Shown: piece after piece, positions 1 to 64,000 of the stretch | How positions within the stretch are numbered: the first letter of the stretch is position 1 | Layout of the letters: every line of letters begins with the position of its first letter | Assembly: GCF_018613895.1 (NCBI RefSeq) | Contig: NZ_JAGGPH010000012.1 | Coordinates: 62,001 to 126,000 of the forward strand | Source: Curtobacterium sp. ISL-83 | GTDB lineage: Bacteria; Actinomycetota; Actinomycetes; Actinomycetales; Microbacteriaceae | Length of the DNA: 64,000 nt | Reading direction: 5' to 3' | Position numbers and translations under genes: made by a program | The notes under the pieces: model-generated | The model's database searches: none | What the model was told of the DNA's origin: nothing | The model's input: the letters and a program-made list of their open reading frames with translations, nothing else

Positions 1-237
1 CTCGTGATCGGGGCCGTCCGGCTCCGGCTGCCGAGCAAGTGGCCCCTGATGCTGCTCGTCGTCGAGTTCCTGCAGATCGCCGTCGGCCTCACGCAGGCGC
101 GGTCGGGTCTGCCGGTCGGACTCGTCGGGACGCACATGGTCCTCGCCGGGCTGCTCGTCGCCGCGATGACGGCGGTGGTCCTCGCGACGACCAGGAGCGC
201 CGGGCGCGACGCGATCCGCGAGCCCCTGCCCGCCTGA
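1..237 (+). CDS. ctaA: Heme A synthase (CtaA/COX15), C-terminal part
   Basis: Only the last 78 codons are in the window; the reading frame is open at the left edge. The visible part holds two membrane helices, one around WPLMLLVVEFLQIAVGL and one around MVLAGLLVAAMTAVVLA. A histidine in GTHMVLAG matches the second heme-ligand position of the CtaA/COX15 family. The family oxidises heme O to heme A for aa3-type cytochrome oxidase in the membrane. The convergent heme O synthase at 966-1907 supports the call. The identification rests on a short fragment plus this neighbour, so it is good but not certain. Confidence 0.75.
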   Translation, partial: LVIGAVRLRLPSKWPLMLLVVEFLQIAVGLTQARSGLPVGLVGTHMVLAGLLVAAMTAVVLATTRSAGRDAIREPLPA

Positions 238-265
238 CCCGGGGCCCGCGGCCGGAACGACCTGG

Positions 266-310
266 CTGCGTGCGTGCGTGGGCGCGTTCGTGCGTGCGTG
301 CGTGCGTGCG
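266..310. repeat. GTGC tetranucleotide microsatellite
   Basis: Two runs of the GTGC/TGCG tetranucleotide (266-280 and 288-310) are separated by GGCGCGT. This is simple-sequence DNA of the slippage-prone kind. It lies about 30 bases past the ctaA stop. Confidence 0.8.
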
Positions 311-323
311 CATGGTGCAACGA

Positions 324-510
324 ACCACCGCGTGATCGACTGGTGCTCGGTCGGAACATGCGCACGGATGCCATGCGTGCGCATGTTCCGACCGACCACC
401 CCGTGATCGACTGGGGCTCGGTCGGAACATGCGCCCGCACACCGTTCGCGCGCATCACTCGACCGACCACCGCGTGATCGACTCGTGCTCGGACGGAAGA
501 TGCACACCGA
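324..510. repeat. 71/72-base imperfect tandem repeat, about 2.6 copies
   Basis: Units beginning ACCACCGCGTGATCGACT start at 324, 395 and 467, so the period is 71 then 72 bases. All three also share a GCTCGGWCGGAASATGC segment. The first unit holds the perfect hairpin at 347-395; the later units carry decayed versions of it. Confidence 0.8.
347..395. repeat. Perfect 20-bp inverted repeat with 9-base loop
   Basis: Arm TCGGTCGGAACATGCGCACG (347-366) is exactly complementary to 376-395; the loop is GATGCCATG. There is no T-tract on either side, so a classic intrinsic terminator is doubtful. It could still end transcription of the convergent ctaA and ctaB, or be a recombination or protein-binding site. 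Confidence 0.8.
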
Positions 511-609
511 TCCGGGCGGGCGCGCCACGGCGTGGCCATCGCCAGGCGGTGCGGGTCCGCGGAGCGACGAACCCTCCGCCACAGGAACCGGTCGACGCGA
601 CGCGCCCAT

Positions 610-659
610 CGTCGGACGGGAGGCGGGGGTCGGGCTGGCACCGCGCCTCCCGTCCGACG
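610..659. repeat. GGGAGGC-family palindrome (ctaA/ctaB gap)
   Basis: Arm CGTCGGACGGGAGGCG (610-625) pairs perfectly with 644-659 (16 bp). It is one of at least nine related palindromes in the window. It lies in the convergent gap, 307 bases beyond the ctaB stop. Confidence 0.8.
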
Positions 660-849
660 GTGCGCGGGTGGGCGCGATCGCGCTGCCGCCAGCCGTTCGC
701 CATCCGCCCGAGCGCGAGGCCCTGCGCTCCCGCTGCAGGACGACTCCGCGGATGTCACACGGCTGCGGTCGTGTCGCACTGCGCGGCACGCGAGCCCCAT
801 CCGACCAGCATGCGGCATCGCCGTCGCCGAGCGACAGCCGCGACGCCGC

Positions 850-927
850 ATCGGCGCCGCAGACCAGCACGCCCCATCGGCGCCGCAGACCAGCACGCCC
901 CATCGGCGCCGCGGACCAGCACGCCCC
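850..927. repeat. 26-base tandem repeat, three copies
   Basis: The unit ATCGGCGCCGCAGACCAGCACGCCCC minus its last bases recurs at 850, 876 and 902 with a single A/G change in the third copy. A decayed fourth copy begins at 928. There are no spacers, so this is a minisatellite and not CRISPR. Confidence 0.85.
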
Positions 928-965
928 ATCAGAGCTCGGACGAGCACGCCCGCGGGCGGCGACCC

Positions 966-1907
966 CTAGAAGCGGAAGACCTGCGGGAGCAGCGGGTCGA
1001 TGCCCACTGCGATGAACAGCAGCGTCAGGTACGTGATCGAGCTGTGGAACACGCGCATCGGGTGGACGTGCTCGACGTGCTGGATCGCCCGCGAGTACAG
1101 GCGGTGGGACTCGACCACGAACCAGATCCCTCCGGCCAGCGCGACGACGGTGTACAGCGGCCCCATGTGCCCGACCGGGATGAGCAGCAGCGAGCAGACG
1201 AGCGTCGCCCACGCGTACAGCACGACCTGCAGGCCGACCACGGTCCGGCCCCGCACGACGGCGAGCATCGGCACGTCCGCCGCGTCGTAGTCGTCGCGGT
1301 ACTTCATGGACAGCGGCCAGTAGTGCGGCGGCGTCCACAGGAAGATCACCATGAACAGCACGACGGGGGTCCAGGTCAGCGTCCCGGTGACGCCCGCCCA
1401 GCCGATGAGCACGGGCATGCAGCCGGCAGAGCCGCCCCAGACGATGTTCTGCGGGGTGCGGCGCTTGAGCCACAGCGTGTAGACGAAGACGTAGATGAGG
1501 ATCGCGATGACGCTCAGCGCGGCGGCGAGCCAGTTCACGAGGAACCCGAGCACGGCGGTCGACAGGATCCCGAGGACCCACGAGAACACCAGCGCCTGGC
1601 GGTCGGTGAGCTCGCCGGTGACCAGCGGCCGGGCACTCGTGCGCTTCATCAGCCGGTCGATGTCCCGGTCGATGTAGCAGTTGAAGGCCGACGCGGACCC
1701 CGCGGACATCGCACCGCCGAGCATCGTCCAGAGCACGAGCCACAGGTCTGGAACGCCCCGGGCGGCGAGGAACATCGTCGGTGCCGTGGTCACGAGCAGC
1801 AGCTCCATGACGCGCGGCTTGGTCAACGAGACGTACGCACGGACCTTGCGGGACAGCGTCGAGCGGGGTCGATCGGTGTCCCGCCGGGTCACGGTGGCAG
1901 TCGGCAA
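966..1907 (-). CDS. ctaB: Heme O synthase (protoheme IX farnesyltransferase)
   Basis: This membrane prenyltransferase (CtaB/CyoE, UbiA superfamily) adds a farnesyl group to heme B to make heme O for the terminal oxidase. The first Asp-rich motif [20 protein letters not shown] is clear at about residues 76-95 of the 313-residue form, followed by the usual chain of helices and [18 protein letters not shown] in the second polar loop. I chose the TTG at 1907 because TGAGG stands five bases before it; the GTG at 1892 is also possible. An upstream ATG at 1973 would add a basic, non-conserved leader. The gene converges on ctaA, its pathway partner. Confidence 0.93.
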
Positions 1908-2404
1908 GGGAACCTCAGTCTGTTCGCGGTCAGCACGCACGCTCGGTGGACGGCGCCGTCGTCGTCCGGGCATGCGGTCGACCCGGAATGCTCACGGGTC
2001 GTCGCCAGTTTACGTGATCAGGACGCCGCGACGAAGCCGAGTCCCGCCATCCGAACCGACGAGCCGGAAGCCGCGCTCGCCGAGCGAGCCGGAAGCCACG
2101 CCCCGCCGGTCCGACCGACGAACGGGTTCACCCCCGCAGCCGACCGCACCGATCGACACGCCCGGTCGACGATGCTTCCGGGTGGACGCTCGACGAACAA
2201 GGGCGTCACCTGAACCCCTACTGAGTGCATCGTCACTATGCTGGACCTGCCCTCCCGCGGTGCGTACCCCGATGACGTCGGTCGCGATGAGCCGGTCGGG
2301 CCGCCGTTCGACGGCGACACGACTCCGGCGCCGGGATGGCGATCATGTCCGTGCGATGGCACGAGCCCTCGCACATGTCGCATCAATGAAGGGTCAACAT
2401 CCAA
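1908..2404. promoter_or_regulatory. Divergent ctaB/tkt intergenic region
   Basis: This 497-base gap separates two divergently transcribed genes, so it should hold both promoters. A TANNNT-type box, TAAACT, lies on the minus strand at 2007-2012, about 100 bases before ctaB. TATGCT at 2238-2243 could serve tkt. Neither has a convincing -35 match. A direct repeat of GAGCCGGAAGCC occurs at about 2061 and 2085. I see no gene here. Confidence 0.4.
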
Positions 2405-4498
2405 GTGGCTGAATTCACCTGGGACGCCATCGACCGGAAGGCCGTCGACACGGCCCGTGTACTGGCTGCCGACTCCGTCGAAGCCGCTGGCAACGGTCAC
2501 CCCGGCACCGCGATGAGCCTCGCTCCGCTCGCTCACCTCCTCTTCCAGAAGGTGATGCGCCGCGACCCGAGCGACTCCACCTGGATCGGCCGCGACCGCT
2601 TCATCCTGTCTGCGGGTCACGCCTCGATCCTCCAGTACGTGCAGTTCTACCTGCACGGCTACGGGCTCGAGATCGAGGACCTCCAGCACCTCCGCAAGTG
2701 GGGCTCGAAGACCCCGGGTCACCCGGAGTACGGCCACACCGACGGCATCGAGATCACCACCGGCCCGCTCGGCCAGGGCCTCGCGTCCTCCGTGGGCTTC
2801 GCCTACGCCCAGCGCTTCGAGCGCGGCCTGTTCGACCCGGAGACCCCGGCCGGCCAGTCGCCGTTCGACCACTACACCTACGTGATCGCCGGCGACGGCG
2901 ACATGGAAGAGGGCGTCACGAACGAAGCCGGCTCCCTCGCGGGTCGCCAGCAGCTCGGCAACCTCATCGCGTTCTACGACTCGAACCAGATCTCGATCGA
3001 GGACAACACCAACATCGCGTTCTCCGAGGACGTCCACGCGCGCTACGAGGCGCTCGGCTGGCACGTCCAGGTCGTCGACTGGAAGAAGACGGGCGAGTAC
3101 GTCGAGGACGTCGATGCCCTCTACGCAGCGATCGAGGCCGCGAAGGCCGAGACCGGCAAGCCGTCGCTCATCGTCCTGAAGACGATCATCGGGTGGCCGT
3201 CGCCGACGAAGCAGAACTCCGGCAAGATCCACGGTTCGGCACTCGGTGCCGACGAGCTCAAGGGCCTGAAGGAGGTCCTCGGCTTCGACCCCGAGCAGAC
3301 CTTCCACGTCGACCCCGAGGTGCTCGAGTACACCCGCGGCGCCGTCGCCAAGGGCCAGGCGCAGCACGCCGAGTGGAACGAGGGCTTCGAGGCGTGGGCT
3401 GCGGCCAACCCCGAGCGCAAGGCGATCCTCGACCGGATCAACGCCGGCGAGCTCCCCGAGGGCCTCGAAGAAGCCCTCCCGGTCTTCTCGACCGAGAAGG
3501 CCGTGTCGACCCGTGCCGCCTCCGGCAAGGTCATCAACGCCATCGCGCCGCTGATGCCCGAGTTCTGGGGTGGGTCGGCTGACCTCGCCGAGTCGAACCT
3601 GACCACGATCGAGGGCGCGAAGTCCTTCGGCCCGGCCGACGCCTCGACGTCGACCTGGAGCACCGACCCGTACGGCCGCGTGCTGCACTTCGGCATCCGC
3701 GAGCACGCCATGGGCTCGATCCTGAACGGCATCGTCCTGCACGGGAACACTCGCCCCTTCGGTGGCACGTTCCTGATCTTCAGCGACTACATGCGTCCGG
3801 CTGTCCGTCTCGCCGCGCTGATGAAGGCGCCGACCATCTACGTGTGGACGCACGACTCCATCGCCCTCGGCGAGGACGGCCCGACGCACCAGCCGATCGA
3901 GCAGCTCAGCACCCTCCGTGCGATCCCGGGTCTCGACATCGTCCGTCCGGCCGATGCGAACGAGACCGCGTACGCGTGGCTCGAGATGCTCCGTCACACG
4001 GACCGTCCGGCCGGCATCGCGCTGAGCCGCCAGAACCTGCCCGTCTTCGAGCGTGGTGACGGTGACGCCTCCGGCGAGACCTTCGCCTCGGCGAAGAACG
4101 TCGCCAAGGGCGCGTACGTGCTGGCCGAGGCGCCGAACGGCACCCCGGACGTCATCCTCATCGCCACCGGCTCCGAGGTCCAGATCGCAGTCGACGCCCG
4201 TGAGCAGCTCAAGGCCGAGGGCATCAACGCCCGCGTCGTGAGCGCGCCGTCGCTCGAGTGGTTCCACGAGCAGGACGCGAGCTACCAGGAGCAGGTCCTG
4301 CCGAAGGCCGTCACCGCACGTGTCTCGGTCGAGGCCGGCATCGCCATGAGCTGGCGCGACATCGTCGGCGACAAGGGCCGCAGCGTGTCGATCGAGCACT
4401 TCGGCGCCTCGGCCGACTACCAGGTGCTGTTCGAGAAGTTCGGCTTCACGACGGAGCACGTCGTGGCTGCCGCCAAGGAATCGATCGCGGCTTCCTGA
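2405..4498 (+). CDS. tkt: Transketolase
   Basis: This 697-residue thiamine-diphosphate enzyme moves two-carbon units between pentose, heptulose, erythrose and fructose phosphates in the non-oxidative pentose-phosphate pathway. Visible signatures are GNGHPG (29-34), GPLGQG (120-125) and the cofactor-binding GDGDMEEG (163-170) followed by N and YDSNQISIEDNT. The C-terminal half has the pyrimidine domain with GIREHAMGSILNG. The GTG start at 2405 gives the usual N-terminus; a weak AAGGG lies upstream. It heads the pentose-phosphate operon but is separated from tal by 156 bases holding two hairpins, so tal may also have its own promoter. Confidence 0.98.
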   Translation: MAEFTWDAIDRKAVDTARVLAADSVEAAGNGHPGTAMSLAPLAHLLFQKVMRRDPSDSTWIGRDRFILSAGHASILQYVQFYLHGYGLEIEDLQHLRKWGSKTPGHPEYGHTDGIEITTGPLGQGLASSVGFAYAQRFERGLFDPETPAGQSPFDHYTYVIAGDGDMEEGVTNEAGSLAGRQQLGNLIAFYDSNQISIEDNTNIAFSEDVHARYEALGWHVQVVDWKKTGEYVEDVDALYAAIEAAKAETGKPSLIVLKTIIGWPSPTKQNSGKIHGSALGADELKGLKEVLGFDPEQTFHVDPEVLEYTRGAVAKGQAQHAEWNEGFEAWAAANPERKAILDRINAGELPEGLEEALPVFSTEKAVSTRAASGKVINAIAPLMPEFWGGSADLAESNLTTIEGAKSFGPADASTSTWSTDPYGRVLHFGIREHAMGSILNGIVLHGNTRPFGGTFLIFSDYMRPAVRLAALMKAPTIYVWTHDSIALGEDGPTHQPIEQLSTLRAIPGLDIVRPADANETAYAWLEMLRHTDRPAGIALSRQNLPVFERGDGDASGETFASAKNVAKGAYVLAEAPNGTPDVILIATGSEVQIAVDAREQLKAEGINARVVSAPSLEWFHEQDASYQEQVLPKAVTARVSVEAGIAMSWRDIVGDKGRSVSIEHFGASADYQVLFEKFGFTTEHVVAAAKESIAAS

Positions 4499-4503
4499 CC
4501 CTC

Positions 4504-4540
4504 GGAGGGCCGGGTCCGGAGCATCCGGATCCGGCCCTCC
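4504..4540 (+). terminator. Hairpin after tkt
   Basis: Arms 4504-4520 and 4524-4540 (GGAGGGCCGGGTCCGGA and its complement with one G-T pair) close over a 3-base loop, 5 bases after the tkt stop. It is a strong GC stem without a T-run, typical of high-GC actinobacteria. Partial read-through into tal is likely. Confidence 0.65.
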
Positions 4541-4542
4541 TG

Positions 4543-4580
4543 CCGGGAGGCGCGGCTCGGCTCCGCCGCGCGCCTCCCGG
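4543..4580. repeat. GGGAGGC-family palindrome (tkt/tal gap)
   Basis: CCGGGAGGCGCGGC (4543-4556) pairs with GCCGCG-CGCCTCCCGG (4565-4580), with a 2-base bulge. It directly follows the tkt hairpin, so two stems stand in tandem between tkt and tal. Confidence 0.7.
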
Positions 4581-4654
4581 CCCCCACACCACGACTTCAC
4601 GGCCCGCAGTCACACCAGGACAGCGGCCAGTCGACGAAAGAAGAAGAGAAACAC

Positions 4655-5770
4655 ATGGCTGACACCACCCCCACCGCCGCGCTCTCCGCGGTCGGCGTGA
4701 GCATCTGGCTCGACGACCTCTCCCGCGAGCTCCTCGAGACCGGTCGTCTCGAGAACCTCATCAAGGACCGCAACGTCGTCGGCGTGACGACCAACCCGAC
4801 GATCTTCGCGTCGGCCCTCGCCAAGGGCGAGCGCTACGACGCGCAGGTCAAGGAGCTCGCCGCGGCGGGCACCGACGTGACCAACGCGATCTTCGAGATC
4901 ACCACGCAGGACGTCGCGAACGCGTCCGACGTCTTCAAGCCGATCTACGACGCGACCAAGGGCTTCGACGGCCGGGTCTCGATCGAGGTCGAGCCGGGCC
5001 TCGCCCACGAGACCGCGAAGACCATCGAGCAGGCCAAGTTCCTGTTCGAGAAGGTCGGCCGCGAGAACGTCCTCATCAAGATCCCGGCGACCGTCGAGGG
5101 CCTCGAGGCGATCACCGAGGTCATCGCCGCGGGCATCTCCGTCAACGTCACCCTGATCTTCTCGCTCGAGCGCTACCGCGCCGTCATCGACGCGTACCTC
5201 GGCGGCCTCGAGAAGGCCAAGGCCGCGGGCCACGACCTCTCGAAGATCCACTCGGTCGCGTCCTTCTTCGTGTCGCGCGTCGACTCCGAGGTCGACAAGC
5301 AGCTCGAGGCCGTCGGCACCGACGAGGCCCTCGCCCTCAAGTCGAAGGCCGGCATCGCCAACGCGCAGCTCGCCTACCAGGTCTGGACCGAGGCCTTCGC
5401 GACCGAGCGCGCGCTCGGCCTGCTCGAGTCCGGTGCGAACACCCAGCGTCCGCTCTGGGCTTCGACCGGCGTCAAGGACCCGTCGCTGCCCGACACGCTC
5501 TACGTGACCGAGCTCGCCGCGCCGAACACCGTCAACACGATGCCCGGCAAGACGCTCGAGGCGACCTTCGACCACGCTGAGGTCCACGGCGACGCCATCG
5601 CCGGCTCGTTCGACGACGCGCAGCAGGTCCTCGACCAGCTCGCGGCCGTCGGTGTCGACTACGACCAGGTCGTCGCACTGCTCGAGAAGGAGGGCGTGGA
5701 CAAGTTCAACGTCTCCTGGGGTGAGCTCGTCGACACCGTGAAGACCGCCCTCGAGGGCGCCAAGGCGTGA
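4655..5770 (+). CDS. tal: Transaldolase
   Basis: This 371-residue enzyme transfers dihydroxyacetone units between sedoheptulose-7-phosphate and glyceraldehyde-3-phosphate. Its length is that of the long actinobacterial TalB-like class. The Schiff-base lysine is K142 in [11 protein letters not shown], and VTTNPTIFA (44-52) is the N-terminal signature. The ATG at 4655 is preceded by a purine-rich GAAAGAAGAAGAGAA that should act as ribosome binding site. The stop overlaps the pgi start (GTGA at 5767), indicating coupled translation with pgi. Confidence 0.98.
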
Positions 5771-7365
5771 CCGTTTCCATCGCTGCCAGCGGCGACGCCG
5801 CGCGGGCCATCGACCAGGTGGTCCCGCGGCTCGTCGCTGACATGGTGGCCTCGGGCATCACCGCCCAGGACCCCGAACTCTGGGGCCCGGACGCCGAGAC
5901 CGAGGCGTCCAGGCGCCTCGGCTGGGTGGAGGCCGTCTCGGTCTCCCGCCCGCTCGTCGTCGAGATCACCGCACTGCGCGAGCGCCTGCACGCCGACGGG
6001 GTGGGCCACGTCGTCCTCGCCGGCATGGGCGGCTCGTCGCTGGCACCCGAGGTCATCACGCGCACGTACGGCGTGCCGCTGACGGTGCTCGACTCGACCG
6101 ACCCGGCACAGGTCCGGGCCGCGGTCGGGCACGACCTGGCACGGACCGTGCTCGTCGTGTCCTCGAAGTCCGGCTCGACGCTCGAGACGGACTCGCAGCG
6201 CCGGGTGTACGAGCAGGCGTTCCGTGACGCCGGCATCGACCCCGCGTCCCGCATCGTCGTCGTCACCGACCCGGGCTCCCCGCTCGAGGCCGAGGCGATC
6301 GTCGCCGGGTACCGCGTGTTCACCGCCGACCCGACGGTCGGCGGCCGCTACTCGGCGCTGACCGCGTTCGGCCTGGTGCCGTCCGGCCTCGCCGGTGCCG
6401 ACATCACCGAGCTCCTCGACGAGGCCGACGCCATCTCGGCGCTCCTCGCCGTGGACACCGACGAGAACCCGGGCCTCGTGCTCGGAGCCGTCCTCGGTGG
6501 CACGGCGCCCCTCCGCTCCACGATCGGGATCGTCGCCGACGGCACGCACATCGTGGGGTTCGGCGACTGGGTGGAACAGCTCATCGCGGAGTCGACGGGC
6601 AAGAACGGCCGCGGACTGCTGCCGGTCGTGCTCGACGTCGACTCCCCCGAGGTCTCCGCCGGACTCGCCGACGTGCAGATCGTGCGCCTGGTGGGCTCCC
6701 GTGAGGACGAACGACACGTCGCCGACGGCGAGGTCGAGATCGCGGGCACCCTCGGCGGGCAACTCCTCGTCTGGCAGTACGCCGTGGCCGTCGCCGGGCG
6801 TCTGCTCGGCATCGACCCGTTCGACCAGCCGGACGTCGAGGCCGCCAAGGTGGCCGCCCGCTCCCTGCTGGAGGACCGCCCCGCACCGACCGCTCCCGCC
6901 TTCGTCGACGGCGGCATCGCCGTCCACGCGACGCCGGGACTGCCGGTCGGGACCACGCTCGCGGAAGCCGTCACGGGCCTCCTGGCCGAGGTCGGGTCGA
7001 CCGGTTACCTGGCGGTCCAGGCCTACGTGGACCGCACCGACGACGGCGGACTCGCCGCGCTCCGCGACGCCCTGGCGGCGCGTCTCGGCCGTCCCGTCAC
7101 GTTCGGCTACGGCCCGCGGTTCCTGCACTCCACCGGCCAGTACCACAAGGGCGGCCCCGCGACGGGGGCGTTCCTGCAGATCGTCGCCGACGAGCGCGAG
7201 GACCTGGCGATCCCGGGCCGTCCCTTCACGTTCGGTCAACTCATCCAGGCCCAGGCGGCCGGCGACGCGAGCGTGCTCGCCGAGCACGGCCGTCCGGTCC
7301 TGACCCTCACGACGTCGGACGTCCGAGCCGCCACCGCGGCGCTGCGTTCCGCCGTCTCTCTCTAG
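5767..7365 (+). CDS. pgi: Glucose-6-phosphate isomerase
   Basis: The 532-residue protein interconverts glucose-6-phosphate and fructose-6-phosphate and so links glycolysis with the pentose-phosphate cycle. Sugar-phosphate-binding motifs are GMGGSS (86-91) and [10 protein letters not shown] (132-141) of the SIS fold. [17 protein letters not shown] and the C-terminal [11 protein letters not shown] are also conserved. The GTG start overlaps the tal stop by four bases. It belongs to a divergent, tal-associated branch of Pgi and is not the classic E. coli-like form. Placement between tal and zwf lets fructose-6-phosphate be recycled into the oxidative branch. Confidence 0.95.
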
Positions 7366-7389
7366 ACTCTCGAAGGAGTTCACCGACTC

Positions 7390-8928
7390 ATGTCACCCGT
7401 GGCTGTCACCCCGGAGCACAACCCGCTCCGGCTGCCGACGGATCGTCGACTGAACCGGATCGCGGGACCCAGCACCCTCATCATCTTCGGTGTGACGGGC
7501 GACCTGTCCCGCAAGAAGTTGATGCCCGCGGTCTACGACCTGGCGAACCGAGGGCTCCTGCCCCCGGGGTTCGCGCTGGTCGGTTTCGCTCGGCGTGACT
7601 GGGAGGACCAAGACTTCTCCCAGCTCGTCCACGACGCGGTCAAGGAGCACTCGCGCACCCCGTTCGACGAGGACGTGTGGCGCCAGCTCGAACAGGGCAT
7701 CCGGTTCGTCCAGGGATCGTTCGACGACCCCGAGGCGTTCCGCGAGCTCAAGCGGACCGTCGACACGCTGGACGCCGAGCGCGGGACGCTCGGGAACCAC
7801 GCGTTCTACCTGTCGATCCCGCCGAAGATGTTCCCGGTCGTCACCGAGCAGCTCAAGTTGTCCGGTCTCACCGAGCAGCACGAGGGCTCCTGGAGCCGCG
7901 TGGTCGTCGAGAAGCCGTTCGGTTCCGACCTCCGCTCCGCCCGTGAGCTGAACGCGATCGTCGAGAGCGTCTTCGCGCCCGACGACGTGTTCCGCATCGA
8001 CCACTACCTCGGCAAGGAGACCGTCCAGAACCTGCTGACGCTCCGGTTCGCGAACCAGATGTACGAACCCATCTGGAACTCGAACTACGTCGACCACGTG
8101 CAGATCACGATGGCCGAGGACATCGGCGTCGCTGGACGTGCCGCGTACTACGACGGCATCGGTGCGGCGCGCGACGTGATCCAGAACCACCTGCTGCAGC
8201 TCCTCGCGCTCACCGCGATGGAGGAGCCCGTCTCGTTCAAGGCCGGACACCTCCGCGCCGAGAAGGAGAAGGTGCTGTCGGCGGTCCGGCTGCCGGAGGA
8301 CCTCTCCACCGCCACGGCCCGCGGGCAGTACGCCGGCGGCTGGCAGGGCGGCGAGAAGGTGCTCGGGTTCCTCGAGGAAGCGGGCATGAACCCCGAGTCC
8401 ACGACCGAGACGTTCGCGGCCATCCGGCTCGACATCGCGACGCGTCGCTGGCAGGGCGTGCCGTTCTACCTCCGCGCCGGCAAGCGTCTCGGCCGACGCG
8501 TCACCGAGATCGCGATCGTGTTCAAGCGCGTCCCCGAGGACGTCTTCGGCATCCCGCAGTCCCCCCTGGGTCAGAACGCCCTCGTGATCCGTGTCCAGCC
8601 GGACGAGGGCGTCACGCTCCGGTTCGGCTCGAAGGTCCCCGGCGTCGGCACGCAGGTGCGCGACGTGACGATGGACTTCGGCTACGGCCACGCGTTCACC
8701 GAGGCCTCCCCCGAGGCGTACGAGCGACTCATCCTCGACGTGCTCCTCGGTGACCCGCCGCTGTTCCCGCGGCACCAGGAGGTCGAGCTCTCCTGGAAGA
8801 TCCTCGACCCGATCGAGGAGTTCTGGCGCGAGCAGGGCCAGCCCGAGCAGTACCGTCCGGGAACGTGGGGTCCGGCTTCGGCCGACGAACTCCTCGCCCG
8901 CGACGGCCGGACCTGGAGGCGTCCATGA
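7390..8928 (+). CDS. zwf: Glucose-6-phosphate 1-dehydrogenase
   Basis: This is the first enzyme of the oxidative pentose-phosphate pathway; it reduces NADP while oxidising glucose-6-phosphate to the lactone. The dinucleotide-binding segment GVTGDLSRKKLMP is at 34-46 and the active-site signature RIDHYLGKE at 202-210. At 512 residues the length is normal. GAAGGAG about 12 bases before the ATG at 7390 is the ribosome binding site. The stop overlaps the opcA start (ATGA at 8925), and OpcA is known to be needed for Zwf assembly or activity in actinobacteria. Confidence 0.98.
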   Translation: MSPVAVTPEHNPLRLPTDRRLNRIAGPSTLIIFGVTGDLSRKKLMPAVYDLANRGLLPPGFALVGFARRDWEDQDFSQLVHDAVKEHSRTPFDEDVWRQLEQGIRFVQGSFDDPEAFRELKRTVDTLDAERGTLGNHAFYLSIPPKMFPVVTEQLKLSGLTEQHEGSWSRVVVEKPFGSDLRSARELNAIVESVFAPDDVFRIDHYLGKETVQNLLTLRFANQMYEPIWNSNYVDHVQITMAEDIGVAGRAAYYDGIGAARDVIQNHLLQLLALTAMEEPVSFKAGHLRAEKEKVLSAVRLPEDLSTATARGQYAGGWQGGEKVLGFLEEAGMNPESTTETFAAIRLDIATRRWQGVPFYLRAGKRLGRRVTEIAIVFKRVPEDVFGIPQSPLGQNALVIRVQPDEGVTLRFGSKVPGVGTQVRDVTMDFGYGHAFTEASPEAYERLILDVLLGDPPLFPRHQEVELSWKILDPIEEFWREQGQPEQYRPGTWGPASADELLARDGRTWRRP

Positions 8929-9869
8929 AGATCGACCTGCCGAACACCACGGTCTCGAAGATCCAGAAGACCCTGGTGCACATCCGCGAAGAGGGCGGCG
9001 CCGTCGCCCTCGGCCGCGTGCTGACCCTCATCATCTCGACCGCCCTCGGGCACGAGGAGGAGGCGATCTCGGCCGCGAACGAGGCCTCCCGCGAGCACCC
9101 GATGCGCGTCATCATCGTGTCGAAGAACGACGGGGACACGAAGTCCCCGGGTCGTCTCGACGCGCAGATCCGCGTCGGCAGCGATGCCGGGGCCAGCGAG
9201 GTCATCGTGCTCCGCGCCTACGGCGAGACGGCGACCGACGAGGAGAGCCTGGTCACGGGCCTCCTGCTGCCGGACGCGCCGGTCGTGGCCTGGTGGCCCG
9301 GACACGCGCCGGAGAAGCCCTCCGAGTCGGCCCTCGGCCGGATCGCGCAGCGACGGATCACCGATGCGGCCGCGCAGAAGGACCCGAACGGCGCGATCGA
9401 CGCGCTGGGACAGTCCTACGAACCGGGCGACACCGACTTCGCGTGGACCCGTCTGACGCTGTGGCGGAACCAGCTCGCCGCGGCGCTCGACCAGCCGCCG
9501 TACGAGCCCATCACCGCGGTCGAGGTCTCCGGGGCGTACGACAGCCCGTCGACGATCCTGCTCGCGGCGTGGCTCGAACTGCAGCTCCAGGTCCCCGTCG
9601 CCGTCGTGACGTCGCCGCGGGCCACCGGCTCGAGCGGCATCCACGGCGTGAAGCTCGTCCGCGAATCGGGCACCATCGAGCTCGAACGGTCCCTGGTGGA
9701 CGTCGCGACGCTCTCGATGCCCGGGCAGCCGACGCACGACCTGTCGCTGCCGCGCCGCAACCTCCGGGACTGCCTGGCCGAGGAACTCCGTAGACTCGAC
9801 CCTGATGTCCTCTTCGGGGACGTCGTCAAGCACGGAGTGCCCCGGCTGCGCGAGACCATCGCGCGCTGA
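8925..9869 (+). CDS. opcA: Glucose-6-phosphate dehydrogenase assembly protein OpcA
   Basis: OpcA is an accessory protein that activates or assembles Zwf in cyanobacteria and actinobacteria. The protein has 314 residues, starting MKIDLPNTTVSKIQKTL, and includes VAWWPGHAPEKPSE and LVDVATLSMPGQPTHDLSLPR, which match the family. I took the ATG at 8925, overlapping the zwf stop by four bases, and not a more upstream in-frame ATG at 8865 whose extra 20 residues lie inside zwf. It is translationally coupled to zwf. Confidence 0.95.
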   Translation: MKIDLPNTTVSKIQKTLVHIREEGGAVALGRVLTLIISTALGHEEEAISAANEASREHPMRVIIVSKNDGDTKSPGRLDAQIRVGSDAGASEVIVLRAYGETATDEESLVTGLLLPDAPVVAWWPGHAPEKPSESALGRIAQRRITDAAAQKDPNGAIDALGQSYEPGDTDFAWTRLTLWRNQLAAALDQPPYEPITAVEVSGAYDSPSTILLAAWLELQLQVPVAVVTSPRATGSSGIHGVKLVRESGTIELERSLVDVATLSMPGQPTHDLSLPRRNLRDCLAEELRRLDPDVLFGDVVKHGVPRLRETIAR

Positions 9870-9963
9870 GCACCCCACACGGTCGGGTCCCTGTCGCACT
9901 GGCAGGGGCCCGCCCGGACCGACGGCGGTCTGACCGGTCGACCGCCACGAACACTGGAGTCAC

Positions 9964-10734
9964 GTGACCAACGAACGCCGGGTGCTGGTGCACCCCGACA
10001 AGCAGGCCCTCGGCGCATCGGTCGCCGCACGCTTCATCACGAAGCTCATCGACGTGCTCGACGAGCACGAGCGCGCCGACATCGCCATCAGCGGCGGATC
10101 GGTGTCGTCGCTCGTCCTCGCGGCGATCGGCCAGTCGCAGGCGCGCGAGAGCGTCGACTGGTCGAAGGTGCACGTGTGGTGGGTCGACGAGCGCTGGGTG
10201 CCGGCAGGGGACGCCGACCGGAACATCACGGGCACGCAGACCGACTTCTTCGACCACGTCGACATCCCGGCCGCGAACATCCACCCGATGGCCGCGTCTG
10301 ACGCCGGGATCACCATCGAGGACGCCGCGACCCGGTACGAGCAGGAGCTGCAGGCGGCCGCACCCGAGGGTGCCGTCGCCCCGCGGTTCGACATCACGCT
10401 GCTCGGCGTCGGCCCCGACGGTCACACGGCCTCGCTCTTCCCGGAGTTCCCGCAGCTCACCGTCACCGACCGTGCCGTCCTGACCGTGGACGACTCCCCC
10501 AAGCCGCCGCCGCAGCGCCTGACCCTCTCCTTCCCGGTGATCAACGCGTCGAAGCGCGTCTGGGTCATCCTGTCCGGGGCCGAGAAGGCGTCGGTCCTCG
10601 GGCTCGCGCTCGCGGGTGCCTCCGTGGACGAGGTCCCCGTCGGCGGTGTCCAGGGCCGGAAGCGCACGGTGTTCTTCGTCGACCAGGACGCGGCGCGCGA
10701 CGTGCCCGCGAACCTGATCGCGTCGACGTACTAG
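9964..10734 (+). CDS. pgl: 6-phosphogluconolactonase
   Basis: This DevB-type lactonase (256 residues) hydrolyses the lactone made by Zwf to 6-phosphogluconate. The family signatures VHVWWVDERWVP (about 76-87) and GVGPDGHTASLFP (148-160, including the catalytic-region H154) are present. The GTG at 9964 has GGAG upstream. It is last in the tkt-tal-pgi-zwf-opcA-pgl operon, 94 bases after opcA. A strong palindromic hairpin follows the stop. No gnd is in the window, so the next oxidative step is encoded elsewhere. Confidence 0.97.
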   Translation: MTNERRVLVHPDKQALGASVAARFITKLIDVLDEHERADIAISGGSVSSLVLAAIGQSQARESVDWSKVHVWWVDERWVPAGDADRNITGTQTDFFDHVDIPAANIHPMAASDAGITIEDAATRYEQELQAAAPEGAVAPRFDITLLGVGPDGHTASLFPEFPQLTVTDRAVLTVDDSPKPPPQRLTLSFPVINASKRVWVILSGAEKASVLGLALAGASVDEVPVGGVQGRKRTVFFVDQDAARDVPANLIASTY

Positions 10735-10744
10735 ACGCTCCACC

Positions 10745-10786
10745 CGACGGGAGGCGCGGTGCCGGTCGGCACCGCGCCTCCCGTCG
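10745..10786 (+). terminator. Terminator of pgl operon (GGGAGGC-family palindrome)
   Basis: Perfect 19-bp arms, 10745-10763 (CGACGGGAGGCGCGGTGCC) and 10768-10786, close on loop GGTC and are followed by TTCT. It starts 11 bases after the pgl stop. It is the clearest member of the recurring palindrome family. Confidence 0.8.
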
Positions 10787-10950
10787 TTCTGTGCCCGGCC
10801 CCGCCCGCACACCCACCCGCCGAGCGGGCAGCTTTCGTCACGCTCGGCGCCGCCGGCCGACCGGTTTCGCACGCTCGCCGTCTGCCGCGCGGCGTGTCGT
10901 GCCCGTTCGGCAACCGCGCGGGTGGTCCGCGCGACCGAGCCGCACGCACG

Positions 10951-10989
10951 ACGAAGGCCCCCGCACCGGATTGGTGCGGGGGCCTTCGT
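10951..10989 (-). terminator. Terminator of the gap-rbpA unit
   Basis: Perfect 17-bp arms, 10951-10967 (ACGAAGGCCCCCGCACC) and 10973-10989, with a 5-base loop. It lies 13 bases beyond the rbpA stop, and faces the pgl terminator across a convergent gap. Confidence 0.8.
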
Positions 10990-11001
10990 CGTGTCGTCCT
11001 G

Positions 11002-11361
11002 CTACTTCGCGGTGCCGCGACGCTTCCGGAGCTGCTGCAACGCGTCCTCGAGGAGCTGCGCTGCCTCTTCCTCGGTGCGGCGCTCCTTCACGTACGCGAG
11101 GTGCGTCTTGTACGGCTCGGTCTTCGCGACGACGGGAGGGTTCTCCTTGTCGCGACCGGCCGGGAGACCGCTCGACGGCGAATCGACCGTCTCGGGGATC
11201 TCGTCGTCGGGGAGGGTCGCCGCGAAGTACCGGACGACCTCGTTGCCGAGGGCGTCCCAGTAGGAGATCGCAACGCGCTCCGCCTGGACCCCACGGTCCT
11301 GCTCCCCCATCGGGCCCGCGCCGACGCGCGAACCCCGGATTGCACTACCTCCGGATGCCAT
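11002..11361 (-). CDS. rbpA: RNA polymerase-binding protein RbpA
   Basis: RbpA is an actinobacterial transcription factor that binds RNA polymerase and the principal sigma factor and stabilises the open promoter complex. The 119-residue protein shows the basic N-terminal tail (SAIRGSRVGAGPMGE), the core domain with ISYWDALGNEVVRYF, and the C-terminal sigma-interacting segment KTHLAYVKERRTEEEA. It follows secG by 3 bases, so the two are probably co-transcribed. The gene supports assignment to Actinobacteria. Confidence 0.95.
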   Translation of the reverse strand: MASGGSAIRGSRVGAGPMGEQDRGVQAERVAISYWDALGNEVVRYFAATLPDDEIPETVDSPSSGLPAGRDKENPPVVAKTEPYKTHLAYVKERRTEEEAAQLLEDALQQLRKRRGTAK

Positions 11362-11364
11362 GGA

Positions 11365-11616
11365 TCAGCTCCCCGCTGTGAACTTGTTGATGAGACCGAG
11401 CACGATGATGGACACGATCCAGATGAGACCGAGGATCACGGTGATCCGGTTGAGGTTCCGCTCGGCGACGCCGGACGCCCCGAGGTTGCTCGTCACGCCG
11501 CCGCCGAACATGTCGGAGAGGCCGCCACCGCGGCCCTTGTGCAGCAGGATGAGGAGCGTGAGCAGGAGGCTCGTGATTGCGAGCAGGACCTGCAGCACGA
11601 CGGAGAGTATCGCCAC
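11365..11616 (-). CDS. secG: Preprotein translocase subunit SecG
   Basis: The 83-residue SecG is an auxiliary subunit of the SecYEG protein-export channel. It has two membrane helices (residues about 3-23 and 57-76) separated by the conserved cytoplasmic loop LLHKGRGGGLSDMFGG. It lies between tpiA and rbpA, as is common in actinobacteria. A separate hairpin beyond tpiA at 11691-11728 suggests secG has some transcriptional independence from glycolytic genes. Confidence 0.95.
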   Translation of the reverse strand: MAILSVVLQVLLAITSLLLTLLILLHKGRGGGLSDMFGGGVTSNLGASGVAERNLNRITVILGLIWIVSIIVLGLINKFTAGS

Positions 11617-11690
11617 GACGTACCTTTCGTGTCAGTCAGCCATCCGAGTATACCGGCCAGGTGGTCGGTCGAGCGTCGGAGGGCTGGCGT

Positions 11691-11728
11691 GGCACAGGCC
11701 GGCCGCGCGGACGCGACCGGCCTGTGCC
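11691..11728 (-). terminator. Hairpin after tpiA
   Basis: Perfect 12-bp arms GGCACAGGCCGG (11691-11702) and 11717-11728 with a 14-base loop. It begins 7 bases past the tpiA stop on the minus strand. Confidence 0.7.
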
Positions 11729-11735
11729 GGATGGG

Positions 11736-12515
11736 TCAGAGTCCGACGTGCTGCCGGAAGCGCGCGATCGCCGCGAACTCCTGCACGTCGAGGGAGGCGC
11801 CACCGACGAGCGCGCCGTCGATGTCGGGCTCGCGGAGGAAGCCGGCGATGTTGCCCGACTTCACGGATCCGCCGTACAGCACACGGGTCTCGAGGGCGAC
11901 ACTGTCGCCCCAGACCTCGGCGATGCCCCGGCGGAGTGCGGCGCACTCCTCCTGTGCCTGGTCGGCGGTCGCGGCCTGACCGGAACCGATCGCCCAGCAG
12001 GGCTCGTAGGCCACGACGATCTCGGACGGCTTCACCGCGTCGAGGACCGCCTTGAGCTGCTCGACCGGGACGACGCCCGCACCGCGCTGCTCGCGCTCCT
12101 CGGCGGTCTCGCCGACGCACACGATCGGGACGAGGCCGTGCTTGACGGCCGCCGCGGTCTTCGCCGCCACGACCTCGTCGGTCTCACCGTGCATCGTGCG
12201 CCGCTCGGAGTGCCCGACGATCACGTACTGCGCGTCGAGGGCCGCCAGGAAGGCACCCGAGACGTCGCCTGTGTACGCCCCCGAGTCGTACTGGGACAGG
12301 TCCTGGGCGCCGAACCGGATCGACAGCTTGTCCGCCGAGATCAGCGTCTGCACGCTGCGCAGGTCGGTGAAGGGCGGGAACACCGCGACCTCGACCTCGT
12401 CGTGGTCGTGCCGGGCGTCCTTCAACGTCCACGCCAGCTTCTGCACGGTCGCGATGGCCTGGAGGTGGTCCAGGTTCATCTTCCAATTGCCGGCGATGAG
12501 CGGAGTGCGGGTCAT
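11736..12515 (-). CDS. tpiA: Triosephosphate isomerase
   Basis: This 259-residue TIM-barrel enzyme interconverts dihydroxyacetone phosphate and glyceraldehyde-3-phosphate. The catalytic residues are visible: K12 in AGNWKMN, H102 in VGHSERR and E171 in [12 protein letters not shown]. The phosphate-binding [10 protein letters not shown] is near the C-terminus. I chose the ATG at 12515, which overlaps the pgk stop as ATGA. The frame stays open far upstream, but that part is an alternate-frame shadow of pgk. It is coupled to pgk. Confidence 0.97.
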
Positions 12516-13729
12516 GCGGACCATCCAAGGGCTTCGAGGCCGGGGAGCGACTTGCCCTCGAGGAACTCGAGGCTCGCCCCACCACCGGTCGAGATGTGGC
12601 CGAACTGGTCGTCGGTGAATCCGAGCGACCGGACGGCTGCCGCGGAGTCGCCGCCGCCGACCACACCGAGGCCGTCGACCTCGGTGAGGGCCTGCGCGAC
12701 CGTCTTCGTGCCCGCGGCGAAGGCCGGGAACTCGAACACACCCATCGGACCGTTCCAGAACACGGTCTTCGAGCCGCTCACCGCGGAGGCGAACCGGGCC
12801 GCGGTGTCGGGCCCGATGTCGAGGCCGATGCCGTCGGCGCCGAAGGACGACGACTCGATGGCGTCGGCCGGGACGGTCTCGTGCTCCGCGTCCGCCGCGA
12901 ACCCGGAGGCCACGACGACGTCGGTCGGCAGGTCGATCGTGACACCGAGCTCCTGCGCCCGCGAGAGGTACTCGCGGACGACGTCGAGCTGGTCCGCTTC
13001 GAGCAAGGACTTCGCGACCCCGTGGCCCTGGGCCGCGAGGAACGTGAAGAGCATGCCGCCACCGATGCACAGGGTGTCGACCTGCGGGAGCAGGTGGTCG
13101 ATGACGCCGAGCTTGTCGCTGACCTTCGACCCGCCGAGCACCACCGTGTAGGGCCGCGCCGGCTCCGAGGTCAGCTGCTCGAGCACGCCGAGCTCCTGCT
13201 CGATGAGCTTGCCGGCGGCGCTCGGGAGTGCCGAGGCGAGCTCGTAGACCGAGGCCTGCTTCCGGTGCACGACGCCGAACCCGTCGGAGACGAAGGCGTC
13301 CCCGAGGGCGGCGATGCGGTCCGCGAAGTGGCCACGCTCGGCGGCGTCCTTCGAGGTCTCCTCCGGGTTGAACCGGAGGTTCTCGAGCAGCAGGACGTCA
13401 CCGTCCCCGAGGGCTTCGGCGGCCGCGGTCGCGTCGTCACCGACGGTCTCGCCGACGAACGTGACCTCGTTCCCGAGCAGCTCCGAGAGCCGCGTCGCGA
13501 CCGGCGCGAGTGAGAACTCGGGCTTCGGCTCGCCGTCGGGGCGACCGAGGTGCGAGATCACGATGACCCGTGCACCAGCGGCGATGAGGGTGTTCAGGGT
13601 CGTCAGCGACGCCCGCACGCGGCCGTCGTCCGTGATCACGCCGTCCTTGAGCGGGACGTTGAGATCGCAGCGGACGACGACCCGCTTGCCGGCGAGGTCG
13701 CCGAGGTCTTCGAGGGTACGGAGGGCCAT
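12512..13729 (-). CDS. pgk: Phosphoglycerate kinase
   Basis: It transfers phosphate from 1,3-bisphosphoglycerate to ADP in glycolysis. The 405-residue protein has the N-terminal substrate-binding signature [16 protein letters not shown] (15-30), [11 protein letters not shown]-like [22 protein letters not shown] in the hinge region and the C-terminal nucleotide-binding GGGDSAAAV. It starts 3 bases after the gap stop and overlaps tpiA by 4 bases, so gap-pgk-tpiA is one operon. Confidence 0.97.
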
Positions 13730-13732
13730 GTG

Positions 13733-14956
<1,224 letters not shown>

Positions 14957-14970
14957 TCACGAGTGCAGGG

Positions 14971-15951
14971 TCAGACCCCCTCGAGCTCCTCGGGAACGCT
15001 CGCCTCGGTGCCCGGGATCCCCAGGTCGGAGGCCTTCTTGTCGGCCATCGCGAGCAGCCGGCGGATCCGGCCGGCGATGGCGTCCTTCGTCATGGGCGGG
15101 TCGGCGTGCTGACCGAGCTCGTCGAGCGAGGCATCCCGGTGCTCGAGGCGCAGGGCGCCGGCGTACTGCAGGTGGTCCGGGACCTCGTCGCCGAGGATCT
15201 CGAGCGCACGCTCCACGCGGGCGCACGCCGCGACCGCGGCCTGGGCGGACCGGCGCAGGTTCGCGTCGTCGAAGTTGACCAGCCGGTTCGCGGTGGCACG
15301 GACCTCGCGGCGCTGGCGCATCTCCTCCCACTCGGCGGTGGTGCGGGCGGCGCCCATCACGGTGAGCATCTGCCCGATCGCCTCACCGTCGCGGATGACG
15401 ACGCGGTGCACCCCGCGGACCTCGCGGCCCTTCGCGGAGATGCCGAGTCGGGACGCGGCGCCGACCAGGGCCATCGCGGCCTCGTTGCCAGGGCAGGTGA
15501 CCTCGAGCGCAGCCGCCCGACCCGGGTCGGTGAGCGTGCCCGAGGCGAGGAAGGCTCCACGCCAGATCGCCGCGAGGTCCTCACGGTTGCCGGTGGTCAA
15601 CCGGTTCGGCAGCCCGCGCACGGGACGGCGACGAGCGTCCATCAAGCCCGTCTGCCGGGCGAGGGTCTCCCCCGCCTCGAGGACGCGGACCAGGTACCGG
15701 GTGCCACGACGGGACGACGCCGAGGAGCCGACGGATGCTTCGCTCCGCACGCCGTACAGCTCGGCGAGGTCCTTGCGGACGCGGTGCACGATGATCCGGG
15801 TGTCGAGTTCGACCTCGACGGCGATCCTGCCCGAGATGACGTGGAGGCCACCCGCGAACCGCAGGATGGTCGCGAGTTCGGCGGCGCGGACCGTGTTGCG
15901 GCTCACGGCGACCCTGGCCAGTTCGTCCTTGACCTCGGCAGTCAACGGCAC
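14971..15951 (-). CDS. whiA: DNA-binding protein WhiA
   Basis: WhiA is a Gram-positive regulator, essential for sporulation septation in Streptomyces and tied to cell division in other groups. It has 326 residues, with a LAGLIDADG-like N-terminal part ([16 protein letters not shown] and [18 protein letters not shown]) and a C-terminal helix-turn-helix region ([20 protein letters not shown]). The GTG start at 15951 has AGGA eight bases before it. It follows rapZ by 75 bases, but the yvcK gene that usually sits between them is absent. The host lineage does not sporulate as far as is known, so its role here is probably in growth or division. Confidence 0.95.
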
Positions 15952-16026
15952 AGCATCATTCCTAACGTTTCTTCTGGTGGTGCCCGCGGGCCCGACGCAC
16001 GCCGTGTGGAGCAGCCGGAGGGACGG

Positions 16027-16911
16027 TCACTCCCGGCCGAGATCTCGGTTCTTCACACGCACGGCGACGTTGGGCATCCCGCGGAGGAGGCTCGCCAACT
16101 CGGCGACGATGGCGACCGAGCGGTGCTTCCCGCCGGTACAGCCGATGGCGATCGTAGCGTGTCTTTTGTTCTCGCGCTGGTACCCCTCGAACACCGGCTC
16201 GAGGACGGCGGCGTAGCGATCGATGAAGGAACGGGCTCCCGACTGGGCGAGCACGTAGTCCGAGACCGGCTTGTCGAGGCCGCTGTTCGGGCGGAGTTCC
16301 GGGACCCAGTAGGGGTTCGGCAGGAACCGGACGTCGGCCACCATGTCGGCGTCGGCGGGCAGGCCGTACTTGAACCCGAAGCTCATCAGCGTGACCTGGA
16401 CACCCACGAAGTGGTCGTCGGCGAACTTCTCGGTGACGGTGTTCGCGAGCTGGTGGATGTTCAGGTCGGACGTGTCGATGATCATGTCCGAGGCTTCACG
16501 CAGACCGGAGAGCCGCACGCGCTCCCGTCCGATGCCGTCGAGCAGGGTGTCCTCGCCCTGCAGCGGGTGCGGGCGACGGACCTGCTCGAACCGGCGCACG
16601 AGCACCGCGTCGGTCGCCTCGAGGAAGAGCACGCGCACGCGCGCCGAGGTGCTGGAGCGCACCTGCTCGACCGCGTGCTCGGGATCGGTGAAGAACCGGC
16701 CCCCGCGGACGTCGACCACGGTCGCGATCTTCGGGATCTTCTCGCCCGCGCGGTCTGCGAGTTCGGTCAGGGGGGCGAGCATCTGCGTCGGCAGGTTGTC
16801 GACGACGTACCACCCGAGGTCCTCGAGGGCCTTGCCGACCGTGGATCGACCGGCACCGGACATCCCGGTGACGATCAGGATGTCGTGCTGCTGCGGGGTG
16901 CTGTCGGTCAT
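16027..16911 (-). CDS. rapZ: RapZ/YvcJ-family nucleotide-binding protein
   Basis: The family binds ATP/GTP; in E. coli RapZ is an RNase E adapter controlling GlmS small RNAs, but in Gram-positives the role is less clear. The 294-residue protein has Walker A GMSGAGRS (16-23), DVRGGRFF, the conserved [23 protein letters not shown] and the C-terminal [15 protein letters not shown]. It lies between uvrC and whiA, the usual position in actinobacteria. No GlmZ-like RNA is in sight. Confidence 0.93.
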
Positions 16912-16936
16912 CTGGGAGTGGGCTCCGTCGTGGCGG

Positions 16937-16955
16937 CCCGGGCGCGTCGCCCGGG
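16937..16955. other. Short hairpin between uvrC and rapZ
   Basis: An 8-bp stem CCCGGGCG / CGCCCGGG closes on CGT in the 103-base uvrC-rapZ gap. It may be a weak terminator or chance in GC-rich DNA. A half-copy of the GGGAGGC element (GGACGGGAGGCACGGG) lies at about 16994-17009. Confidence 0.35.
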
Positions 16956-17014
16956 GAGGTCTCGGCTGCTGGTCAAGGGTATCGCGCGGGCTCGGACGGG
17001 AGGCACGGGATGCG

Positions 17015-19054
17015 TCACGACGGACGGTGCGGTCCGTCCGGGGTCACCTCGGGAACACGCACCGTCCCGCCGACGGCGGCGGGGTCACCAGGGTCCTCGG
17101 CGCGGCCCTGGTCGGGGTCGTCGTCGGGACTGAGCGGGGTGGGCGCGCTGGGGGTGCTCGTCGGCGTCTGCGCGAGCTTGGCCACGACCGCCGCGGCGGT
17201 GGCCGGGCCGACGCCGTTGACCTCGGCGATCTCCTCGGCGGAGGCCTGCCGCAGTCGAGCCACGGAACCGAAGTGCTTCAGCAGCGCACTGACCCGCGTC
17301 GGCCCGAGCCCGGGGATCTCCGACAGCTGCGACCGGACGTCGCGCTTCCGCCGGGTGCGCTGGTGGGTGATGGCGAACCGGTGCGCTTCGTCACGGATGC
17401 GCTGGATGAGGAAGAGCGCCTCGGAGTTGCGCGGCAGGATCACGGGAAAGTCGTCGTCAGGCAGCCAGAGTTCCTCGAGTCGCTTGGCGATGCCGACGAG
17501 CGCGATGTCGCGGACGCCGGCCTCGTCCATCGCGCGCTTCGCCGCCTGCACCTGCGGCTGGCCGCCGTCGACGATCAGCAGCTGAGGCCGGTACGCGAAG
17601 CGCTTGGTCGGCTTCGAGCCCTCGACGAGCTCGTCGCTCGTGACGTCGGGGACGTCCGGCACCGCGGCGTCCTCGTCCAGCCGTGCCAGGCGCCGGCTGA
17701 GCACCTGGTACATGCTGTCGGTGTCGTCGGTGGTCTCCGCGATCGAGTAGCGCCGGTACTGGTCCTTCCGGGGCAGGCCGTCCTCGAACACCACCATCGA
17801 CGCCACCACGTTCGTGCCCTGCAGGTGGGAGATGTCGTAGCACTCCATCCGCAGCGGTGCCTCGGTCATGCCGAGGGCCTCCTGGATGTCCGCGAGCGCC
17901 GCGGCCCGCGTCGTGTAGTCCGCCGAACGCTTGGTCTTGTAGAGCATCAGCGCCTGCGCAGCGTTCTGCGCCGCCGTCCGCGCGAGACCTGCACGGTCGC
18001 CGCGCTGGGCGGTGCTCAGCTTCGTCCCGCGGCCGCCGCGTCGCTCCCCGAGCCACTGCTCGAGCGCGTCGGCGTCCTCCGGGAGCTCCGGGACGACGAC
18101 CTCACGCGGGGGCTCGTCCCCCGAGGCGTAGACACCCTGGACGATCTGCTCGACGAGGTCTCCCGTCGAGATGTCGAGCTCCTTGTCGACGACCCAACCG
18201 CGCACGCCTCGGATGCGTCCGCCGCGCACGGAGAACAGCTGCACGGCCGCCGCGAGCTCGTCCTCGGCGATGCCGAACAGGTCGAGGTCGACCGAGTCGC
18301 GGAGGACCACTGCGGACTTCTCGAGCACGGCTTCGAGCGCACCGACCTGGTCCCGGTAGCGGGCAGCCTGCTCGTACTGCATCGCATCGGCGGAGGCCGC
18401 CATCCGCTGTCGGAGATCCGTGATCACCCGGCGGTCGTAGCTCGACATGAACCGGACGAACTCCTCGACGAGGGCCCGGTGCTCCGCGATCGTGACCTTC
18501 TGCGAGCACGGGCCGCCGCACTTGCCGATCTGACCGGGGAAACAGGGCTTGCCCGTCTGCATCGCGCGCTTGTACGACGAGTCCGAGCACGTGCGGATCG
18601 GGAACACCTTGACCATCAGGTCGATCGTGTCGTGCACCGCCCAGATCTTCGGGTACGGCCCGAAGTACTTCGCGCCCTTGATCCGGCGGTTGCGCGTCAC
18701 CATCACCCGCGGCGCTTCGTCCCCGAGCGTGATCGCCATGTACGGGTACGACTTGTCGTCCCGGAACTTGACGTTGAACGGCGGGTCGAACTCCTTGATC
18801 CACGTGTACTCGAGCTGGAGCGCCTCGATCTCGGAGCCCACCGTGGTCCACTCGACGCTGCGGGCCGTCAGGACCATGCGTCGGGTGCGCTCGTGCAGGG
18901 TCGGCAGCGGCGCGAAGTAGTTGCTCAGGCGGGCGCGGAGGTTCTTCGCCTTGCCAACGTAGAGCACCCGGCCGGTACCGTCACGCCAGCGGTAGACGCC
19001 CGGGTCGGTCGGGATCTCCCCCGCCTTCGGACGCCACGGGACGGTGTCCGCCAC
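17015..19054 (-). CDS. uvrC: UvrABC system protein C
   Basis: UvrC makes both incisions in nucleotide excision repair after loading by UvrB. The 679-residue protein has an N-terminal GIY-YIG nuclease ([20 protein letters not shown], about 19-38), a cysteine cluster ([22 protein letters not shown]), a UVR domain, an RNase H-like C-terminal nuclease ([34 protein letters not shown]) and a helix-hairpin-helix ([18 protein letters not shown]). The last ~50 residues form a Pro/Asp/Ser-rich tail that is not conserved. It abuts uvrA without spacing. Confidence 0.97.
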
Positions 19055-22072
<3,018 letters not shown>

Positions 22073-22120
22073 CGCAGACGAGTCTACGAACCGCTTCCGA
22101 CATTCGCTGCCGAGGAGCGG

Positions 22121-23072
22121 TCAGACGAGTGCGTCGAGAGCGAACACGACCCCGGACGCGGCTTCGCTCGCGGTCCACAGCCGCGCAGCCTCGGCACGGT
22201 CGTGTGCGCGGGGCTCGGCTCCGACCACGCGCGCGGGACCCCGGAGTTGGAACGCACCGGCCGGGCCCCAGTACTGTCCCGACCGGACGTCGTCGCCGAC
22301 GGCAGCGTGCACCAGGGGCACCGCACCGGCGTCCTTGCCCTGCGCGTACAGGCGTTGTGCCGGGCGGGTCCGGGCGGGTTCGCTCCGGGACGGCACGACG
22401 GCCGGCCGCGCCACACCGAGGACGTCGAGGGACAGCCCGGGATGCGCCACGACACTCGACACGGGTGATCCCGCGTCGGCCAGGCGTTCCGCCAGCTCGA
22501 ACCCGAAGAGCATCACGGCGAGCTTGCTCCGGCCGTACTGCCGGTAGCTCGAGTACCTCCCGGCGCCGAGGGCATCGTCGTGATCGAGCCGGGCCCAGCG
22601 GTGCGCGATCGACCCGAGGTGCACGACCCGACCGGCGCGCGGTTCGAGGAGCGGGAGCACCCGCGCCGTCCAGGCGAAGTGCCCGAGGTGGTTCGTCCCG
22701 ATCTGCAGCTCGACGCCCTGCGCCGTCGCCTGCGCGGTGGGTGCGCCGACCACGCCGGCGTTGTTCACGACGGCGTCCACGCCGTCCAGTGCCAGCTCGG
22801 CGAGCTCATCGGCGGCGGCGTGCACGCTGTCGAGGTCCGCGAGGTCGAGGTGCAGGTGCTCGAGGGACGCGCCGTCCACGTGCCGACGGATGCTGCGTTC
22901 GGCCGCCGCTGCGCGGCCCGCGTCGCGCGTCGCCAGCACGACGTGGTGGCCGAGCGCCGCCAGCTGCTCGGCCGCGTGGTACCCGAGCCCTGCGCTGGCA
23001 CCGGTGACGACGATCGTCCGGCGCCCGGAGCTGGCGGATGCGGGAGCAGCCGGGTGCGTCTCCGCCCGGTCA

Positions 23073-23083
<11 letters not shown>
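22121..23083 (-). CDS. Short-chain dehydrogenase/reductase
   Basis: This is a classical-fold SDR of 320 residues with TGASAGLG cofactor loop (27-34), NNAG around residue 107 and the catalytic YxxxK with Y183 and K187 in [10 protein letters not shown]. The region after it resembles the retinol-dehydrogenase-like or protochlorophyllide-reductase-like SDR subgroup, but the substrate cannot be read from sequence. The gene overlaps the uvrB stop by 11 bases and precedes uvrA by 48 bases, so it is transcribed within the uvr cluster without any obvious link to DNA repair. Confidence 0.88.
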
Positions 23084-25157
<2,074 letters not shown>

Positions 25158-25336
25158 GGGGTCCACGCTAGCCGCGACCACCGACACGGATCCCCGTGCT
25201 CGCCCACAGCGGAGCGGCGGTCCGCGCAGCACGTTCGGCGTACGGTCGAGGCCAAGCAGGCTCCAAGATCGCTGATAGACGACCGGGTTAGCGTCCGATC
25301 CGTTCAGCAACCCGATCTCTCCCCCGAAGAGGCTCC

Positions 25337-26662
25337 ATGACGACGGCGACTCCCGCCGCACCGACGAAGGGCACCCCGTTCCGTGGGCGCATCCGTGGGC
25401 GCGTCCTCCTCCTGCTCTGCATCATGTACGCGATCTCGTACGTCGACCGCACGAACATCTCCACCGCGCTCCCCCACATCACGGAGGAGTTCGGCTTCAA
25501 CGAGACGACCGCCGGACTCATCGTGTCGGCGTTCGCGCTCCCCTACGCCCTCCTGCAGGTCTTCGGGGGCACGATCGCCGAGAAGTTCGGCCCACGGAGG
25601 GCGCTCTTCGTCATCACCGTGCTGTGGGGCGTCGCCACGCTCTGGACCGGGCTCTCCGTCGGCTTCTGGACCCTCGCCGCCGCCCGGTTCCTGCTCGGGC
25701 TCACCGAGGCCGCTGCCTTCCCCGCTGCGACGCAGGCGATGAGCCGCTGGATCCCGCGCGACCGGAACGGCTTCGCGCAGGGCGTCGTGCACTCCGCGGC
25801 CCGGCTCGGCAACGCGCTCGCCCCGCTCCTCGTCGCCTGGGTGATCGGCGCCACCGGCAGCTGGCGCTGGGCGTTCTTCGCCACGGCCGTGCTGTCCATC
25901 GCCTGGGGCATCGTCTGGTTCGTCTGGTTCCGCGACAAGCCCGAGGACGCCGCCCGCATCAAGCGGGTCGAGCTCGACGAGCTCCCGCCCGTCGAGACCC
26001 GCGCCACCCGACCGCCCGTCCCGTGGCGCACCCTCGCCCGGCAGATCCTGCCGGTGACCTTCGTGGACTTCGGCTACGGCTGGACCCTCTGGGTGTTCCT
26101 CACCTGGATCCCGACGTTCCTCAGCGACACGTACGGCCTGCCGATCGCCGCGTTCGCCCTGTTCACCACGCTCGTCCTGCTCGCCGGGGTGGTCGGCGAC
26201 ACGGTCGGCGGCGTGCTGAGCGACCGGCTGATCCACCGCGGTGGGAACACCAGGCACGCCCGTCGGGCCATCCTGGTCGTCGGCCTCGGCGGGTCGCTCG
26301 TCTGCCTGCTCCCCCTCGTGATCGGGCGGGGACTCGTGGTCGCCACCGTCTCGCTGGCACTGTCGTTCTTCTTCCTGGAGCTCTGCAACGCGAACCTCTG
26401 GGCCATCCCGATGGACGTCGCACCCCAGTGGTCCGGCACCGCCTCCGGCTTCATGAACACCGGGTTCGGCATCGCCGGAGTCCTCTCGCCGATCGTGTTC
26501 GGGGTGCTCGTCGACACGTCGGGGTGGCAGCTGCCGTTCGGGCTCTCGTGCGTGCTGCTCGGTGCCGCCGCGGTCGTCGCGTGGCGCATGAAGCCGCAGC
26601 GCCTGACCGTCACCGACGGGGTGCTGGAGATCGGCACGCCCAAGGTGGAGCAGCCCGCCTGA
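25337..26662 (+). CDS. MFS transporter, ACS (anion:cation symporter) type
   Basis: A 441-residue, 12-helix permease. The N-terminal [12 protein letters not shown] and the loop 2-3 motif [14 protein letters not shown] are characteristic of the anion:cation symporter group, whose members take up organic anions such as hexuronates, galactonate, tartrate, phthalate or pantothenate. The helix 4 segment [15 protein letters not shown] fits. No catabolic gene stands beside it, so the substrate is unknown. It is the only plus-strand gene in the region, diverging from uvrB and converging on the acyltransferase. Confidence 0.9.
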
Positions 26663-26668
26663 CCGCGG

Positions 26669-26702
26669 GTGGCGGACGGGAGGCGCGCCCTCCGTCCGCC
26701 AC
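26669..26702. terminator. GGGAGGC-family palindrome between MFS and acyltransferase genes
   Basis: Arms GTGGCGGACGG (26669-26679) and 26692-26702 are perfect complements, with GGAGGCGCGCCCTCC as the inner part. It starts 7 bases past the transporter stop and can serve both convergent genes. Confidence 0.65.
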
Positions 26703-26725
26703 ACAGCGCGCGCCCGGCGCGCGCA

Positions 26726-26770
26726 CCGTGCCGACCCACACGGTGCCGACCCGCCCCATGCCGACCCGCC
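26726..26770. repeat. 15-base tandem repeat, three copies
   Basis: RTGCCGACCC recurs at 26728, 26743 and 26758 with a strict 15-base period in the gap after the MFS gene. Confidence 0.7.
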
Positions 26771-26856
26771 ACCTGGCGGACCAGCGGCGCGCAGCCGCGC
26801 CGCACCGTGCCTCCAGACCGCGGCGTCCGCCTGCCGGACCGGAGCCGGAGTCGGGC

Positions 26857-28215
26857 TCAGCGCGCGGCGGGTCCCACGTCGTCCGTCTCCCCCACCAGCG
26901 CATCATCCGGTTCCACCGGCTCGGGGCTGGGCTGCGGCAGCGGTCGCACCGCGGCCCGCTTCCGCGCACGTTCCTCGCGCTGCCCGCGGGACGCGAGCGA
27001 CGGCCGACCGGTCAGCGGGACGCTGAGCGGCGTCCAGCGGAACAGCTCCGTGGCGGCCACCGACAGCACGAGCACCAGCAGGTAGGTGACGAGGGTGAGC
27101 CAGGGCCGCGGCACGGCGGCTTCGAGCCAGCTGTCGCCGTAGAGCAGGATCCAGATCATGAACGGGTGGGCCAGGAAGATGCCGAAGGACCGGTCCGAGC
27201 CGTAGTCGATGAAGCGGGCGAGGGGGCTCCCGGGCCGTCGACGGTCGGCCCACCGTGCACCGATCGCCAGGAACCCGACGAACACGGCGGTGCTCCAGAT
27301 CACCTGCATCGGCTGCAACGCCGTGCCCGCGGCGGACAACGACAGTCCGGCGCCGACCTGCAGCGCCCACACGCCCAGGGTCAGGGCCCCGACGCCCACG
27401 AAGCCCCAGAGCACCGCGCGCCGGTGCACCCGGATGAACTGCAGGAAACTCTCGGCGTGGTCCGCGGCGATCGCACCCGACACGATGAAGAACACGTACG
27501 AGAAGAAGAACTGCTCCTGGTAGCCGTGCAACCAGGCCACCGAGTCCGGGAAGTACGCGTAGGCGGCGAACACGACCAGCTGCACCACCAGCGTGACCGC
27601 GAGCGTCGCGACGTGGTGCCCCCGGGTCCGCCGCACCAGCCAGACGATCACGGGCAGCAACAGGTACACCTGCATCGTCACGAGCAGGAAGTACAGGTGG
27701 TACCAGGACGTGCCGGTGACGATGCCCTCGGCGGCGGTGCGGACCAGGTCGGGGACGTCGCCGCGCCTGGTCGAACTGTGCAGCCAGGAAGCGACGACGT
27801 ACACGACCGACCAGGCGAGGTACGGCACCCCGACGAGCAGGAACCGTTTCGGCCAGAACTGCGCCATCGGCCGCGGGCGGAGCGTGTAGCTGTACACGAG
27901 CACGAACGCCGTGAGCGAGAAGAACACGAGGCGCGTGAAGTGCAGGAGCCCGAGCATCGCCATCTGTCCGACGTCGTCAGAGGCGGCGGTGTGGCTCGTG
28001 GTGTGCACCCCGATCACGCACGCGAACGTGAGGATCCGGAGGACGTCGACCTCGTACAGGTGCCGGGGTCGGCCGGATGCCGTCCGGGTCGGGGTCTGGG
28101 TGCCCGTCGCGACGGCTGCAGGCTCCGCGGCGGTGCCGTGCAGCGTTCCTGCCGTGGTGCCGTGCGGGGTTCCCGCGGCGGCGCCGTGCGGGGTTCCCGC
28201 GGCGGTGCCGGTCAC
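26857..28215 (-). CDS. Acyltransferase-3 family membrane protein
   Basis: A 452-residue integral membrane protein with about ten helices. After a low-complexity N-terminus, LYEVDVLRILTFACVIGVHTTSH carries the family's N-terminal R and H in its first helix. These enzymes carry acyl groups from cytoplasmic donors to sugars or lipids at the cell surface. The first ~45 residues contain an 8-residue repeat (AGTPHGAA) arising from 24-base DNA repeats. The GTG start overlaps the ligase stop as GTGA. With the ligase and the hydrolase upstream it suggests an acyl-modification pathway, but this is inference. Confidence 0.88.
   Translation of the reverse strand: MTGTAAGTPHGAAAGTPHGTTAGTLHGTAAEPAAVATGTQTPTRTASGRPRHLYEVDVLRILTFACVIGVHTTSHTAASDDVGQMAMLGLLHFTRLVFFSLTAFVLVYSYTLRPRPMAQFWPKRFLLVGVPYLAWSVVYVVASWLHSSTRRGDVPDLVRTAAEGIVTGTSWYHLYFLLVTMQVYLLLPVIVWLVRRTRGHHVATLAVTLVVQLVVFAAYAYFPDSVAWLHGYQEQFFFSYVFFIVSGAIAADHAESFLQFIRVHRRAVLWGFVGVGALTLGVWALQVGAGLSLSAAGTALQPMQVIWSTAVFVGFLAIGARWADRRRPGSPLARFIDYGSDRSFGIFLAHPFMIWILLYGDSWLEAAVPRPWLTLVTYLLVLVLSVAATELFRWTPLSVPLTGRPSLASRGQREERARKRAAVRPLPQPSPEPVEPDDALVGETDDVGPAAR
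28127..28213. repeat. 24-base tandem repeat in acyltransferase N-terminus
   Basis: Units at 28127, 28151, 28175 and a partial one at 28199 share GCGGCGGTGCCGTGC-GTTCC. The 24-base period keeps frame, giving repeated TPHG-type octapeptides. Confidence 0.85.
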
Positions 28216-29759
28216 GACCGTCCCGCCATCGTCCGGACCCGCGAGCGCTGCACCTTGCCGGTCGGTGCGCGGGGCAGGTCGGGCACGACGACGATCTCGA
28301 CGGGCCGACGGAAGCGTGCGAGGTGCGCCTCGGCGCGGGCCGCGAGGTCCGCGACCAGCCCCGGGACGTCGACCGGATCCCCCGGCTGCGGGATGACGTA
28401 CGCCACCGGGACCGCACCGAGGACCTCGTCTGGTCGGCCGACGACCACGGCCTCGAGGACCCTCGGATCGCCGAGCAGGACGTCCTCGACCTCGGACGGG
28501 TAGACCTTCTCGCCACCGCGGTTGATGACGTCGTCGGACCGCCCGGCGAGCGACACCCAGCCGTCCGCGGAGACCGATCCCACGTCCCCCGTGCTGAGCC
28601 AGCCGGCGTCGTCGAAGCGTTCGGCGGCGCGGCCGAACAGGTAGCGGTGCACGATGCCAGAACCGCGGACCCAGAGCGCGCCGACCTCGTCCGCGGGCAG
28701 GACCCGTCCGTCCTCGCCCCGGACCTGCACCTCCGACCCGACCGGGACGCCGACCGAGCCGGGCCGGGGAGCCGCTCCGAGTGGCGTCGCCGTGATCTGC
28801 GAGGCGCCTTCGGTCATGCCCCAGCTCACGACCAGCGGGATGTCGCCGAGCGCCGCACGGACGGGCTCCGGCAGCGGCGCCGAGGCGCTGCGCACGAACC
28901 GGAGTCCCTCCGGGAAGGCGAGCGGTCCGGTCCTCGCGAGCACCGCGAGGATCGCCGGCACGGCGTTCAGCCAGGTGACCCGCCGCTCGGCGAGCAGCTC
29001 CCAGAAGCCCGTGCGGCGGAAGCGCCGGTCGACCACCAGGGTCGCGCCGGCGACGAGCGTCGCCAGCAGGCCGACCACCTCGGCGTTGACGTGGAACAGC
29101 GGGAGCGAGTTGAAGCCGCGGTCGTCCGCCGTCAGGGCGTTGTGCCGGGCGACGGCACGGGCGACGACGAGCAACTGGGACTCGGGGAGCTCGACGCCCT
29201 TCGGGGTGCCGGTCGACCCCGAGGTGAACAGGACGACCGAGCCCTCACCCGGTGCGTCCGGGTTCGTCACCGGGACCTCGCCGTCGCGCACGGCGGACGG
29301 GAGGAACGTGGTCGGGTCGATCTGGCCGGCGGCGGCTCCGGGGACGGCCGGTTCCGGATCACCGCCCTGTCCCCCCGCGGCCGCAGGGTCGCGGTCGGAG
29401 ACGACCACGGAGGCACCGCCGATGAGGTCGGCGAGGCGTCGGGGCTCGGTCGACGGTTGGCCGGTGTCGACGGGGACGGCCCGGCGACCGGTCGCGAGCG
29501 CGGCCAGGTGGACGACCGCGAACGACAGCGGGTCGCCCACGTCGACGAGGACGGCACCGGACGGTGCCACACCGAGCGCGTCGAACGTCGCACTCCACGC
29601 GGACACGGCCGCGTCGAGGGCGCCGTAGGTCAGGACGCGGTCGGATCGCGCGTCTTCCAGGTAGGCGCGCGCTGCATCCCGCGCCGCGCGGGCACGGATG
29701 AGGGCGCGGAGGTCCGGGTCGTCGCCCGCGCGGTGGTCGCCAGCTCTGTGCACCCCCAC
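28212..29759 (-). CDS. Adenylate-forming (ANL) acyl-CoA synthetase-like ligase
   Basis: This 515-residue ANL-superfamily enzyme activates a carboxylic acid as acyl-AMP and probably transfers it to CoA. The P-loop TSGSTGTPKG is at 179-188. The aromatic-region WGMTEGASQ, the GWLSTGDVG and GRSDDVINRGGEKVYP hinge motifs, and the C-terminal lysine K502 in PTGKVQRSRV are all intact, so it should be active. There is no carrier-protein domain. Start GTG at 29759 or 29753. It is coupled to the acyltransferase by a 4-base overlap. The acid substrate cannot be told. Confidence 0.9.
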   Translation of the reverse strand: MGVHRAGDHRAGDDPDLRALIRARAARDAARAYLEDARSDRVLTYGALDAAVSAWSATFDALGVAPSGAVLVDVGDPLSFAVVHLAALATGRRAVPVDTGQPSTEPRRLADLIGGASVVVSDRDPAAAGGQGGDPEPAVPGAAAGQIDPTTFLPSAVRDGEVPVTNPDAPGEGSVVLFTSGSTGTPKGVELPESQLLVVARAVARHNALTADDRGFNSLPLFHVNAEVVGLLATLVAGATLVVDRRFRRTGFWELLAERRVTWLNAVPAILAVLARTGPLAFPEGLRFVRSASAPLPEPVRAALGDIPLVVSWGMTEGASQITATPLGAAPRPGSVGVPVGSEVQVRGEDGRVLPADEVGALWVRGSGIVHRYLFGRAAERFDDAGWLSTGDVGSVSADGWVSLAGRSDDVINRGGEKVYPSEVEDVLLGDPRVLEAVVVGRPDEVLGAVPVAYVIPQPGDPVDVPGLVADLAARAEAHLARFRRPVEIVVVPDLPRAPTGKVQRSRVRTMAGRS

Positions 29760-29794
29760 AGCGTATTTCCGCTTCCTATGTGCGCTCGGAGGGG

Positions 29795-29870
29795 AACCGT
29801 CACGTTCGCTCGGCGGGAACCGTCACGCGCGGTCGGCGGGGAACCGTCACGCGCGGTCGGCGGGGAACCG
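29795..29870. repeat. 24/23-base tandem repeat spanning the hydrolase stop
   Basis: The last seven codons of the hydrolase plus its TGA (29847-29870) are followed by an exact second copy (29823-29846) and a diverged third copy (about 29800-29822). Stop triplets therefore recur at 29847, 29823 and, out of frame, 29800. Confidence 0.85.
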
Positions 29871-30884
29871 GTGGAGCAGCCACTGCCACAGGGGGAGCAT
29901 CCGCGGAGTCTGGTCGCGCCCGAGCGGGGTGGAGTCGTCGATGATCCGCGAGTGTGCCTGCGCCGGTCCGCCGACGTCGATGTCGGTCAGGATCGCGTGC
30001 GGATCGGCGCCGGCGACCGGCGGTGTGGTGTCGGTGCGGAACGGCCCCGTCGGACCGTCGAGCCCGAGCACCTTCCACGACCCGCGGATCCGGGGACCGA
30101 ACTCGTCGCGCACGTCGTCGATCGCGTACAGGCGGGCGACCGGCGTCTTGCCGGGGTGGTCCATCCACGCGGCGTGGGCGGACCCGAGTGACTCCACCGG
30201 CGACGAGAACATCACCGCACCGCGGACGCTCCGGATGTGGGAGATGTACGCCGCCTCTCCCCCGCCCTGCGAGTGCCCCGCGACGACGATGTCCTGCCAC
30301 GCGATGGCGGTGTCGCCCTGCAGGAAGCGCCCCCACCCGCCGCGGGGGTCGTGGTCGTCGAGGTACGCGATGGCGTCACGGAAGCGGGACACGATCGATC
30401 CCGCGGGGGTGACGTCGCTCACGGCCGAGGGGCGGCTGCCGTCGAACCGGTTGCGTTGCACGGCGCCGTAGCAGTGCGGGTCGGCCTGGCAGGTGCCGGA
30501 GAGCGTCTGCCCGAGGTTCCAGTAGTCCAGGCCGAGCACGTGGTACCCGTCCTGCAGGGCCGCCCCGAGGAACCGCTGGTAGTCAGCGGGCTTGGCCCGG
30601 GTCGCCGGCAGGAACAGGAGCAGTGGTCCGTCCGCGTTCGTCCGCGCCGCGAAGTCGTCGCGGTTCGGCTCCAGGCGCTTACCGCCGACGGAACCGAGCC
30701 GGAAGCGGTGGAACTGCCCAGCGGGGCCAGTGTCGTTCCGCGGCGCAGCGTGTGCGGCCACCAGACCGTGCTCAGCGACGCGCTCCCCGCCGAGCACGTT
30801 CGCGGCGACGAGCGCGGCGAGGCCCATCGCGACGAGCACGACGGAGGCGACCGCGAGCAGCAGACGGTGTCGAGAGACGTTCAC
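29847..30884 (-). CDS. Exported or membrane-anchored alpha/beta hydrolase-fold protein
   Basis: The 345-residue protein begins with a hydrophobic helix (about 6-30) that could be an uncleaved signal anchor. The nucleophile elbow is AGHSQGGG with S205. Two cysteines close together in GTCQADPHC suggest a disulfide and so an extracytoplasmic location. Its exact family is not one I recognise; it could be an esterase or lipase-like enzyme. The GTG start overlaps the coaE stop as GTGA, and the longer frame upstream is a coaE shadow. It precedes the ligase gene by 87 bases. Confidence 0.8.
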   Translation of the reverse strand: MNVSRHRLLLAVASVVLVAMGLAALVAANVLGGERVAEHGLVAAHAAPRNDTGPAGQFHRFRLGSVGGKRLEPNRDDFAARTNADGPLLLFLPATRAKPADYQRFLGAALQDGYHVLGLDYWNLGQTLSGTCQADPHCYGAVQRNRFDGSRPSAVSDVTPAGSIVSRFRDAIAYLDDHDPRGGWGRFLQGDTAIAWQDIVVAGHSQGGGEAAYISHIRSVRGAVMFSSPVESLGSAHAAWMDHPGKTPVARLYAIDDVRDEFGPRIRGSWKVLGLDGPTGPFRTDTTPPVAGADPHAILTDIDVGGPAQAHSRIIDDSTPLGRDQTPRMLPLWQWLLHRFPADRA

Positions 30885-31483
30885 GAGGCGATGCGGGCCC
30901 AGACCTCGTCCGCCGACGCGACCGTGCGCTCGAGGGCCCCCGTCGCGTCGACGACCTCGTCCGCCAGGGCGAGACGCTCCTCGTCGCTGGCCTGCGCGGC
31001 GACCCGCCGCTCGGCCTCGGTGCGGGACATGCCGCGGTGGGCCACGAGGCGCTCCACGCGCTGTGCCGCCGGCGCGTCGACCACGACGACCGCGTCGAAC
31101 CGGAGCGGACGGCTCCCCTGTGCCTCGGCGAGGAGCGGGACGTCGTAGACCACGATCGCCTCCGGGTCGGCGGCGGCTGCTGCGTCGAACGCCAGCTGCG
31201 CGAGCCGCCAGACCTCCGGGTGCGTGATCGCCTCGAGGTCCTTGCGGGCGGCGACGTCGGCGAAGACGATCGCGCCGAGGGCCGGACGGTCGAGCGACCC
31301 GTCCGGGGCCAGGACGGACGACCCGAAGCGCTCGGCGACGCGCGCGAGACCGGGGCTGCCGGGCGCCACGGCGTCCCGGGCCAACCGGTCGGCGTCGACC
31401 ACGACCGCGCCGTGCTCCGCCCACCGCTTGGAGACCGTCGACTTGCCCGCGGCGATGCCGCCCGTGAGACCGATGATGCGCAC
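30881..31483 (-). CDS. coaE: Dephospho-CoA kinase
   Basis: This is the last enzyme of coenzyme A synthesis, phosphorylating the ribose of dephospho-CoA. The 200-residue protein has Walker A GLTGGIAAGKST (5-16), the conserved DADRLARDAV (30-39) and VVYDVPLLAEA. The length is that of the stand-alone enzyme. It lies just after rpsA, a common bacterial neighbour, but a strong terminator separates the two. Its stop overlaps the hydrolase start. Confidence 0.96.
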   Translation of the reverse strand: MRIIGLTGGIAAGKSTVSKRWAEHGAVVVDADRLARDAVAPGSPGLARVAERFGSSVLAPDGSLDRPALGAIVFADVAARKDLEAITHPEVWRLAQLAFDAAAAADPEAIVVYDVPLLAEAQGSRPLRFDAVVVVDAPAAQRVERLVAHRGMSRTEAERRVAAQASDEERLALADEVVDATGALERTVASADEVWARIAS

Positions 31484-31518
31484 GCGCCCAGGCTAACGGT
31501 GCGTGCTCTCGGAACGCC

Positions 31519-31556
31519 GGAAGCCCGGCACCCCCACACGGGGATGCCGGGCTTCC
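31519..31556 (-). terminator. Terminator of rpsA
   Basis: Arms GGAAGCCCGGCA (31519-31530) and 31545-31556 are perfectly complementary, with an inner CCCC/GGGG pairing. It lies 49 bases after the rpsA stop and just before coaE. Confidence 0.75.
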
Positions 31557-31604
31557 GTCAGCTGGCGAGGAGGTCGTGCTCCCTGCCGTTCCGCTCGGGC
31601 TCGA

Positions 31605-33062
31605 TCAGTTGGTCGAGCTGAGCTTCTCGCGGAGTGCCGCGAGCGATGCGTCGTCGGCCAGGGTGCCCTGACCGCTTGCCTCGCTCGTGAACGTGGACGT
31701 GGCAGCTGCCGGGAGGTCGAAGCCGCCCTGCGCCTCGTCGGCGATGGTCTTCGCGACCTGCGCCTTGTGGGCTTCCCAACGCGCCTGGGCGGCCGCGTAC
31801 TGGCCCTCCCACTCGGTGCGCTGGGTGTCGTAGCCCTCGAGCCACTCGTTCGTCTCCGGGTCGAAGCCGTCCGGGTACTTGTAGTCGCCCTTGTCGTCGT
31901 ACTCGGTCGGCATGCCGTAGAGCGCCGGGTCGAACTCCGAGCCCTCGGGGTCGACACCCTCGTTGGCCTGCTTGAGGCTGAGCGAGATGCGGCGACGGTC
32001 GAGGTCGATGTCGATGATCTTGACGAAGACCTCGTCGTTGACCGACACGACCTGCTCGGCGAGCTCGACGTGCTTGTTCGACAGCTCCGAGATGTGCACG
32101 AGGCCCTCGATGCCGTCGGCGACACGGACGAACGCACCGAACGGCACGAGCTTCGTGACCTTGCCCGGTGCGATCTGACCGATCGCGTGGGTGCGGGCGA
32201 AGACCTGCCACGGGTCTTCTTGCGTGGCCTTGAGCGAGAGCGACACGCGCTCGCGGTCCAGGTCCACCTCGAGGATCTCGACGGTGACTTCCTGACCGAC
32301 CTCGACGACCTCGCTGGCGTGCTCGATGTGCTTCCAGCTGAGCTCGGAGACGTGGACGAGACCGTCGACGCCGCCGAGGTCGACGAACGCACCGAAGTTG
32401 ACGATCGACGACACGATGCCCTTGCGGACCTGGCCCTTGTGGAGGTTGTTGAGGAACGTGGTGCGGGACTCGGACTGCGTCTGCTCGAGGAGCGCGCGGC
32501 GCGAGAGCACGACGTTGTTCCGGTTCTTGTCGAGTTCGAGGATCTTCGCCTCGAGCTCCTGACCGAGGTACGGGGTCAGGTCGCGGACGCGACGGAGCTC
32601 GATGAGCGAGGCCGGGAGGAAGCCGCGGAGGCCGATGTCCACGATCAGGCCGCCCTTGACGACCTCGATCACGGTGCCGGTCACGACGCCGTCGGACTCC
32701 TTGATCTTCTCGACGTCGCCCCACGCACGCTCGTACTGCGCCCGCTTCTTCGACAGGATCAGGCGGCCTTCCTTGTCCTCCTTCTGGAGGACCAGGGCCT
32801 CGACCTCGTCGCCGACCTTGACGACCTCGTTGGGGTCGACGTCGTGCTTGATCGAGAGCTCGCGCGAGGGGATGACACCCTCGGTCTTGTACCCGACGTC
32901 GAGGAGGACCTCGTCGCGGTCGATCTTCACGACGGTGCCGGAGATGAGATCACCGTCGTTGAAGAACTTCAGGGTCTTCTCGACCTCGGCCAGGAAGTCA
33001 TCAGCCGAACCGATGTCGTTGATGGCGACCTGCTTAGGAGCCTTGGTCGTAGTGGTTGTCAT
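31605..33062 (-). CDS. rpsA: 30S ribosomal protein S1
   Basis: S1 helps the small ribosomal subunit bind mRNA. The 485-residue protein has four S1/OB-fold repeats (each with the DGLVHVSEL, EGLVHISEL type motif) and an acidic/Gln-rich C-terminal tail, the shorter actinobacterial form. I chose the ATG at 33062 (MTTTTTKAPKQVA), with GGAG 11 bases upstream, over an upstream ATG at 33086 that adds eight residues. Codon use is strongly biased, as expected of an abundant protein. Confidence 0.97.
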   Translation of the reverse strand: MTTTTTKAPKQVAINDIGSADDFLAEVEKTLKFFNDGDLISGTVVKIDRDEVLLDVGYKTEGVIPSRELSIKHDVDPNEVVKVGDEVEALVLQKEDKEGRLILSKKRAQYERAWGDVEKIKESDGVVTGTVIEVVKGGLIVDIGLRGFLPASLIELRRVRDLTPYLGQELEAKILELDKNRNNVVLSRRALLEQTQSESRTTFLNNLHKGQVRKGIVSSIVNFGAFVDLGGVDGLVHVSELSWKHIEHASEVVEVGQEVTVEILEVDLDRERVSLSLKATQEDPWQVFARTHAIGQIAPGKVTKLVPFGAFVRVADGIEGLVHISELSNKHVELAEQVVSVNDEVFVKIIDIDLDRRRISLSLKQANEGVDPEGSEFDPALYGMPTEYDDKGDYKYPDGFDPETNEWLEGYDTQRTEWEGQYAAAQARWEAHKAQVAKTIADEAQGGFDLPAAATSTFTSEASGQGTLADDASLAALREKLSSTN

Positions 33063-33173
33063 GTAGAGATTGCTCCGAACGGACATGTGTCAGGCCTGGC
33101 AGCACGGGGAGACGAGCCCCCGGTTGGATGCGCCGCCGAGGCGGTGGTTGTGTGGCGCGGTTTGCGCCGCACA

Positions 33174-33203
33174 AGTCTAACCGCAGCGGGCGAGGCGTCA
33201 CAA
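33174..33203 (-). promoter_or_regulatory. Predicted rpsA promoter
   Basis: On the minus strand TTGTGA (33198-33203) and TAGACT (33174-33179) are separated by 18 bases, a fair match to the principal-sigma consensus TTGNNN / TANNNT. It lies about 110 bases before the rpsA start, leaving a long untranslated leader. Confidence 0.45.
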
Positions 33204-33229
33204 CCGGGTGACGGGGCGTGTCACGCACC

Positions 33230-33264
33230 GAGGCACGGTGCGGGACGGACCCGCACCGTGCCTC
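33230..33264 (-). terminator. Hairpin after the DUF885 gene (GGGAGGC-family)
   Basis: Perfect 15-bp arms GAGGCACGGTGCGGG (33230-33244) and 33250-33264 close on ACGGA. The right arm continues as GCCTCCCGG, the shared family core. It is 22 bases past the DUF885 stop. Confidence 0.7.
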
Positions 33265-33285
33265 CCGGCCGCCTTCCGGTCGGCG

Positions 33286-34965
33286 TCAGCCGACCAACGC
33301 GCTGCGCAGCGTGTCGAGGCCGATGCTGCCGAGCGACAGCGCCCGGTGGTGGAACGTCTTCAGGTCGAAGGACGACCCCTCGCGCGCGGCGACCTCGTCG
33401 CGGATCGACTCCCACACCCGCTGGCCGACCTTGTACGACGGAGCCTGTCCCGGCCACCCGAAGTACCGGGCGACCTCGAACTGGACGAAGGCCGGGTCCA
33501 TGTTGACGTTCTGCCCCATGAAGTCGAGGGCGTACTCCCACGTCCACGCCCCGCCGTCGGGGTTGGTCTTCTGCAGGTGCACGCCGATGTCGAGCACCAC
33601 GCGGGCGGCACGCATCCGCTGGCCGTCCAACATGCCGAGGCGATCGCCGTCGTCGTCCAGGAAGCCGAGCTGCTCCATCAGGCGCTCCGCGTACAGGGCC
33701 CAGCCCTCGACGTGCCCGGACGAGCCCGAGAGCTGCCGCCGCCAGGTGTTCAGCTCGCCGCGGTTGTAGACGCCCTGGCTGATCTGCAGGTGGTGGCCGG
33801 GGACGCCCTCGTGGTAGACCGTCGTCTTCTCGCGCCAGGTGCCGAACTCGGTCACGCCCTGGGGCACCGACCACCACATCCGGCCCGGTCGGGAGAAGTC
33901 GTCGGACGGCCCGGTGTAGTAGATGCCGCCTTCCTGGGTCGGCGCGATGCGGCACTCCAGGCGCTTGATCGGGTCGGGGATGTCGAAGTAGCGGCCGTCC
34001 ATCTCGCGGATCGACGCGTCGCTGGTCTCCTGCATCCACCGCTGCAGTGCGTCCGTGCCGTGCAGGACACGCGCCGGATCGGTGTCCAGCACCTCGATGG
34101 CGCGGGCGACGCTCGCGCCGGACTCGATGCGGTCCGCGATGCGCTCCTGCTCGTCCCGCATGCGCGCGAGTTCCTCGATCCCCCACTCGTACGTCTCGTC
34201 GAGGTCGACGGTCGCGCCGAGGAAGTGCCGGGAGTGCAGCTCGTACGCCTCGCGACCGACCGCGTCCACCGGGGTGGCGAGCGGCAGGAGCTCGTGCTCG
34301 AGGAACCGCCCGAACGACCGGTAGGCGGCAGCGGCACGCTCGGCACCGCGCGTCAGGTCGGCGCGCAGGGACTCGGGGACGTCGCGGCCGTCCTCGAACG
34401 CAGCGCCGGCCACGAGCTTCGGGAAGAACCCGTCCTCGGCGCCGTTGCGCGCGGCCTGCTCGGCGATGAGCGCGACCTGGCGCTTCGCCGGCGTCACGTG
34501 CTCGCGCGTGCCCTCGAGCAGGGTCTCGCGGATGCCCTCGAGCGCGTCCGGCAGTGCGTTGAGCCGGCTGGCGACGTCCTGCCAGTCCGACTCCGTCGCG
34601 GTCGGCATGAGGTCGAGGATCTCGCGGATCGACTGCGCCGGGCTCGCGATCACGTTGAGGTCGCGGAGGTGGAGCTTCCGGTCGTACGACTCCTGGATGA
34701 GGTCGAGCTCGGCGCCGAGGTCGGCCTTCGTCACGCGGTCGACGTCGTCCACCGTGTCCGCGGTGTCCAGGGCGTGCTTCGCAGCGCGGGCGGCGTCCGC
34801 GAGGGCCGCTGCTCCGGCGGGGGACGTGTCGCCGTACTCGCCGGTGCGCCCGGAGACGCCGATGTAGGTCGCGATCGTGGGGTCGAGGTCGACGAGGGTG
34901 GTCACCCAGTCCTCGGCGACACGGTCGACGGCGGAGGGCTGGCGGACAGGACGGTCTTCGCTCAT
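33286..34965 (-). CDS. DUF885 family protein (putative metallopeptidase-like)
   Basis: The 559-residue protein matches the DUF885 family in length and in its signature YHEGVPGHHLQI around residue 385, where the HE and HH resemble a zinc site. Other conserved pieces are YYTGPSDDFSRPG and EGWALYAERLM. No signal peptide is seen, so it is probably cytosolic. Family members are annotated as uncharacterised or peptidase-like; the true substrate is unknown. The gene stands alone, upstream of rpsA and after the repeat-filled gap. Confidence 0.85.
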   Translation of the reverse strand: MSEDRPVRQPSAVDRVAEDWVTTLVDLDPTIATYIGVSGRTGEYGDTSPAGAAALADAARAAKHALDTADTVDDVDRVTKADLGAELDLIQESYDRKLHLRDLNVIASPAQSIREILDLMPTATESDWQDVASRLNALPDALEGIRETLLEGTREHVTPAKRQVALIAEQAARNGAEDGFFPKLVAGAAFEDGRDVPESLRADLTRGAERAAAAYRSFGRFLEHELLPLATPVDAVGREAYELHSRHFLGATVDLDETYEWGIEELARMRDEQERIADRIESGASVARAIEVLDTDPARVLHGTDALQRWMQETSDASIREMDGRYFDIPDPIKRLECRIAPTQEGGIYYTGPSDDFSRPGRMWWSVPQGVTEFGTWREKTTVYHEGVPGHHLQISQGVYNRGELNTWRRQLSGSSGHVEGWALYAERLMEQLGFLDDDGDRLGMLDGQRMRAARVVLDIGVHLQKTNPDGGAWTWEYALDFMGQNVNMDPAFVQFEVARYFGWPGQAPSYKVGQRVWESIRDEVAAREGSSFDLKTFHHRALSLGSIGLDTLRSALVG

Positions 34966-35291
34966 GGTCCGACCCTACCGACCGGGTGCCGACGGGGTCT
35001 GCGGTGGGTGCGGCGGGCCAGTCGGTGGCGGGGGCGTGGTGCGCCCGGGTGGTCGGGGTGGTCCGGGTCGCCGAGACGGCGGCGTCCGCGCGAGACACCC
35101 CGGAAGCGCCGAGACGCCGCGGAATCCGGGTGCGTCTCGCGACTACCGGGGCGTCTCGCGCAGACGGTCGTGTCTCACGGGAACGGCGGCGTCTCGCCAC
35201 GACGGACGTGTCTCACGGGAACGGGCGCGTCTCGCCAGGACGGACGCGTCACGCCGAGACACGCGCACACCGCCGAGACGCCGCGGGATCC

Positions 35292-35380
35292 GGGGGCGTC
35301 TCGCGCAGACGGACGTGTCTCACGGGAACGGGGGCGTCTCGCGCAGACGGACGTGTCTCACGGGAACGGGGGCGTCTCGC
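35292..35380. repeat. 38-base tandem repeat
   Basis: GGGGGCGTCTCGC begins at 35292, 35330 and 35368. The first two copies are identical over 38 bases and contain both GCAGACGGACGTGTCTC and CACGGGAAC. Related degenerate units lie on either side (35150-35230). Confidence 0.85.
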
Positions 35381-35547
35381 CAGGACGGACGCGTCACGTC
35401 GAGACACGCGCACGCCGCCGGGACGCCGCGGGATTCGGGGGCGTCTCGCTCGAACGAGGGCGCTTCGCACGGACGGGGGCGTGTCGCCCAGCCGTGTCGC
35501 CCAGCCGGGAAGCCGTGCGGAGACGGGGGACACCGCCCGCACCCCGA

Positions 35548-35591
35548 CGGACGGGAGGCGCGGTGCCAGCTGGCACCGCGCGTCCCGTCCG
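35548..35591 (-). terminator. Terminator of polA (GGGAGGC-family palindrome)
   Basis: Two 22-base arms meet at the centre of CCAGCTGG with one mismatch; the left arm carries GACGGGAGGCGCGGTGCC. It begins 8 bases after the polA stop. Its core is almost identical to the pgl palindrome at 10745. Confidence 0.7.
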
Positions 35592-35598
35592 GTGGGCG

Positions 35599-38271
35599 TC
35601 AGTGCGCTGCGGCCTCCCAGTTGGGGCCCACGCCGACCGAGACGTCGAGCGGCACCGTGAGCTTCGCGGCGCTGCCCATCCGGGTCCGGAGGATCTCCTC
35701 GACGCGGTCCTGCTCGCCGGGCGCGACCTCGAGGATGAGCTCGTCGTGCACCTGCAGCAGCAACCGTGTGCCGAGGCCGCCCTCGCGGAGGTCCGCATCG
35801 ACACCGAGCATGGCGATCTTCATGATGTCGGCAGCGGACCCCTGGATCGGCGCGTTGAGGGCTGCGCGCTCGGCGTTCTCGCGGAGGACCCGGTTCGGGC
35901 TCTTCAGGTCGGGGAAGGGACGGCGGCGACCGAAGATCGTCTCGGTGTAGCCGTCTTCCCGTGCCTGCTCGACGACGTTGCGCAGGTAGTCGCGGACCGC
36001 GCCGAACCGGGCGAAGTACTCCGTCATGAGCGTCCGGGCCTCGGACTGCTCGATGCGCAACTGCTTGGAGAGGCCGAACGCGCTCAGCCCGTACGCGAGC
36101 CCGTACGACATCGCCTTGACCTTCGTGCGCATCTCCGGGCTGACGTCCGCGGGCTCGACGCCGAAGACGCGGGCGCCGACGAACCGGTGCAGGTCCTCGC
36201 CCGCGTTGAAGGCCTCGATCAACCCGGCGTCACCGGAGAGGTGCGCCATGATGCGCATCTCGATCTGCGAGTAGTCGGCGGTGAGGAGCGTCGTGTACGG
36301 CTCGGCCACGGCGAAGGCCGACCGGATGCGTCGACCGACCGCGGTCTTCACCGGGATGTTCTGCAGGTTCGGGTCCGTCGACGACACACGGCCGGTGCTG
36401 GTGCCGGTCTGCTCGTACCGGGTGTGGATCCGCCCGTCGACCACCGCGGCGTCGAGCGTGTCCACGATCTGGCGGAGCTTCGTCGCGTCGCGGTGCTGGA
36501 GCAGGAGCCCGAGGAACGGGTGCGGGTGCTGGTCCTGCAGGTCGGCGAGGCTGGCGGCGTCGGTGGAGAAGCCCGTCTTCGTCTTGCGGGTCTTCGGCAT
36601 CGCGAGCTCGGAGAACAGGACTTCCTGCAGCTGCTTCGGCGACCCGAGGTTCACCTCGTGCCCGATCTCGGCGAACGCCTGCTGGGCCAGTTCCGCTGCG
36701 CGCTCCCCCAGCTCGTGCGACAGGCCGGTGAGCACCGGTCGGTCGATCCCCACGCCGACGGTCTCCATGGTGGCGAGCACCGAGACGAGCGGGAGTTCGA
36801 TCTCGTCGAGCACCCGCAGCGAGGACTCGTCGACGCGGGCCCGGAGCGCGGTCGTGACCCGGAGGACGAACCAGGCGTGGACGCCCACGTTCACGGGCTC
36901 CGTCTCGGGCACGAGCTGGTTCGGGTCGGCGGTCGGCAGTTCTTCGCCGAGCTCCTGGTAGACGAGGTCCGCCAGGGGCTGCCCCTGCTTGCCCGGCTGC
37001 GCGAGCCATCCGGTGATCCGGGCGTCCCCCGCGATGCCGTTCACGGTGAAGCCGACGGTCCCGAGCGCCTTGATGGCGGCCTTCGCGTCGTGGAAGTGCT
37101 TCGGGGCATCGGAGGCGAACCAGGCCGCGAGCTGCTCGTAGTCGAGTGCTCCACTGCCGCCGGGCACCATCACGGCGTCGTCGTGGGTGGCGATCCCGAT
37201 CGCGCTGAGTCGACCGTCGATGACCTCGACCGCGACACCGAAGCCGTTCGGGGCGTCCGAGGCGTTCTTCCGCTCGAGCCAGTAGCCGAGTTCCTCGTCG
37301 ATCAGGGTCTTCACGGGCGGCGGTGTCGGAGCGCCGTCGTCGACCGAGCCGTCCACCGCGACGGCGTCGGACGGCTCGCCGGACCCGGCGATCTTGATGA
37401 CCCGGTCGAGCAGCGTGCGGAACTGGAGCTTGGCGAACAAGTCCCGGACGGCGGCTTCGTCGAGCGGGCGGAGCGCGACGTCCGCCGGGCCGACGGGCAG
37501 CTCCACGTCGGTGACCAGACGGTTGAGCCGCCGGTTGCGGATCGCCCGGTCCTTCTGCTCGCGCAGGTTGTTGCCGACGACGCCCTTGATCTCGTCGGCG
37601 TGCTCGAGGACACCGTCGAGCGAGCCGTAGGCGGTGACCCACTTCACCGCCGTCTTCTCGCCGACCTTGTCGATGCCGATCAGGTTGTCGCTGGTCTCAC
37701 CGACGAGCGCGGCGATGTCCGGGTACTGGTGCGGTTCAATGCCGTACCGCTCGTAGACCTTGTCGCGGTCGTACCGGGTGAGTTCGGAGACCCCGCGCAC
37801 CGACGGGTACAGCAGCGTGACGTCGTCGTTCACGAGCTGGATCGAGTCGCGGTCACCCGACACCACGTAGACGGTGAAGCCCTGCTCGGAGCCCTGCCGG
37901 GACAGCGTCGCGAGGATGTCGTCGGCCTCGTAGTCCTCCTTCGTGACGGTGGTGATGCCCATCGCCTCGAGCGCCTGCTGGAGGAGCGGGATCTGCCCCT
38001 TGAACTCGGCCGGGGTCTCGGATCGGGTGCCCTTGTACTCGGCGTACTCGCGCGTGCGGAAGGAGTACCGCGAGATGTCGAACGCGACCGCGAGGTGCGT
38101 CGGCTTCTCGCGCTGCAGGAGCATGAGCAGCATCGAGATGAACCCGTGGATCGCGTTCGTGTGCTGCCCGTCACGGTTCACGAAGCTGTCGACCGGCAGC
38201 GCGTAGAAGGCCCGGAAGGCGAGCGAATGGCCGTCGATGACCATGAGGGTAGGCTTTGCGGTGTCCGACAC
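35599..38271 (-). CDS. polA: DNA polymerase I
   Basis: This 890-residue enzyme fills gaps and removes primers in replication and repair. The N-terminal 5'-nuclease domain starts with DGHSLAFRAFYAL (14-26). The polymerase domain shows motif A LLTADYSQIEMRIMAHLSG, the O-helix region EMRTKVKAMSYGLAYGLS and motif C LLQVHDELILEV. The middle 3'-5' exonuclease-like domain lacks the D-x-E of active enzymes (VAVEVIDGRLSAIG stands there), so proofreading is probably absent, as in mycobacterial PolA. The start is the GTG at 38271, divergent from the thioesterase gene. Confidence 0.97.
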   Translation of the reverse strand: MSDTAKPTLMVIDGHSLAFRAFYALPVDSFVNRDGQHTNAIHGFISMLLMLLQREKPTHLAVAFDISRYSFRTREYAEYKGTRSETPAEFKGQIPLLQQALEAMGITTVTKEDYEADDILATLSRQGSEQGFTVYVVSGDRDSIQLVNDDVTLLYPSVRGVSELTRYDRDKVYERYGIEPHQYPDIAALVGETSDNLIGIDKVGEKTAVKWVTAYGSLDGVLEHADEIKGVVGNNLREQKDRAIRNRRLNRLVTDVELPVGPADVALRPLDEAAVRDLFAKLQFRTLLDRVIKIAGSGEPSDAVAVDGSVDDGAPTPPPVKTLIDEELGYWLERKNASDAPNGFGVAVEVIDGRLSAIGIATHDDAVMVPGGSGALDYEQLAAWFASDAPKHFHDAKAAIKALGTVGFTVNGIAGDARITGWLAQPGKQGQPLADLVYQELGEELPTADPNQLVPETEPVNVGVHAWFVLRVTTALRARVDESSLRVLDEIELPLVSVLATMETVGVGIDRPVLTGLSHELGERAAELAQQAFAEIGHEVNLGSPKQLQEVLFSELAMPKTRKTKTGFSTDAASLADLQDQHPHPFLGLLLQHRDATKLRQIVDTLDAAVVDGRIHTRYEQTGTSTGRVSSTDPNLQNIPVKTAVGRRIRSAFAVAEPYTTLLTADYSQIEMRIMAHLSGDAGLIEAFNAGEDLHRFVGARVFGVEPADVSPEMRTKVKAMSYGLAYGLSAFGLSKQLRIEQSEARTLMTEYFARFGAVRDYLRNVVEQAREDGYTETIFGRRRPFPDLKSPNRVLRENAERAALNAPIQGSAADIMKIAMLGVDADLREGGLGTRLLLQVHDELILEVAPGEQDRVEEILRTRMGSAAKLTVPLDVSVGVGPNWEAAAH

Positions 38272-38315
38272 CCGGACAGCCTACCGACGCCATCCGACAC
38301 GTGGAGGCCCCCGCC

Positions 38316-38747
38316 GTGACCAACGACGCCACCCTCACCGGGACCCCAGAGGGCCTCGCCAAGTACGCCGAACGCGGCATGGGCGAGCTCGCCGAGAAGA
38401 TGGGCATGGTCATCACGGAGCTGTCCGCCGAACGGGCCGTCGGCACGATCCCCGTCGAGGGCAACCGCCAGCCGGTCGGGCTCCTGCACGGTGGCGCGTT
38501 CGTCGTCCTGGCCGAGAGCCTCGGTTCGATGGCGGCCACGGTGCACGCCGGCCCCGGCCGCTACGCCGTCGGCATCGAGCTGAACGCGTCGCACTCGCGG
38601 AGCGCCACGAGCGGCCTGGTCACCGGCACGTGCACGGCGCTGCACCTCGGCGGCACGCTCACCACGCACGAGATCGTCCTCACCGACGACCAGGGCCGGC
38701 GCTGCTCCACCGTCCGCATCACGAACATGATCCGCGACGTCCGCTGA
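38316..38747 (+). CDS. PaaI-type hotdog-fold thioesterase
   Basis: The 143-residue protein has the hotdog fold of the PaaI/YbdB/MenI group, which hydrolyses acyl- or aroyl-CoA thioesters. The motif QPVGLLHGGAFVVLAES contains the HGG and the downstream acidic residue of the active site; VGIELNASHSRSA and VRITN are also typical. GTG at 38316 is the likely start, with GGAGG ten bases before it; a longer frame from 38256 overlaps the polA promoter. In several actinobacteria this gene neighbours polA; its substrate is unknown. Confidence 0.88.
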   Translation: MTNDATLTGTPEGLAKYAERGMGELAEKMGMVITELSAERAVGTIPVEGNRQPVGLLHGGAFVVLAESLGSMAATVHAGPGRYAVGIELNASHSRSATSGLVTGTCTALHLGGTLTTHEIVLTDDQGRRCSTVRITNMIRDVR

Positions 38748-38802
38748 CCGGTCCTGCTGCACGAGGCCGAGGCCGACGACGCGTGGCGGCCGGACCGCAC
38801 GC

Positions 38803-39270
38803 TCACCCCTCCGGTGGCCGCTGGAGGAGCAACCGCGCGTCGCCGAACCCGAGCCGCCGGTAGAGCCGTTCGCCGTCGACGCTCGAGTGCACGGACGTCC
38901 GCTCGACGCCGAGGTCGTCGGCGATCCGCAGTAGCGCCGACACCAACCGCGAGGCGACACCGACGCCCCTGAGGTCGGGGTGCACGTACACGGACTGCAC
39001 GTCGCCCGCCAGCCGGACCGGGCGGTCCGGCGTCGGCGGCCGGGAGGTCAACGCCAGCCACGCCATCCCGAGCACCCGGTCGTCGCGCACCGCCACCACG
39101 CACCGGTGGGTGTGCGGGTTCGCGACGGCGAAGTCGGTCATCGCCTGTCGGTACGCGTCCGGCGTCACCGCCGGCTCCGCCTGCCCCTCCTCCACGCTCC
39201 ACCGCCACCGCAGATCGGCGACGGCTGCCATGTCGGTGGGCCGGGAGGCGCGGATCACCAGGTCGTCCAT
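38803..39270 (-). CDS. GNAT family N-acetyltransferase
   Basis: A single 155-residue GNAT domain. The acetyl-CoA binding segment is VQSVYVHPDLRGVGVASRLV (about 80-99), with the Q/RxxGxG/A motif, and the C-terminal YRRLGFGDARLLL closes the fold. I chose the ATG at 39270 over upstream starts that add a Gly-rich leader. Its acceptor is unknown; it stands alone between the convergent thioesterase gene and the response regulator. Confidence 0.88.
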   Translation of the reverse strand: MDDLVIRASRPTDMAAVADLRWRWSVEEGQAEPAVTPDAYRQAMTDFAVANPHTHRCVVAVRDDRVLGMAWLALTSRPPTPDRPVRLAGDVQSVYVHPDLRGVGVASRLVSALLRIADDLGVERTSVHSSVDGERLYRRLGFGDARLLLQRPPEG

Positions 39271-39358
39271 CGCTCCACTCTGCCAGGTGGCCGGTGCGCG
39301 ACCCCCGCTCCGACCATCTCCGCCGATTCCTGGTACGGAGTCGCCGCCCGCCAACGAC

Positions 39359-39393
39359 GATCGCGCCGCCGGACGAGGTCCGGCGGCGCGATC
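39359..39393 (-). terminator. Terminator of the ANTAR regulator gene
   Basis: Perfect 16-bp arms GATCGCGCCGCCGGAC (39359-39374) and 39378-39393 are separated only by GAG + one pairing base. It starts 22 bases past the regulator stop. Confidence 0.75.
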
Positions 39394-39414
39394 AGGGTGT
39401 GTGACGGAGGGGGG

Positions 39415-40020
39415 CTACTTCTTGGCGCTGAGCTGCTCGATGATCGCCTTGGCGACGTCGTGCATGGTGAGCCGGCGGTCCATGGACGCCTTCTGGATCC
39501 AGCGGAAGGCCTCGGGCTCGGTGAGCCCCATCTTCTCGTTGAGCAGGCCCTTGGCCCGGTCGACGAGCTTGCGGGTCTCGAAGCGCTCGACCAGATCGGC
39601 GACCTCGGCTTCGAGGGTGATGATCTGCTGGTGCCGCGACAGGGCGATCTCGATCGCGGGGAGCAGGTCGTTCGGCGTGAAGGGCTTGACCACGTAGGCC
39701 AGGGCGCCGGCTTCGGTCGCACGCTCGACGAGGTCCTTCTGACTGAACGCCGTGAGCAGGACCACGGGGGCGATGTGGTTCTTCGAGAGCTTCTCGGCCG
39801 CGGAGATGCCGTCGAGCTGGGGCATCTTGACGTCCATCACGACGAGGTCGGGGCGGAGGTCCGTGGCGAGCTGGACGGCGGTCTCGCCGTCGCCCGCTTC
39901 GCCGACCACGTCGAACCCGTTGTCGCGGAGGATCTCCACGATGTCCAGGCGGATGAGCGACTCGTCCTCGGCGACGACGACGCGACGGGGTGCGGTTGCA
40001 GTTGCTTCTGTGTCACTCAC
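39415..40020 (-). CDS. ANTAR-domain response regulator (PdtaR-like)
   Basis: A 201-residue regulator with an N-terminal receiver domain and a C-terminal ANTAR RNA-binding domain. The acidic pocket (E18, D19), phospho-acceptor D63 in VVMDVKMPQ and K112 in VVKPF are intact. The ANTAR part (about 131-195) has KLVDRAKGLLNEKMGLTEPEAFRWIQ. PdtaR-type proteins act as antiterminators on phosphorylation by PdtaS histidine kinase; no kinase gene is in this window. The GTG at 40020 is the start, since the longer frame runs through the tRNA. Confidence 0.93.
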   Translation of the reverse strand: MSDTEATATAPRRVVVAEDESLIRLDIVEILRDNGFDVVGEAGDGETAVQLATDLRPDLVVMDVKMPQLDGISAAEKLSKNHIAPVVLLTAFSQKDLVERATEAGALAYVVKPFTPNDLLPAIEIALSRHQQIITLEAEVADLVERFETRKLVDRAKGLLNEKMGLTEPEAFRWIQKASMDRRLTMHDVAKAIIEQLSAKK

Positions 40021-40106
40021 GACATGCAGCCTACTAGACGAGCGCCACAGGCGCGGACCCCGGAACAGGTGAGCAGGCACGCGATCCGAGTGCGACGAAG
40101 TTGTTG

Positions 40107-40187
40107 TACGAGTGGCGGGGCTCGAACCCGCACGCCGTGAGGCAAGGCATTTTGAGTGCCCCGTGTCTACCATTCCACCACACTCGC
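40107..40187 (-). tRNA. tRNA-Leu (anticodon CAA)
   Basis: Read on the minus strand, GCGAGTG (5' end at 40187) pairs with CACTCGT, with A73 as discriminator at 40107. The anticodon loop is CTCAAAA, giving CAA (40152-40154) for UUG codons. The T-arm is GCGGG-TTCGAGC-CCCGC, and a long class II variable arm lies before it, as expected for leucine. CCA is not encoded. It stands alone, 86 bases upstream of the ANTAR regulator. Confidence 0.93.
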
Positions 40188-40339
40188 GAGGAGGCCAACA
40201 GTACCAGCCCGACCCGGGCCTCCCGTCCTCCGGACCCGCCGGATGCCGGCGAACCGAACAGTGCGGACGGTCGCGCGGTACCGTCTGAACCGGGGTCGAT
40301 CCGATCAGGGCTGGTCGACCGGATCAGGGAGGAGCGCTC

Positions 40340-40879
40340 GTGGACTCTCGTGCCGTCCGGACCTTCCGGGTGTTCGTCATCGTGACCGCCGTCGTGGCCA
40401 TCGCACTCGGCATCATCGCCGTCGTCCTGCCTCGTCCGTCGCTGGTGTTCGTCGCGCTGCTGTTCGGGGTGTACCTGGTGGTGGCCGGGGCGCTCCGCGT
40501 GGTCGCCGCCGTTCGTGGGCACGGTACGTCTCCGGTATGGCGGTGGACCTCCGGCATCGTGGGTGCGCTCGTCGGGATCGCGGGCCTCGTGACGCTGCTC
40601 GACCCGGCGGTCCCGCTCGTGGTCTACGCGGTCCTCGCGGGCGTCGGCTTCATCTTCGAGGGCATCGCCGCGATCGTCGGCGGTGTCGTCGGCCACCCCG
40701 GTTCCTCCCGGGTGCCGGCACTCGTCAGCGGGGTGCTGTCGATCCTGGGCGGTGTCGCGGTGCTCGTGGCGCCCGGCCTGGCGCTGACGGTGTTCATGGT
40801 CTTCGCCGGCATCTCGCTCATCGTGGTCGGCGCCGCCGCCCTGCTCCTGCTCCCCCCGCGGGCGGCCGACCGGCGCTGA
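40340..40879 (+). CDS. HdeD/DUF308-family membrane protein
   Basis: The 179-residue protein is almost wholly hydrophobic, with six predicted helices in three pairs, the pattern of the HdeD/DUF308 family (for instance VFVIVTAVVAIALGIIAVVL, VPALVSGVLSILGGVAVLVA). HdeD of E. coli is linked to acid resistance, but actinobacterial members have no known role. GGAGG lies eight bases before the GTG at 40340. It is monocistronic and diverges from the tRNA. Confidence 0.85.
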   Translation: MDSRAVRTFRVFVIVTAVVAIALGIIAVVLPRPSLVFVALLFGVYLVVAGALRVVAAVRGHGTSPVWRWTSGIVGALVGIAGLVTLLDPAVPLVVYAVLAGVGFIFEGIAAIVGGVVGHPGSSRVPALVSGVLSILGGVAVLVAPGLALTVFMVFAGISLIVVGAAALLLLPPRAADRR

Positions 40880-40883
40880 GCGT

Positions 40884-40972
40884 CAGCGGCCCAGCGGCCC
40901 AGCTGCGCAGCGGCGCAGCGGCGCAACGGCGCAACAGCCAACAACCGAACGGTCCAACGGCCCAACGGCCGA
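40884..40972. repeat. 8/9-base degenerate repeats between HdeD and VIT genes
   Basis: Units of the form GCGCAGCG, GCGCAACG and CCAACGGC follow one another in the 123-base convergent gap. There is no stem strong enough to be called a terminator. Confidence 0.6.
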
Positions 40973-41002
40973 GCCGACGAGCCCAAGGCCGCCCCGCCGC
41001 CG

Positions 41003-42097
41003 TCAGGCGCTGCTCGTGCCGAACAGCAGTCCGAGGACGTACGTCACGGCTGCGGCACCGAACCCGATCGCGAGCTGCCGGACGGCCCGACGGAGCGGCG
41101 ACGCCCCGCTCAGCACGCCCACCACCGCGCCGGTCCCGAGGAGCGCCACCCCGACGAGCGCCCCGGCGAGAGCGACCGCCGCCCAGCCCTGGAGGCCGAA
41201 CAGGTACGGCAGCACCGGGATGATCGCGCCCGACGCGAAGAAGCAGAAGCTGGAGATCGCCGCGCTCATGCCGTTGCCGACCGCCTCGTGCTCGTCGACG
41301 AGCGCCACGGTACCGGTGGCCGGCCGTCGCTCGTCCAGCCCCGCGATGACGTCAGCCGCGTGCGACGTCGCCTGTGCCTCCGACATCCCGCGCGCCCGGT
41401 AGACCAGTGCGAGCTCGTTCGCGTCCACGTCGAGGTCGGCGACGGCGCTGTTGGCGTCCGGGTGCGGCGCGGACGCCTCGAGCAGTTCCCGCTGCGACCG
41501 CACGGACACGTACTCGCCGGCACCCATCGACAGCGCCCCCGCGAGGAGTCCCGCGATGCCGCTGAGCAGGACGAAGTGCCGGTCCGCGCCGGCCGCGCTG
41601 ACGCCGATGATGAGCGCGAGGTTCGACACCAGGCCGTCGTTCGCGCCGAACACGGCCGCGCGGAAGGTGCCCGAGAGCCGCATCCGCCCGCGGTTCGCGA
41701 GCCCACGCACGACCTCACCGTGGATCCGCTCGTCCGCCGCCATGCTCGGGGTCGCGTCGGCGTCGTCGGCGTACGGCGAGCGGTCCTCCGCGCGTTGCAT
41801 GAGCGCCAGGACGAACACCGATCCGAAGCGCCGAGCGAGCGTGGCGAGGACCCTCGTGCGGAGGCTCCCCCGCTGCGGACGCCCGACGTCGTCGCCGAGC
41901 AGGTCGAGCCAGTGCTGTTCGTGGCGGCCCTCCGCCTCCGCGAGGGCGGCGAGGATCGCGCGGTCCTCTCCGGACCGTCGGGCGGCCAGGTTCCGGTACA
42001 CGGCGGCTTCCGCACGCTCGTCCGCCAGGTAGCGGCGCCAGCGGCGCACGTCCGCCGCGGTACGGCTCGATCCGGTCGGGAGGCTCGGCTCGCTCAT
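41003..42097 (-). CDS. Ferritin-like/VIT1 fusion membrane protein (MbfA-like metal exporter)
   Basis: The 364-residue protein joins a cytosolic rubrerythrin-like helical domain (about 15-75, with AEAAVYRNLA and EAEGRHEQHW supplying metal-ligand E/H positions) to a VIT1/CCC1 membrane domain. The latter has GANDGLVSNLALIIGV and GALSMGAGEYVSVRSQ and ends in several helices. Such fusions (MbfA in alphaproteobacteria) export iron or manganese. I chose the ATG at 42097 with AGAGGAA upstream. No metal-responsive operator was recognised before it. Confidence 0.88.
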   Translation of the reverse strand: MSEPSLPTGSSRTAADVRRWRRYLADERAEAAVYRNLAARRSGEDRAILAALAEAEGRHEQHWLDLLGDDVGRPQRGSLRTRVLATLARRFGSVFVLALMQRAEDRSPYADDADATPSMAADERIHGEVVRGLANRGRMRLSGTFRAAVFGANDGLVSNLALIIGVSAAGADRHFVLLSGIAGLLAGALSMGAGEYVSVRSQRELLEASAPHPDANSAVADLDVDANELALVYRARGMSEAQATSHAADVIAGLDERRPATGTVALVDEHEAVGNGMSAAISSFCFFASGAIIPVLPYLFGLQGWAAVALAGALVGVALLGTGAVVGVLSGASPLRRAVRQLAIGFGAAAVTYVLGLLFGTSSA

Positions 42098-42207
42098 CGG
42101 GGTTCCTCTCGGTCGGGTCCGTGGTGCGTTCGTCGCGAGCGCGGCACGGCCGCGCCCGCGAGGAACTGGGTGGATCGGGACAGCGTCCACCGGGACAGCG
42201 TCCAACG

Positions 42208-42271
42208 GGACAGGGCGCGGACCGGAGGCGACGCGTGCTCGTGCACCGTGCCTCCCGTCCGCGCCCTGTCC
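42208..42271 (-). terminator. Terminator of pyk (GGGAGGC-family palindrome)
   Basis: Outer arms GGACAGGGCGCGGAC (42208-42222) and 42257-42271 pair perfectly; after one mismatch the inner GGAGGC (42224-42229) pairs with GCCTCC (42250-42255). It is 11 bases past the pyk stop. Confidence 0.75.
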
Positions 42272-42281
42272 GGTCCGGTCG

Positions 42282-43727
42282 TCAGCTCCGGACGTAGGCC
42301 GGAGCGGCCTCGGCGTGCGCGTCGCCGACCCGGTGCACCCGGAGGTCGTTCGTCGACCCCTCGAGTCCGGGAGGGGACCCGGCGGTCACGATGACGCGGT
42401 CGCCGGGGGCGGCGAGCCCGTTCTCGAGGAGGACGTCGTCCACCTGCGAGAAGAGCTCATCGGTGTGGGTCTTGCGCTCGACCAGGAAGGACCGGACGCC
42501 CCACGTGAGTGCCATGCGGCGACGGGTCGCCTCGTTCGGGGTGAACGCGATGATCGGCAGACCGTGACGCAGGCGGGACATGCGCCGGGCCGAGTCGCCG
42601 GACTCGGTGAACACGCAGAGGTACGAGGCCTCGGTGAACTCCGCGATCTCGACGGCGGCGAGGGTGATCGCACCACCGAGCGTGCGGGGCTTCGTGCCGA
42701 GCGGGGCGATGCGCTCGAGGCCGTGGTCCTCGGTCGACTCGACGATGCGGGCCATCGTGCGGACGGTCTCCACCGGGTACTCGCCGACGCTCGTCTCACC
42801 GGAGAGCATCACGGCGTCGGCACCGTCGAGCACCGCGTTCGCGACGTCGGAGGTCTCGGCGCGGGTGGGGATCGGCGACGAGATCATCGACTCGAGCATC
42901 TGCGTCGCGACGATGACCGGCTTGGCCATCCGACGGGACAGCTCGACGGCTCGCTTCTGCACGATCGGCACGGCCTCGAGCGGGAGCTCGACGCCGAGGT
43001 CACCGCGGGCGACCATGATCGCGTCGAAGGCGTCGATGATCTCCTCGAGCGCGTCGACGGCCTGCGGCTTCTCGACCTTGGCGATGACCGGCAGGCGCTT
43101 GCCCTCTTCGTCCATGATCTCGTGCGCGCGGATGACGTCGGAGGCGTTGCGGACGAACGACAGCGCGATCAGGTCCGCGCCCTGGCGGATGCCCCAGCGC
43201 AGGTCGGCTTCGTCCTTCTCGCTGAGCGCGGGGACGTTCACGGCGACGCCGGGCAGGTTGATGCCCTTGTTGTTCGACACGGTGCCGCCGACGACGACCT
43301 CGGTGCGGACGCGCACCCCGTCGGTGTCGAGGACGCGCAGGCGGACCCGGCCGTCGTCGATGAGCAGCGGGTCACCGGGCTTGACGTCCTGCGGGAGGCC
43401 CTTGAAGGTCGTGCCGCAGATCTCCTTCGAGCCGGGCACGTCCTCGGTCGTGATGGTGAAGACGTCTCCGACCGCCAGGTCGTGGGGGCCGTCGGCGAAG
43501 CGGGCGAGGCGGATCTTCGGACCCTGCAGGTCGACGAGGATCGCGACCGGCTTGCCGAGCTCCTCAGCGGCACGACGGACGTTCACGTAGTTGGCCTCGT
43601 GCACGCTGTAGTCACCGTGGCTGAGGTTGAGTCGGGCGACGTCGACGCCCGCTTCGATGATCTCCTTGACGGTCTCGTAGTCCGACGTTGCCGGACCGAG
43701 AGTCGAAACGATCTTTGCGCGTCTCAA
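42282..43727 (-). CDS. pyk: Pyruvate kinase
   Basis: The 481-residue enzyme makes pyruvate and ATP from phosphoenolpyruvate. It starts MRRAKIVSTLGPATSDYETV, has LNLSHGDYSVHE, the active-site VIAKVEKPQAVDALEEI and the metal-site VARGDLGVELP, and VIVATQMLESMI. The C-terminal regulatory domain is complete. It is monocistronic, with its own palindromic terminator, about 140 bases from the gltD end. Confidence 0.98.
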   Translation of the reverse strand: MRRAKIVSTLGPATSDYETVKEIIEAGVDVARLNLSHGDYSVHEANYVNVRRAAEELGKPVAILVDLQGPKIRLARFADGPHDLAVGDVFTITTEDVPGSKEICGTTFKGLPQDVKPGDPLLIDDGRVRLRVLDTDGVRVRTEVVVGGTVSNNKGINLPGVAVNVPALSEKDEADLRWGIRQGADLIALSFVRNASDVIRAHEIMDEEGKRLPVIAKVEKPQAVDALEEIIDAFDAIMVARGDLGVELPLEAVPIVQKRAVELSRRMAKPVIVATQMLESMISSPIPTRAETSDVANAVLDGADAVMLSGETSVGEYPVETVRTMARIVESTEDHGLERIAPLGTKPRTLGGAITLAAVEIAEFTEASYLCVFTESGDSARRMSRLRHGLPIIAFTPNEATRRRMALTWGVRSFLVERKTHTDELFSQVDDVLLENGLAAPGDRVIVTAGSPPGLEGSTNDLRVHRVGDAHAEAAPAYVRS

Positions 43728-43793
43728 TGGATTCCTTCGTGTGGTGGTTGGTGCTTGGAGTTCCCGCGCTGTGGGGCCGCGCGGAACGAAGCG

Positions 43794-43827
43794 AGGCCAC
43801 CAGCACCCTACCGAGTGCTGGTGGCCT
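43794..43827 (-). terminator. Terminator of gltD
   Basis: Perfect 13-bp arms AGGCCACCAGCAC (43794-43806) and 43815-43827 with an 8-base loop, 40 bases past the gltD stop. Confidence 0.75.
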
Positions 43828-43867
43828 GGTGCTCACTGATGCGTGGCCGTCGTGTGGACGCGCACGG

Positions 43868-45325
43868 TCAGACCGAGATCGCGCGGTCGGTGGCCTTCAC
43901 CGGTGCGGGCAGGATCGTCGAGCCCTCGAGGTAGGTGTCGACCTGCGCCGCGGCAGCCCGACCCTCCGCGATCGCCCAGACGATGAGCGACTGACCGCGA
44001 CCCGCGTCGCCCGCGACGAAGACGCCCGGCTCGTTGGTGGAGTAGTCGGCTCCGCGGGCGACGGCACCCGACGCGGTGGTCGGCAGGCCGAGCTGGGGCT
44101 CGATCGAGTCGGTCTCCGGACCGGTGAAGCCCATCGCGATGAGCACCAGGTCGGTCGGGATCTCCCGCTCGGTGCCGGCCTTCGGGACACGACGGCCGTC
44201 GAGGTACTCGGTCTCGGCGACCCGCAGTGCGCGGACCTCGCCGGCCTCGTTCGCCAGGAACTCGACGGTCGAGGCCAGGAAGTGCCGCTCGCCGCCCTCT
44301 TCGTGTGCGCTCGTGACCTCGAACACGGTCGGGAACATCGGCCACGGCTGGTCCGACGGACGCTCGAGCGGCGGCTGCTTGCCGATCGCCAGGTTCGTCA
44401 CGCTGAGCGCACCCTGCCGGTGTGCGGTGCCGATGCAGTCCGCGCCGGTGTCACCGCCGCCGATCACGACGACGTGCTTGCCCTCGGCCGTCAGCTGGTT
44501 GTCGACCGTGGTGCCGGCGTTCGCCTTGTTCTGCTGGACCAGGTAGTCCATCGCGAAGTGCACGCCCTCGAGGTCGCGCCCCGGGATCGGCAGGTCCCGC
44601 GGGACCGTGGCCCCGGTGGCGACCACGACGGCGTCGTAGCGCGACTTCAGGTCGTCCCACGTGATGTCGCGGCCGATCTCGACGCCTGCGCGGAACCGGG
44701 TGCCCTCGGCCTGCATCTGGGCGAGGCGCGCGTCGATCTGTCGCTTCTCCATCTTGAAGTCGGGGATGCCGTACCGCAGCAGGCCACCGATGCGGTCGTC
44801 ACGCTCGTAGACCGCGACGGTGTGGCCGGCGCGGGTGAGCTGCTGCGCGGCGGCCAGGCCCGCGGGGCCCGATCCGACCACGGCCACGGTCTTGCCGGTC
44901 AGGCGCTCCGGCGGGTGCGGGGTGACCCACCCGTTCTGGAACGCCTGGTCGATGATCGAGACCTCGACCTGCTTGATCGTCACGGGCGGCTGGTTGATGC
45001 CGAGCACGCACGACGACTCGCACGGCGCCGGGCAGAGCCGACCGGTGAACTCCGGGAAGTTGTTCGTCTCGTGGAGCCGCTCGATGGCCTGACGGCCCTC
45101 GCCGCGCCACGTCAGGTCGTTCCACTCGGGGATCAGGTTGCCGAGCGGGCAGCCCTGGTGGCAGAACGGGACGCCGCAGTCCATGCAACGACCGGCCTGC
45201 CGCTTGAGCGCGCCGGACTCCTGCTGCTCGTAGACCTCTTTCCAGTCCATGAGCCGCACGGGCACCGGACGGCGCGGCGGGAGTTCGCGTTCCTGGACCT
45301 TGAGGAAGCCCTTCGGGTCAGCCAT
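43868..45325 (-). CDS. gltD: Glutamate synthase small subunit
   Basis: GltD supplies electrons from NADPH to the large subunit. The 485-residue protein has N-terminal iron-sulfur cysteines (GRCMDCGVPFCHQGCPLGN, about 41-59), an FAD-binding VAVVGSGPAGLAAAQQL and an NADPH-binding VVVIGGGDTGADC. The C-terminal GVFVAGDAGRGQSLIVWAI closes the flavoprotein fold. It follows gltB by 104 bases, with which it forms the enzyme. Confidence 0.97.
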   Translation of the reverse strand: MADPKGFLKVQERELPPRRPVPVRLMDWKEVYEQQESGALKRQAGRCMDCGVPFCHQGCPLGNLIPEWNDLTWRGEGRQAIERLHETNNFPEFTGRLCPAPCESSCVLGINQPPVTIKQVEVSIIDQAFQNGWVTPHPPERLTGKTVAVVGSGPAGLAAAQQLTRAGHTVAVYERDDRIGGLLRYGIPDFKMEKRQIDARLAQMQAEGTRFRAGVEIGRDITWDDLKSRYDAVVVATGATVPRDLPIPGRDLEGVHFAMDYLVQQNKANAGTTVDNQLTAEGKHVVVIGGGDTGADCIGTAHRQGALSVTNLAIGKQPPLERPSDQPWPMFPTVFEVTSAHEEGGERHFLASTVEFLANEAGEVRALRVAETEYLDGRRVPKAGTEREIPTDLVLIAMGFTGPETDSIEPQLGLPTTASGAVARGADYSTNEPGVFVAGDAGRGQSLIVWAIAEGRAAAAQVDTYLEGSTILPAPVKATDRAISV

Positions 45326-45429
45326 GGGTCGCCTCCTGGTTCGGTGCCGTGCTCGGTCGTGCGCTCGGCGTCGTGCTCGGTGTGCTGCTGGGGGTGACCG
45401 CTCGTGCGGTCCGGCGTCGTGCGGTGTGC

Positions 45430-48400
45430 TCAGCCACCGGTGACCTCCATGATGCGGTTCCAGACGACGTCGCCATCGGGGTCGAGCCCCTCGTCGACGG
45501 CCTGCTGGCGGGTCTGGAGCACGGCCGCGTAGTCCCGCGGCAGGACCTTCACGAAGTCGGACAGGTCGCCGGACTCGAGGAGCTCGGTCGCGAGCGCCGA
45601 ACCGGTCTCGTCCGCGTGTCGGCGGAGCAGGTCGGTCACGATCTCGACGTCGGCGCTGCCGAGGGGGCTCAGCTGGAGCTCCCCCGTGGCGAGCGAGTCG
45701 GTGTTCACGTGCTCTTCCCGCAGGCCCCGCACGTACGCGGTCCCGCCGGACATGCCGGCACCGAGGTTGCGGCCGGTCTCACCGAGGATCACCGCGAGGC
45801 CACCCGTCATGTACTCGAGCGCGTGGTCGCCCACGCCCTCGACCACCGCGGTCGCGCCGGAGTTGCGCACCAGGAACCGTTCGCCCACGATGCCGCGGAT
45901 GAACATGGTGCCCTGTGTGGCGCCGTACCCGATGACGTTGCCGGCGATGACGTTCTGCGCCGGGTCGAAGCCCGACTCGGCGTCCGGGCGGACGATGATC
46001 TCGCCGCCGGAGAGCCCCTTGCCGACGTAGTCGTTGCTGTCGCCGACGAGCCGGAGCGTGATGCCGGACGGCAGGAACGCGCCGAGGGACTGTCCGGCCG
46101 ACCCGCGGAGCGTGATGTCGATCGAACCCGTGGGCAGACCGTGCTCGCCGTGGCGGAGCGTGACCTCGTGTCCGAGCATGGTGCCGACCGCGCGCTCCGT
46201 GTTGCGGATCGGCAGGTCGAGCGCCACCGAGCCACCGTGCTCGAGCACGTCGGACGTCCGGTGGATCAGCTGCACGTCGAAGTGCTCGTCGAGCTCGTGG
46301 TCCTGGTCGCGCTGGTGGCGCCGGGGCTCGTCGCGTTCGAACTCCGGGCCGTGCAGCACGGGCGAGAGGTCGAGTCCCGACGCCTTCCAGTGCTGGACCG
46401 CGCGGTCGACGTCGAGCACGTCGGCCTGGCCGATCGCCTCGTCCAGGGTGCGGAAGCCGAGCTCGGCCAGGAGCTCACGGACCTCCTGCGCGATGAACTC
46501 GAAGAAGTTCACGACGAACTCCGGCTTGCCCGTGAAGCGCTTGCGCAGCTCCGGGTTCTGCGTCGCGACGCCCACCGGGCAGGTGTCCAGGTGGCAGACG
46601 CGCATCAGGATGCAGCCCTCGACCACGAGCGGAGCGGTGGCGAAGCCGTACTCCTCTGCGCCGAGCAGCGCGGCCACGACCACGTCGCGACCGGTCTTCA
46701 TCTGGCCGTCGACCTGCACGACGACGCGGTCACGCATGCCGTTCAGCATGAGCGTCTGCTGCGTCTCGGCGAGACCGATCTCCCACGGGGTGCCCGCGTG
46801 CTTGAGCGAGTTCAACGGGCTCGCGCCGGTGCCGCCGTCGTGGCCGGACACGAGCACCACGTCGGCGAGGGCCTTCGTCACGCCGGCCGCCACCGCGCCG
46901 ATGCCGGACTGGCTCACGAGCTTGACGTGCACACGAGCCGAGGGGTTCGCCCGCTTCACGTCGAAGATCAGCTGCTTGAGGTCCTCGATCGAGTAGATGT
47001 CGTGGTGCGGCGGCGGCGAGATGAGGCCGACGCCCGCGGTCGCGTGCCGGGTGCGGGCCACCCACGGGTAGACCTTCTGCGGGGGCAGCTGTCCGCCCTC
47101 GCCCGGCTTCGCGCCCTGCGCCATCTTCAGCTGGATGTCGGTCGCGTGCGTCAGGTACATGCTCGTCACGCCGAACCGGCCGGACGCGACCTGCTTGATG
47201 GCGCTGCGCCGCTCGGGGTCGAGGAGTCGGTCGACGTCCTCGCCGCCCTCACCCGTGTTCGAGCGTCCGCCGAGGCGGTTCATCGCGATCGCCAGCGTCT
47301 CGTGCGCTTCCTTCGAGATGGAGCCGTACGACATCGCACCGGTGTTGAACCGCTTCACGACGGACTCGATCGGCTCGACCTCGTCCAGCGGGACCGGCGG
47401 GCGGACACCGTCCTTGAACCGGAACAACCCGCGGAGCGTCATCAGCTGCTCGGACTGGTCGTCCACGGCCTTCGAGTACTCGCGGAAGATGTCGTAGCGA
47501 CGGGACCGCGTGGCGTGCTGCAGCCGGAACACCGTGTCCGGGTTGAACAGGTGCGGCGGGCCCTGGCGACGCCACTGGTACTCGCCGCCCGTCTGGAGCC
47601 GCTCGTGCGAGAGGACGGCGCCGTCCTGCGGGTACGCCTGGGCGTGCCGCTCGGCGTTCTCCTTCGCGATGACCTCGACCCCGACCCCGCCGAGGATCGA
47701 CGACGTGCCGGTGAAGTAGCGGTCGACGAACTCCTGGCTGAGGCCGACGGCCTCGAACGCCTGGGCGCCGGCGTAGCTCGACACCGTGGAGATGCCCATC
47801 TTGGACATGATCTTCAGCACGCCCTTGCCGAGCGCCTTGATCACGTTCTTGACGGCCTGCTCCGGCGTGATGCCGGTGATCATCCCGGCGCGCACGAGGT
47901 TCTCGCAGGTCTCCATCGCGAGGTACGGGTTGATCGCGGAGGCACCGAACCCGATCAGGGTCGCCACGTGGTGGACCTCGCGCACGTCGCCGGCCTCGAC
48001 GATCAGGCCGACCTTCATGCGCTGCTCGGTCCGGATCAGGTGGTGGTGCACGGCCGCGAGCAGCAACAGGCTCGGGACGGGGGCCTGCTCGACGTTGCCG
48101 TCACGGTCGGACAGCACGATGAACTGCTTGCCGGCCTCGATCGCCGCGTCGACCTCGTCGCACACGGCGGCGATGCGGTTCTCCATGGCGGCCTCGCCGG
48201 CGTCCACGCGGTACAGGCCCTTGATCGTCACCGTGAGGTGCCGACCGGACGCCGTCTCGAAGTGCTGGATCTTGGCGAGCTGGTCGTTGTCGATGACCGG
48301 GAAGTCGAGCGTGATCTGCTTCGCGTGCTCGGGTCCGGCGGACAGCAGGTTCCGCTCGGGACCGAGCCCCATGCCCATCGAGGTGATGACCTGCTCGCGG

Positions 48401-50043
48401 ATGGAGTCCAGTGGCGGGTTCGTCACCTGGGCGAACTGCTGCGTGAAGTAGTCGAACAGCAGGCGCGGTCGCTCGGAGAGCACCGCGATCGGGGTGTCCG
48501 ACCCCATCGCGCCGAGGGGCTCCGCTCCGGTCTGCGCCATCGGACGCAGCAGGATGCGGACTTCTTCCTCGGTGTAACCGAACGCGCGCTGCCGTCGCGT
48601 GACCGATGCCGGCGTGTGCACGATGTGCTCCCGCTCGGGCAGGTCGTTCAGGTTGATGCGGCCCTCGTCGAGCCAGTCGCCCCACGGTCCGGACGCGGCG
48701 AGACCCTGCTTGACCTCGTCGTCCTCGATGATGCGACCGGCCTCGGTGTCCACCAGGAACATCCGGCCCGGGCGGAGGCGCCCCTTGCGGACCACCTTGG
48801 CGGCGGGCACGTCGATGACACCCGTCTCCGACCCGAGCACGATGAGCCCGTCGTCGGTGACGAGGAACCGGCCGGGACGGAGCCCGTTGCGGTCGAGCGT
48901 CGCACCGACGAGCGAGCCGTCGGTGAACGTGATGGCGGCCGGGCCGTCCCACGGCTCCATGAGCATCGAGTGGTACTCGTAGAAGGCCCGGAGGTCCGGG
49001 TCCATGCCGACCTGGTTCTCCCACGCCTCGGGGACCATCATCGACACCGCGTGCGGGAGCGTCCGCCCCGTCAGGGTCAGCAGCTCCAGGACCTCGTCGA
49101 ACGAGGCCGAGTCGCTCGCACCAGGGCTCACGATCGGCAGCAGCGGTGCCATGTCGCCGAGCAGTTCGCTCTCGAGCTGGGACTGCCGCGCGCGCATCCA
49201 GTTGCGGTTGCCACGCACCGTGTTGATCTCGCCGTTGTGCGCGATGGTCCGGAACGGCTGCGCGAGCGGCCAGGACGGGAACGTGTTCGTGGAGTACCGC
49301 GAGTGCACGATCGCCAGCTTCGACGCGAAGCGCTCGTCGCTGAGGTCCGGGTAGAACGGCTCGAGCTGCAGCGTCGTGACCATGCCCTTGTAGACCATGG
49401 TCCGGCTCGACAGCGACATGAAGTAGACCTCGCTGTCGCGCTCGGCGCGCTTGCGGAGTCGGAAGGTCTGGCGGTCGAGCGCGATGCCGCTCCGGGCGAC
49501 TCCGTGCTCGTCGTGGTGGGTCGACGCGACGAAGAGCTGCTCGAACGCCGGCATCGCCGCGCGGGCGAGCGTCCCGAGGACCTCGGGACGGACGGGGACC
49601 GCACGCCATCCGAGGACGCGCAGGCCCTCGTCGTCGGCGAGACGCTCGATGGCGCCCTTGACCACGAGTCGCTCGTCGGGGTCGACGGGCAGGTAGGCGG
49701 TCCCGACGGCGTACTCCCCCGCTGCGGGCAGCGTGAACGGGACGACGGCGCGGAAGAACTCGTCGGGCACCTGGCAGAGGATGCCCGCACCGTCACCGGT
49801 GCCGGCATCCGACCCGACGGCCCCGCGGTGTTCGAGGTTGCGGAGCGCGCCCAGGGCGGCGTCGACGATGTCGTGCCCCGGGGTCCCGCGGAGCGTCGCG
49901 ACCATCGCGAGACCGCAGGCGTCCTTCTCGTTCGCCGGGTCGTAGAGGCCCGCGGCCTCGGGGATCGCCGAGAACCGGCGGTGCGGCGGCACCATCGCTG
50001 ACGAGGCGACCTGCGCCGGGGACTTGGATGGCTGGAGCGCCAT
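45430..50043 (-). CDS. gltB: Glutamate synthase large subunit
   Basis: GltB converts glutamine and 2-oxoglutarate to two glutamates. The 1537-residue protein has an N-terminal class II glutamine amidotransferase domain with nucleophile C43 (DACGLAMV) after a short propeptide, a central domain, an FMN-binding synthase barrel with the 3Fe-4S cysteines in [16 protein letters not shown], and a C-terminal glutamate-synthase beta-helix domain. The start at 50043 has GAGGA upstream; M17 is a second possibility. It provides glutamate for the his and trp pathways encoded just upstream. Confidence 0.98.
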
Positions 50044-50254
50044 GGGGAACCGTCCTCACGAGGAAGTGGAACAGGGACAGCGTTGGCCCGGTGGTGCGTT
50101 CCGCCCGAGCGGGCGGGACAGGTGCCCGTTCACTCCGCCGACGAGGTGCGTCGTCGGAGTGCGAGGTTGCGGACCCGCTTGTGGCGTGGTCCCGAGGTGC
50201 TGGCTGCTGCATGGCACGTCCGGCGGGGAGCCGGTCGTGCAGGAGGGGTGCTTC

Positions 50255-51250
50255 CTACGCGCGGCGAGCTGCGGTGCTGACCGGCTCGGAGTCGGAGACG
50301 CTCGTGGCTGCGTCGTCGTCCTGATCCGAGTAGGTGTCGTCCGAGTCTACATCGGACTTCGCACGCGGCTCGCGACCCGGCCGGTAGGGGCTGGGCTCCT
50401 TGCCGGTGTGCCGTCGCGACTGGACGACGAAGATGATGATGCCGAGCAGGATCGCGGCGAACGACATCCAGACGTTCGTGCGGACACCGAAGAAGGTCTC
50501 GCTGGTGTCCACGCGGATGGACTCGAGGACCGAGCGGCCGGTGCCGTACCAGATGAGGTAGAGCGCCATGACGCGACCCCACTGCAGTCGGAAGCGCCGG
50601 TCGAGCAGCAGGATGACGATCACGCCGACGACGTTCCAGATGATCTCGTAGAGGAACGTCGGGTGGAAGAGCGTGCCCTCGGGCAGTCCCTTCGGGAACG
50701 CGGCGTTCGACGACTCGATCTGCAGGCCCCACGGCAGGCTGGTCGGCATGCCGTACAGCTCGTGGTTGAAGTAGTTGCCGAGGCGCCCGAAGGCCTGTGC
50801 CAGGAGGACACCCGGCGCGACGGCGTCGATGAAGGCGGAGAAGCGCAGACCGACCTGGCGGCAGCCGAACCAGGCGCCGACCGACCCGAGGATGAGCGCC
50901 CCGAAGATCGCCAGCCCGCCCTGCCAGATGTAGAGGAAGGACAGCGGGTCGATGCCGGGACCGAAGTAGTCGCTCACGTGCGTGAACACGTGGAAGAGAC
51001 GGCCGCCGATGATGCCGGCAGGGACGGCCCAGATCGCGATGTCGATGATGATCCAGCGCTCGGCACCACGGGCGTTCAGGCGCTTGTTCGCCAGCACGAC
51101 GGCCGCGACGATCCCGAACAGGATGCAGATCGCGTAGGCGTGGATCCGGAAGTCGAGGGGCAGCGACCAGCCGAAGACGTCCTGCAGCCACGCCGTGAGG
51201 TCGAAGTACTGCCAGGCCGTGCTCGGGCTCGGGATGCTCAGGAGGGGCAT
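50255..51250 (-). CDS. lgt: Prolipoprotein diacylglyceryl transferase
   Basis: Lgt transfers a diacylglyceryl group from phosphatidylglycerol to the lipobox cysteine of prolipoproteins in the membrane. The 331-residue protein has seven helices, HAYAICILFGI with the conserved first-helix H, GGRLFHVF, and the Lgt signature GRLGNYFNHELYG. The last ~50 residues form an acidic Ser/Asp-rich cytosolic tail typical of actinobacterial Lgt. It lies after trpA, a frequent neighbour in this group, but a strong hairpin intervenes. Confidence 0.97.
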   Translation of the reverse strand: MPLLSIPSPSTAWQYFDLTAWLQDVFGWSLPLDFRIHAYAICILFGIVAAVVLANKRLNARGAERWIIIDIAIWAVPAGIIGGRLFHVFTHVSDYFGPGIDPLSFLYIWQGGLAIFGALILGSVGAWFGCRQVGLRFSAFIDAVAPGVLLAQAFGRLGNYFNHELYGMPTSLPWGLQIESSNAAFPKGLPEGTLFHPTFLYEIIWNVVGVIVILLLDRRFRLQWGRVMALYLIWYGTGRSVLESIRVDTSETFFGVRTNVWMSFAAILLGIIIFVVQSRRHTGKEPSPYRPGREPRAKSDVDSDDTYSDQDDDAATSVSDSEPVSTAARRA

Positions 51251-51395
51251 GGAGGTGCTGTCGCCTTTCGGTGCTGGCTGGGCGCGGTGCCGACGCGGCG
51301 TCGGCCCCGCATCACTGTAGCGCGGGGAGCGCGGCGGGCAGGAACCGACCGGACGGTCCTGGGGAAATCGTGACGCGGGCGCCGGACTGTGGACG

Positions 51396-51443
51396 GGAGG
51401 CCCGTGGTGCGTGACCGGCGTCGATCACGCACCACGGGCCTCC
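51396..51443 (-). terminator. Terminator of the trp run (GGGAGGC-family palindrome)
   Basis: Perfect 19-bp arms GGAGGCCCGTGGTGCGTGA (51396-51414) and 51425-51443; the left arm is preceded by GGACG as in other family members. It starts 8 bases after the trpA stop. Confidence 0.8.
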
Positions 51444-51450
51444 AGGACGG

Positions 51451-52245
51451 TCAGCGGCGACCGGCGCCGGAGGTGAGGTCGGCGGCTCGGTCGGCCACGC
51501 CCTGCACCCCGAGGTCGGCGAGGGCGCGCACGAAGGCCGATCCGATGATGGCGCCGTCGGCGTACTCGAGGACCTCGGTCACCTGGTCGGCGGTCGAGAT
51601 GCCGAGTCCGACGCAGGTGCGCTCGACGCCCTGCTCGCGGAGGCGGGACACCACGCTCCGTGCGGCGGAGTCGACGCCGGCGCGCGCGCCGGTCACGCCC
51701 ATCGTGGACACGGCGTACACGAACCCGCGGCTGGAATCGACGGCCTGTCGCATCCGCGTGTCGGACGACGACGGTGCCGCCAGGAACACCCGGTCGAGAC
51801 CGGTGCGCTCGGACTGGGCGATCCACTCGGCGCCCTCGTCCGGGATGAGGTCAGGGGTGATGAGCCCGGCCGCGCCCGCCGCGACGAGGTCGTCGGCGAA
51901 CCGCTCCACGCCGTAGCGGAGCACCGGGTTCCAGTACGTCATCACGAGGACGGGGACGTCCGCGCGCTCGGTGATCTCGCGCACCGCGTCGAAGACGTGC
52001 GCGACCCGGAAGCCGTTCGCCAGGCTCTCCTCGGCCGCACGCTGGATGACGGGTCCGTCCATCACCGGATCGGAGTACGGCAGGCCGAGCTCGATGACGT
52101 CGACGCCGTTCTCGGCGAGGGCCACCGCGGCGTCCACGCTCGTCTGCACGTTCGGGTACCCCGCCGGCAGGTAGCCGATGACGGCTCCGGCGCGCTCGGC
52201 GTTGGCGGTGTCGATGGTCGTGGCGACCGTCCGGTTCGTGGTCAC
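51451..52245 (-). CDS. trpA: Tryptophan synthase alpha subunit
   Basis: The alpha subunit cleaves indole-3-glycerol phosphate to indole, which is channelled to the beta subunit. The 264-residue TIM barrel has catalytic E52 ([11 protein letters not shown]) and D63 (VMDGP). The C-terminal phosphate-binding [10 protein letters not shown] and GAIIGSAFV are present. Its GTG start overlaps the trpB stop by four bases, fitting the 1:1 stoichiometry of the complex. Confidence 0.97.
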
Positions 52246-53456
52246 AGCTGCACCGCGTTCTCGTCGAGGATGCCGAAGTAGCGACTGGCGGACGCGACGT
52301 CCTTGTCACCGCGGCCGGACAGGTTCACGAGGATGACCCCCTGGGGGCCGAGCTCCTTGCCGAGCTTCATCGCCCCGGCGAGGGCGTGCGACGACTCGAT
52401 CGCCGGGATGATGCCCTCGGTGCGGCTGAGCAGGCGGAACGCCTCCATCGCCTCGTCGTCGGTGATGGGCTGGTACTGCGCCCGACCGATCGACGCCAGG
52501 TAGGCGTGTTCCGGCCCGACGCTCGGGTAGTCGAGCCCGGCGGAGATGCTGTGGCTCTCGATGGTCTGGCCGTCCTCGTCCTGCATCAGGTAGGACCGGG
52601 CGCCCTGCAGGACGCCTTCGCGCCCGAGCGTGATGCTGGCGGCGTGGCGCCCGGTCTCGACGCCGTCACCCCCGGCCTCGAAGCCGTGCAGTGCGACGGA
52701 CTCGTCGTCCAGGAACGCCTCGAAGATGCCCATCGCGTTCGAACCACCGCCGACGCACGCGGCCACGGCGTCCGGGAGCCGGCCGACGAGGTCGAGGACC
52801 TGCTGACGGGCTTCGTCACCGATCACCTTGTGGAACTCGCGGACCATCTCGGGGAACGGGTGCGGGCCGGCGACCGTGCCGAGCAGGTAGTGCGTCGAGT
52901 CCACGTTCGCCACCCAGTCGCGCAGGGCGTCGTTGATCGCGTCCTTCAGCGTCCGGGACCCGGTCTCGACGGGGATCACCTCGGCGCCGAGGAGGCGCAT
53001 GCGCGCGACGTTCAGGGCCTGGCGTTCGGTGTCGACGGCGCCCATGTAGACGACGCAGTCCATGCCGAACAGGGCGGCGGCGGTCGCGGTCGCCACACCG
53101 TGCTGCCCGGCGCCGGTCTCGGCGATGAGCCGGGTCTTGCCGAGGCGCCTCGCGACGAGGGCCTGGCCCAGGACGTTGTTGATCTTGTGCGAGCCGGTGT
53201 GGTTCAGGTCCTCGCGCTTCAAGATCACCCGGGCGCCACCGGCGTGCTTCGCGAACCGGGGCACCTCGGTGATGATCGACGGGCGCCCGGTGTAGTCGCG
53301 TTGCAGCGCGTCCAGTTCCTGGTGGAAGGCGGGATCGGCCCAGGCCTCGCGGAACGCCGCTTCGAGTTCGTCGAGGGCCAGGACGAGGGACTCGGGGACG
53401 AACCGTCCGCCGAAGTCGCCGAAGTACGGGCCGTGCAGGTCGCGGAGCGAGGTCAC
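52242..53456 (-). CDS. trpB: Tryptophan synthase beta subunit
   Basis: The PLP-dependent beta subunit joins indole and serine into tryptophan. The 404-residue protein starts [14 protein letters not shown] (9-22), has the PLP lysine K91 in [10 protein letters not shown], and the phosphate-cradle GGGSNAMG. Start GTG at 53456. It follows trpC by 68 bases and overlaps trpA. Confidence 0.98.
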
Positions 53457-53524
53457 GATGGGTCCTTCCGGGACGAAGCCCGACCGGCTCCGGGTGGAGC
53501 GGCGATCGGACGTGTTGGGGTCGT

Positions 53525-54322
53525 TCAGCTGCGGCGGGAGCCCTCGGCGATGAAGGACGCGAGCGTGGCGGCGGGGTCGTCGCCCGTCACGAGCGCTTCG
53601 CCCACCAGGACGACGTCGGCACCGGCAGCACGGTAGTGGGCGACGTCAGCGGGGCCGGTGACGGCGGACTCGGCGACCCGCACGACCCCGTCGGGGATGC
53701 GGTCGGCGAGTGATCCGAACAGGTCACGGTCCAGGGAGAAGTCGGTGAGGTCGCGGGCGTTGACGCCGAGGATCCGGGCACCGGCGTCGAGGCCACGGGT
53801 GACCTCGTCCGCCGAGTGGGCCTCGACCAGCACGCGCATGCCGAGCTCCTCGGCCAGGGCGTGCAGTTCGGTGAGCTGCTGCTGCTCGAGCGCGGCCACG
53901 ATGAGGAGCACGACGTCCGCTCCGGCAGCGCGGGCTTCGACGACCTGGTACGGGTCCGCGATGAAGTCCTTGCGGAGCACCGGGACGCCGACGCGCGCCT
54001 TCACGGCTTCGAGGTCGGCGAGGCTGCCGAGGAACTTCCGGCCCTCGGTCAGCACGCTGATCGTGGAGGCACCGCCACGCTCGTAGTCCGCGGCCAGTGC
54101 GGCCGGGTCGGCGATGGTGGCCATCGCCCCGCGGGACGGACTGGCGCGCTTGACCTCGGCGAGGATCTTCACCTGGTCGCCGGGCGCCAGGAACGTCAGC
54201 GCGTCGAGCGGCGAGTCCACCCGGTCGAGGTCACGTTCGACGTCCGCGTAGGGCCGGTCGAGTCGACGGGCGGCAGCGTCCTCGAGCGCGCCCGCGACGA
54301 GGGTCTCGAGCACGTTCGGCAT
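53525..54322 (-). CDS. trpC: Indole-3-glycerol phosphate synthase
   Basis: It closes the indole ring in tryptophan synthesis. The 265-residue TIM barrel shows [13 protein letters not shown] (53-65) with the catalytic lysine, [13 protein letters not shown] with the second lysine and [12 protein letters not shown]. No trpF domain is fused; in actinobacteria that step is normally done by PriA/HisA, which is not in the window. It begins seven bases after the HGxxPAAW gene. Confidence 0.97.
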
Positions 54323-54329
54323 GTCGGAC

Positions 54330-54569
54330 CTACTCTGCGTGGTGCTTGGCGACGTACTTCGGGCCGTCGACGCCGTAGCCGGCCTTCTTCATGACGCCAC
54401 CGATGACGAGTCCGATGAGCACGACCGCGGCGGAGGCCCAGACGCCCCAGGCCTGGTTGAACCAGAAGAACAACGTGCCGGCAGCGAATCCGATCAGCAT
54501 GATCACGACGGCGGTCCAGGCCGCCGGGGAGTGGCCTTCGCCGAGTTCTGCGGGCTCAGTGTTGCTCAC
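54330..54569 (-). CDS. HGxxPAAW family small membrane protein
   Basis: A 79-residue protein with the name-giving motif near the N-terminus, here EGHSPAAWTAV (11-21), and two membrane helices (about 18-36 and 41-60), ending in a basic tail. It recurs in actinobacterial trp clusters but has no known function. It is coupled to the preceding membrane-protein gene by a GTGA overlap and to trpC by seven bases. Confidence 0.88.
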   Translation of the reverse strand: MSNTEPAELGEGHSPAAWTAVVIMLIGFAAGTLFFWFNQAWGVWASAAVVLIGLVIGGVMKKAGYGVDGPKYVAKHHAE

Positions 54570-55261
54570 GGTGCTCCTCGTTCTGCTCCGGCGTCGTCGT
54601 GCGATGACGCCCCTTCCACCCTACCGGTTCCGTCCGTCGGGTCCGTGCCGGCGCTCAGGTCGTCCCAGTCCGTGATGGCGTCTCGTTCCACCGGCGCAGC
54701 CGACGGCGTCGACGTCGCGCCGGGCGCGTGCGCACCCGTTCCGGGGTCCGCCGGCGTCGAGGCGTACTTGCGACTCGGGCCCGGCCACGACCGCTGCACC
54801 ACGAGCACCACGACGCCGAGCAGGACGGCCAGGACACCCCCGGCGATGCCGACCACCGGCCAGAACGTGACGTCGACCGACGACACCGTGCGATGCACCG
54901 CACCGAGGTCGCTGACCCCGGTGACCGCGCCGACGGCACCGCGTGCGGCACCGATCGGGTCGGCGAGGGCCGCGATGCCGCTCCACGCCACACCGACACC
55001 GAGCAGGACCTCGACCGCGGCGAGGACGACCCGGACGACCCGCCCGGCGATGGTCATCGCCAGGAAGAGCGCGAGGCTCGCGATGGCCAGCGCGGTGTAC
55101 TGCGGGACGACCTTCGAGCCGTCGGCCGCCACCGAGGCGACGACGGCGGTGCCGGCGTGCAGGTGCACCGTGAACCAGGTCTGCGTCCACGCGAGCATGA
55201 TGATGCCCGCGACGGCGAGACCGGCCACGACCACCAGTGGACGGGAGCGGGCGGGCGTCAC
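54566..55261 (-). CDS. Trp biosynthesis-associated membrane protein
   Basis: The 231-residue protein has four predicted helices, starting with PLVVVAGLAVAGIIMLAWTQ and including ALAIASLALFLAMTIAG. It has the length and position (directly after trpE) of the actinobacterial trp-operon membrane protein family of unknown function. The C-terminal ~60 residues are polar and low-complexity (Asp/Thr/Gly-rich). Its GTG start overlaps the trpE stop and its stop overlaps the HGxxPAAW gene, so the three are translationally coupled. Confidence 0.85.
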   Translation of the reverse strand: MTPARSRPLVVVAGLAVAGIIMLAWTQTWFTVHLHAGTAVVASVAADGSKVVPQYTALAIASLALFLAMTIAGRVVRVVLAAVEVLLGVGVAWSGIAALADPIGAARGAVGAVTGVSDLGAVHRTVSSVDVTFWPVVGIAGGVLAVLLGVVVLVVQRSWPGPSRKYASTPADPGTGAHAPGATSTPSAAPVERDAITDWDDLSAGTDPTDGTGRVEGASSHDDAGAERGAP

Positions 55262-56820
55262 GAGCGCACCTCGCGCATCCGGTTCGCGGTCGCGACCGCG
55301 CGGAGCGGGGCCGCTGCCTTGTTGACCGCTTCGCGGTGCTCGGTCTCCGGGTCGGAGTCGGCCACGAGACCTGCGCCGGCCTGCACGCGGGCGACACCGT
55401 CCTGGATGAGCGCCGTGCGGATGGCGATCGCCAGGTCGGCGTCACCGGCGAAGTCGAAGTACCCCACGACGCCCGCGTACGCGCCACGACGTGCCGGCTC
55501 GAGCTCGTCGATGATCTCGAGCGCACGCGGCTTCGGGGCGCCCGAGAGGGTGCCGGCCGGGAACGTCGCCCGGAACACGTCGATCGCCGAGGCGCCGGGG
55601 CGCACCGACCCCTCGACGCTCGACACGAGGTGCATGATGTGGCTGAAGCGCTCGACGGTCATGAACTCCGTCACCGCGACGGTGCCCGGCTCGCACACCT
55701 TCTGCAGGTCGTTGCGCGCGAGGTCGACGAGCATCAGGTGCTCGGCGCGTTCCTTCGGGTCCTCCAGCAGGTCCTCACCGAAGCGGACGTCCTCCTCCGG
55801 GGTCGCACCACGCGGGCGCGATCCGGCGATCGGGTGCGTGATCGCCCGGCCGGCCTGCACCTTGACGAGCGCCTCGGGTGAGGCGCCGACGATCCAGAAC
55901 GGCCGGTCGTCGGTGTCGGCCAACGACAGGAAGTACATGTACGGGCTCGGGTTGAGCGTCCTGAGCACCCGGTACACGTCGAGCGGGTCCGCGGTCACCT
56001 CGTGGTCGAAGCGCTGCGAGATGACGACCTGGAAGACGTCGCCGTCCCGGATGAAGTCCTTCGACCGCACGACCGCGGCCATGTAGTCGTCCGGGGTCGT
56101 GCGGTGGGTCGGCGACGGCTCGGCGATGTCGAACGCCTGGGCGACGGTCGCCACGCTCGGCTGCACCAGGTCGGCCTGCATCCGGTCGAGCCGCGTCTGC
56201 GCGTCGGTCCACAGGGCCTCGGCGTCGTCGGTGCCGTCGTTGAGGGCACTCGCGACGAGCAGGACGAGTCCGGTCCGGTGGTCGAGCGCCGCCAGCTCGG
56301 ACACGAACGACAGCGACTGCCCCGGCACGTCGAAGTCGGCCGGCGGCACGTTCGGCAGGTGTTCGAGCTGCCGCACGGCCTCCCAGCCGATGAAGCCGAC
56401 GGTCCCGCCGACGAGCGGCGGGGTCCCCGGCACACGCGGGGTCGCCCAGCGCTCGTGCAGGCGCGCCAGCACGTCGAGCGGCTGCCCGTCGAGCGAGCCC
56501 ACGGCACGCTCGGCATCGATGCCGGTGTCGATCCACGCGGCCCGGTCACCGTCCTGCGTCAGGACGCCGAAGCTGCGGACGCCGACGAAGGACCACCGCG
56601 ACCAGAGGCCGCCCTGCCCCGCGGACTCGAGCAGGAAGGAACCCGGACGCCCGTCGGCGAGCTTCCGGTAGACGCCCACCGGCGTCTCGCTGTCGGCGTA
56701 GAGCGCGCGCACCACGGGGACCACGCGGTGGTCCTGCAGCAGGGCGTCGAACTCCGGACGGGAGGTCGTGTGCGGCGTGTCGACGCCGGTCGCGGCCGGC
56801 GTGCTGGTGGCGGTGCTCAC
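55258..56820 (-). CDS. trpE: Anthranilate synthase component I
   Basis: TrpE converts chorismate to anthranilate with ammonia from TrpG. The 520-residue protein has the tryptophan-feedback site SFLLESAG near residue 60, and chorismate-binding motifs [29 protein letters not shown] and [20 protein letters not shown] chose the GTG at 56820, which overlaps the hisI stop as GTGA; the longer frame is a hisI shadow. trpG and trpD are not adjacent, so the amidotransferase is encoded elsewhere. No leader or attenuator fits before it because it overlaps hisI. Confidence 0.96.
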
Positions 56821-57302
56821 CGGGTCACCTCGGTCTCGGTCGTCACTGTCTCGGTCTCGGTCGTCGCGGTGGTGCGGGTCGTCGCGGTGGCGTCGTGGTC
56901 CGTCGTGCCGGCGGCCCACTCGTCGTGCAGCCCTGGTGCGGCGGCGGTGACCGGGTCGAGCGGATCGACGTCGAAGCACCGGTGCGCGCCGGTGTGACAC
57001 GCGGCACCGACCTGCTGCACCGTCACGAGCAGGGTGTCCGCGTCGCAGTCGAACGCGGCGTCACGGACGTACTGCGCGTGCCCCGACGTGTCGCCCTTGC
57101 GCCAGTACTCCTGCCGGGACCGCGACCAGAAGGTCACGCGTCCTTCGGTGAGCGTGCGGCGGAGGGCTTCCCGGTCCATGTAGCCGAGCATGAGGACGTC
57201 CTTCGAGGACTCCTCTTGCACGATCGCGGGGAGCAGCCCGTCCGGAGCGAATCGCGCGCGGTCGAGGACCGCGTCGGTGCTGGAGCTGGTGCTGTCGGTC
57301 AT
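56817..57302 (-). CDS. hisI: Phosphoribosyl-AMP cyclohydrolase
   Basis: HisI opens the purine ring of phosphoribosyl-AMP in the third step of histidine synthesis. [20 protein letters not shown] and the metal ligands DCDADTLL and [12 protein letters not shown] are intact within the first ~125 residues. The total of 161 exceeds the usual length because of a ~35-residue Thr/Glu-rich tail (TTETETV type) with no homologue I know. Separate from hisE here, as in many actinobacteria. The stop overlaps trpE. Confidence 0.96.
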
Positions 57303-57342
57303 GAGACTCCTAGCCTACGGCGGTGGCGCTGCGCCGATCCCG

Positions 57343-58149
57343 TCAGCGGACGGACTGGCCGGCCGCGCGCAGCGCGGCCTTGACGTCGCCCACCGTCATC
57401 TCGCCCCGGTGGAAGACGCTGGCGGCGAGGACGGCATCCGCACCCGCTTCGATGGCCGGGGCGAAGTGCTCGACCCGACCCGCGCCTCCCGACGCGATGA
57501 CCGGCACCGAGGACACCGCGCGCACCGCGGCGGTGAGCTCCAGGTCGAACCCGGCCTTCGTGCCGTCGGCGTCGATGGAGTTGACCAGGAGCTCCCCCGC
57601 ACCGCGTTCGACGGCCTCCCGCGCCCAGGCGATCGCGTCGATGTCGGTCTCGGTCCGCCCACCGTGGGTGGTGACGACGAAGCCGGACGGCGACCGGTCG
57701 GAGCGCTTGACGTCGAGGGAGAGCACGACGGCCTGCGCGCCGAACCGGTCGGCGATCTCGCCCACCAGATCGGGACGGGCGATCGCGGCGCTGTTCACGC
57801 CGATCTTGTCCGCCCCGCACTGCTGCAGCCGCGAGACGTCGTCGACGCTCCGGACCCCGCCGCCGACGGTCAGCGGGATGAAGACCTGCTCGGCCGTCCG
57901 CGTCACGGTGTCGTACATCGTCGCCCGGTTCTCCACCGTCGCTCCGACGTCGAGGAACGTCAGCTCGTCGGCGCCCTGCGCGTAGTACGTGGCCGCGAGC
58001 TCGACGGGGTCGCCGGCGTCCTGCAGGTCGAGGAAGTTCACGCCCTTCACGACCCGACCGCCCTTGACGTCGAGGCACGGGATCACCCGGACGGACACGC
58101 CGCCGCGGGTGCCGGCACGACCGCCCGGCGTGGCCAGCGCGTCGTTCAC
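57343..58149 (-). CDS. hisF: Imidazole glycerol phosphate synthase subunit HisF
   Basis: HisF is the cyclase subunit that makes imidazole-glycerol phosphate with ammonia from HisH. The 268-residue TIM barrel has [17 protein letters not shown] with the catalytic Asp, [11 protein letters not shown] and [15 protein letters not shown] with the second Asp. The GTG at 58149 overlaps the hisG stop; a start nearer VSVRVIP would remove ~18 unconserved residues. HisH is not in the window. Confidence 0.96.
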
Positions 58150-58985
58150 AGTCGTGCGGCGTGGATCGGACTGACCAGGATCGCGCGGGCGCCGAGGTCG
58201 TACAGCGCGTCCATGATGAGGTTCGCGTCGTCGCGCGGGATCATCACCCGGACCGCGGACCAGTCGCGGCCGTGCAGCGGCGAGACGGTGGGCGACTCGA
58301 TGCCGGACGCCACCGCGGTCGCCTGCTCGAGCAGGTCGGTCGGGATGTCGTAGTCGAGCATCACGTACCCGCGTGCGACGAGGACGCCCTGGAGCCGCCG
58401 ACGCAGGACGTCGATCCCGGGGATCGTCTCGTCGGTGGAGACCAGGAGCGCGGTCGACTCGAGGATGACGGGACCGAAGATCTCGAGTCCTGCCTGCCGC
58501 AGGGTGCTGCCCGTCGACACGACGTCGGCGACGGCGTCGGCGACCCCGAGCCGCACGGCGCTCTCGACCGCGCCGTCGAGCTTCACGAGCGTGGCGTGCA
58601 CGCCGTGCTTGGCGAGGAAGTCCCCCACGAGCCCGGGGTAGCTCGTCGCCACGCGGACGCCGTCGAGGTCCTGCAGGGTGCTGAACCGACCGGGGGTGCC
58701 TGCGAACCGGAAGGTCGAGTCGGCGAACCCGAGTGCGTCGACCTCGTGCGCGGCGGAACCGGAGTCGAGCAGCAGATCGCGGCCGGTGATGCCGACGTCG
58801 AGCGCGCCGGAGCCGACGTACGTGGCGATGTCACGGGGCCGGAGGAAGAAGAACTCCACCCCGTTGCGCTCGTCCACCAGGTGGAGGGCCTTCGGGTCGC
58901 GGCGACCGGCGTACCCGGCCTCGCGGAGCATGTCGGACGCGGTCTCGGACAGTGAGCCCTTGTTGGGCACGGCGATGCGGAGCAT
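58146..58985 (-). CDS. hisG: ATP phosphoribosyltransferase (long form)
   Basis: HisG joins ATP and PRPP, the first committed step of histidine synthesis. At 279 residues it is the long, HisZ-independent form with a C-terminal ACT-like domain for histidine feedback. [11 protein letters not shown] (2-12), [12 protein letters not shown] and [17 protein letters not shown] (PRPP site) are clear. It is 127 bases after hisE, the gap holding short repeats, and is coupled to hisF. Confidence 0.96.
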
Positions 58986-59017
58986 CAGGTGGTCTGCTTC
59001 CTGGTCGGGTCGCGCTG

Positions 59018-59059
59018 GTCGGGACGTCGGCGTTCGGGACGTCGGCCGTCGGGACGGCG
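59018..59059. repeat. 14/16-base tandem repeat between hisE and hisG
   Basis: GTCGGGACGTCGGC (59018), GTTCGGGACGTCGGCC (59032) and GTCGGGACGGCG (59048) follow each other in the hisE-hisG gap. Confidence 0.65.
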
Positions 59060-59112
59060 CTCATCGGGTGTGGCGGATCGAGGGCGGTGCGCGGGCGGTG
59101 CCCGAGCGCGTC

Positions 59113-59376
59113 CTACAGATGTCGCCAGACGTCCGACGGGGTGAGCCCCTTCGCGACCATGAGCACCTGGAGGTGGTAGATCAGCTGCGAGATCTCCTCC
59201 GACGTGCGCTGGTCGCCTTCGTACTCGGCCGCCATCCAGACCTCGGCGGCCTCTTCCACGATCTTCTTGCCGATCTGGTGCACGCCGGCGTCCAGTTCGG
59301 CGACGGTGCCGGAGCCCTCGGGGCGCGTGCGCGCCTTCTCGGTCAGCTCCGCGAACAGGTCGTCGAACGTCTTCAC
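59113..59376 (-). CDS. hisE: Phosphoribosyl-ATP pyrophosphatase
   Basis: HisE removes pyrophosphate from phosphoribosyl-ATP. The 87-residue MazG-like protein has the metal-binding [15 protein letters not shown] (about 38-52) and [16 protein letters not shown]. The GTG at 59376 gives the usual length; the frame upstream of it belongs to non-coding sequence and an rpe shadow. It lies 134 bases after rpe, and that gap contains a half-copy of the GGGAGGC element (about 59423-59436). Confidence 0.94.
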
Positions 59377-59510
59377 AGGGTCCAGGCTACCGCCGTCGGC
59401 CGTCGCCGCGGACGTACCGTCCGGACGGGAGGCGCTCGTCGCCGCCGCACCGCCGGTCACCTGCGCGGACGTCCCGTCCACCGCCGTGGTCGCGTCCTCT
59501 GGCAGGGGCG

Positions 59511-60170
59511 TCACGAGCGCGCTGCGGCAGCGGCCGCTCGGAGGTCCGCGATCCGGACCGCCGGCTCGCCCCCGTACACGGCGGACCCCGCCACGAGCGT
59601 GTCGGCACCGCTCCGCACGGCCTCTGGCACCGTGTCGACCGCGATGCCGCCGTCGACCTCGAGCCAGACGTCGAGCCCGGAGGCGTCGACGGCCGCGCGG
59701 GCGTCCTGCAGCTTGGGCATCACCGACGACATGAACAGCTGGCCGCCGAAGCCCGGCTCGACCGTCATGAGCAGGATCATGTCGTACGCGTCGAGGTGTT
59801 CGAGGACCTGGGTGATCGGGGTCCCCGGCTTCACGGCCACGGCGGCGCGCGCACCGTTCGACCGGATGGCAGCGGCGGTCGCGATCGGGTCGTCCGCGGC
59901 CTCGAAGTGGAACGTCACGCTGGCCGCACCGGTCTCGGCGTACTTCGGAGCCTCGGTGTCGGCGTCGGTGATCATGAGGTGGACGTCGAGCGGCACCGGC
60001 GACACCTGCTGCAGCCGCTGCACGATGGGCAGCCCGAGCGTGAGGTTCGGGACGAAGTGGTTGTCCATCACGTCGACGTGCACGAGGTCGGCGGTCTCGA
60101 TGCGCTGGAGCTCGCGCTCGAGGTTCGCGAAGTCGGCGGACAGGATGCTCGGCGAGATGCGGATCGTCAC
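59511..60170 (-). CDS. rpe: Ribulose-phosphate 3-epimerase
   Basis: Rpe interconverts ribulose-5- and xylulose-5-phosphate and so completes the pentose-phosphate set whose other genes lie at 2.4-10.7 kb. The 219-residue TIM barrel has [10 protein letters not shown] (5-14), the metal and catalytic [26 protein letters not shown] and EVDGGI. Start GTG at 60170. It sits between rsmB and hisE. Confidence 0.97.
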
Positions 60171-60351
60171 CGGGCAAGCCTACCCGGCGGCCGCCGGGCG
60201 CCCCGAGGCTCGGCGCACCCGGGCCGAGTCTCGGCGCGGGTGATGCGAGTCGCGGCGCGGGTGACGCGAGTCTCGGGGTGGGCGACCGTCCTCGTGCCCC
60301 GCGGCCCGAGAACGGTCGCTGAGACCGAGTCTCGCGCCCGCTGCTCGCGGG

Positions 60352-62022
60352 TCAGGCGACGCGACGGAACAGCGCGATGAACATCGCGTCCGTGCCGATG
60401 CGGTGCGGCCAGAGCTGCACCGTGCTGCCGTCCGCCACCTGCGGGTCCCGAGCCGCGACGGACCGCACGACGTCGGCGGTGTCGAGCTGCTCGAGCACGC
60501 CGCCCTGCCGTGCCATGAGCGCATCCACCTGTCCCCGCGTCTCCGCGAGGTGCGGCGAGCACGTGACGTACGCCAGCGTGCCTCCCGGCGCCAGCACCCG
60601 CACCGCGGCGTCGAGGAGCTCGGCCTGCAACGCGGCCAGCTCGGGGACGTCCTCCGGTTGTTTCCGCCACCGCGCCTCCGGTCGACGCCGCAGCGCGCCG
60701 AGACCGGTGCACGGTGCGTCGAGCAGGATGCGGTCGAACGTCAGACCCAGGCCGTCCCGCCCGTACCGTCGCGCATCGCCCTCGACGACGGTGACGCCGT
60801 CACGGAAGTCCGCGAGCGCCTTCCGCACGAGTCCGGCGCGCGCGGGCGCGATTTCGTTCGCCGTGAGGGTCGCGCCACCCTGCACCGCCTCCGCCGCGAG
60901 CAGCGCGGCCTTGCCACCGGGGCCGGCGCACATGTCGAGCCAGCGCTCCCCCGCGCGGACCGCGCTGGAGCGGCTGAGGGCGAGTGCTGCCAGCTGGGAC
61001 CCCTCGTCCTGCACCCGGAGACGGCCCGCCGCGACGCCGGGGACGCGGGCGGGATCACCGGTGAGTCCGCGGATGCCGACGGGTGAGACCGGCAGGTCGT
61101 CCGCGGCCGGCGCGTGGTCGGCGATGCTGACGGGAGGCTCGGCCTGCGTCGCGTCGTCGACGTCCGTCGGCCCCGGGGCGGCCGGGACCGCCGACGCGCT
61201 CTCGTCGGTCGCGTCGGTCCCGGTCCCCTCGGCGACCGTCTCGTCGGTGCCCGTCTCGTCGGTGCCGGCCTCGTCGGTGCCAGTCTCGTCCGTGCCCGTC
61301 CCGTCCGCGCCGGCGTCGTCGGTGCCGGCTTCGTCCATGCCGGCCACGTCGGACCGGACGCGCGGGGTGGTGGCCGTGGCGATGTCGTCCTCGGTGGCGA
61401 TGCCCGGCAACGCCGCGAGCTGCACCCGCGGCGCGACGTTGTCCGCCGCGAGGAGCGCGGCGAGTTCGTCGCGCGACCGCTCCGCTGCCAGGGCGTCCCG
61501 GAGCGCGGACACGACCCACACCGGGTGGGACCACCGCGCCGCGAGGAGCGCATCGCCGGCACGACCCTCGGTGATCAGGGCGTCCCACTCGCCGTCCGTG
61601 CGGGCGGCGACCTTCCGGAGGACCGCGTTCACGAACCCGGTCGCGCGGTGGGCACCGACCTCCCGCGCGAGTTCGACGGTCGCGGCGACGGCCGCGTGCG
61701 TCGGGGTCCGCATGCCCAGCAGCTGGTGGGCACCGAGGCGCATCACGTCCAGGACGTCCGCCTCGATGTTCTCCGGCCGTCGACCGGAGGCGAGGGCGAC
61801 GATCGCGTCGTACCGTCCGAGCATCCGGATGGAGCCGTACGTGAGCTCCGTGGCGAACGCGGCGTCGCGAGCGGTCAGGCCGGCACGTCGGATGCGGGAC
61901 GGCAACAGCAGGTTCGCGTACGCGTCGTCGACCTGCACGGCACGGAGCACGTCGTACGCGACCCGCCGTGCGGTCACGGGACGGGGGCTGTTGCGTTCCC
62001 GTCGGCCGTTCGTGGGGCTCAT
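60352..62022 (-). CDS. rsmB: 16S rRNA (cytosine-5-)-methyltransferase RsmB/NOP family, with acidic insert
   Basis: RsmB methylates C967 of 16S rRNA. The 556-residue protein has an N-terminal NusB-like domain (from about 17; LTYGSIRMLGRYDAIV) and a methyltransferase domain with DMCAGPGGKAALLA, the two cysteines C438 (DAPCTGLGALRRRPE) and C488 (YVTCSPH). Between them, around residues 225-315, is an Asp/Thr/Gly-rich insert made of TGTDE-type pentapeptides, which makes the protein roughly 80-100 residues longer than usual. The ATG overlaps the fmt stop by 4 bases. Confidence 0.94.
   Translation of the reverse strand: MSPTNGRRERNSPRPVTARRVAYDVLRAVQVDDAYANLLLPSRIRRAGLTARDAAFATELTYGSIRMLGRYDAIVALASGRRPENIEADVLDVMRLGAHQLLGMRTPTHAAVAATVELAREVGAHRATGFVNAVLRKVAARTDGEWDALITEGRAGDALLAARWSHPVWVVSALRDALAAERSRDELAALLAADNVAPRVQLAALPGIATEDDIATATTPRVRSDVAGMDEAGTDDAGADGTGTDETGTDEAGTDETGTDETVAEGTGTDATDESASAVPAAPGPTDVDDATQAEPPVSIADHAPAADDLPVSPVGIRGLTGDPARVPGVAAGRLRVQDEGSQLAALALSRSSAVRAGERWLDMCAGPGGKAALLAAEAVQGGATLTANEIAPARAGLVRKALADFRDGVTVVEGDARRYGRDGLGLTFDRILLDAPCTGLGALRRRPEARWRKQPEDVPELAALQAELLDAAVRVLAPGGTLAYVTCSPHLAETRGQVDALMARQGGVLEQLDTADVVRSVAARDPQVADGSTVQLWPHRIGTDAMFIALFRRVA
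61231..61341. repeat. 15-base in-frame repeat inside rsmB
   Basis: About seven degenerate copies of GTGCCSGTCTCGTCG run in tandem. The period keeps frame and encodes the repeated GTDET/GTDEA pentapeptides of the RsmB insert. Confidence 0.85.
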
Positions 62023-62951
62023 GCCAGGACCTTCCCGTCGAGGGTGCCGAGGCCGCGTGCCCAGGCAGCGGCCTCCATCGCCTGCTTGCCCGCGGGCTGC
62101 ACCTGGAGCACGGTGAGCGGGTCGTCGGCGGTGCCGACCAGCAGCCGACCACCGGAGAGCGCCAACGCCCCCGGTGCGAGCGACAGCTCGGAGTCGGAGG
62201 GCGTCTCGGTGCGGCTCGTCCTGAGCAGCTTCACCCGGAGGTCACCGAGGTGCGCGTAGGCGCCCGGTTCCGGCGTGACCCCGCGGACCCGTGCGTGCAC
62301 CGCCGTCGACGGCAGGTCGAAGTCGACGTGCCCATCGGCGAGTGTCAGCTTCGGAGCCGTGCTCGGTTCGCCGGTCTGCTCGGTCGCGGTGGCGGAACCG
62401 GCTGCGATGTCGTCCACGACCCTGGCGACGACGGCAGCACCGGTCTCGGCCATCGCGGCGAGCACCTCGCCCGAGGTCGCGTCGGGGTGGATGTCGAACG
62501 GTTCCGAGCCGAACACGGGCCCGGCGTCGAGGGCCTCGACCAGCTGGAAGACGGTCGCCGCCGTGCGGGTGTCCCCCGCCATCACGGCTCGCTGGACCGG
62601 TGCCGCGCCGCGGTAGGCGGGCAGGTCGGAGAAGTGCAGGTTGATCCACCCGTGCCGCGGGGCGTCGAGCGCCGGGCGTCGCAGGAGCGCGCCGTACGCG
62701 ACGATGACGCCGAGGTCCGGCTGCAGCGCCGCGATCCGGGCGGTGACGTCGTCGTCGACGCGGACGGCCTCGATCACGGGGAGCCCGAGCTCGGCAGCGG
62801 CCAGCGCGACGGGCGTCGGCGTCAGGACGCGCTTCCGGCCCTGCGGGGTCGGCGGCCGGGTGAGCACGGCCGCGATCTCGTGGTCGGACGCCGCCAGACG
62901 ACGGAGGGTGGGGACGGCCGCAGCGGGGCTGCCGGCGACGACGAGACGCAT
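62019..62951 (-). CDS. fmt: Methionyl-tRNA formyltransferase
   Basis: Fmt formylates initiator Met-tRNA. The 310-residue protein begins MRLVVAGSPAAAVPTL, has active-site N104 and H106 in INLHFSDLPAYRGAAPVQ and D142 in LDAGPVF, and a C-terminal OB-like domain (VHARVRGVTPEPGAY). Starts at 62951 and 62960 are both possible; the shorter matches the family. A frame running to 63194 is not coding. The priA gene often seen before fmt in actinobacteria is not adjacent. Confidence 0.95.
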   Translation of the reverse strand: MRLVVAGSPAAAVPTLRRLAASDHEIAAVLTRPPTPQGRKRVLTPTPVALAAAELGLPVIEAVRVDDDVTARIAALQPDLGVIVAYGALLRRPALDAPRHGWINLHFSDLPAYRGAAPVQRAVMAGDTRTAATVFQLVEALDAGPVFGSEPFDIHPDATSGEVLAAMAETGAAVVARVVDDIAAGSATATEQTGEPSTAPKLTLADGHVDFDLPSTAVHARVRGVTPEPGAYAHLGDLRVKLLRTSRTETPSDSELSLAPGALALSGGRLLVGTADDPLTVLQVQPAGKQAMEAAAWARGLGTLDGKVLA

Positions 62952-62991
62952 GGGTTCCATGCTCCCACGTCGGCAAGGCGGCCCGTGTCGG

Positions 62992-64000
62992 TCAGGACCA
63001 CTGGTCGCGGATGCCGGGGCGCCGTGCCGTCGCACCGGACGCGCGGCGCGCACGGACGAGCAGGACCAGCGACTCCGGGGAATCGACCTCCACCAGGCGG
63101 CAGGGTCCCACCCTGTGGTTCCAGTCCGCAGCGAACGCTTCGGCGTCTGCCCGACGGCGGCCCACGCCGGATGGCACGGCGAAGTACCGGTCACCCCTGG
63201 TGAGCGCCCGAGCGACCGTCATGGAGAGCGCGAGCAACGGCGCCTTCCGGATCGTGCCCCGCTCCGACCGGCCGACCTGCAGGAGGAACCGAGGCGTCCG
63301 GACCGGCCCGAAGAACTCGGCGAGCGCCTCGGCGACCAACCGCCGGCCCTCCGGGGTCCCCCCGAGTGCCTCCATGGAGAACCGTTGCAGCACACCGTTC
63401 ACCGTCTCGGCAGACACCCGGATGTCGCCGTCGCCGAACGCGGGGATCCGACCGGCCCGGTGCAGGGCGTCCACGATCACCCGCACCGCCTGGCGGTGGG
63501 CGCCCACTGTGTCGATGCGCTGGCGGAGCGCGGTGCCGAGCTGCTTCGCGACGGGCCAGGCGAGCAGGACCCCGAGGGCGATCGTGGCGACGAGTCCGAG
63601 GACCGCCGCGGTCACTCCGTGGTGGGCGAGGCCCACGATCAGGCGTCCGTTCTGCGCGACCACCAGGCCGACGACCGTCAGCACCACCGCCATCACCGCC
63701 TCGGCGGTCGGGCCCGTGCGGAACGGCTGCGTCCGGGCCTCCTCGACGACCGTCGCGACGCTCTCCCGATCGGCGTACGGTTCGCCGATCCGCCATGCCG
63801 CGTAGCTGTCCGCGCGGTCCGGCAGCTGCGCCGCGATGGAGTCGTCGAGCTCGCGGACACTGGCCCGCTTCTGCTTGCCGAGGATCGCGCCGAGGCGGAC
63901 GACCTGGGCATCCGTCAGCGCGATGCCGGTGCCACGCGCGATCTGGACGGAGTCCTCGCGCAGCAGTCCCCAGATCCGTTCGTGCTTGCGGTGCATGCGG
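62992..64000 (-). CDS. Unrecognised two-helix membrane protein (possibly partial)
   Basis: I do not recognise this family. The frame stays open to the window edge, with an ATG at 63996 that could be the start. The visible 334 residues comprise a polar N-terminal part (about 1-95; KHERIWGLLREDSVQIARGT), two membrane helices (about 97-115, AVMAVVLTVVGLVVAQ, and 129-150, AVLGLVATIALGVLLAWPVA) and a C-terminal soluble domain with VEVDSPESLVLLVRARRAS. It precedes fmt by 40 bases on the same strand and is probably co-transcribed with it. Confidence 0.7.
   Translation of the reverse strand, partial: RMHRKHERIWGLLREDSVQIARGTGIALTDAQVVRLGAILGKQKRASVRELDDSIAAQLPDRADSYAAWRIGEPYADRESVATVVEEARTQPFRTGPTAEAVMAVVLTVVGLVVAQNGRLIVGLAHHGVTAAVLGLVATIALGVLLAWPVAKQLGTALRQRIDTVGAHRQAVRVIVDALHRAGRIPAFGDGDIRVSAETVNGVLQRFSMEALGGTPEGRRLVAEALAEFFGPVRTPRFLLQVGRSERGTIRKAPLLALSMTVARALTRGDRYFAVPSGVGRRRADAEAFAADWNHRVGPCRLVEVDSPESLVLLVRARRASGATARRPGIRDQWS

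What the first reader, a model, noticed from the sequence alone, without database searches (positions are those of the whole stretch)
35080..35500. Nested GTCTC/GAGAC repeat array between polA and the DUF885 gene
About 420 bases are made almost wholly of CGTCTCGC, GTGTCTCACGGGAAC and CCGAGACGCCGCGG modules. A 38-base unit is repeated in tandem and a larger pattern recurs at 164 and 145 bases. The periods are not multiples of three, arguing against protein coding. The dense GAGAC/GTCTC sites in both orientations suggest a binding or modification site array, or an expanding satellite. It is the largest structured non-coding stretch here.
Basis: seen in the sequence. Interest (0 to 1): 0.55.

Follow-up and report, generated by a model that had tools for sequence, protein, structure and literature searches.

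The report
Nineteen-base lattice repeats at gene ends
Bacteria of the genus Curtobacterium carry dozens of arrays in which a short conserved DNA word recurs exactly every 19 bases between genes, mostly where two genes end facing each other, which looks like docking sites for an unknown protein.

Summary
The repeat array is real. It spans about 35073-35490, between polA and a DUF885 gene. Its true unit is 19 bp: 18 GTCTC/GAGAC cores with 12 same-orientation pairs exactly 19 bp apart; 2000 shuffles gave at most 2. It is not unique but one of a family of extragenic arrays found almost only in Curtobacterium: the central 30-bp hinge is in 48 of 66 genomes of the genus, own included (0-63 sites each, control 0 of 66), while 5 of 107 family members of other genera have one two-mismatch site each. 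Inward-pointing half-sites CGAGACGCC step by 19 bp around a near-palindromic hinge, with random spacers. Hinges favour gaps between convergent genes (47 of 68 against 33 of 224). Between orthologous arrays, cores are 86% identical and the rest 68%. RAYT transposase, Rfam families, CGTC-REP structure and site avoidance were tested and not found. Best reading: binding lattices for an unidentified protein at gene ends, growing by local tandem duplication. Weak pairing covariation keeps an RNA-hairpin rival alive. A new variant of the REP/BIME kind; binding is inferred.

The parts
35073..35490 (.). 19-bp lattice array (18 exact GTCTC/GAGAC cores to 35447, degenerate lattice after that)
35073..35115 (-). 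left arm of hinge 1: GAGAC cores at 35073, 35092, 35111 (19-bp steps)
35110..35139 (.). hinge 1, near-palindromic pair of half-sites, GAGAC to GTCTC 23 bp start to start
35134..35233 (+). right arm of hinge 1: GTCTC cores at 35134, 35153, 35172, 35191, 35210, 35229
35256..35279 (-). left arm of hinge 2: GAGAC cores at 35256 and 35275
35274..35303 (.). hinge 2 (164 bp after hinge 1)
35298..35378 (+). right arm of hinge 2: GTCTC cores at 35298, 35317, 35336, 35355, 35374
35401..35405 (-). left-arm GAGAC core of hinge 3
35419..35448 (.). hinge 3, one mismatch in the left half-site (145 bp after hinge 2), with GTCTC at 35443
35599..38271 (-). polA (DNA polymerase I); its 3' end faces the array
   Evidence: DNA_pol_A, 5'-3' exonuclease domains
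33286..34965 (-). DUF885 gene; its 5' end lies beyond the array
   Evidence: PF05960

Best explanation
The array is one of several dozen genus-specific protein-binding lattices in this Curtobacterium genome. The elementary site is the half-site CGAGACGCC(GC). Copies point inward to a central hinge (CGAGACGCCGCCGnATnCGGCGGCGTCTCG) and repeat outward at fixed 19-bp steps. I infer that an unidentified DNA-binding protein recognises the half-site, nucleates at the hinge and spreads cooperatively, one protomer or dimer per 19 bp, covering the gap between gene 3' ends and acting there as a boundary, roadblock or nucleoid/supercoil anchor. Arrays grow by tandem duplication of 19-bp units and of larger blocks of roughly 125-165 bp, and are gained and lost between species. 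Shown: lattice, hinge, shared core word, near restriction to the genus, 3'-end preference, core constraint, local duplication. Inferred: the protein, cooperativity and the boundary role.
For: Fixed 19/38/57/76-bp same-orientation spacing and fixed inverted registers in intergenic DNA; in a 400-kb stretch GAGAC ranks first for 19-bp pairing among pentamers with 50 or more occurrences. Paralogous arrays share cores and flanking letters while spacers carry almost no information, as expected for one trans-acting reader (inference). 24 ortholog pairs: core identity 466/544 (86%) against 2623/3884 (68%) elsewhere; group-bootstrap difference 12-23 points over 15 locus groups; one pair per group 295/344 against 1861/2651; 25 usable permuted-motif controls average 64%, maximum 74%; adjoining spacers 67%. 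Convergent gaps: 47 of 68 hinge-bearing gaps against 33 of 224 others, odds ratio 13, p=5e-17; 17 of 27 against 13 of 91 in the 30 loci of that scan not listed; 19 of 34 against 40 of 293, p=1e-7 in G000 pieces mostly picked for arrays; 4 of 10 against 28 of 202, p=0.047 in the unpicked 400 kb. In co-directional gaps 26 of 35 arrays lie nearer the upstream stop. Non-array hairpins are as frequent in convergent gaps with arrays (34 of 71) as without (85 of 181), so arrays do not replace terminators.
Against: No binding protein is identified. 18 of 66 genomes of the genus have no hinge and 10 more only one, so the function is dispensable. At polA-DUF885 5 of 29 species have an array. In four loci of the G015/G460/G448 trio the core advantage was smaller (312/376, 83%, against 74%), and some arrays are absent or decaying. 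15 of 72 listed Curtobacterium loci have a hinge without a lattice of three or more linked cores. Convergent placement could be mere tolerance. Compensated changes in hinges exceed chance (25 against 13.0; 21 of 52 two-mismatch hinges), as a hairpin would predict. The window's own array is in a co-directional gap. Two array calls and one hinge fell inside called ORFs.
Confidence: 0.48

Rival explanations
1. Selfish or neutral REP-like repeat: spread earlier by an unknown transposase or copying process, tolerated mainly at gene 3' ends because promoters are avoided, and enlarged by slippage.
For: Near restriction to one genus and very variable copy number (0-63), species-level gain and loss, convergent and 3'-end placement as published for REPs (PMC3733652), local tandem duplication.
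Against: Spacers of paralogous arrays are unrelated, so no recent copy-and-paste is visible. No Y1_Tnp/RAYT in any of 66 genomes. Cores are constrained between orthologs. The exact hinge pattern is absent from the viral collection; the plasmid search matched only the separate hairpin.
Confidence: 0.3
2. RNA element at mRNA 3' ends: hinge and arms fold in the transcript and act as bidirectional terminators or stabilisers.
For: Convergent-gap enrichment. The window array folds better than shuffles (z -3.4). In 204 hinges, Watson-Crick pairs at positions 0-10 exceed shuffles (2064 against 2039.8, sd 5.6) and compensated double changes are 25 against 13.0 (maximum of 3000 shuffles 23), mostly at pair positions 3 and 9; pair 12 alone also exceeds (146 against 136.8, p=0.011). 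Several pattern hits outside the genus look by eye like single terminator hairpins.
Against: In 60 hinges, 38 from G000, the unselected positions show no covariation (229 against 230.8), nor do pairs 11-14 together in the 204 (469 against 467.0). Arms are unequal in number and their spacers mostly do not pair (read). Array-bearing convergent gaps keep ordinary hairpins as often as others. Pairing within an array would not by itself keep the same word at all loci (inference).
Confidence: 0.18
3. Restriction or modification recognition array (GTCTC/GAGAC as an enzyme site or decoy).
For: Dense GTCTC sites in both orientations.
Against: GAGAC not avoided in genes (1.02-1.07); conservation extends to GCCGC and to 19-bp spacing, beyond a 5-bp site.
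Confidence: 0.03

Closest known systems
REP/BIME elements, including GTAG REPs mobilised by RAYT (REPINs)
   Same: Short palindromic extragenic repeats, many copies, often in opposite orientations, at gene 3' ends and convergent gaps (PMC3733652 abstract, passages and section 15).
   Different: Here the unit is a 9-11-bp half-site on a 19-bp lattice with random spacers; no Y1_Tnp found in 66 genomes of the genus.
CGTC-tagged REPs (no dedicated transposase known)
   Same: Dispersed, intergenic, apparently without a dedicated transposase (PMC3733652 abstract, passages and section 6).
   Different: Required CGTC + 8/9-bp stem starting A/T + 4/5-base loop: 0 found in 34 array regions. The paper names 5 phyla for CGTC REPs, none of them Actinobacteria.
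TAACTGA intergenic heptamer repeats of Beggiatoaceae
   Same: A short fixed word repeated in many intergenic sets, proposed binding site for an unknown protein (PMC4679880 abstract and passages).
   Different: Those are direct repeats mostly just upstream of start codons; these are spaced at 19 bp, inverted about a hinge and at gene 3' ends.
Plasmid iterons and cooperative operator arrays (recalled, no call)
   Same: Direct repeats of about 19-22 bp bound by a protein.
   Different: These are dispersed over the chromosome at gene ends; no bound protein is known.

Membership tests
RAYT-mobilised REP/REPIN | Y1_Tnp (RAYT) gene in the genome | tested here: not met
   PF01797: 0 of 66 genomes of the genus at E<=0.001; positive controls rang in 5 of 14 named genomes
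RAYT-mobilised REP/REPIN | Intergenic, dispersed, multi-copy palindromic units | tested here: met
RAYT-mobilised REP/REPIN | GTAG tag beside the palindrome | tested here: inconclusive
   only raw counts: 18 GTAG/CTAC in 34 array regions, not tested beside hinges or against shuffles
CGTC-tagged REP | CGTC (or TGTC) + 8/9-bp stem starting A/T + 4/5-base loop | tested here: not met
   0 in 34 array regions (14,349 bases); without the A/T rule 4 against 3.1 in shuffles
BIME bound by DNA gyrase/IHF/Pol I (recalled) | Protein binding demonstrated | not testable with these tools
   needs ChIP or EMSA
Rfam RNA family | Match above gathering score | tested here: not met
   9 weak matches in 34900-35700, none reaching its gathering score
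Protein-binding site array | Sequence-specific constraint on the site with free spacers | tested here: met
   86% against 68%; spacers 67%
Protein-binding site array | A protein that binds the site | not testable with these tools
   no binding data
Restriction-modification site array | Site avoided in the rest of the genome | tested here: not met
   observed/expected 1.02-1.07 in called genes of six 400-kb stretches

The most novel reading that the evidence does not exclude
A genus-specific DNA-binding protein polymerises along 19-bp lattices placed between converging genes, forming a bacterial boundary or insulator system that stops colliding transcription or anchors the nucleoid, with the lattice word co-evolving with the protein (GAAACGCC and GAGACACC hinge variants in some species).
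Probability: 0.3. Interest if true: 0.8.

Novelty: new variant of a known kind. Interest (0 to 1): 0.58.

Why it matters
Abundant repeats at bacterial gene ends are known, but their purpose is rarely settled. Here the fixed 19-bp step, free spacers, constrained word and strong convergent-gap bias give a sharp, testable prediction (one protein, one word, one spacing), and array-free species of the same genus provide natural controls. If confirmed, it would be a bacterial system marking the ends of converging transcription units.

Tried and rejected
Coding: mechanical ORFs cross the array, but a codon-usage caller places no gene there. RAYT/REPIN: no Y1_Tnp in 66 genomes of the genus. CGTC-REP: structure not found. 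Rfam: nothing reaching gathering. Restriction avoidance: none. Phage or plasmid cargo: exact hinge pattern 0 in viral contigs; the plasmid search matched only the adjacent hairpin, in 3 records. Other genera: BLAST of the array gave one weak match each in 3 of 15 genomes of other families, against 19 of 24 in the genus; the triple-core pattern outside the genus is at control level (13 of 388 genomes against 12 with the reversed control among all 398, counted by me), but a few of those 13 (for instance G361, G366, G102) show diverged 19-bp units and could not be examined further; of 110 named pattern stretches 13 are outside Curtobacterium (8 of the 80 listed, 5 of the other 30, titles); none of the 8 is in a lattice, the 5 were not looked at singly. 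Empty-site mapping: intergenic DNA between available species is too diverged to place insertion ends; no arrays of four or more linked cores in 400 kb of G007 or of G437, though the whole genomes have 22 and 2 hinges. Lattices with another word in array-poor stretches: none comparable. A first covariation run mixed in chance matches and was replaced. A fixed analysis of the polA gap replaced one that misread strands. Literature searches listed no description of this family that I recognised; only PMC3733652 (outline, passages, sections 6 and 15) and PMC4679880 (outline, passages) were opened, not read whole. A partner gene was not searched for beyond PF01797.

Full report
OBSERVATION. The array lies between the 3' end of polA and the 5' end of a DUF885 gene, both on the minus strand. 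Its basic unit is 19 bp: cores fall at 35073, 35092, 35111 (GAGAC), then 35134 to 35229 (six GTCTC, 19 bp apart), 35256 and 35275 (GAGAC), 35298 to 35374 (five GTCTC), 35401 (GAGAC), 35443 (GTCTC). Twelve same-orientation pairs are exactly 19 bp apart, against at most 2 in 2000 shuffles. The 164- and 145-bp periods are the distances between three hinges and differ by one unit.

A FAMILY. BLAST of the array against its own genome gives 152 matches at E<=10, self included, which I count by hand as about 40 clusters in a cut list. A palindromic 30-base hinge pattern with up to 2 mismatches finds 63 sites in this genome and at least one in 48 of 66 genomes of the genus (own included); 18 have none and 10 only one; the reversed control is 0 in all 66. 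At 3 mismatches one of nine genomes searched had control matches (two sites, G436). A three-core pattern is in 40 of 66, control in 3. In a family sample of 110 genomes, 3 of them of the genus (one of the 3 with sites), 5 of 107 members of other genera have one two-mismatch site each, control in 2 of 110.

ANATOMY. Over 40 own hinges the consensus is cCCGTC.cCgCGAGACGCCgC.g...c..CGAGACGCCGCCG.AT.CgGCGGCGTCTCG.cga....GCGGCGTCTCgCG..GACGGG; 16 hinges of relatives are similar. Information is near maximal in cores and near zero in spacers; the hinge cores themselves were selected as exact, so the less biased signal is in the flanking GCC letters, the outer GACGG and, partly, the cores at plus and minus 19. 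Half-sites obey fixed registers: same orientation 19/38/57/76; GAGACGCC to GGCGTCTC 20/39/58/77 across hinges and 8/27/46 within the lattice; GGCGTCTC to GAGACGCC 11/30/49/68. In the 400-kb C32 stretch GAGAC ranks first for 19-bp pairing among pentamers with 50 or more occurrences. A hinge can occur without a full lattice: 57 of 72 listed and 21 of 30 unlisted stretches have the hinge inside three or more linked cores (the 30 include 5 of other genera).

LOCATION. In 400 kb, 14 arrays (four or more linked cores) were called, none inside a called gene apart from one 26-base overlap. With a three-core threshold over all sampled G000 pieces, two array calls fell inside called ORFs that may be spurious, and one hinge of the named loci did so. 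Array-bearing gaps in G000: 19 convergent, 13 co-directional, 2 divergent, against 40, 179 and 74 without arrays; most of these pieces were chosen because they hold arrays. In the 400 kb not so chosen: 4, 5 and 1 against 28, 127 and 47 (p=0.047). In named loci, selected for a perfect hinge: 47, 18 and 3 against 33, 137 and 54 (odds ratio 13, p=5e-17); a second pass with other gap rules gave 46, 19 and 3. In the 30 stretches not listed: 17, 9 and 1 against 13, 55 and 23. In co-directional gaps 26 of 35 arrays lie nearer the upstream stop codon. The window array is in a co-directional gap.

EVOLUTION. At polA-DUF885, 5 of 29 measurable species (own included) carry an array of three or more linked cores; the others have gaps of 31-896 bp without one, many with a terminator-like hairpin (one of 30 loci was cut off). 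Among G015, G460 and G448 some arrays are shared and others absent or decaying; no array of four or more linked cores was called in the 400-kb stretches of G007 or G437. In 24 ortholog pairs from 15 locus groups, lattice cores are 466/544 identical (86%), the rest 2623/3884 (68%), bootstrap difference 12-23 points, permuted-motif controls 64% with maximum 74% (25 usable of 60 drawn); adjoining spacers are 67%. Core windows were counted where at least one of the two sequences is within one mismatch of the word; the controls were chosen by the same mismatch rule, away from the hinge. Two further pairs had no aligned hinge and were dropped. An earlier set of four loci gave 83% against 74%. So the word is constrained and the spacers are not, though arrays turn over. 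Higher-order growth is by tandem duplication: in L300 four hinges lie 156-161 bp apart, the neighbouring hairpin repeated with them.

STRUCTURE OR SEQUENCE. Sixty hinges (38 from G000) show no pairing covariation at unselected positions (229 against 230.8 shuffled). A wider set of 204 hinges from 12 genomes does show some: compensated double changes 25 against 13.0 (maximum of 3000 shuffles 23), 21 of 52 two-mismatch hinges compensated, and an excess of pairs at positions 0-10 (2064 against 2039.8). It is concentrated at pair positions 3 and 9; pairs 11-14 together show none (469 against 467.0), though pair 12 alone does (146 against 136.8, p=0.011). Part of this may come from variant words (GAAACGCC, GAGACACC) used in both halves in particular species, which is my inference. 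The window array folds well as RNA (z -3.4), as an inverted-repeat array is expected to. Array-bearing convergent gaps keep ordinary hairpins as often as others (34 of 71 against 85 of 181); in co-directional gaps such hairpins are 12 of 36 against 129 of 700 (p=0.047), a difference that vanishes on length matching (5 of 23 against 96 of 590). I conclude that the word, more than pairing, is conserved, and that a shared trans-acting reader is the simplest reason for one word at so many loci; a contribution of pairing is not excluded.

COMPARISON. Placement matches published REPs (PMC3733652), but RAYT was not found and CGTC-REP structure is not there. Nothing reached Rfam's gathering scores. 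GAGAC is not avoided in genes. The family is best filed as a new variant of dispersed extragenic repeats; membership in the RAYT REP and CGTC REP families was tested and not met.

VERDICT. Real, genus-wide though patchy, constrained and located at gene ends; the binding protein and the boundary role remain inference.

Noticed in passing
window 35543-35596: A 27-nt-arm hairpin (GGACGGGAGGC...GCCTCCCGTCC type) after polA, similar to sequences on Microbacterium and Curtobacterium plasmids and seen by eye after polA in many of the species compared; probably a common terminator of these bacteria.
   Followed up: partly
G000 contigs C12, C30, C32 (ends): Three contigs end inside or within about 300 bases of lattice arrays, so the arrays may break short-read assembly.
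   Followed up: partly
L065 and L080 (G437, G020), polA-DUF885 gap: About 18-bp tandem copies around the DUF885 -10-like TAGGGT sequence, a promoter-proximal duplication unrelated to the lattice.
   Followed up: no
G436, G452, G464 and G417 hinge lists: Variant half-sites GAAACGCC (G436, G452, G464) and GAGACACC (G417) used in both halves of some hinges, suggesting species-level drift of the word.
   Followed up: partly
L300:6602-7234: Four hinge-bearing blocks 156-161 bp apart, with a terminator-like hairpin between them, in Curtobacterium sp. MCBD17_032.
   Followed up: partly
G361, G366, G102 (other genera of the family): GAGAC recurs three times at 19-bp steps with diverged spacers; whether this is a related lattice or chance was not resolved.
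   Followed up: no
window 303-511; 28125-28210; 29782-29870; 61206-61352: Other tandem repeats (71 bp x2.9; 24 bp x3.6; 24 bp x3.8; 15 bp x9.8) found by TRF; the second was only looked at.
   Followed up: no
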